This document shows, piece by piece, positions 1 through 27,691 of a DNA stretch of 27,691 bases (position 1 is its first letter; each line of letters begins with the position of its first letter). Below the pieces are notes generated by a model, which worked only from the letters and a program-made list of their open reading frames with translations, was not told the origin of the DNA and made no database searches. Source of the DNA: a virus; the IMG/VR virus record IMGVR_UViG_3300028025_001434, positions 1-27,691 of that record; one strand, 5' to 3'. The position numbers were made by a program, and so were the translations under genes.

Positions 1-1
1 A

Positions 2-262
2 AGCCCATCCGGCGGCTTGAATGCCAAAGGCCGAGCCAGCCTCAAAGCCGCCGGCCAAGACATCAAGCCACCAGTCAAGGCTGGCGACAATCCGCGCAGG
101 GCTAGCTTTTTGGCACGCATGGCCGGCAATGATGGCCCTGAGTACAAAGACGGCAAGCCGACCAGGCTACTGCTGAGTTTGAAGGCATGGGGGGCAAGCT
201 CCAAGGCCGATGCCAAAAGCAAGGCGGCGGCAATCAGCGCCAGAAATAAGGCCAAGAAATGA
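2..262 (+). CDS. DUF6321-like small phage protein (5' end outside window)
   Basis: The frame is open from the first bases of the window, so the gene begins upstream; a TTG at 17 is not needed as a start. The visible 86 residues are basic and contain the signature SGGLNAKGRAS near the beginning, then an arginine-rich NPRRASFLARM segment, a KDGKPTR segment and a lysine/alanine-rich tail. From family knowledge this matches a short conserved protein (DUF6321-like) found beside head genes of many environmental phages; its function is not established. Its stop overlaps the start of the next gene by four bases (ATGA), indicating translational coupling. High lysine and arginine content would suit DNA or RNA contact, but that is inference. 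Confidence 0.7.
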   Translation, partial: SPSGGLNAKGRASLKAAGQDIKPPVKAGDNPRRASFLARMAGNDGPEYKDGKPTRLLLSLKAWGASSKADAKSKAAAISARNKAKK

Positions 263-960
263 TACCGATAGGGATATGCTCAAAAAACGAGAAGTGCTTA
301 CCCGTGCTTCTCAAGTCTATTGAGCTTTATGTGCCAGAGGATGTTGAGATTTTTATAACCAGTCCAAACACACAGTCTTTGCCAAAGCACAAGGTGCATC
401 ATTTTGTGCATACATATGAGACTGGCGGTGCTGCACACAACTTCATGGCTCACAAGATATTTGAGACGCACGACAGTTTTGTTTCTATTGATGATGATGC
501 AGTTCTAAACCCAAACACATACAGCGTATTGATTGAGGATGTCAACCAACTGAAGTCAATGGATTTGAAAATTGGCATTGTGGCTGGAAGGACAAATTAC
601 GCAAAGGGTTTTCAGAACATTCGCAAGGGAAGCGGCAAGCTGTATGCACTTGGATATGAGAGTGAAAGCCAGATTATTGAGACAGATTATTTGGCTGGCA
701 TTGTCGCTTGGGTTCAAAAATCAACTTGGATTGACTTTGCCCCAATAGACTGGTTTTCAGACGATTTGCAGTGCAATGAATTTATAAAAAACGATTGCAG
801 ACTATTTATATCCCGTGCATATTTTCATCATGTTGGGTCGCAAACATTTGGGACTGACTTTACCAAGTGCGCAGAAAATTCAGAAAGCTGGTTGCGCGAA
901 AACAGACCGGATATGCATAAAAAATATTTCGGGGTAAAAAGTGATCTTAGACAGGTTTGA
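259..960 (+). CDS. glycosyltransferase-like protein (GT-A fold), AT-rich
   Basis: This 233-residue protein looks like a family 2-type glycosyltransferase. It opens with a short beta strand (IPIGICSKNE) typical of the nucleotide-sugar domain, continues with a strand rich in acidic residues, and has an acidic triad SIDDDA at residues 76-81 in the place of the metal-binding DXD motif. A later DYLAGIVAWVQ segment resembles the acceptor-side region. Such enzymes transfer sugar from a nucleotide sugar; the acceptor here is unknown, with modified DNA, host envelope sugars or virion protein all possible. Base composition is clearly lower in GC than neighbours (three sampled 60-base lines give about 42, 37 and 33 percent, against 57 percent early in the portal gene), suggesting separate acquisition. 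It is coupled by ATGA to the gene before it. The assignment rests on motif and fold impression only. Confidence 0.6.
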   Translation: MIPIGICSKNEKCLPVLLKSIELYVPEDVEIFITSPNTQSLPKHKVHHFVHTYETGGAAHNFMAHKIFETHDSFVSIDDDAVLNPNTYSVLIEDVNQLKSMDLKIGIVAGRTNYAKGFQNIRKGSGKLYALGYESESQIIETDYLAGIVAWVQKSTWIDFAPIDWFSDDLQCNEFIKNDCRLFISRAYFHHVGSQTFGTDFTKCAENSESWLRENRPDMHKKYFGVKSDLRQV

Positions 961-1068
961 GTTGACAAGACTGGAAATGCGTCTCTAAAAGTTGGGAGAG
1001 GCACTAGAATTGCCACAAGACAAAATTATCCGCGCCCAGAGGGCTGTGGTTCTAACAAAGGTCAAGCC
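961..1068 (+). other. gap before portal with a short leftover reading frame
   Basis: The 108 bases between the glycosyltransferase-like gene and the portal hold no full gene. A short frame open from 989 ends at 1072 with its stop overlapping the portal ATG (ATGA). It would encode a peptide of about 27 residues ending in AVVLTKVKP, with possible TTG starts at 992 and 1010. It may be the 3' remnant of a gene that once preceded the portal, or chance. No promoter or terminator is evident. Confidence 0.3.
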
Positions 1069-3285
1069 ATGATTGAAAAAATCACTGAAAATCTATCCAC
1101 CGACATTGCCGCTACCGAGCCAATGGACGATGCGGAACTGCAAGCGATCATCACGCAAGACCTGACGGATGCGATCAGCTATGTGGACAGCGACCTGTCG
1201 CCAACCCGTGCGCGGGGGACTGAGTACTACCGAGGCGACCTGTTCGGCAACGAGGTCGAGGGCAACAGCAAGGTGGTGGCGATGGAGGTGCGCGACACTG
1301 TCAGCGCCATGCTGCCCAGCCTGATGAAGGTGTTTTTCTCTTCTGAGAATGTAGTCGAGTTTGTACCTCGCGGCCCAGAGGATGTGAAGTCTGCGCAGCA
1401 GGCTACCGACTATGTCAATTACATTTTCCAAAACGACAACAGCGGTTTCTTGACTACCTACGCCATTTTCAAGGATGCGCTGGTCAGGAAGTGCGGCATT
1501 GCCAAGTTTTACTGGACTGATGACGAGAAAGTCCAAATTGACGATTACACCGGCTTGGACGAGCAGACCTTGCAAATGGTGATGCAGGAGCCTGACGCGC
1601 AAGTCAAGATTGTGGTGTCCTACCCAGACCCAGACATTGACGAGATGCAGATGACCACCATCGACCCGATGACGGGTCAGCCGGTGACTATGCCGGCGCC
1701 AATGCTGCACGATGTGCAGGTCAAGCGCGTCACCAAGGATGGCCGCATCACTGTGATGGCCGTGCCGCCCGAGGAGCTATTACTTGACAGACGCGCTCGG
1801 TCTTTTGATGATGCCACCATCATTGCCCACCGGCAGATGGCCACAGTGGCCGACCTGCTGGCGATGGGCTACGACCAGGACGAGATTGACGAAAATATCT
1901 CTAGCAGCGACTTGGACAGCAATGATGAGTATCTGGCGCGACAGCCTCTATCCACCACATTTGGCGAGAATGCAGCCAACCCGATGATGCAGCGGGTTTT
2001 GTACATCGAGGCATATTCCCGAGTTGACTATGACGGCGATGGCCTGCCAGAACTGCGCAAGATCTGCTGCATGGGCAGTGGCTACAAGGTGGTGCGCAAC
2101 CTGCCGGCCAGCTACATCCCGTTTGCTGACTTTCCCTGCGACCCAGAGCCGCACACCAGCCCACTGGAAGCGATGTCAATTTTTGACATCACGCATGACT
2201 TGCAAGAGATCAAGTCTGAGATCCTCCGCAATACGCTGGACAGCTTGGCTCAGTCCATCCATCCGCGCACGGCGATTGTCGAAGGTCAGGTCAACATTGA
2301 CGATGTGCTGAACAACGAAACCGGCGCGATTATCCGTATGCGTGCGCCTGGGATGGTGCAGGCCATGTCCACACCATTTGTGGGTCAGGCCGCATTCCCG
2401 ATGCTGGAGTACATGGATCAGATCCGCGAAGACCGCACCGGCATGAGCAAAGCGTCAATGGGTCTGAACGCTGACGCATTGCAGTCAAGCACCAAGGCTG
2501 CGGTGGCCGCCACAGTGTCGGCTAGCCAGAGCCGCATCGAACTGACAGCTAGAATTTTGGCCGAGGGCATGAAAAAGCTCTTTAAGGGCATTTTGTTCTT
2601 GGTGGTCACGCACCAGGACAAGGCTCGGATCGTGCGTATGCGCAACGAGTTTGTGACCATTGACCCAAGCCATTGGGAAACCAGCATGGACGCTAGCATC
2701 AACATTGGTCTGGGCAACGGCGACACCAACGAGCGACTGCAAGGCTTGATGATGATCATGGCCAAGCAAGAGCAGATCTTGCAGCAGCTTGGCACTCAAA
2801 ACCCATTGGTCACGCCACAGCAGTTTTCCAATACCCTGCGCAAGATCGTGGAGTTGTCTGGGTTCAAGGATGCGTCCAGCTACTTTCAGGACATCCCTGC
2901 CGACTATGTACCTCCAGCGCCACCAGCGCCGAAAGCCACGCCAGAGGAGTTGCTGGCGCAGGTGCAGGCCGAGTCCATCAAAGCCGACATCCAAAAGAAG
3001 GCGGCAGAGTTGGAACTCAAGCGGCAGCAAATGGTCATGGATGACGATCTGAAGCGCGACCAGATGGCTCAAGATTTGTACCTCAAAAAGTATGAAATTG
3101 AGTTAAAGTACAACTCACAGATCAGTACGGCTGAGATCGATGCGGCTCAGAATATTGATCGTGAAGCAATTCGTCAGCAGGCAGCGCTGGCTCAGCAGCA
3201 GGCGGCTCAGTTTATTGAGCAGCAGCAGCAGCCACCGATGCAGCCGATGATGCCCCCATCAACCTTTCAAGGAATGGCACAGTAA
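1069..3285 (+). CDS. portal protein (P22-like)
   Basis: At 738 residues this is close to the P22 portal (about 725). The portal forms the dodecameric ring at one capsid vertex through which DNA is packaged and ejected. The N-terminal region carries recognisable family sequence: SPTRARGTEYYRGD (about residues 43-56), then a VRDTVSAMLPSLMKVFF segment, and later a DPEPHTSPLEAMSIFD segment. The region from roughly 620 to 700 is a long charged helix likely to form a coiled coil or barrel, followed by a glutamine- and proline-rich tail. Its position directly before a scaffold-capsid pair supports the call. The start overlaps the stop of a short upstream frame; GGTC upstream of the ATG is a weak ribosome site. 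Confidence is high from length, motifs and context. Confidence 0.93.
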   Translation: MIEKITENLSTDIAATEPMDDAELQAIITQDLTDAISYVDSDLSPTRARGTEYYRGDLFGNEVEGNSKVVAMEVRDTVSAMLPSLMKVFFSSENVVEFVPRGPEDVKSAQQATDYVNYIFQNDNSGFLTTYAIFKDALVRKCGIAKFYWTDDEKVQIDDYTGLDEQTLQMVMQEPDAQVKIVVSYPDPDIDEMQMTTIDPMTGQPVTMPAPMLHDVQVKRVTKDGRITVMAVPPEELLLDRRARSFDDATIIAHRQMATVADLLAMGYDQDEIDENISSSDLDSNDEYLARQPLSTTFGENAANPMMQRVLYIEAYSRVDYDGDGLPELRKICCMGSGYKVVRNLPASYIPFADFPCDPEPHTSPLEAMSIFDITHDLQEIKSEILRNTLDSLAQSIHPRTAIVEGQVNIDDVLNNETGAIIRMRAPGMVQAMSTPFVGQAAFPMLEYMDQIREDRTGMSKASMGLNADALQSSTKAAVAATVSASQSRIELTARILAEGMKKLFKGILFLVVTHQDKARIVRMRNEFVTIDPSHWETSMDASINIGLGNGDTNERLQGLMMIMAKQEQILQQLGTQNPLVTPQQFSNTLRKIVELSGFKDASSYFQDIPADYVPPAPPAPKATPEELLAQVQAESIKADIQKKAAELELKRQQMVMDDDLKRDQMAQDLYLKKYEIELKYNSQISTAEIDAAQNIDREAIRQQAALAQQQAAQFIEQQQQPPMQPMMPPSTFQGMAQ

Positions 3286-3549
3286 GTGACAAATGAAGAC
3301 CAGGTAAACAAGGGCCGAAAGGCCAAGCAGCTACTTGAGGACGAAACCCTCAACGCTGCTATTGGTAAATTGGAAAATGACCAACTTTGGATATTTCGAT
3401 CCTCGAAACCCGAAGAGTCTGTGAAGAGAGAGACAGCGTGGTGCATGTTGCAAGCCATTAGTGGCTTGCGGCAAGAGTTGACCAAAGTCATGGACAACGG
3501 AAAGATTGCACAGAACGCTATCACTAAATCACAGAAAAATCTAATTTAA
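3286..3549 (+). CDS. small conserved phage protein between portal and scaffold
   Basis: This gene encodes 87 residues. It starts at a GTG that follows the portal stop codon without a gap, with AAGGA about a dozen bases upstream. The protein is predicted helical and charged, with a central LENDQLWIFRSSKPEESVKR segment, one WCML tryptophan/cysteine patch and a C-terminal helix. I recognise the type as a small conserved protein between portal and scaffold in related podoviruses, but no function is known to me. Its position suggests a role in head assembly or portal incorporation; this is inference. Confidence 0.75.
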   Translation: MTNEDQVNKGRKAKQLLEDETLNAAIGKLENDQLWIFRSSKPEESVKRETAWCMLQAISGLRQELTKVMDNGKIAQNAITKSQKNLI

Positions 3550-3558
3550 GAAAATACT

Positions 3559-4536
3559 ATGGCAGAAATACAAGCAACGAATTTGGCCGATGCGGCCAGT
3601 GCTATCTCGGCAATGTTAGCCCCTGAAGAAGGACAAGCGCAAGTTGACGAGACGCAGCCAGCGGATGGGTCTGAAGACCTTGAAGCAGCGGCCTCTGAGG
3701 AGGATGAGTCTGGTGTGGAAGACGCGCCAGACGAAGAAACCTCAGAGGAACAGTCTGGAGAAGAGGAAGAGCAAGAGGAGCAAGAACAGCCACAGACTTT
3801 CACCGTCAAAGTTGACGGTAAGGAAGTCGCTGTGACGCTGGACGAACTCCAAAAAGGCTATTCAAGGACTCAGGACTACACCCGAAAAACGCAGCAGATT
3901 GCCGAGGTGCGAAAGCAAGTCGAGGCAGAGACGCAGGCGGTTCGGGCCGAGCGTGGACAGTACGCTCAATTGTTGGGAGCATTGCAAGCCCAGCTTCAGG
4001 CTTCAGAGCCGCAGGTCGATTTGGATCGTCTTTATAACGAAGACCCAATCGAGTGGGTGCGGCAAAAAGAGGTTTTGCGGGAGCGACAGGAAAAGGCATA
4101 CGCTATTCAGGCCGAACAGCAGCGTCTTATCCAGTTGAGTCAGCAAGAGCAGCAGCAGTCTATGCAGCAGCATCTGGAAAGCCAGAAAGATGCGCTGTTG
4201 GCGGCCCTGCCAGAGTGGAAAGATCCAAAGAAAGCAAAGCTCGAAAAAGCAATGCTGATTGAGTCTGCCAAGTCTGCCGGTTTTTCAGATGAAGACTTGA
4301 AGAGTGTTTACGATCACCGGCTGGTCTTACTGCTGCGGAAAGCGGCACTGTTTGACCAGATGGTAAGTAAGCGTCAAGGCATTAAGCCTGTGGTGAACAA
4401 TGGCCCACGACCAGCCAAGCCAGGAGCAGCGGGTCGGGTTTCGACAACAAGTGAGGCTACTCGCGCACAGCAGCGTCTTGCCAAAACGGGTCGTGTCGAT
4501 GATGCGGCCGATGCAATTTTAAAACTTTTAGGATAG
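3559..4536 (+). CDS. capsid scaffolding protein
   Basis: This 325-residue protein has the layout of a phage scaffold. An extremely acidic, low-complexity region (about residues 20-78, mostly E, D, S and A) is followed by a small folded segment with TFTVKVDGKEVAVTLDELQ, then a long glutamine-rich helical coiled coil (about 110-235) and a basic C-terminus. The VDGKEVAVTLDELQKGY segment is typical of scaffold proteins in this phage group, and the basic C-terminal helix is where scaffolds usually contact the coat protein. It lies immediately before the capsid gene, as expected. It should guide assembly of the prohead and leave before maturation. No protease domain is visible in it. Confidence 0.88.
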   Translation: MAEIQATNLADAASAISAMLAPEEGQAQVDETQPADGSEDLEAAASEEDESGVEDAPDEETSEEQSGEEEEQEEQEQPQTFTVKVDGKEVAVTLDELQKGYSRTQDYTRKTQQIAEVRKQVEAETQAVRAERGQYAQLLGALQAQLQASEPQVDLDRLYNEDPIEWVRQKEVLRERQEKAYAIQAEQQRLIQLSQQEQQQSMQQHLESQKDALLAALPEWKDPKKAKLEKAMLIESAKSAGFSDEDLKSVYDHRLVLLLRKAALFDQMVSKRQGIKPVVNNGPRPAKPGAAGRVSTTSEATRAQQRLAKTGRVDDAADAILKLLG

Positions 4537-4545
4537 GAAAAAATC

Positions 4546-5511
4546 ATGGCTATCGTTAGCAATACATTTCTCACTTACAGTGCCAAAGGCATTCGAGAAG
4601 ATCTTAGCAATGTGATCACCAACATTGCACCTGAAGAAACGCCTTTTATGTCCAACATTGGACGCGAAACTGTGACCAATACTCTGTTTGAATTTCAAAC
4701 AGATACATTGGCCGCAGCCGCTGCCAATGCACAGCTTGAGGGTGACGATGTGACATCGTTTGACTCCGTAGTGGCGACTGTTCGCGTGCAGAACTATGCA
4801 CAGATCAGCCGCAAGACTATTGTCTTGTCTGCCACTGAAGAAGTGGTGAACAAGGCTGGCCGCCGTAGCGAACTGGCTTACCAGATCGCAAAGCGTGGTT
4901 CTGAGTTGAAGCGTGACCAAGAATTCATCATGTTGTCAAACACTGGTGCAGATGCTGGTAACTCAACTACTGCGCGTAAGACGGGTTCTTTGACGGCCTT
5001 CTTGAAGACCAACATTGACTTTGACACCACCAATGGTGCAAACCCAACTTACACGACCCTGCCTTCCGCTGCCCGTACCGATGGTACTGTGCGCACCTTT
5101 ACTGAAACCATTCTCAAGAATGTGATTCAGAAAGTGTGGACTGCTGGCGGTACACCTAAGATCCTGATGGTTGGCCCTGTCAACAAGCAGCGCGTCTCTG
5201 GTTTCACCGGCATTGCCTCAAGCCGTTTCAATGTTGACGGCGGTGCAAAACCTGCCACATTGATCGGTGCAGTTGACATTTATGTCTCTGACTTTGGCAA
5301 TGTGTCTGTGATTGCAAACCGCTTCCAGCGTGAGCGTGATGCGTTTGTGCTTGATCCTGACTACGCCAAGATGGTTGTGCTGCGTCCTTACCAGCAGATC
5401 GAACTGGCCAAAACAGGCGATGCCGACAAGCGCATGCTGCTGGTCGAGTACGGCCTGAAGGTGTTGGCAGAGAATGCTCACGGCTTGGCCGCTGACTTGG
5501 TTACTTCTTAA
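4546..5511 (+). CDS. major capsid protein (SU10/HK97-like fold, DUF5309 family)
   Basis: This 321-residue protein is the main shell subunit. The N-terminal region contains KGIREDLSNVITNIAPEETP, a hallmark of the SU10-type major capsid family, followed by PFMSNIGRE and then an E-loop-like stretch with QLEGDDVTSFDSV. The C-terminal half contains LMVGPVNKQRVSGF, and DIYVSDFGNVSVIANRF, matching the conserved P-domain core of the family. The start is well supported by AGGAAAAAATC just before the ATG. The codon composition is regular and GC-balanced, as in highly expressed genes. An intrinsic terminator follows 16 bases after the stop, which would set capsid transcript level apart from downstream genes. 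Confidence 0.93.
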   Translation: MAIVSNTFLTYSAKGIREDLSNVITNIAPEETPFMSNIGRETVTNTLFEFQTDTLAAAAANAQLEGDDVTSFDSVVATVRVQNYAQISRKTIVLSATEEVVNKAGRRSELAYQIAKRGSELKRDQEFIMLSNTGADAGNSTTARKTGSLTAFLKTNIDFDTTNGANPTYTTLPSAARTDGTVRTFTETILKNVIQKVWTAGGTPKILMVGPVNKQRVSGFTGIASSRFNVDGGAKPATLIGAVDIYVSDFGNVSVIANRFQRERDAFVLDPDYAKMVVLRPYQQIELAKTGDADKRMLLVEYGLKVLAENAHGLAADLVTS

Positions 5512-5527
5512 CAGTAAGCAACGGGAA

Positions 5528-5553
5528 GGGCCAGAGAAATCTGGCCCTTTTTT
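5528..5553 (+). terminator. intrinsic terminator after the capsid gene
   Basis: A perfect 8-base-pair stem GGGCCAGA / TCTGGCCC encloses a GAAA tetraloop and is followed at once by six T residues. It is a textbook rho-independent terminator reading on the plus strand. The next gene starts only two bases after the T tract. Confidence 0.95.
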
Positions 5554-5555
5554 AA

Positions 5556-5873
5556 ATGATTCACAAAAGACTATTTAGCGAAAACAAAGATCAAGGCATC
5601 ACCCGCTACTGGCATGAGAATACCGATACCGGCGATGTGACGATCCAAACAGAACAAGATGTGACTGCTGTCATTGAGGCCAACAAGGCCATCTATAACG
5701 CTTTGGATGAGAAGGCGGCATGGAAAGGTGAATGGCACTTGGTGGCATCCATCCCCGAAGCTCTCTATTACAAGATGAAGGCCGAGGGCAAGATCGATGA
5801 TCAGGAGTACATGAAGCGCTGGCTCAACGATTCCGACAATCAATTTTTTAGAACACGACCTGGGAAAGTATGA
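5556..5873 (+). CDS. conserved phage protein, possibly virion-associated
   Basis: This gene encodes 105 residues. The ATG lies two bases after the T tract of the capsid terminator, so no conventional ribosome site exists unless the 3' arm of the hairpin is used. The protein begins with KRLFSENKDQGITRYWHEN and ends with WLNDSDNQFFRTRPGKV. Both ends are strongly family-like: I recognise this as a conserved protein of phage head-tail regions, with no assigned function. The N-terminal conservation argues that the start is correct despite the odd context. Its stop overlaps the next start by ATGA, placing it in a coupled operon with a glycosyltransferase and the adaptor. Confidence 0.75.
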   Translation: MIHKRLFSENKDQGITRYWHENTDTGDVTIQTEQDVTAVIEANKAIYNALDEKAAWKGEWHLVASIPEALYYKMKAEGKIDDQEYMKRWLNDSDNQFFRTRPGKV

Positions 5874-6514
5874 ACTACATTGCGGTCTGCACTCCAGCAC
5901 GGGACATGGTTCACACCATGTACAGCTACGACTTGGTGAACATGGTTGCGTATCACACGATCAACACCAATGACGCTGTGAGCCTCAAGATCTCTCAAGG
6001 CACTTTGATTGCCAACCAGAGGGCAGAGTTGTCACTGGATGCGATGGCCGAGGGCTGTACACACATCCTGTTTATTGACTCTGACATGCGGTTTCCACAA
6101 GACATGATCGAGCGTCTTCTCAAGCATGACCTTGACATTGTGGCGACCAACTGCGCACGGCGTAGAATGCCTACTGGCCCGACAGCGCAGCTTTACAAAG
6201 AGAACGGCGAGAGGGAGTTGGTCTGGACGATGCCAGAGTCCACCGGCCTGCAAGAGGTGGGTTCTGTGGGGATGGGTGTAATGCTCATCAAGGCCAATGT
6301 TTTTGCGGCACTGGCCGAGCCTTGGTTTGAAACGCCTTGGCGCATGGACAAACGGGGCTATATCGGTGAGGATGTCTTTTTCTGTCAGAAAGCAGCGGCT
6401 GCTGGCTTTAAAATATGGATTGATCACGATGTCTCCAAAGAGATTGGCCACATCGGGACTTTTGAATTCAAGCATGACCACACCTGGGTGATGAAAGAAA
6501 TAAAGGCAGTCTGA
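5870..6514 (+). CDS. glycosyltransferase family 2-like protein
   Basis: This 214-residue protein has the pattern of a GT-A glycosyltransferase: a first strand with CTPARDMV, then HILFIDSDMRFP (about residues 65-76), in which DSD at 70-72 is the likely metal- and nucleotide-sugar-binding DXD. A central VGMGVMLIKANVF segment and GEDVFFCQKAAAAGFKIWID follow; the GED motif resembles the catalytic-base region of family 2 enzymes. Related proteins occur among structural genes of many environmental phages; their acceptor is not known. It is coupled at both ends by 4-base and 1-base overlaps. It is unrelated in composition to the AT-rich glycosyltransferase-like gene near the left edge and is not its duplicate. 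Confidence 0.75.
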   Translation: MNYIAVCTPARDMVHTMYSYDLVNMVAYHTINTNDAVSLKISQGTLIANQRAELSLDAMAEGCTHILFIDSDMRFPQDMIERLLKHDLDIVATNCARRRMPTGPTAQLYKENGERELVWTMPESTGLQEVGSVGMGVMLIKANVFAALAEPWFETPWRMDKRGYIGEDVFFCQKAAAAGFKIWIDHDVSKEIGHIGTFEFKHDHTWVMKEIKAV

Positions 6515-7137
6515 TGGCTCTGACAACCTACACCGAATTGAAGGCATCCATTGCAGACTGGCTCAATCGGTCAGACCTGACGGCGGCTATCCCTGACTTC
6601 ATCTCTTTGGCCGAGGCGCAGATGGAGCGCACGCTGCGCACCAGGCAGATGATCGTCAGGGCGAATGCGTCATTCAATGCCGAGTACGGCGCAACGCCCA
6701 ATGACTTTTTGGAGGTCAAGTCCTTCAAATTGAGTGGCACTAATCCAGTTACCCCGCTGTCGTTTATGACGATAGATGCGCTGGATGCAGAGGCCACAAA
6801 ATTCACAGCCAGCGGCAGGCCAAGTTTCTTTGGCGTGGTTGGCCAACAGTTTAGACTTGTGCCAACGCCAGACTCTAACTATGCGACTGAGTTGACTTAC
6901 TACGCAAAAATAAGCAAGTTGTCGGCGTCAGTCGCAACCAACTTTATTTTGGAGTCCAGCCCAGACGCCTATTTGTACGGAAGTCTGCTGCAAGCTGCGC
7001 CATACCTTCAAGATGACAATAGAATTCAGGTGTGGGCAAGTTTGTATGAGCGTGCCTTGAATGACCTGCAAGTCGCTGATGACCGAGGTGCGACATCAGG
7101 CGGTGCATTGCTTACCCGTGCAAAGACTTTTGGATGA
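6514..7137 (+). CDS. head-tail adaptor protein
   Basis: This 207-residue, largely helical protein begins with TYTELKASIADWLNRSDLT and has a second helix FISLAEAQMERTLRTRQM, a pattern typical of phage adaptor proteins that dock under the portal (functional counterpart of P22 gp4). A central beta region containing PNDFLEVKSFKL and a C-terminal helix with DAYLYGSLLQAAPYL, then YERALNDLQVADDRG, complete the family signature. It would seal the portal and connect it to the tail hub. The start codon overlaps the preceding stop by one base (TGATG), and the end overlaps the next gene by ATGA. Confidence 0.85.
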   Translation: MALTTYTELKASIADWLNRSDLTAAIPDFISLAEAQMERTLRTRQMIVRANASFNAEYGATPNDFLEVKSFKLSGTNPVTPLSFMTIDALDAEATKFTASGRPSFFGVVGQQFRLVPTPDSNYATELTYYAKISKLSASVATNFILESSPDAYLYGSLLQAAPYLQDDNRIQVWASLYERALNDLQVADDRGATSGGALLTRAKTFG

Positions 7138-7325
7138 ATATGATTACCACCACCAAAGGCGAGATGGACGAGTCACTGCTTGAAAAGCGTGAGGGGTCAT
7201 TGGATAACGATACCGAGACAACAACTTGGGTCGAGTACTGGCTGGGCGAAGAGTTAGTCCATCGATCCGTCCACATGGCGCTCAAGCGCAGTGTTTTTGC
7301 TGATGGCATTACTGAACAAATTTAA
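7134..7325 (+). CDS. small conserved phage protein
   Basis: This gene encodes 63 residues and overlaps the adaptor stop by ATGA. A second in-frame ATG follows two codons later. The protein is acidic in the first half (GEMDESLLEKREGSLDND) and contains ETTTWVEYWLGEELVHRSVH, which I recognise as a conserved small protein of podoviruses with unknown function. Its position between the adaptor and virion proteins suggests an assembly or connector accessory role, as inference only. Confidence 0.7.
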   Translation: MNMITTTKGEMDESLLEKREGSLDNDTETTTWVEYWLGEELVHRSVHMALKRSVFADGITEQI

Positions 7326-7336
7326 GGAAATAGATC

Positions 7337-7792
7337 ATGGCTAACACTCAGGCAATGTGTACAAGTTTCAAAGGTGAACTGCTGGTCGGTCATCACAACT
7401 TTGGCACTGGCGTCATCCGTGCAGCAACGACTGCCGACACCTTCAAGGCTGCGCTGTACTTGGCCTCGGCCACTGTCAATGCGGCCACCACGGCCTATAG
7501 CTCGACCAACGAGGTGACAGGCACTGGCTACACTGCCGGCGGCGTCACAGTCACCTTTGGCACTGCGCCAAGCACCAGCGGCACGACAGCCTTTGTGACC
7601 CCGAGCGCCAGCATCACTTATTCCTCGGTCACTCTGGCCACGGCGTTTGATGCTGTCCTGATCTACAACAGCACGCAAAGCAATAAGGCAGTCAGCGTCC
7701 ACACCTTTGGCTCACAGACAGTGACCGCTGGGACATTCACGCTGACCATGCCTACCAACGATGCCAGCACCGGCCTGATTCGGCTGGCTTAA
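7337..7792 (+). CDS. probable virion structural protein (beta-rich)
   Basis: This 151-residue protein is threonine-, alanine- and glycine-rich with alternating beta-strand patterns throughout. It contains DTFKAALYLASATVNAATTA, a TNEVTGTGYTAGG motif, and a C-terminal AVSVHTFGSQTVTAGTFTL segment. These elements recur in a conserved family of phage proteins usually annotated as hypothetical or structural. A good ribosome site (AAGGAA, 8 bases before the ATG) supports the start. It probably decorates the head or tail exterior, but the role is not demonstrated by sequence. Confidence 0.7.
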   Translation: MANTQAMCTSFKGELLVGHHNFGTGVIRAATTADTFKAALYLASATVNAATTAYSSTNEVTGTGYTAGGVTVTFGTAPSTSGTTAFVTPSASITYSSVTLATAFDAVLIYNSTQSNKAVSVHTFGSQTVTAGTFTLTMPTNDASTGLIRLA

Positions 7793-7807
7793 CCAAGGGG
7801 CAGCGGC

Positions 7808-8455
7808 ATGGCTGCTTATGGAAAAGGCCGATACGGCTATGGTAGCTGGGGCTTTGGAGAGGCCGGTGCTGCATTAACTGGCAATCAAGCCGCTGGTGCT
7901 GTTGGCAACTTGCTGGCCAGCAGGTCAGTCCAAGAGAATGGGAATATTGCCACTGGCAATGTTGGAACAGTCGGGCTGACAAGGACTATTGCCATCACAG
8001 GCAATGCGGCCACCTGTGGTATTGGTTCGGTCTTAGCAGTATCAAGCAAGGCACTCACGGGCAATGCAGCCACTGGTGCAGTTGGCAGTGTTAATGAATC
8101 TGTTTTTATTGCCGTCACCGGCAACACGGCCACAGGCTCTGTTGGCTCTGTCAGCGTCACCAGCACAGCGGCGATCACCGGCAACAGCGCCACAGGTGCT
8201 GTCGGGACGATGGGCGCAGAAGTCATATCGTTCCAAGACATCACTGGTGTTGAGGGTACGGGAGCTGTTGGCACTGCTGTCGGCGTTATCTCGGTTGAGA
8301 TCAGCGGAAATGCAGCCACTGGATCAGTGGGCATCATCTTTGGCTTTGGCTGGGGTGCGATACCAGACAGCGCAGAAACTTACACACCAATCAGCGACAG
8401 TGCAGAAACTTGGACTGCAATCGTTGATAATTCAGAGACTTGGTTACCTATTTAG
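7808..8455 (+). CDS. tandem-repeat virion protein
   Basis: This gene encodes 215 residues. After a glycine/tyrosine-rich start (KGRYGYGSWGFGE) come eight units resembling ITGNAATGAVGSV, starting near residues 23, 43, 63, 83, 103, 123, 145 and 165; six of the seven steps are exactly 20 residues. The C-terminus has three shorter 10-residue repeats of the type DSAETWTAI (about 185-215), ending in WLPI. Low charge and abundant T, G, A and V predict a beta-rich, solenoid-like extended protein. Similar repeat proteins are seen in phage tail or neck regions; the exact role is unknown. Position directly before the tail fibre supports an adhesin or stalk role. AAGGGG precedes the ATG. Confidence 0.72.
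   Translation: MAAYGKGRYGYGSWGFGEAGAALTGNQAAGAVGNLLASRSVQENGNIATGNVGTVGLTRTIAITGNAATCGIGSVLAVSSKALTGNAATGAVGSVNESVFIAVTGNTATGSVGSVSVTSTAAITGNSATGAVGTMGAEVISFQDITGVEGTGAVGTAVGVISVEISGNAATGSVGIIFGFGWGAIPDSAETYTPISDSAETWTAIVDNSETWLPI
7874..8338 (+). repeat. eight imperfect coding repeats, about 60 bp each
   Basis: The coding repeat unit is (I/L/V)TGN-x-ATG-x-VG-(S/T)-V followed by a variable spacer to a total of 20 residues. Only one interval is 22 residues. The core is conserved while spacers diverge, indicating selection on protein structure rather than recent duplication. Confidence 0.85.
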
Positions 8456-8464
8456 GAGCACGCA

Positions 8465-9337
8465 ATGGCAGATACCACCACCACCAACCTACTGCTGACA
8501 AAGCCAGAGGTAGGGGCATCAACAGACACCTGGGGGACAAAGATCAACACCGACCTAGACTCGGTGGACGCCATCTTTGCAGCAGCCGGCACAGGCACAT
8601 CTGTTGGTCTGAATGTCGGCTCTGGTAAGGTTTTGACTGTTGGCGGGATTGCATCTCATGCAGCAGGCTCTGCGGCTGCGCCAACCATCACAGCCACAGG
8701 CGACACCAACACCGGCATCTTCTTCCCAGCGGCTGACACCATTGCTTTTGCTGAAGGTGGGGTTGAGGCTGTCAGGATTGATGCCTCTGGCAATGTGGGG
8801 ATTGGGACGAGTTCGCCCACAAGCAAATTAAATGTTAATGGGGGGCGTTCTGATTTTTTTGCAAACAGCAATCCATATGCCATAGGCGTAGCGTATAACA
8901 GTTCAGGCGGCAATTTTTATATTGGCGCAACAACCGGAGCAACCCCTGACCTTGTCTTTAGCGATGCAACGGCAACAGAACGCGCCCGTATCACTTCCGG
9001 CGGCAACTTCCAATTTAACTCCGGTTTCGGCTCTGTTGCCACTGCCTATGGTTGCCGTGCATGGGTGAACTTCAATGGCACTGGCACTGTGGCAATTCGT
9101 GCAAGTGGGAATGTCACATCAATTACAGATAATGGCACTGGTGATTACACAGTGAACTTCACTACTGCTATGCCTGATGCAAATTACGCTCCCATGATAA
9201 CGGCTGACCGTGGAGGACATGGCGCAATAGGCTACAAACCCACCACAATTACGACAAGTAGTTATCGGTTTACTGAGACACAACAAGCGGCAACAGCTAT
9301 TGATTCTGAGTTTGTCTCAGTCACCATTTTCCGTTGA
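8465..9337 (+). CDS. tail fibre protein, mosaic
   Basis: This 290-residue protein has three parts. The N-terminal segment (about 1-40: [20 protein letters not shown]) is a widely shared virion-attachment module. The middle carries [20 protein letters not shown] and the stem motif [19 protein letters not shown], which are common in fibres of aquatic phages. The distal part (about 125-290) is beta-rich and ends with a [15 protein letters not shown] segment typical of fibre tips. Base composition drops sharply where the distal part begins (about 55 percent GC at 8521-8580, 37 percent at 8821-8880), consistent with exchange of the receptor-binding tip. AGGAG precedes the start. It is the best receptor-binding candidate in the window. 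Confidence 0.85.
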
Positions 9338-9346
9338 AAGAACACC

Positions 9347-9523
9347 ATGAACCAAAGAATAATCTACAAAACCACAGACGGCGGCGTAGCCGTTATTGTT
9401 CCCGCCGACACTATTGAAGCCTGTATGAAAGACATTCCAGAAGGCGCTGAGTACGCCATTGTGGATGTGGCAGACATCCCGACAGACAGAACATTCCGCA
9501 ACGCATGGGAGTACGCAGCATGA
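9347..9523 (+). CDS. small protein, possible fibre accessory
   Basis: This gene encodes 58 residues beginning MNQRIIYKTTDGGVAVIVPA and ending RNAWEYAA. It follows the fibre gene by nine bases with GAAAG as a weak ribosome site, and its stop overlaps the next ATG (ATGA). Short proteins with this I-I-Y-K-T-x-DGG-V-A-V-I start are seen directly behind fibre genes in related phages. A fibre-assembly role is plausible from position, but no domain is recognised. Confidence 0.68.
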   Translation: MNQRIIYKTTDGGVAVIVPADTIEACMKDIPEGAEYAIVDVADIPTDRTFRNAWEYAA

Positions 9524-9750
9524 TTACTGTCAACTTGACCAAAGCCAAGGCAATTACGCATGACGCACGCCGTGCTGCACGCTCTGCTGAGTTTGCGCCA
9601 CTGGATGTGAAGGCCACCATTCCGTCTGAGGCCGCAGCCGCTGAAGCTGCCCGTGCTGCTATCCGTACCAAGTACGCCGACATTCAAACGGCTGTTGACG
9701 CTGCTGGTGATGTGGCTGCGCTGAAGACAATCATTGAACAATTGCCATGA
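9520..9750 (+). CDS. small helical protein, possible fibre accessory
   Basis: I chose the ATG at 9520, which overlaps the upstream stop as ATGA, over an in-frame ATG at 9505 inside the previous gene. The 76-residue product is alanine-rich and helical: ITVNLTKAKAITHDARRAAR, then APLDVKATIPSEAAAAEAA, and a closing helix. This arrangement is conserved behind fibre genes of several phages and resembles small tail-fibre assembly factors, but function is unproven. It is coupled by ATGA to the next gene. Confidence 0.7.
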   Translation: MITVNLTKAKAITHDARRAARSAEFAPLDVKATIPSEAAAAEAARAAIRTKYADIQTAVDAAGDVAALKTIIEQLP

Positions 9751-9974
9751 CCGAAGATGTGACGCACCGAGAAATCTACGACCGCCTGGTGGCTGTTGAG
9801 GTTAAGGTCGATGCCTTGACCAACAGCACCAAGGATGTGACCGCTGCTTTCAACGCTGCACAGGGCGCATTCAAGGTGCTGGAGACATTCAGCAAGCTGG
9901 CCAAGCCTTTGCTGTGGCTGGCTGGTCTGTTCGTGGCGACTGCGGCCTTCTGGGATCACTTTAAGGCACGCTGA
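9747..9974 (+). CDS. XhlA/holin-like membrane protein
   Basis: This 75-residue protein has an N-terminal amphipathic coiled-coil region (HREIYDRLVAVEVKVDALTN) and one C-terminal transmembrane helix (PLLWLAGLFVATAAFW) with a short basic end. That architecture matches XhlA-type and other lysis-associated small membrane proteins. It lies six genes before the holin-endolysin pair inside a tightly coupled gene run, which supports a lysis role. It could instead be a membrane anchor unrelated to lysis. Confidence 0.6.
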   Translation: MTEDVTHREIYDRLVAVEVKVDALTNSTKDVTAAFNAAQGAFKVLETFSKLAKPLLWLAGLFVATAAFWDHFKAR

Positions 9975-9975
9975 C

Positions 9976-10095
9976 ATGGACGCGCTGCCGCCACCACCAC
10001 CGGCAGCGCAGTCGCCTGTCTTTGAGTGCGTCAAGTGGACATGGACACCTGACCGGCTGCTGGTCTGGTGTCTGAAGTGGCGGGAGAAGAAATGA
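9976..10095 (+). CDS. very small proline-run protein
   Basis: This gene encodes 39 residues, beginning MDALPPPPPAAQSPVF and continuing with a tryptophan-rich half (VKWTWTPDRLLVWCLKWREK). The start lies one base after the previous stop, and the stop overlaps the next start as ATGA; no gap is left on either side, which argues for real coding. Five consecutive prolines would stall ribosomes without EF-P. Function is unknown; the amphipathic tryptophan-rich helix suggests membrane-surface association. Confidence 0.55.
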   Translation: MDALPPPPPAAQSPVFECVKWTWTPDRLLVWCLKWREKK

Positions 10096-10571
10096 TCGAC
10101 CCACTCACGGCGCTTGCAGGCATACAAGCAGCAGTCGCGCTGATCAAGAAGGTCAGCAAGACTGTTGACGATGTATCGTCTCTTGGCCCTGTCCTTGGCA
10201 AGTACTTTGACGCAAAGTCCACGGCGACCAAGGCTGCTGTCCAAGCCAAGAAATCGAAGTCATCAATGGGTACGGCCATCCAGATTGAGATGGCGCTCGA
10301 CCAGGCCAAGCGGTTTGAAGACGAGTTGCAGCTACTGTTCATGCAGTCAGGCAAGATTGATGTCTGGAACAAGATCAAGTCCAGAGCCGCAGCGATGGAT
10401 GTTGAAGCGGCCCATGATGCACGCAAAGAAAAAGAAGCAGCAGCGCTGCGTAAAAAAGAGCTAGACGATATTATTGAGTTGGCCTTGATGGGTTTGGTGT
10501 TTACCGCCATGCTGGGTGCTATCTTGTATTTTGTCTTTGGCATTCTTGAGCAGTGCGGGGGCAAGTGCTGA
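10092..10571 (+). CDS. conserved phage protein with C-terminal membrane helix
   Basis: The ATG at 10092 is preferred over a GTG at 10068 because GGGAGAAG lies just upstream and the ATG overlaps the preceding stop. The 159-residue product has a mostly helical, lysine/alanine-rich body starting MIDPLTALAGIQAAVALI, a long charged helix (about 90-125), and one transmembrane helix (ALMGLVFTAMLGAILYFVF, about 132-150). Proteins with this layout are common in phage lysis-adjacent regions but have no assigned function. They may be inner-membrane proteins acting with the holin, or virion components. Confidence 0.7.
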   Translation: MIDPLTALAGIQAAVALIKKVSKTVDDVSSLGPVLGKYFDAKSTATKAAVQAKKSKSSMGTAIQIEMALDQAKRFEDELQLLFMQSGKIDVWNKIKSRAAAMDVEAAHDARKEKEAAALRKKELDDIIELALMGLVFTAMLGAILYFVFGILEQCGGKC

Positions 10572-11179
10572 TGGCAGATGAACGCCTTGCCTTGGTTGAC
10601 AAAATTCTGGCCTATGTGTCCAGCCCGTTCCGGCTGTTTGCAATGGTTCTCATGGCCGTGCTCACATTTGCCGGCTACTTTGTATATACAAACCAAGACT
10701 TGCTGATCGGCGCCTACAAGGAGTCCAAGAAGATTCCCACAATTGCAGAGGACAGGGTGGAGGATGCAGCAGCGCACTTGTTCAAGCAGTCTGGTGCGCT
10801 GGTCGTGGCGGTCTTCAAGGTCAACAGCATGTTTGGCACGCGAGTCTTGTACCGCGCCTATGGCAAGAACGGCAGAGACAAAACGAATGACGGGCTGGAT
10901 GTCGGTCTGTTTACCCAGAACGCTGCCAACAACGCCGATGTGGTCAAGCTGATGGCTAGCGAGATCCCATGCGGTGAGTACAAGTCAGCGCAGAGTGAGA
11001 TGGGGCTTTGGTATATTTCCAAGGGCGTGGCCTACACATGCCGCATCAGCGTGCCACCAGAGCCAGGGCGATTTGTTGGCCAGATCACAGTCGGCTGGGC
11101 TACAGAGCCTGAAGACCTTGAGCAAGCGAAGGCAATGCTGCAAATTGCAGCAACCATGTTATCTAGGAGTAAGCAATGA
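10571..11179 (+). CDS. conserved phage membrane-anchored protein
   Basis: I use the ATG at 10571, which overlaps the preceding stop (TGATG); a GTG at 10553 lies inside the previous gene. The 202-residue product has an N-terminal membrane helix (about 20-40: FRLFAMVLMAVLTFAGYFVY) followed by a soluble domain that is probably periplasmic or cytoplasmic alpha/beta. It contains RVEDAAAHLFKQSGALVVAV, then LDVGLFTQNAANNADVVKLM, and a final ISVPPEPGRFVGQITVGW. The alternation of strands and the VGQITVGW ending recall GAF/PAS-like sensor folds, but this is an impression. I recognise it as a conserved phage family without known function. Confidence 0.7.
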   Translation: MADERLALVDKILAYVSSPFRLFAMVLMAVLTFAGYFVYTNQDLLIGAYKESKKIPTIAEDRVEDAAAHLFKQSGALVVAVFKVNSMFGTRVLYRAYGKNGRDKTNDGLDVGLFTQNAANNADVVKLMASEIPCGEYKSAQSEMGLWYISKGVAYTCRISVPPEPGRFVGQITVGWATEPEDLEQAKAMLQIAATMLSRSKQ

Positions 11180-11586
11180 TTGGACTCGATGCACTGATAA
11201 GCGTGGGCGGCAAGCTCATTGACAAACTGATCCCTGATCCTGAAGCCAAGGCCAAGGCCCAGCTTGACTTGGCAAAGATGGCGCAGGATGGTGAACTGGC
11301 CAAGCTGGCCAACGACACGGACTTGTATAAGGCAGAGCAAAACAACCTGAGTGCCAGACACACTGCCGACATGGCATCGGACTCTACGCTATCCAAAAAC
11401 ATCCGGCCCATGACGCTGATTGCCATTTTCATTGGCTACTTTGTGTTTGCAATGATGAGCGCGTTTAAGCTGGAGGTTAACGAGACCTATGTCACCCTGC
11501 TTGGCCAGTGGGGCATGCTGGTGATGAGCTTCTATTTCGGTGGCCGCACTCTTGAAAAGATCATGGACATGAAGGCTAAGAAATGA
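11176..11586 (+). CDS. holin of the 3-TM (GTA holin) superfamily
   Basis: This 136-residue protein fits the 3TM holin family. An N-terminal amphipathic start (MIGLDALISVGGKLIDKLIP) with the characteristic IPDPEAKAKA segment is followed by a charged helix, then SKNIRPMTLIAIFIGYFVFA and a second hydrophobic helix (about 105-125). The conserved RP just before the first membrane helix is typical. Holins form the membrane lesion that releases or activates the endolysin at a fixed time. It overlaps the endolysin gene by ATGA, so the two are translated together. Confidence 0.88.
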   Translation: MIGLDALISVGGKLIDKLIPDPEAKAKAQLDLAKMAQDGELAKLANDTDLYKAEQNNLSARHTADMASDSTLSKNIRPMTLIAIFIGYFVFAMMSAFKLEVNETYVTLLGQWGMLVMSFYFGGRTLEKIMDMKAKK

Positions 11587-12095
11587 AAGATAACTTTGAC
11601 CAGTGCTTGGCAGCAGTCCTCCACCATGAGGGCGGCTTTGTAAACCACCCGAAAGACCCTGGCGGCATGACCAACCTTGGCGTGACCAAGCGCGTCTGGG
11701 AGGAGTGGGTCGGCCATGAGGTGGACGAGAAGGCCATGCGTGCGCTGACTCCAGAAGTTGTCGGCCCGATGTACCGCAAAAAGTACTGGAACAAGGTCTG
11801 CGGAGACGATCTACCCACTGGCTTGGATATGGCGGTATTTGATCTGGCGGTCAATTCCGGCCCAGGCCGCGCTGCCAAGATGCTGCAAAAAGTGCTGGGC
11901 GTGCCAGAAGATGGCATGATCGGGCCAAAAACATTGGAGAAGGCCACAAGCATTGATGTCGGAAAGCTGGTCGAGGACTACAACGCCCAGCGCTTGACTT
12001 TCTTGCAGGCTTTACCCACATGGGAAACATTCGGCAAGGGATGGGGTCGGCGCGTGGCCGAGGTATCCAAAGACGCCGAGAAGATGATGGCTTGA
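11583..12095 (+). CDS. endolysin, glycoside hydrolase 108 family
   Basis: This 170-residue protein is an N-acetylmuramidase-type peptidoglycan hydrolase. The active-site motif EGGFVNHPKDPGGMTNLGVT lies at residues 16-35, with Glu16 as the likely catalytic acid. The C-terminal half contains LDMAVFDLAVNSGPGRAAKM and a GVPEDGMIGPKTLE segment typical of the peptidoglycan-binding domain (PG_binding_3) that accompanies GH108. No signal peptide is evident, so it should depend on the preceding holin for release. Length and order match the family. Confidence 0.93.
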   Translation: MKDNFDQCLAAVLHHEGGFVNHPKDPGGMTNLGVTKRVWEEWVGHEVDEKAMRALTPEVVGPMYRKKYWNKVCGDDLPTGLDMAVFDLAVNSGPGRAAKMLQKVLGVPEDGMIGPKTLEKATSIDVGKLVEDYNAQRLTFLQALPTWETFGKGWGRRVAEVSKDAEKMMA

Positions 12096-12154
12096 CATAA
12101 GTCGGTCACAAGCCGGCGGTATGCTCCGCAGGTTCGATAGTCACAAGGGCGACC

Positions 12155-12526
12155 ATGAGAAACCCCGTCAAGAACATGCCCAGCGCCGAGCAGGTGCTTT
12201 TGTTCGACCAGTGCATGTGGCACTGGCAGGAGGAATTGTCTCTGGGTGATTGGCGCATTGAGCGCGGCTCAAAACCAGCCAAGGGCGCAATGGCGTCTGT
12301 TGAATTTAACCAACCAGCGCGGCTGGCGACTTACCGAATTGGTGACTTCGGCGCTGAGAAGATTACGCCACAGACCTTGAAAAAGACAGCGCTACATGAA
12401 TGCCTGCATGTCTTGATGCACGATTTAATTGAAACCGCAACCGACAGAGGCTCATCCGCAGAGCAAATTGAGGCCGCCGAACACCGAGTAATCAATGTGC
12501 TTGAGCGCATTCTGACAAGGGAATGA
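12155..12526 (+). CDS. HExxH zincin-like small phage protein
   Basis: This 123-residue protein has HECLH at residues 81-85, the zinc-binding and catalytic motif of zincin metalloproteases. His89 (HVLMHDL) or Glu109 in the helix EAAEHRVINVLE could supply the third ligand. The region before it (LGDWRIERGSKPAKGAMASV) and the strand ARLATYRIGDF resemble the small SprT/WSS1-like zincin core, though it is much shorter than most proteases. I recognise conserved phage homologues, always of unknown substrate. It lies 59 bases after the endolysin with GGG as a weak ribosome site. Proteolysis of a virion or host protein is possible but not shown. Confidence 0.7.
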   Translation: MRNPVKNMPSAEQVLLFDQCMWHWQEELSLGDWRIERGSKPAKGAMASVEFNQPARLATYRIGDFGAEKITPQTLKKTALHECLHVLMHDLIETATDRGSSAEQIEAAEHRVINVLERILTRE

Positions 12527-12527
12527 C

Positions 12528-13502
12528 ATGCCTGCACCAAGAGTTACTGATGCTGAGTTTATTGAGCTTTGGAAGACGATAGGTTCTGCCGCCAAGATTT
12601 CTAAAATGATTGATATTGATGTGTCAAATATCCATCAGCGGCGCAGGACTATTGAGAACAGGTACAAAATCCAACTGGTGGCTGTGGACAAGAGTCGCAG
12701 CAAATACTACAAGCACTTGCAGACCGCCCATAATCATGCGGCGCGTCATCAACTTGGCATTGAAAACGGCGTGGTCATTGTGTTCAGTGACGCCCACTTC
12801 TGGCCTGGTATCCGCACCACTGCCTTCAAGGGACTGCTTTGGGCGATCAGAGAATTCAAGCCAAAGGCAGTTATTAACAACGGCGATGCGTTTGATGGTG
12901 CGTCCATCAGCCGATTTCCCCGTATCGGATGGGATACAAAGCCCAGCATCATTCAAGAACTCAAAGCCTGCGAGGCAAGTCTGGGCGAGATCGAGGAAGA
13001 GGCTGGACGAGCCAAGCTGATCTGGACGATGGGCAACCATGACAGCCGGTTTGAAAATCGCCTTGCAGCCAATGCCCATGAGTTTGAGGGCGTCAAAGGG
13101 TTTTCACTTAGAGATCACTTTCCAGCATGGTTGTCCTGCTGGGCCTGCTGGCCGACTGAAGATGTGTGCGTCAAGCACAGGTACAAGGGCGGCATTCACG
13201 CCACGCACAACAATACGGTGGGCGCTGGAAAAACAATTGTCACCGGCCACTTGCACAGCCTGAAAGTGACGCCATATGCAGACTACAACGGCAACAGGTT
13301 TGGGGTTGACACCGGCACGCTGGCCGACCCCAATGGCCCACAGTTTGTCGATTATCTTGAGGACAACCCCACAAATTGGCGCAGCGGGTTTGCCATCCTG
13401 ACCTTTTTCAACGGCCAGCTTTTGTGGCCAGAACTTGTCCACGACTTTGGCGATGGTTGCGTAGAGTTCCGTGGCGAAGTCATTGATGTCTCTGGCCTAT
13501 GA
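12528..13502 (+). CDS. calcineurin-like metallophosphoesterase with N-terminal HTH
   Basis: This 324-residue protein joins an N-terminal helix-turn-helix-like segment (about 8-40: IELWKTIGSAAKISKMIDID) to a full metallophosphoesterase domain. All metal-site motifs are visible: DAH at 88-90, GD at 119-120 with D123, GNHD at 169-172, H224 and H227 in the HATHN region, and GHLH at 240-243. Such enzymes hydrolyse phosphodiesters in DNA, RNA or nucleotides. The HTH implies nucleic-acid targeting. It begins one base after the HExxH gene and overlaps the next small gene by ATGA. The position between lysis and tail genes marks an accessory cluster; substrate is unknown. Confidence 0.85.
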   Translation: MPAPRVTDAEFIELWKTIGSAAKISKMIDIDVSNIHQRRRTIENRYKIQLVAVDKSRSKYYKHLQTAHNHAARHQLGIENGVVIVFSDAHFWPGIRTTAFKGLLWAIREFKPKAVINNGDAFDGASISRFPRIGWDTKPSIIQELKACEASLGEIEEEAGRAKLIWTMGNHDSRFENRLAANAHEFEGVKGFSLRDHFPAWLSCWACWPTEDVCVKHRYKGGIHATHNNTVGAGKTIVTGHLHSLKVTPYADYNGNRFGVDTGTLADPNGPQFVDYLEDNPTNWRSGFAILTFFNGQLLWPELVHDFGDGCVEFRGEVIDVSGL

Positions 13503-13639
13503 GTGGCTGGCTGATCATTCTGGTGACAGTAATTTACGCCGGCATTGCCGTAGAGCAACTATTTAAGGGAAACATCCCGATGGGGGTTGTTTATGCCGGC
13601 TACGCATTTGCCAACATTGGGCTGTACTTGGCGGTTTGA
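13499..13639 (+). CDS. two-helix membrane peptide
   Basis: This gene encodes 46 residues with two hydrophobic segments, WLIILVTVIYAGIAVEQ (4-20) and VVYAGYAFANIGLYLAV (30-46), joined by a short FKGNIPMG loop. It starts on an ATG that overlaps the preceding stop as ATGA. Such tiny two-helix proteins are conserved in related phages, but their role is not known; an additional holin, antiholin or superinfection-exclusion protein are all possible. Confidence 0.65.
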   Translation: MSGWLIILVTVIYAGIAVEQLFKGNIPMGVVYAGYAFANIGLYLAV

Positions 13640-13643
13640 CGGG

Positions 13644-13663
13644 GTCAGCAAAGCCGCGCTGAC
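13644..13663 (+). other. short inverted repeat before the C1q-like gene
   Basis: GTCAGC and GCTGAC flank an 8-base loop in the 49-base gap after the membrane peptide. There is no T tract. A second inverted pair, CATGAC at 13663 and GTCATG at 13686, includes the next start codon and could pair over the weak ribosome site. Function is uncertain. Confidence 0.35.
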
Positions 13664-13688
13664 ATGACAAAAGTGGAATAATCATGTC

Positions 13689-14345
13689 ATGGCCAATGTC
13701 AAGCAACAATTAGAGACGCCTTCACTCTCTCCTCTGGGTTATCCACCAGAGGTGTACGAGCGCCGGAACTTGAACGAGAACAACGGCGCACTGAACATTT
13801 TTGCCAGAAAACTGACTTCCGTCCTTGGCTCACTGTTTGGGCCAAGGGGCGGCAAGTTCATGAACAACCCGCACGGGGCGTTTCAGGACTCAACCGACCA
13901 GACGGCGGCCAACACCACCACGGCCTATGCCGTCACATTCAACACAACAGACTTCAGCAATGGCGTGACAATAGCCAGCAACAGTCGAATCACAGTGGCC
14001 GACAGCGGCATCTGGAACTTGCAGTTTTCCATTCAATTGACAAATACGACAAATTCATCTCAAGATGTGGACATTTGGTTTCGGGTCAATGGCACAAATG
14101 TGGCCAATTCAAACAGCAGATTTGGCTTTGCGCCCCGAAAAGCTGTTGGAGATCCGTATCACACCATTGCGGCCATAAATTACTTTGTGAGCTTGAATGC
14201 AAGTGACTATGTTGAAATCATGTGGAGGCCAACCGACATCGGTGTTCAAATTGAGCAGTACGCTGCCAGCGCCAGCCCAACCCGACCAGCAGTGCCATCG
14301 GCCATCGTCACGATGAGCTTTGTGTCCAACCTACCGACAATATAG
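13689..14345 (+). CDS. virion protein with C1q/TNF-like beta domain
   Basis: This gene encodes 218 residues. The first 60 or so contain PLGYPPEVYERRNLNENNGA, a likely attachment region, then GPRGGKF. The remainder has a jelly-roll pattern: TTAYAVTFNTTDFSNGVTI, GIWNLQFSIQLTNTTN, DIWFRVNGTNVANSNSRF, and YFVSLNASDYVEIMWRP, which follows the strand order seen in C1q/TNF-like domains of phage fibres. This domain is used for trimeric receptor binding or decoration. It sits right before the tail hub, so it is probably part of the tail. The ribosome site is weak. Confidence 0.75.
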   Translation: MANVKQQLETPSLSPLGYPPEVYERRNLNENNGALNIFARKLTSVLGSLFGPRGGKFMNNPHGAFQDSTDQTAANTTTAYAVTFNTTDFSNGVTIASNSRITVADSGIWNLQFSIQLTNTTNSSQDVDIWFRVNGTNVANSNSRFGFAPRKAVGDPYHTIAAINYFVSLNASDYVEIMWRPTDIGVQIEQYAASASPTRPAVPSAIVTMSFVSNLPTI

Positions 14346-14347
14346 CC

Positions 14348-15826
14348 ATGTACATCCCACTAAAACTACCACCAGGCATCTACAGAAACGGCACAGAGTA
14401 CCAAGCAGCAGGCCGCTGGTATGACGCGAATCTGGTGCGCTGGTACGAGAACACCCTGCGGCCTATGGGCGGCTGGAGGAAGCGCTCGGCAAGCCAGATG
14501 ACGGGTCTGTGCAGGGGTTTCATCACTTGGCGCAACAATAGTGGAGAGCGATTTATTGCTGCGGGTACGCAATCCAAGCTGTACGCCATGAATCAGGCTG
14601 GGACACTCAAAGAAATTACCCCTACCGGAATTGCTACTGGTGATGCTGATGCCACGATCAAGACCGGCTACGGATACAGCACCTATGGCTCATTTGCCTA
14701 TGGCGTGGCCAGACCTGATGTAGGAACACTTACACCGGCCACCACATGGAGCTTGGACACATGGGGCGAGTATCTGGTGGCCTGCTCAAGCACTGACGGC
14801 AAGCTCTACGAGTGGCAGCTTGGCTTTACAACGCCCACCTTGGCAGCGGCAATCACCAATGCCCCAACGGGTAACAAGGCTCTTTTGGTGACTGCCGAGC
14901 GCATTCTGTTTGCCCTTGGAGCTGGCGGCAATTCGCGCAGGGTGCAGTGGTCAGACCAAGAGGACAATACAGTCTGGACGCCACTGGCCACCAATCAGGC
15001 TGGTGACTATGACTTGGCCACAACAGGCACATTGATTGCCGGCAAGCGCGTCAAGGGCGTCAACCTGCTCTTTACAGATGTGGATGTCCACACGGCGACC
15101 TATATAGGCGCACCATTTGTTTATGGCTTTGAGAAGGCCGGATCTGGCTGCGGCCTGATCTCGGCTCAAGCTGTGGCTGCCATTGACACGGCGGCCATCT
15201 GGATGAGTAAGAGTGGCTTCTGGACATACGATGGCTACCTCAAGCCGCTGCCCAGCGATGTGTCGGATTATGTGTTCAGCAACATGAACTTCAACCAAGC
15301 ATCCAAGGTCTATGCCGTCCACAACAGCCAGTTTGGTGAGATCTGGTGGTACTACCCAAGCAGCGGCAGCAATGAGAATGACAGCTATGTCACCTACAAC
15401 TACCGCGAAAACCACTGGAATATTGGCTCATTGGCGCGTACCGCTGGCACTGATGCGGGTGTATTCACCAACCCACTGCTGGTTTCAGCCGATGGCTACA
15501 TCTACGAGCACGAAGTTGGCTTTGCCTACGACAGCGCCAGCATCTACGCTGAGTCTGGGCCAGTGCAGCTTGGCAACGGCGACAACCTCATGTCTGTGCG
15601 GCAGGTTGTCCCAGATGAGCAAACACTTGGCGAGGCGGTGGTTTCATTTAAGACCCGCAATTACCCCACGGGCGCTCAGTCCACCTTTGGGCCATACACG
15701 GCGGCCAACCCTACGGATGTCCGGTTTGTGGCGCGGCAGGTCAATGTCAAGGTGACGGGTGCGGTTTTGGCTGATTGGCGCATTGGGGTGATGCGGCTGG
15801 ATGCGGTGGCCAGCGGCAAGCGATGA
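14348..15826 (+). CDS. tail hub / packaged DNA stabilization protein (P22 gp10-like)
   Basis: This 492-residue protein is close in length to P22 gp10 (472). It begins with YIPLKLPPGIYRNGTEYQAA and RWYDANLVRWYENTLRPMGG, which are diagnostic of this family in environmental phages. The body shows repeated blades of a beta-propeller-like fold (TWGEYLVACSSTDGKLYEW, RRVQWSDQEDNTVW, YVTYNYRENHWNIG). It would plug the portal-adaptor complex and carry the fibres or needle. It follows the C1q-like gene by two bases and overlaps the gp13-like gene by ATGA. Confidence 0.88.
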   Translation: MYIPLKLPPGIYRNGTEYQAAGRWYDANLVRWYENTLRPMGGWRKRSASQMTGLCRGFITWRNNSGERFIAAGTQSKLYAMNQAGTLKEITPTGIATGDADATIKTGYGYSTYGSFAYGVARPDVGTLTPATTWSLDTWGEYLVACSSTDGKLYEWQLGFTTPTLAAAITNAPTGNKALLVTAERILFALGAGGNSRRVQWSDQEDNTVWTPLATNQAGDYDLATTGTLIAGKRVKGVNLLFTDVDVHTATYIGAPFVYGFEKAGSGCGLISAQAVAAIDTAAIWMSKSGFWTYDGYLKPLPSDVSDYVFSNMNFNQASKVYAVHNSQFGEIWWYYPSSGSNENDSYVTYNYRENHWNIGSLARTAGTDAGVFTNPLLVSADGYIYEHEVGFAYDSASIYAESGPVQLGNGDNLMSVRQVVPDEQTLGEAVVSFKTRNYPTGAQSTFGPYTAANPTDVRFVARQVNVKVTGAVLADWRIGVMRLDAVASGKR

Positions 15827-16191
15827 GTGATTTGGATCATTTGAAGAGACTGCGCCATCATGTGGAGGCTGCTTTAGAATACTCTGGAGGCACACATAAT
15901 TTTGACGATGTTGCCGAGATGGTGGGGGATCACAGATTGCAATTGTGGCCGGCCTCAAACTCGGTGGTATTGACAGAGATCATTGTCTATCCGCGACTCA
16001 AGAACTTGCATTACTTCTTGGCTGGTGGCGACCTAGATGAACTCTCACGGATGCGACCAATGATCGAATCCTGGGGCAAGTCGATTGGCTGCACCAGAGT
16101 GACTTTGGCAGGCCGCAAGGGCTGGGCAAAGACATTTTTAAAAGACGAAGGTTACAGGCCACAGTGGTCTGTACTTGCAAAGGAGTTGTAA
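15823..16191 (+). CDS. T7 gp13-like / GNAT-fold virion accessory protein
   Basis: I chose the ATG at 15823, which overlaps the tail-hub stop as ATGA; an upstream in-frame start would lie inside the tail-hub gene. The 122-residue product contains VVLTEIIVYPRLKNLHYFLA, then a DELSRMRPMIESWGKSIGC segment and RVTLAGRKGWAKTFLKDEGY. That beta-alpha-beta core with the GRKGWAKTF loop corresponds to the GNAT-like fold of the T7 gp13 type, involved in virion assembly rather than acetylation. No complete acetyl-CoA pocket motif is visible. Position before the internal virion proteins fits. Confidence 0.75.
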   Translation: MSDLDHLKRLRHHVEAALEYSGGTHNFDDVAEMVGDHRLQLWPASNSVVLTEIIVYPRLKNLHYFLAGGDLDELSRMRPMIESWGKSIGCTRVTLAGRKGWAKTFLKDEGYRPQWSVLAKEL

Positions 16192-17067
16192 ATGGCGACA
16201 ATTGACGAGTTATATCAGCAGTCCCTACTGGGTGATTTGCCGACTACCCTCACCCCGTACCAGCGGATCATGGGTCGGATGCCGCTACTTCAGAATCCAT
16301 ACGCCAACTCATCCTATGGCTCACTTGGCGGCTACAGTTCCAACATGGCCGGCAATGCGGCAGCGCCAAGAGCACTTGGCCAGCTCGGCTTTAGTGGTGG
16401 CGGCACTGGTGTTGATCAACCTCTAAACCAACAAATTGTTGATTTTTTTGCTAAAGAAACCGAAAACCAGCGCAATGACCGCATGGGTAAGTTCAACAGC
16501 ATTGCGCAAGGAGTTGTAAATTTTGCTGTCCCAGGTATGGGTTTGATTAATGCACTGCCAAGTTTCTTGTCAAGCGCAGCACTTGGCAGAGTAAATAACG
16601 CACTCAATCCTTCAGGTTTAGTTAACTATGCCCCTGTAGAAGATGCAATCCCTTCTTACACTCAGGCATACCAAGCTGCGCAAAGTTATGGCGGCGCATC
16701 AATGGCTGAACAACAAGCAATGAATGATGCAATTGCTGCGGCTGCTGATGCGGCTCAAGGCGCTGCTGTTGGAGGAGACATAGGCAGTATTTCAGACCAA
16801 AACACTGCTGGAGACGGCGGTGGTTATGGTGGCTACAGTGACGGCGGCGGCAGTGACAGCTTTGGCGGCGGCGAGTACAACATGGGCGGCCCTGTTGACC
16901 GAGTTGGTGGCCCTAACCCACCAGGCCCAGACGATGGCGCTGGCATGTTGCAGCTTGGCGAATATGTGATCAAAAAATCAGCGGTCAAGAAGTACGGACA
17001 AGGGCTGCTGGACATGATCAACGATGGCAAGATTCCTGCCAAAAAAATGAAATCTTTACTCGGATAA
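16192..17067 (+). CDS. internal virion protein candidate with C-terminal GEYVI motif
   Basis: This gene encodes 291 residues and starts immediately after the previous stop, with AAGGAG inside that gene's end. The N-terminal part is LYQQSLLGDLPTTLTPYQ followed by serine/glycine-rich sequence; a mid hydrophobic segment (about 105-125: GVVNFAVPGMGLINALPSF) could insert in membranes. A Gly-rich linker (about 205-235) leads to a C-terminal module with MLQLGEYVIKKSAVKKYGQG, which recurs at C-termini of phage ejection and tape-measure-like proteins. It is probably ejected with DNA; the precise role is inferred. Confidence 0.65.
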   Translation: MATIDELYQQSLLGDLPTTLTPYQRIMGRMPLLQNPYANSSYGSLGGYSSNMAGNAAAPRALGQLGFSGGGTGVDQPLNQQIVDFFAKETENQRNDRMGKFNSIAQGVVNFAVPGMGLINALPSFLSSAALGRVNNALNPSGLVNYAPVEDAIPSYTQAYQAAQSYGGASMAEQQAMNDAIAAAADAAQGAAVGGDIGSISDQNTAGDGGGYGGYSDGGGSDSFGGGEYNMGGPVDRVGGPNPPGPDDGAGMLQLGEYVIKKSAVKKYGQGLLDMINDGKIPAKKMKSLLG

Positions 17068-17077
17068 GGGGCGAAAA

Positions 17078-17830
17078 ATGTCTAAAGGTGGAAACCAAGT
17101 ATCAACGACTTCAATTGATCCACAGATCAAAGCTGCGTTTCTTCAAAACTTTGGTCAGGCTCAGGATGTTGCAGGGGCATTGCCCATCCAGCAGTTTGCT
17201 GGGTACAACCCGCTGTATCAGGCTGGTGAGGAGCAGATCGTCAACCAGTCCCTGACCCCGTTCACTGGGCAAGAAATTGGCGGGTTTATGAATCCGTACC
17301 AGCAGGAGGTCATTGACCGAAGCCTTGGCGACATTGAGGCCAGCCGCCAGATGGCCGACCTCAGAGATCGTCAGGCTGCCACACAAGCCAGAGCCTTTGG
17401 TGGCTCACGCCAAGGCGTGCAGTCTTCACTCACCAATGCCGCTGCACTCAAGCAAGCCGCTGACCTGTCAGCAAACTTGCGCAATCAAGGCTTTGGTCAA
17501 GCGACTCAGTTGGCTCAGTACGCCCGTGGACAAAACCTCCAAGGCGGCCAGAATGTGCTGGCCTTGGGTGGTGCGCGTCAGGCTTTTGAGCAGCAACAGC
17601 TTGATGCCATCCGCAACATCGGCCTGCAACGCCTTGGTGTTGTGCAGTCGGCACTTGGTGCAAGCCCTGCCAACTTGGGCGGCAGTGTATCAACCCCGTA
17701 CACGCAAAATCGTGGCGCTGGTCTTTTGGGCGGTGCTCTGGCTGGCTCTCAGTTGGCTGGCCTGACTGGCGGCGCGATCAGTGGCGGTGCTGGTGCTGGC
17801 CTTGGCGCATTGCTTGGTCTGTTTGGTTAA
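17078..17830 (+). CDS. internal virion / ejection protein candidate
   Basis: This gene encodes 250 residues, alanine-, glutamine- and glycine-rich. The N-terminal region SKGGNQVSTTSIDPQIKAAF and the FMNPYQQEVIDRSLGDIEAS segment (about 70-92) are conserved in ejection proteins of related podoviruses. A long amphipathic helical body follows, and the last 35 residues are Gly/Ala/Leu-rich and hydrophobic (LLGGALAGSQLAGLTGGAIS), suitable for membrane insertion. AAGGGG precedes the start. It is one of five consecutive large virion genes. Confidence 0.7.
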   Translation: MSKGGNQVSTTSIDPQIKAAFLQNFGQAQDVAGALPIQQFAGYNPLYQAGEEQIVNQSLTPFTGQEIGGFMNPYQQEVIDRSLGDIEASRQMADLRDRQAATQARAFGGSRQGVQSSLTNAAALKQAADLSANLRNQGFGQATQLAQYARGQNLQGGQNVLALGGARQAFEQQQLDAIRNIGLQRLGVVQSALGASPANLGGSVSTPYTQNRGAGLLGGALAGSQLAGLTGGAISGGAGAGLGALLGLFG

Positions 17831-17839
17831 GGAATAAAA

Positions 17840-19273
17840 ATGGCAACGCAATTTGACTTCTCAAACATCGGCAGCATTTTCGGCGGCGGCATGGGCGGCA
17901 CGCCAACTGGTCTTGATGCGCTGCTAAGTGAAGACCAGCGCAAACTCATGGGCCGCAACGCTGCCCTGTCAGCGGCGGCTGCACTGCTGCAAGCCAGTGG
18001 CCGCAGCACCACCCCCATCGGCCTTGGGCAAGCCCTTGGCTCGGCACTGCAAGCTGGCCAGCAGGGCTACCAACAGGCGCGTGCTGGGTCGGTGCAGGAT
18101 CTGTTGCTTAATCAGAAGTTGGATGAGGCTAAACGAGCCGAGCAATTGAGAAAGCAAATTGCAGATGTTATGACCACTGCGCCACAGCCATTGAACACGG
18201 CTCAAGCCGCATTGGCAGCACCAGGCATGCCGCTTGGCCCAACTATTCAGCGTGCTGAGTTGATGGACTCCATGCCACAACCAACAGCCAATGAATTAAA
18301 GGCCAATCAGTACCAAACAATTGCCGACATTTATGCGGCGCAGGGCAAGTCTGAAGATGCCAAGCGTTACCAAGAGATTGCAGAAAGACTTAACCCACGG
18401 CCTGAAGTTACGGGCCAGCCATTTGAGGTGACTGATGCCACTGGCAAACCATTGCTGGTGCAACAGATGAAGTCTGGTGCTTTGCAAACCTTGCAAGGTT
18501 TTGGCCCTAAGCGTGAAGTTGTTTTGCAGAGTCTCGGTGGCCGCACAGTGGCCATCAACAAGTCTGCACTTAAAGGTGGTGAGTCTTTCGCCATAACGAT
18601 GACACCAAGCGAAGAGGCAAACTTGCGTATAGCCCAAGGCAATTTGAATGTGGCCCAAGGCGGTCTTGGTTTGCGTCAAGCTGAATTTAATCGTGGTGCT
18701 TTTGACCGAGTCGAGACACCGGAGGGGTTTGTCAACATTCCCAAGGCTGGTGGGCCTGCTGTACCTATCATGGGGCCAGGTGGTACGCAGTTGAAGGGTG
18801 TTGGTGGACAGCCAACAGAGGGCCAAGCAAATGCCGCTGGCTTTGCTCAGCGTATGGAGTTAGCGCAAAGCATTTTTGCGCGTCTGCCAGCAGGCTCACA
18901 GCCTGGGGCTGGAACTCGGATCGCCGAGGCAGTCCCATTTGTTGGTGGTGCATTGGCCCGTTCTGGTCAAAGCGCAGATACCCAGATGTATGACCAAGCA
19001 GCGCAAGATTGGATTCGCGCCAAGCTGCGTAAAGAATCTGGTGCTGCAATTGGCGTGGATGAGGCGCGGCAGGAGTACGCAACCTACTTTCCGATGGTGG
19101 GTGATACAGATGAAAAGATTAGGCAAAAAGCAGAGGCTCGGCGCGTGGTCACTGAGAGCATGCAAAAAGCTGCTGGTAAAGCGTATACGCCATATGTCGC
19201 ACCAGTGCAGCCAGGTCAATTGCGTCCAACCGATATTCAAAACATCATTGATTCTTACAACCGGAGTCGCTAA
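17840..19273 (+). CDS. internal virion / ejection protein candidate
   Basis: This gene encodes 477 residues. A Gly/Ala-rich N-terminus (about 1-75) is followed by an AGQQGYQQARAGSVQDLLLN helix and a long soluble region with NELKANQYQTIADIYAAQGK. Near the C-terminus the segment AAQDWIRAKLRKESGAAIGV (about 390-410) with a further YFPMVGDTDEKIRQKAEARR is a widespread signature of phage ejection proteins. It ends with helical sequence. AAGGA precedes the ATG. Probable co-ejection with DNA is inferred from family and position. Confidence 0.75.
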   Translation: MATQFDFSNIGSIFGGGMGGTPTGLDALLSEDQRKLMGRNAALSAAAALLQASGRSTTPIGLGQALGSALQAGQQGYQQARAGSVQDLLLNQKLDEAKRAEQLRKQIADVMTTAPQPLNTAQAALAAPGMPLGPTIQRAELMDSMPQPTANELKANQYQTIADIYAAQGKSEDAKRYQEIAERLNPRPEVTGQPFEVTDATGKPLLVQQMKSGALQTLQGFGPKREVVLQSLGGRTVAINKSALKGGESFAITMTPSEEANLRIAQGNLNVAQGGLGLRQAEFNRGAFDRVETPEGFVNIPKAGGPAVPIMGPGGTQLKGVGGQPTEGQANAAGFAQRMELAQSIFARLPAGSQPGAGTRIAEAVPFVGGALARSGQSADTQMYDQAAQDWIRAKLRKESGAAIGVDEARQEYATYFPMVGDTDEKIRQKAEARRVVTESMQKAAGKAYTPYVAPVQPGQLRPTDIQNIIDSYNRSR

Positions 19274-21127
19274 ATGGCCGACATGAATGAAGTCTATGAC
19301 GCGCTGCGCAAAGCTAATGCTGCCGGCGATGTTGAGTCGGTGGGCAAGCTGATTGCCTACATCAACTCACAGGCAGCACCATTACCAGCGCCAGCGCAAG
19401 CCCCAAGCACACTTGGCCGTGAAGCTGGCTTGGCTGTGCGCCCGTTAGCTCAAACTGTTATGACCGCTGGTGGCCTGCTGCCTATGGTTGTTGATCCTTT
19501 GGTGAACTTCTTCAACTTGGCCGCCGGCACGAATGCGCCGACCATGACACGGGCCACAGAAACCAACCTCAGAGCCATGGGTTTCCCAGAGCCAAGGACA
19601 GCGCAAGAGCGCGTAGTCCAAGACATCACTGGCGCTGGTTACGGCACGGCTGGTGTGGCCAAGGTCGCTGGGACAGTCGCGCCCATGCTGCCGGAGATGG
19701 GCCGCAATGTCGCGCAGTTCTTTGCCCAAAGCCCACGGGCGCAGACGGCTGCTGCCTTGGCTGCCTCTACCGCTGGCGGCATGCTGCGCGAGGGTGGCGC
19801 ACCTCCATCCCTCCAGCTTGGCGGGGCTATGCTGGCCGGCATGGCCGCACCTGGTGGCCCAACCTTATCAACTACTCAGCGTGCATTGGCCGCACCCAAG
19901 GCGCTGGTGCAGCCCTTCACTCAACAAGGCCGCGAGGTCATGGTCGGCAATGTGCTGCGCAATGTCGCAACAGATCCAGAACGAGCCATTGCCAACTTGC
20001 AGGCCGCAAGGCCAACAGTGCCAGGTGTGCAATTGACCACTGCCGCCGGAGCGCGTGACCCAGGTCTGGCCGGCCTTGAGGGGCCATTGCGGTCTGCAAC
20101 ATTTGACCCGTCCAACCTGTTTGGAGCCAGACTGTCTGCCAACCAGCAGGCTTTGTTTGATGCTTTTCAGCGTACTGCTGGCCGACCTGGCTCTATCCCT
20201 TATGCCGAGGCCAAGCGATCCAGCATCACAGCGCCAATGCGTGAGCAGGCATTTTTGAACGCGCCACCTGTATCCGCGATGCCAGTGGCCGCAGCGATTC
20301 AGGGCATCACCAGCAATCCGGCAACCCAGCGCCAAACAGTTGACCAAGCCATGAAGTATGTGTCCGACCTGCTGGCCAAACGCGTAGACCCTGAGACGGG
20401 AACGATTGACCCGATGGCACTGTACGGCGTGCGCAAGGACATCACCGATGCGATGGCCGGCAAGCTGTCCGGCGACTTGGCCAACCTGCGCTTGGCGCGT
20501 GGACAGTTGGCCGACTTGCTACCCGTCATTGACCGGACTATTGAGTCTGGTGCGCCAGGATTCAGCAAGTACATGGAGCAGTTTGCCAAGTCATCAAAGC
20601 CGATTGACCAGATGGAATTACTGCAAGCGATCCAGAGCAAGGTCACGACAGGCCAGCCCAACATAATGACGGGTGAGCCTGTACTGGCGGCGGCTGCACT
20701 GCGCAGGCAGTTGGCGGCCAAGCGGGAAGAGCTTGGCACTGATCTGTCACCGGCTGCACAGAGAAAAATTGACAACATCATCAATGAGATCAACCGAGGC
20801 CAAGCGTCAACAGCGCCAGGTGTTCGCGCACCAGGCTCAAACACTTTCCAGAACATGAGCATGGGCAACCTGATTGGCCGAGTGTTCAGCGAGTCGATGG
20901 CCGACAACACAACGCTGCGCACCATGACCCGACCATTGGATTGGTTGTACAAGTTGCCCGACCAGCAGGTGCAGAATCTCTTGGTTGAGGCTATGCTTGA
21001 CCCGCAGCTTGCCGCATCGATGATGAGCAAGGCAAACATGATGAAGGTCGAGCCGCTGGCCAAGTCACTGCGCAAGAAGGCCGAGGAACTTGGCTACGGC
21101 TCAATCATTGGCGCGACACCGGAGTAA
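19274..21127 (+). CDS. large internal virion protein
   Basis: This 617-residue protein begins on the base after the previous stop, with GGAG seven bases upstream. The N-terminal helix DMNEVYDALRKANAAGDVES matches a common start of ejected virion proteins. A membrane-like region (about 60-80: LAQTVMTAGGLLPMVVDPLV) and a Gly/Ala-rich stretch (about 155-200) precede a long soluble helical domain containing YGVRKDITDAMAGKLSGDLA and LNNI-type helices near 480-500. Its length and composition suit a protein that lines the ejection channel. No enzymatic motif is visible. Confidence 0.75.
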   Translation: MADMNEVYDALRKANAAGDVESVGKLIAYINSQAAPLPAPAQAPSTLGREAGLAVRPLAQTVMTAGGLLPMVVDPLVNFFNLAAGTNAPTMTRATETNLRAMGFPEPRTAQERVVQDITGAGYGTAGVAKVAGTVAPMLPEMGRNVAQFFAQSPRAQTAAALAASTAGGMLREGGAPPSLQLGGAMLAGMAAPGGPTLSTTQRALAAPKALVQPFTQQGREVMVGNVLRNVATDPERAIANLQAARPTVPGVQLTTAAGARDPGLAGLEGPLRSATFDPSNLFGARLSANQQALFDAFQRTAGRPGSIPYAEAKRSSITAPMREQAFLNAPPVSAMPVAAAIQGITSNPATQRQTVDQAMKYVSDLLAKRVDPETGTIDPMALYGVRKDITDAMAGKLSGDLANLRLARGQLADLLPVIDRTIESGAPGFSKYMEQFAKSSKPIDQMELLQAIQSKVTTGQPNIMTGEPVLAAAALRRQLAAKREELGTDLSPAAQRKIDNIINEINRGQASTAPGVRAPGSNTFQNMSMGNLIGRVFSESMADNTTLRTMTRPLDWLYKLPDQQVQNLLVEAMLDPQLAASMMSKANMMKVEPLAKSLRKKAEELGYGSIIGATPE

Positions 21128-21130
21128 AAC

Positions 21131-22600
21131 ATGGCCCTGCTTGATGACGAAGAGTTGTTGCCATTCTTTGGCAACCCCAACATCCAGCGCCAAGGTGCAA
21201 GGGCCAGAGCCTTGGCCGCGCAGCGTGATGTCAATACACTGCCTGACCCGCGCACCTATGCTGCCGTCTCTGGCCTGCTTGGTACTGCCCCTGACCAGAT
21301 GGGTTTCAGTGTTCTGAATCCTCAGTATGAGTCGATCATGCAGACCGCCCGTCCGGCCTTTGCTACCGGCACGGCATTGGGTGTTGCTCCATTGGCAAGG
21401 GTATTCCAAGCCCCAGCAATGGCACTTGGCCGCGCTGGTGAACGCATGGCCGAAAGGGTTGTGCCTCAGATCATGCAGCGTGGCGGCTTGCCGGCTGATC
21501 TATTGCAGGGCATGGCGCAGGGCAGCCGGTCAAATGTCTATTTGCCAAGCACTCCATTAAAACCAAATCCCGAAGTTGGTACTCGGTACGACCGAGATTT
21601 TATGGGTGGACTTGCACCAAAGACGCCAGTAAAGCTGGAAGACTATCAAGGCGCTGGACTCATGGTTATGCCGTGGGATAGCACAAGCAGGAACTACAAA
21701 ATTTCCGGCGTATCAGGAGAAACATTCCCGTCTCCAATCATTACTCATGGAGGCCAAGATTACGCCCGTGACTTGGCCCATATGCAACAAGGAATCGGCG
21801 GGGCTTCTGGTCTTTCCATTGCCAAACGAATCAGGGATCGTGACAAAATTGCGCGTCAAGAAAATATCATGGCTGGCGGCACTGGAGAAATTCTTCATCT
21901 CCCAATTACGATGGGCGCTGGATCTGAAAACTTCAGTGTCATGCCGGCTCAAGGTTTGCTGCAACTTCTTGACATGCGGCAACTGTCCAAAAAACAAGTT
22001 GGCAACCTTGATGAATCCATCCGCAATTTTAAAATTGCAAAAGGCTCTGGAGAAAAAAGAAAAATCACAACGCCATTTGAAAACTTTGCTGGGCTGACCT
22101 CAGAAGAAGGCCGCATCCAATTGATGACCGGTGAGGGCATAAAAGGCACTGCTGGAGAATTGCGCAAAGCAATGGTAGATCGCTTGACCACAAAGGGCAA
22201 TCAGGAATTGCTTGGATTCAATGCAGAAGACTTATCTGCTGCATTAACTGACCCTGCCCTTGCTGGTGTGCCAAAGGGATATGTCGGCAACACAGTTCTG
22301 ATGACCGACCCTCTCGGTATGCACTTGAGGCCATCGTCAAACCCATCGTACAACACAGACTTCACGGCTCAATATCTTGGGACACTTGGACAAAGCGTTC
22401 CAATTGAAGCCCTGAAGCCTGGTCTGATGTCATCATTGATGAATCAATTCTCAAAGAAAAAAGGCGATGTCCGAAACATGGCACTTGGTGCTTTGGAAAA
22501 GCGTAAAGAAGGCATATCAACAATGGTCGATCAACAGATGATTGACAACTACTACAAGTACCTTGAGCAGCAAAGAAATCTTGGCTTATTAGGTAATTGA
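21131..22600 (+). CDS. mosaic virion protein, possible polyvalent ejected effector
   Basis: This gene encodes 489 residues. The N-terminal ~140 residues resemble neighbouring virion proteins (DDEELLPFFGNPNIQRQGAR; a hydrophobic Ala-rich segment near 80-110) and are GC-rich (62-63 percent in two sampled lines). From about residue 145 the composition falls (45, 43 and 35 percent in later lines), and the sequence becomes a different type of domain with YKISGVSGETFPSPIITHGG, DYARDLAHMQQ and a lysine-rich GSGEKRKITTPFENFAG segment. That resembles large polyvalent protein domains carried by phages, some of which are toxins or modifying enzymes, but no catalytic residues can be named. It is the last gene of the virion operon, a site where effector domains are often swapped. 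Confidence 0.65.
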   Translation: MALLDDEELLPFFGNPNIQRQGARARALAAQRDVNTLPDPRTYAAVSGLLGTAPDQMGFSVLNPQYESIMQTARPAFATGTALGVAPLARVFQAPAMALGRAGERMAERVVPQIMQRGGLPADLLQGMAQGSRSNVYLPSTPLKPNPEVGTRYDRDFMGGLAPKTPVKLEDYQGAGLMVMPWDSTSRNYKISGVSGETFPSPIITHGGQDYARDLAHMQQGIGGASGLSIAKRIRDRDKIARQENIMAGGTGEILHLPITMGAGSENFSVMPAQGLLQLLDMRQLSKKQVGNLDESIRNFKIAKGSGEKRKITTPFENFAGLTSEEGRIQLMTGEGIKGTAGELRKAMVDRLTTKGNQELLGFNAEDLSAALTDPALAGVPKGYVGNTVLMTDPLGMHLRPSSNPSYNTDFTAQYLGTLGQSVPIEALKPGLMSSLMNQFSKKKGDVRNMALGALEKRKEGISTMVDQQMIDNYYKYLEQQRNLGLLGN

Positions 22601-22756
22601 TTCATCCATGTCAATGGACATCAATTGAGATTGAAGCGCAGCAATTGCGTCTTGCAAGAAGATGACAAAGTCAACATCATCAGATTTAAGCAAGTCACGC
22701 GAAATCTTTAGGTCAATTGCGCCAGAGTCTTGCCGTGTAATTTTAATTTCTTTCAT
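22589..22756 (-). CDS. small acidic protein, last gene of minus-strand operon
   Basis: This 55-residue protein begins MKEIKITRQDSGAIDLKISR and ends in a short acidic helix (LMSIDMDESIT). The start overlaps the stop of the gene upstream on the minus strand as ATGA. Its last 12 bases run antisense into the 3' end of the virion operon. A beta-hairpin then helix layout is likely; I do not recognise the family. Its lower GC content and strict coupling argue that it is real despite its length. Confidence 0.6.
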   Translation of the reverse strand: MKEIKITRQDSGAIDLKISRDLLKSDDVDFVIFLQDAIAALQSQLMSIDMDESIT

Positions 22757-23133
22757 CTCATCCCCCCAAAAAATGCTGCTGTCAGTGGGTCGATCTTGAT
22801 CTTTCGATTCCTCTGGCGGCGGCGTGCATTTAAAAAGTCCTTGTCATCTGCGCTCATCTTGTGGCGCTTTTTGCGCATGCGCTCGGCGGCTGTAAACGAT
22901 AGCGGCCTTGGTGCATCTGGCTCACTGCCCAGCGTCAGCAAGGCCGTGGTCATGTTGCCGGACTTCTCATACCCATGCACCCGCACCACCTTGGCCTTGC
23001 GCAGTGCGCGAACATTGTCGTATGCGGTGGCCAAGGCGCAGGGCAGACGCACAGCGATCTCGGCCACACTCAACGGGCCAATGCTCAGCAGCCGGATGAT
23101 GGCGGCTCTATAGACCGGCTTTAGACCGCGCAT
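22753..23133 (-). CDS. winged-helix-like DNA-binding protein
   Basis: I chose the ATG at 23133, preceded by TAGGATGCAAG, over an earlier in-frame ATG at 23220 that would overlap the upstream gene further. The 126-residue product contains RAAIIRLLSIGPLSVAEIAV followed by ATAYDNVRALRKAKVVRVHG, a winged helix-turn-helix of the MarR/IclR-like type (about residues 9-55). The C-terminal half is basic (AERMRKKRHKM and RRRQRNRKIK) and could contact nucleic acid. It overlaps the upstream gene by 26 bases. It could regulate early or late phage genes; target unknown. Confidence 0.72.
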   Translation of the reverse strand: MRGLKPVYRAAIIRLLSIGPLSVAEIAVRLPCALATAYDNVRALRKAKVVRVHGYEKSGNMTTALLTLGSEPDAPRPLSFTAAERMRKKRHKMSADDKDFLNARRRQRNRKIKIDPLTAAFFGGMR

Positions 23134-23296
23134 CTTGCATCCTACGGGTGTACTCACGGCGCAGCATGGCACGCACCACGAAAGCCCTTGTGTGGGCGTC
23201 TTCCGGTATCGCATGGCCATAGCACTCTGGACTGAGTAGATCGTCCATCAGTTCAATGGCGGCCACCAGCGCTGGCTCAAGGACTGGCTCACTCAT
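23108..23296 (-). CDS. small protein of the minus-strand operon
   Basis: This 62-residue protein has an acidic N-terminal half (PVLEPALVAAIELMDDLLSP) and a basic C-terminal helix (VVRAMLRREYTRRMQDARSK). The start overlaps the upstream stop as ATGA, with GAGAAACT just before it. It has no recognised domain; the bipolar charge suggests a small adaptor, antirepressor or inhibitor, which is speculation. Confidence 0.65.
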   Translation of the reverse strand: MSEPVLEPALVAAIELMDDLLSPECYGHAIPEDAHTRAFVVRAMLRREYTRRMQDARSKAGL

Positions 23297-23457
23297 AGTT
23301 TCTCTGCATCTTTTCTGTATGTACGCAAATTCCCAATCAGGGACGGCAGCTTGAACGCATCCATAGCACCTGGTCGGCCTGTGAAGGGTTTCAGTTCAAG
23401 GGGGTTGTATATACCGACCATCTTGTTCAACGCTGGTGGGGGTGTTGTTTTCTTCAT
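23293..23457 (-). CDS. small conserved protein of the minus-strand operon
   Basis: I chose the ATG at 23457, which overlaps the upstream stop as ATGA, over a longer start at 23511 lying inside the upstream gene. The 54-residue product contains PPALNKMVGIYNPLELKPFT and GRPGAMDAFKLPSLIGN, which I recognise as a conserved small phage protein without known function. It is coupled downstream as well. Confidence 0.65.
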   Translation of the reverse strand: MKKTTPPPALNKMVGIYNPLELKPFTGRPGAMDAFKLPSLIGNLRTYRKDAEKL

Positions 23458-23558
23458 GCTGACCACCACGCCACCAGTGCCGCAGCCAAGCCGCAGCCGA
23501 TCACCAAGCACAGCAGATAGTCCAGTGCCGCATCGGCACGATTGCTCAATTTATTCAT
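23454..23558 (-). CDS. single-helix membrane peptide, first gene of the operon
   Basis: This 34-residue peptide is MNKLSNRADA followed by one transmembrane helix (about 12-32: LDYLLCLVIGCGLAAALVAW). A strong ribosome site AAGGAG lies eight bases before the start, and its stop overlaps the next gene as ATGA. The clear ribosome site is the best in the operon, so this is likely the entry point for its ribosomes. Confidence 0.65.
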   Translation of the reverse strand: MNKLSNRADAALDYLLCLVIGCGLAAALVAWWSA

Positions 23559-23655
23559 GTTGCTCTCCTTGAGTTAATGTGTTACGAAGTTTACATCAAA
23601 TAAACTAATTCGCATAGTAGTCAATAAATTGATCTGTTGTTGCTAAAATACACCC
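23559..23655. promoter_or_regulatory. divergent promoter/operator region
   Basis: This 97-base gap separates the minus-strand operon from the plus-strand HTH gene. An inverted repeat AGTTTA-N7-TAAACT lies at 23588-23606, and TCAAT-AA-ATTGA at 23621-23632. On the minus strand TTGACT (23624-23619) is a good -35 box with a poor -10 (TATTTG) 16 bases further, inside the first repeat. On the plus strand TAAAAT at 23644-23649 is a clear -10 with no good -35. The arrangement resembles a small repressor-controlled switch. Confidence 0.6.
23644..23649 (+). promoter_or_regulatory. -10 box of the HTH gene, leaderless transcript predicted
   Basis: TAAAAT ends six bases before the ATG at 23656, so the first transcribed base should be at or next to the start codon. 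No ribosome site fits between them. Lambda cI from PRM is the known parallel for a leaderless repressor mRNA. Confidence 0.5.
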
Positions 23656-23850
23656 ATGCAATCAGTACAAGATATTCGGGATAAGGCCAGAGAGCATGGC
23701 ATCAGGATGAATGCCGTATGCCGTGAGGCTGGCATCCAGCAGCCGCAGGTGAGCCGCTGGATGTCTGGGTCTGTCAAGCCCCTTTGGGATTCAGTCAACC
23801 AACTTGAGCAGGCGCTGCTCAAGCTGATTGATCAAAAATCACCAGTCTGA
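23656..23850 (+). CDS. Cro/CI-like helix-turn-helix regulator
   Basis: This 64-residue protein is a single small HTH domain. NAVCREAGIQQPQVSRWMSG (residues 19-38) is the helix-turn-helix, with recognition residues QQPQVSRW. A short C-terminal helix rich in leucine follows (LEQALLKLIDQK). The size and pattern match Cro/YdaS-type phage regulators rather than a full CI, as there is no self-cleaving domain. The last 12 bases overlap the convergent SSB gene. It most likely binds the inverted repeats in the divergent gap; the target is inferred from position. Confidence 0.8.
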   Translation: MQSVQDIRDKAREHGIRMNAVCREAGIQQPQVSRWMSGSVKPLWDSVNQLEQALLKLIDQKSPV

Positions 23851-24405
23851 GGACTCGGCGGCAGCGGCGGCTGGTGCAGCCGACTTGCCGATACCAAAGT
23901 CATCAGCGGCACTTGGCTTGGAGCCGCCCAGTGGCTGGCCCTTCTTGAGCAACAAGATGTTGTTCAGGCCAAACGACACGCCATTGTTGCCAGCTTGGCT
24001 GTAGGCATACGCATTCAGGCTCACCCGCACATAGTCGCCACTGACAATATCGTCAGCGCCAATCAGGTCATTGCCGTGGGCGTCAATAGCACCAGGCTTG
24101 GCGGTGCTTTTGACATTGCAAAAGAAGTGGCCGGCGTACTCTTTGCCTAGCGGCGACCCGTCTGTCTTGGTTTCAGTGTCGCCATCACGCAATGGGTTGC
24201 GGATGTTTTTTGGCACTTTGTCACCGAACTTGGCGACCAGCGCCTCTTTGGCTGCTGCCTTCAAAGCGGCTAGCGTTTCTTTGTCGGTCTTGGGGATCAG
24301 GATCTGAGTGGAGAACTCATCCTTGCCGTTCATTTCGTTCTTGCGGCTCTGCAAGCCTGAGAAGTAGGAGGTGCGCACCTCGCCGGTTGTGACTCTTGTT
24401 GACAT
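23839..24405 (-). CDS. single-stranded DNA-binding protein (Enc34/DUF2815-type)
   Basis: This 188-residue protein is an OB-fold ssDNA-binding protein of the DUF2815/Enc34 type. Signature segments are RTSYFSGLQSRKNEMNGKDE, FSTQILIPKTDKETLAALKA, RNPLRDGDTETKTDGSPL, and VSGDYVRVSLNAYAYSQAG with GVSFGLNNILLLKKGQPLGG. The C-terminus is Ala-rich and finishes in ESSDW, as in SSB tails that recruit partners. AAGGAAACGATCAA before the start is a good ribosome site. It is on the minus strand, divergent from the helicase gene, and convergent with the HTH regulator. It protects and organises replicating phage DNA. Confidence 0.88.
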   Translation of the reverse strand: MSTRVTTGEVRTSYFSGLQSRKNEMNGKDEFSTQILIPKTDKETLAALKAAAKEALVAKFGDKVPKNIRNPLRDGDTETKTDGSPLGKEYAGHFFCNVKSTAKPGAIDAHGNDLIGADDIVSGDYVRVSLNAYAYSQAGNNGVSFGLNNILLLKKGQPLGGSKPSAADDFGIGKSAAPAAAAAESSDW

Positions 24406-24554
24406 TTGATCGTTTCCTTTTGGTTGATCGTTTTCAGGTTTTCAGCCTGACCAAAGCGGCCAGACAATTGCACTTTAGCACAAATAAATGTTGCAAGTGT
24501 TTTTTCTTTGAGCCACAATCAAGATTCCATAAACCGCTGAAAACGAGGAAAACG
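24406..24554. promoter_or_regulatory. divergent leader between SSB and helicase genes
   Basis: This 149-base gap holds the upstream regions of both genes. CTGAAAACGA occurs before each: on the plus strand at 24537-24546 ahead of the helicase ATG, and on the minus strand at 24428-24437 ahead of the SSB start, where CTGAAAAC is repeated in tandem. An inverted repeat TCAGG-N7-CCTGA lies at 24434-24450. No strong -35/-10 pair is clear, though TTGCAA at 24491 is a candidate -35. Confidence 0.4.
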
Positions 24555-25778
24555 ATGAAACTGTTCCCCCATCAAGAAGAGGCCAAGCAATTTCTGCTGG
24601 ACAAGAGGCGAGCCATCCTTGCCGACCAGCCGAGGGTGGGCAAGACCCTGCCGGCGGCAGCGGCGGCTCTGCAACACCTGCCGGCCATCGTGGTCTGCCC
24701 AGCTATCGCCAAGACTGTCTGGGAAGCGGCATTCAACAATCTCGACCCTTCAGTGCCAGTGAAAGTCATCACTGGCAAGAAGCAGGCGGCAGAGATTATT
24801 GCCAGTGGCGTGACCATCGTGAATTACGACATCCTGAGCAGTGTTACGGCTTTTACAGGAATTAAAACTGTGGTGTTTGACGAGTGCCACAGGCTCAAAA
24901 ACAACAAGGCCATCCGCACCAAAGCGGCCATGCTGATGATGAAAAAGATCGACAGGGTCTATGCCCTGTCCGGCACGCCCATCCCCAATCGGCCCATCGA
25001 ACTCTGGCCGATCCTCCACGGGCTGGGCATCTACCGAGGCGGCTGGTTTGACTTTGCGGCGCGGTACGCCAAGATGTGGAGTGCTCCCTGGGGCATGGAT
25101 GTCAGCGGTGCGTCCAACATTCCTGAACTCAAAGCGCTGATGCGCCCCCATGTCCTGCGCAGGAAGAAGGAGGACATCTTCATGGACTACAAGCAGCCAC
25201 AGGTGAGCTTGGTGACCTTTGACCTGCCCGTGGACAAGCGCGAGCAGCAGTTTGATGCCGATGCCTTGGTGGCCAATCCAAACGCCCTGATGGCCTTTGA
25301 GGGGCTTGCCGAGATCATGCGCGAAGCAGGTATGCGCAAGATCAAGGCGGCATCCGAATTCATCAGCGACCTGTTGCAATCCGGTGAGCCTGTTGTCGTA
25401 TTCGCGCACCACAAGGATGTGGTGTTTGGGCTGGTCGAGGAACTTAAAGACCACAAGCCGGTAGTGGTGGTGGGCGACACGCCGGCCGCCAAGCGCACAG
25501 AGAACATTGCGGCATTTCAGTCTGGCCAGACCAAGGTGATCGTGGGCAACATTGCGGCCATGTCAGAGGGGGTTGACCTGAGTGCAGCCGACACGATCGT
25601 CTTTGTCGAATGCACTTGGTCAACCTCTGCACTGGAGCAGGCATCCAGCAGGGTGGAGAACATCAACAAGTCAGGCGTCAAGCCGGTGATCTACCTGCTG
25701 ACCATCAGGGCCAGCCTTGACCATAATGTGCTGGCCAAGGTGCTGAAAAAGCAGAATATCGTTAATCAGATCATCTAA
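24555..25778 (+). CDS. SNF2-like DNA helicase/translocase
   Basis: I chose the ATG at 24555, preceded by GAGGAAAACG; open sequence upstream is not protein-like. The 407-residue product is a compact superfamily 2 helicase. Motif I is ADQPRVGKT (23-31, a variant of the usual DEMGLGKT), motif Ia VVCPAIAKTVW, motif II DECHR (109-113), and motif III SGTPIPNRP (139-147). The second RecA-like lobe contains VVVFAHHKDVVFGL, then NIAAMSEGVDLSAADTIVF and a QASSRVENINKSG motif VI in place of the common AEDRxHRIGQ. It likely remodels or anneals DNA forks during replication. The gene is followed by a strong promoter and small genes. Confidence 0.9.
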   Translation: MKLFPHQEEAKQFLLDKRRAILADQPRVGKTLPAAAAALQHLPAIVVCPAIAKTVWEAAFNNLDPSVPVKVITGKKQAAEIIASGVTIVNYDILSSVTAFTGIKTVVFDECHRLKNNKAIRTKAAMLMMKKIDRVYALSGTPIPNRPIELWPILHGLGIYRGGWFDFAARYAKMWSAPWGMDVSGASNIPELKALMRPHVLRRKKEDIFMDYKQPQVSLVTFDLPVDKREQQFDADALVANPNALMAFEGLAEIMREAGMRKIKAASEFISDLLQSGEPVVVFAHHKDVVFGLVEELKDHKPVVVVGDTPAAKRTENIAAFQSGQTKVIVGNIAAMSEGVDLSAADTIVFVECTWSTSALEQASSRVENINKSGVKPVIYLLTIRASLDHNVLAKVLKKQNIVNQII

Positions 25779-25799
25779 TGGTAAACACCTACGATTTAG

Positions 25800-25829
25800 T
25801 TGTTGCGTTACCGGAAACAGTGTTATAGT
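25800..25829 (+). promoter_or_regulatory. sigma70-type promoter before small early genes
   Basis: TTGTTG and TATAGT are separated by 18 bases; this is the best -35/-10 pair I can see on the plus strand of the early region. Transcription would start near 25836, giving a leader of about 25 bases with CGGAG before the ATG at 25861. Confidence 0.65.
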
Positions 25830-25860
25830 AGAGGCTCATTAACACAACGGAGCAAACGAA

Positions 25861-26079
25861 ATGACAACTTCAGCCTCTTACTTTCTTTCATATGCCTGCG
25901 CTGAAACCCTTGAAGTCGGCATCATCGAATTCGATACTTACGATGAGGCGTTCACAGCCTACGGTTGTCACGAAATTTCAGGCTACTCGGTTGTGATCCG
26001 CGACATCAATATGTTTGGCGCACTGGCCGCTGAAATCCGCAAAGACAAAGGCTACGCTGACCGCCGCGCCACTGCCTAA
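25861..26079 (+). CDS. small protein, unknown
   Basis: This 72-residue protein begins MTTSASYFLSYACAETLEVG and has a second half with SGYSVVIRDINMFGALAAEI and a basic end. It is the first gene after a strong promoter, with CGGAG before the start, so it is likely an early protein. No family is recognised. A hairpin with a UACG loop follows seven bases after its stop. Confidence 0.65.
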   Translation: MTTSASYFLSYACAETLEVGIIEFDTYDEAFTAYGCHEISGYSVVIRDINMFGALAAEIRKDKGYADRRATA

Positions 26080-26082
26080 ACC

Positions 26083-26101
26083 AAACGGGGCTACGGCCCC
26101 A
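26083..26101 (+). repeat. UACG-tetraloop hairpin, copy 1
   Basis: AAACGGGGCTACGGCCCCA forms a five-base-pair GGGGC/GCCCC stem closed on a TACG loop, an extra-stable C(UNCG)G tetraloop when transcribed. No T tract follows; AAAGGAG for the next gene lies only three bases further. An identical 19-base element lies at 26340. Confidence 0.85.
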
Positions 26102-26116
26102 TCAAAGGAGAAAATT

Positions 26117-26335
26117 ATGTTTGCACATCGTATTGAAACCGCCGCCCAATCTGCCCACGCTGCTGCTGCGCCCTACATGGCCAGCAAGGCAGAGATTTGC
26201 GATGCAATTCAGCCCATCATCACAGAGTTGCAGCAGATGCCTCGCGCTCAAGCAGTCGCCTACATCAGGGAGAGTTTTTCTCACATTGGGCATCAAGCGC
26301 TTGCGGTGCGTATGTTCAAGGGCCAGCCAGTCTGA
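26117..26335 (+). CDS. small helical protein, unknown
   Basis: This 72-residue protein is alanine-rich and helical: RIETAAQSAHAAAAPYMASK, then EICDAIQPIITELQQM and RESFSHIGHQALAVRM. The start has an excellent ribosome site AAAGGAG six bases upstream. It is flanked by the two hairpin copies. No family is recognised. Confidence 0.7.
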   Translation: MFAHRIETAAQSAHAAAAPYMASKAEICDAIQPIITELQQMPRAQAVAYIRESFSHIGHQALAVRMFKGQPV

Positions 26336-26339
26336 AACT

Positions 26340-26358
26340 AAACGGGGCTACGGCCCCA
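26340..26358 (+). repeat. UACG-tetraloop hairpin, copy 2
   Basis: This second copy is identical to the element at 26083 over 19 bases (AAACGGGGCTACGGCCCCA) and again follows a stop codon by a few bases. The start of the next gene comes seven bases after the stem, leaving no room for a ribosome site. Confidence 0.85.
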
Positions 26359-26364
26359 ATCACC

Positions 26365-26520
26365 ATGACCACCACCCCCACCCAACGAGTCCAAGCACTG
26401 CGCCAGCGCCGAAAGGATGCTGGCCTAGTGCGGGTCGAGTACTACCTCACCAAGCCGCAGGCCGAGAAGGTCAAGGCACTCATCTCCAAGTTAACCAAGG
26501 AACAACATGCAGCACACTGA
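26365..26520 (+). CDS. small RHH-like basic protein
   Basis: This 51-residue protein contains RVQALRQRRKDAGLVRVEYY followed by TKPQAEKVKALISKL. A basic start, a short strand and a helix suggest a ribbon-helix-helix DNA-binding protein, similar to small phage proteins with an RRKxAGLVRVE motif. There is no ribosome site before the ATG because the hairpin sits there, so translation may depend on upstream ribosomes. The end overlaps the nuclease start by 14 bases. Confidence 0.6.
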   Translation: MTTTPTQRVQALRQRRKDAGLVRVEYYLTKPQAEKVKALISKLTKEQHAAH

Positions 26521-27559
26521 CCGCAAACACGCCCGTCTCTCAGCATCACGCATGGATCGGGTTATGTCCTGTCCAGGTAGTTACCGGCTGGAAAGCCTCA
26601 TGCCCTACGAGCCGGCTGGGCCGGCTGCCGCCAAGGGTACGGCCATCCATGAACTGTCAGAGAAAATGCTGCGGGGTGAGGAGATTGACAACCCAGACAT
26701 TGACCCCGAATACATCACGATGGCGCGGGAGTATGCCGACTTTGTAAACAGCTACTTTGCCAACCCCCGTAAGAAGTTGATCGAAGTCAATGTGGATGAA
26801 GGACTGAAGTCTATCCACTACGCGCTCGGCGGCACTGCCGATGCCATCCTTGTCGAGGGCGACACACTTGCATGTTTAGATTTAAAAACCGGCAGGGTTG
26901 CAGTCAGTGCTGAAGACAACATGCAGCTTAAAACATACGCGCTTGGCGCAATGCTCAAGCTCAACGCGCCAGAGTCAATCAATGTTGATCTGGTGATATT
27001 CCAACCTGGCACTGGCGTATCCGTACACAAGACCACGGGGGCAGAGCTAAAAAAGCACGGCCACGACCTGCTAGCTGCTGCCACCCTCGCGCTGACCGAT
27101 GACGCACCGACCAACCCATCTACCAGTGCTTGCCGCTACTGCAAGGCCAAGCCCATCTGCCCAAGCATGCGGCAGAAGGTGCAGGACAACGCACGCAAAG
27201 AGTTTGCAGACATCGTGAAGCAGGTTGAGAAGGGTGAGGTGGTCGCAGTGCCGCCAGTCACCCCTGACATGATCGAACTGGCGCAGCTTGCTGGGATGTG
27301 GTCTGAGGCAGTGCTGGAGTCAGCCAAGCGTCAGATCACCGAGGGGTCAACTATCCAAGGCTGGACACTGCGACCAGGTCGCAAGACCAAGTTCTGGAAG
27401 TCTGACGCCTTGGCCTACGAGGCTCTGAAGTCCTACCCGCAAGCATTCGACCTGAAGTCGCCATCGGCCATTGCCAAGCTGGACATCACCATCAGCGATG
27501 ACCTGATCGGTGAGAAGCATGCTGCTGCCAGCTTGGTCAAAGAAAAGGCCAAGGACTAG
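26507..27559 (+). CDS. PD-(D/E)XK nuclease, DUF2800/Cas4-like with Fe-S cluster
   Basis: This 350-residue protein is a DUF2800-family nuclease related to Cas4, AddB and RecB nuclease domains. Active-site residues are H48 (KGTAIHEL), D112 (GGTADAIL), D125 and K127 (LDLKTGR), and Q140 (QLKTYAL). Four cysteines that would bind a 4Fe-4S cluster are C22 (MSCPGS) and C209, C212 and C218 (CRYCKAKPICP). In phages it is usually found near the Enc34-type SSB, as here, and may process recombination or packaging ends. AAGGA lies five bases before the start. A hairpin follows it. Confidence 0.92.
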   Translation: MQHTDRKHARLSASRMDRVMSCPGSYRLESLMPYEPAGPAAAKGTAIHELSEKMLRGEEIDNPDIDPEYITMAREYADFVNSYFANPRKKLIEVNVDEGLKSIHYALGGTADAILVEGDTLACLDLKTGRVAVSAEDNMQLKTYALGAMLKLNAPESINVDLVIFQPGTGVSVHKTTGAELKKHGHDLLAAATLALTDDAPTNPSTSACRYCKAKPICPSMRQKVQDNARKEFADIVKQVEKGEVVAVPPVTPDMIELAQLAGMWSEAVLESAKRQITEGSTIQGWTLRPGRKTKFWKSDALAYEALKSYPQAFDLKSPSAIAKLDITISDDLIGEKHAAASLVKEKAKD

Positions 27560-27573
27560 AATTGCTGTCCCAC

Positions 27574-27609
27574 AAAGAAAAACCCCTGACGGCGTCAACC
27601 ATCAGGGGT
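27574..27609 (-). terminator. intrinsic terminator reading on the minus strand
   Basis: ACCCCTGA at 27582-27589 pairs with TCAGGGGT at 27602-27609. On the minus strand the stem is followed by TTTTTCTTT, a good T tract. On the plus strand no T tract follows. It would stop transcription arriving from the right edge, or act as a plus-strand 3' stabiliser for the nuclease message. Confidence 0.75.
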
Positions 27610-27626
27610 AACTAGCCTCCAGCTAG

Positions 27627-27668
27627 AAGGAGAACAACTTGTCATCAACTGTGAGATTAACGACATGA
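27627..27668 (+). other. ribosome site with a possible leader peptide
   Basis: AAGGAG at 27627-27632 is followed after six bases by TTG (27639), opening a nine-codon frame whose TGA overlaps the ATG at 27665 as ATGA. This could be a coupled leader peptide for the following gene, or the true gene may start at a non-ATG codon. Confidence 0.35.
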
Positions 27669-27691
27669 GTATTTTACCAAAAGCAACGGCC
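27665..27691 (+). CDS. start of an unidentified gene, cut by the window edge
   Basis: An ATG at 27665 begins MSILPKATA and stays open to the last base. The ribosome site AAGGAG lies 32 bases upstream, too far for direct use, so translation would need the short frame before it. Too little is visible for identification. Confidence 0.35.

Follow-up and report, generated by a model that had tools for sequence, protein, structure and literature searches.

G-C stems with a UUCG loop are familiar at gene ends as intrinsic terminators. Intergenic CUUCGG hairpins have long been known in phages, where they lie predominantly between genes (Tuerk et al. 1988, as described in an excerpt of PMC8948821), and the functions given in that excerpt vary, including transcript stability and reverse transcriptase stops. 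In T4-like phages, PeSL (promoter early stem-loop) cassettes have been tied to gene shuffling (Arbiol 2010 and Comeau 2014, via excerpts of PMC4503421), and the SAS/ESAS (start-associated sequences) of cluster K mycobacteriophages are short repeats at the borders of non-structural genes, with function unknown according to an excerpt of PMC3203893. No description of the element reported here was found in the literature on UUCG/CUUCGG tetraloops and gene-boundary hairpins, and the available portion of PMC3014915 holds nothing on it. How mosaic phages express small foreign genes without disturbing the neighbours is an open question.

The element belongs with the intergenic CUUCGG hairpins, being a T-less, promoter-less variant with natural loop exchange. 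The short stem, the extra-stable tetraloop and the intergenic position are shared, the loop being UACG in the window and UUCG and others in relatives. In contrast to the phage CUUCGG hairpins, UACG, GNRA and CACG/CUCG replace UUCG here, also at orthologous places, and the stem is near-constant, the distance from the stop narrow and the genes small, with changing neighbours. Like the PeSL cassettes, as far as the excerpts describe them, it is a repeated stem-loop at gene borders and may be associated with gene shuffling; unlike them, it has neither a promoter beside every copy nor a U tract, and a single promoter-like motif stands at the start of the gene slot. A unit of stem-loop and early promoter of the PeSL type was not found, only 16 nt (with the Shine-Dalgarno sequence, SD) following the stem of copy 1 and 7 nt that of copy 2. 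SAS, in the excerpted account, go with the start of the gene behind them and are constant in sequence; the present hairpin accompanies the upstream gene and varies in its loop. From intrinsic terminators it differs in mostly lacking the T tract and in the short distance to the next SD.

The window, a stretch of 27,691 nt, is a whole IMG/VR record. A search of it found two exact + strand copies of a 19-mer (Table 1) and no further copy with up to 3 mismatches, and the expectation from 100 shuffled sequences was a mean of 0.01. The preliminary description had reported an identical 19-base element at 26083 and 26340, shortly after stop codons, and this was confirmed: the stem of copy 1 starts 7 nt past the stop of gene 1 (TAA, 26077–26079) and that of copy 2 starts 8 nt past the stop of gene 2 (TGA, 26333–26335). 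Each copy consists of the stem GGGGC/GCCCC and the loop UACG, with an RNA minimum free energy of −12 kcal/mol. Copy 1 is followed by the SD AAAGGAG and the ATG at 26117, with 16 nt from stem to ATG, and the stem of copy 2 ends 7 nt upstream of the gene 3 ATG at 26365 with no SD in the gap. A search with Rfam covariance models over 22000–27691 at E up to 1 gave three matches, all of them away from the element and below their gathering scores, and a known Rfam RNA was rejected for the element in that region. Genes 1 and 2 matched no Pfam or PHROG family; the product of gene 3 is probably ribbon-helix-helix-like (RHH-like).

Table 1. Genes, hairpin copies and promoter-like motif at the right end of the window.
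Feature	Coordinates	Strand	Remarks
SNF2-type helicase	24555–25778	+	left border of variable gene slot
Promoter/operator-like motif GTTACCGGAAACNNTGTTATAGT	25807–25829	+	slot start; contains imperfect palindrome GTTWCCGGWAAC
Gene 1	25861–26079	+	72 aa; ends in hairpin copy 1
Hairpin copy 1	26083–26101	+	AAAC plus stem-loop 26087–26100; from sequence and fold
Gene 2	26117–26335	+	72 aa; hairpin on both sides
Hairpin copy 2	26340–26358	+	stem-loop 26344–26357; from sequence and fold
Gene 3	26365–26520	+	51 aa; weak match to PHROG 536 (transcriptional regulator, E 0.0012); no SD
DUF2800 / PD-(D/E)XK exonuclease	26507–27559	+	right border of slot

Outside the window, the 19-mer is present in 47 IMG/VR stretches, with 48 copies and some contigs near-identical, and a repeat private to this contig was rejected on this count. 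With the two in the window this makes 50 copies. The prokaryote genome collection scanned gave 0 matches to the exact 19-mer and 0 to the related pattern AACCAAACGGGGCTNCGGCCCC with a free loop base, and a host-derived element was rejected as far as these exact patterns reach, which host or prophage variants would escape. Of 21 whole records, 14 hold the loop-free pattern GGGGCNNNNGCCCC, with 22 occurrences in all (1–4 per record), always on one strand and with a loop of UNCG, UUAG or GAAA; its reversed control never occurs. Eleven of the 21 records were chosen for holding the element, and three of the other 10, among them MW202879.1, have it, once each; 10 of the 22 occurrences are not the copy through which the record was picked.

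The phage group is mostly uncultured. Among named phage records, MW202879.1, from a spring-water sample, is the only relative at the DNA level (76% identity) and also the one close relative of the DUF2800 protein. It carries a UUCG version of the hairpin before its gene 3 relative, behind a different upstream gene and again with no SD. One much-exchanged upstream family gave no protein-level match among named phage records, and as MW202879.1 alone matched at the DNA level, isolates for direct tests are lacking. The natural changes of loop and neighbour at orthologous places provide ready-made test pairs.

All loci were entered for containing the element, except those from protein scans with the DUF2800 protein, gene 1 and one upstream family; counts built on the hairpin pattern scans refer to the matches listed and are lower bounds. 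The refuting pattern, random positions including ones inside genes, was looked for and not seen: 47 of 50 copies lie some 2–20 nt past the stop of a frame with 40 or more open codons. For all 50, a potential start (ATG, GTG or TTG) stands no more than 60 nt away and heads 30 open codons or a frame that continues past the contig end. The three copies lacking a qualifying stop lie near a contig end (L008, L043) or behind a 24-codon frame (L034).

Placement behind stops goes with the loop. A set of 437 tetraloop hairpins with five G-C pairs was collected in the loci in hand, outside our own scan patterns and their antisense. In the loci listed, 88 of 92 C(UNCG)G hairpins of this set stand behind a stop versus 52 of 323 with other loops, the figures for C(GNRA)G and other C(YNMG)G being 6/12 and 6/10. 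Loci found through the DUF2800 protein gave 10/10 for C(UNCG)G, 0/2 for C(GNRA)G and 4/40 for the rest; of these 10 C(UNCG)G hairpins, seven have TTTC directly behind them and seven precede a 47-codon frame, which means that the 10 represent largely one homologous place and fall mostly outside the T-less class.

The T-less class was taken as those elements that combine one of the listed stable loops with a stop and a start and in which a simple rule detects no T tract. This gave 161 in distinct contexts, or 136 without the 25 that sit in structural-type pairs, some of which have GTTCTT-like tails. The stem begins 5–10 nt past the stop in 148 of the 161 (123 of the 136), with a peak at 7 nt (91/161) that is partly owed to the scan patterns. 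The stop codon is TAA in 148/161, and an SD-like sequence precedes the start in 132/161 (123/136), beginning in many copies 1–4 nt past the stem.

UUCG, UACG, GCAA, GAAA, CACG, CUCG and UUUG are stable RNA tetraloops, the families known for extra stability being UNCG/YNMG and GNRA. In single-stranded DNA, loops of the types C(TNNG)G and C(GNNA)G share such stability. In a loop-free scan, with all loci in hand at that stage and identical contexts merged, 129 of the 130 natural contexts among the matches listed carry one of these seven loops: UUCG 65, UACG 31, GCAA 15, GAAA 7, CACG 5, UUUG 3 and CUCG 3, the remaining one being UUCA. With the stem mostly free, GGGGC/GCCCC was found in 72 of 85 contexts, the inverted form in 4 and GGGCC/GGCCC in 2, and 7 were not fully paired. 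Loop exchange is also seen at orthologous junctions. A protein scan with one upstream family, picked for carrying the hairpin, was read for the best 80 of 127 relatives; L434 has no stop in its locus and was left out, giving 79 readable loci. The hairpin stands behind the family gene in 29 of the 79, with the loops UACG 13, UUCG 4, UUUG 3, GAAA 3, CACG 3, GCAA 2 and UUAG 1, and with at least five G-C pairs in 26 of the 29 (L370, L371 and L387 have four), the spacer drifting. At least 11 loop changes were placed on the protein tree, a rough figure as 5 of 21 inner branches are well supported, and identical proteins can bear different loops. The other 50 loci, mostly of more distant members, have no hairpin, and the SD there often touches the stop.

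Taken together, these patterns point to selection acting on a sense-strand RNA hairpin. The near-constant stem leaves evidence of compensatory change thin, and shared descent or a sequence-specific role may account for it. A role at the DNA level is weakened, mainly by the CACG and CUCG loops and by the absence of most other TNNG and GNNA loops.

The hairpin tends to go with the gene in front of it. A protein scan with gene 1 gave nine relatives (contigs matched by name), all nine ending in the hairpin, seven with UACG and two with UUCG; the genes downstream are of two kinds, and the window has a third. The hairpin stands behind homologues of the upstream genes at 149 of 169 sites and before homologues of the downstream genes at 180 of 257 sites, in a comparison that includes the seeds and may count downstream sites repeatedly per locus. 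With protein-found loci only, the figures were 12/13 and 16/59. The higher rate behind upstream homologues suggests that the hairpin tends to follow the upstream gene.

The element thus sits behind stops, exchanges its loop within stable families, mostly lacks a T tract, tracks the upstream gene and often differs in the gene downstream. We read it as an RNA punctuation hairpin, a 3′-end barrier and translational insulator on exchangeable small genes, and hold this reading with roughly even confidence. Small phage genes, many of them exchangeable, bear a five-pair G-C stem with a very stable tetraloop, mostly 5–10 nt past the stop. In a polycistronic mRNA, the presumed context, the hairpin would refold once the terminating ribosome departs, would block 3′-to-5′ exonucleases at the end of the cistron and would prevent the upstream coding RNA from base-pairing with the next ribosome site or becoming translationally coupled to it. 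Each gene would thereby become an independent unit, whichever gene comes next, and such insulation might ease gene exchange. The preliminary description had offered a processing site, a 3′ stabiliser or a translational insulator. An extra-stable hairpin at gene ends on the sense strand that tracks the upstream gene suits a 3′-end element or an insulator, and the earlier interpretation is supported to this extent; processing fared less well, since an SD-like sequence 1–4 nt past the stem leaves little room for a cut that spares the next ribosome site, and in copies of this kind a cut between hairpin and SD is unlikely.

A further step would take the gene plus its hairpin as the unit of exchange, the hairpin being a selected plug-in standard that cheapens the shuffling of small genes; we put this forward only tentatively, as a doubtful extension. 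If it were true, environmental phages would exchange small genes that are complete in themselves, each bringing an RNA end-mark and insulated well enough to work before any neighbour; in the slot, such genes would lie between a promoter/operator and an RHH-like regulator. Against the punctuation reading, the hairpin is dispensable, 50 of 79 upstream-family loci doing without it.

Neighbours often differ within the families. Single linkage of the 161 elements gave 82 upstream and 83 downstream families; some clusters were chained, and the chained clusters of 14 (upstream) and 11 (downstream) were replaced by 9 and 10 direct relatives, the figures used here. The nine members grouped with one upstream protein meet six downstream families, and the 10 grouped with one downstream protein meet six upstream families. 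Among the 136 non-structural elements, 30 of the 121 pairs alike upstream were also alike downstream, and 30 of the 204 pairs alike downstream were alike upstream. That the hairpin links one upstream gene to various downstream genes, and one downstream gene to various upstream ones, would also be expected of a recombination hinge, in which the shared 19–25 bp serve as short homology for phage recombinases swapping small genes and any RNA role is secondary. We regard this explanation as unlikely, and the comparison with other junctions bears on it from both sides. Hairpin junctions were compared with other small-gene junctions near the element in the same loci, using gene calls from a simple script (bins with DUF2800 loci set aside) and counting pairs that are not independent. 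When pairs were anchored on the downstream gene (≥80% identity), the partner was the same in 3 of 25 hairpin pairs versus 23 of 32 at gapped and 87 of 145 at tight junctions (family mean at hairpin junctions 0.05, bootstrap 0.00–0.14), in agreement with a hinge. The upstream anchor gave 14/30 at hairpin junctions, much as at gapped ones (18/40), and 91/111 at tight ones, with overlapping family intervals (0.11–0.58 hairpin, 0.30–0.76 gapped, 0.56–0.83 tight). Neighbours often differ, and the excess over other junctions is seen with the downstream anchor and not clearly with the upstream one.

In the protein-found family, where one chained downstream family overstates sameness in both groups, the same partner was kept in 25/83 pairs with the hairpin versus 148/244 without it at 85–97% identity and in 10/32 versus 25/31 at ≥97%, as a hinge would predict. 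At lower identity there is little or no difference (4/30 versus 22/76 at 75–85%, 13/135 versus 15/209 at 65–75% and 0/45 versus 35/665 at 50–65%). Other observations also go against homology as the cause. Loops and spacers vary, which a homology tract would not favour, and two structural-type pairs with the same kind of hairpin are near-fixed, the partner being kept in 16/17 and 7/8. Moreover, gene 3 changes its upstream partner without a hairpin too (14 loci inspected by eye show six partner types), so exchange does not depend on the hairpin. The hinge comparisons also draw on loci most of which were chosen by the element.

The presence or absence of a T tract bears on a different explanation, which we consider quite improbable: that the element is an intrinsic terminator, whether a weakened sense-strand one or one that stops antisense transcription. 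The preliminary description had noted that the copies have no T tract; sequence and terminator scan bear this out for the + strand of both window copies, but copy 2 is terminator-like on the − strand, where the scan flags it with the tail TTTAGTTTCA. The − strand tails read GTTTGGTTTA after copy 1 and GTTTAGTTTC after copy 2, in line with an antisense terminator. C(UNCG)G hairpins are commonly terminator stems, and in the set of 437 a T tract follows 57 of the 88 stop-adjacent ones, which are to that extent terminator-like; a UUCG version of this stem with a T tract behind it is common at gene ends in these loci. For elements between stop and start, the T tract is found in 102 of 178 with UUCG versus 4 of 51 with UACG. 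Against a terminator, the sense-strand T tract is absent in 123 of the 130 natural contexts among the matches listed, the loops match stable RNA loops only in the sense-strand reading, and the 5′ spacer of other lineages, ACCCAC or similar, gives no T-rich antisense tail. In L051–L158 (e.g. L056, L063, L072 and L093) a GGGGC-UUCG-GCCCC stem with a T tract stands directly before the ribosome binding site, in neighbourhoods that look structural by appearance.

A translational coupling device, in which the hairpin shortens the path from the stop to the SD-less start of gene 3 or replaces the SD helix, is very improbable: gene 3 is indeed SD-less in six hairpin contexts (L028, L032, L048, L050, L193 and the window) with the stem ending 6–7 nt before its ATG, and at 14 loci without a preceding hairpin, inspected by eye, its ATG overlaps or abuts the upstream stop or stands 2 nt past it, but an SD-like sequence follows most other elements and the arrangement is peculiar to one gene family. 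The earlier remark that copy 2 sits where the next ribosome site should be is right as to position; the hairpin is not what replaced the SD, as gene 3 relatives without a preceding hairpin are SD-less too.

The slot that holds both copies was compared in 71 loci with the helicase end and the exonuclease in place, the window and MW202879.1 included. The spacing is 8–13 nt in 35 of them, and 36 carry a cargo of 212–1140 nt. The promoter/operator-like motif (up to 4 mismatches) was found in 19 of the 36 cargo loci, 21–38 nt past the helicase stop except in L195 (570 nt). A relative of gene 3 is encoded in exactly these 19 loci and in none of the remaining 17, which also lack the motif (Fisher p about 1e-10, an overstatement since the loci are related). 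The motif probably acts as promoter and operator; the promoter scan of the window did not flag it. Motif and gene 3 relative together likely form an autoregulated cargo operon, judging from their joint occurrence. Hairpins of the GGGGC type were found in 10 of the 19 motif-bearing cargo loci, in 0 of the other 17 and in 0 of the 35 short-gap loci. The cargo varies, and by eye some of its genes resemble a DNA methyltransferase or an HNH nuclease.

Two further features of the window were noted. A strong terminator-like hairpin of 12 pairs lies on the − strand at 27582–27609, 3′ of the DUF2800 gene, with the tail TTTTCTTTGT. A family of 33-nt repeats has seven copies in 7875–8333, mostly 60 nt apart, and one more at 9078–9110; the seven lie inside the ORF 7808–8455, which perhaps encodes a repetitive tail or fibre-like protein.
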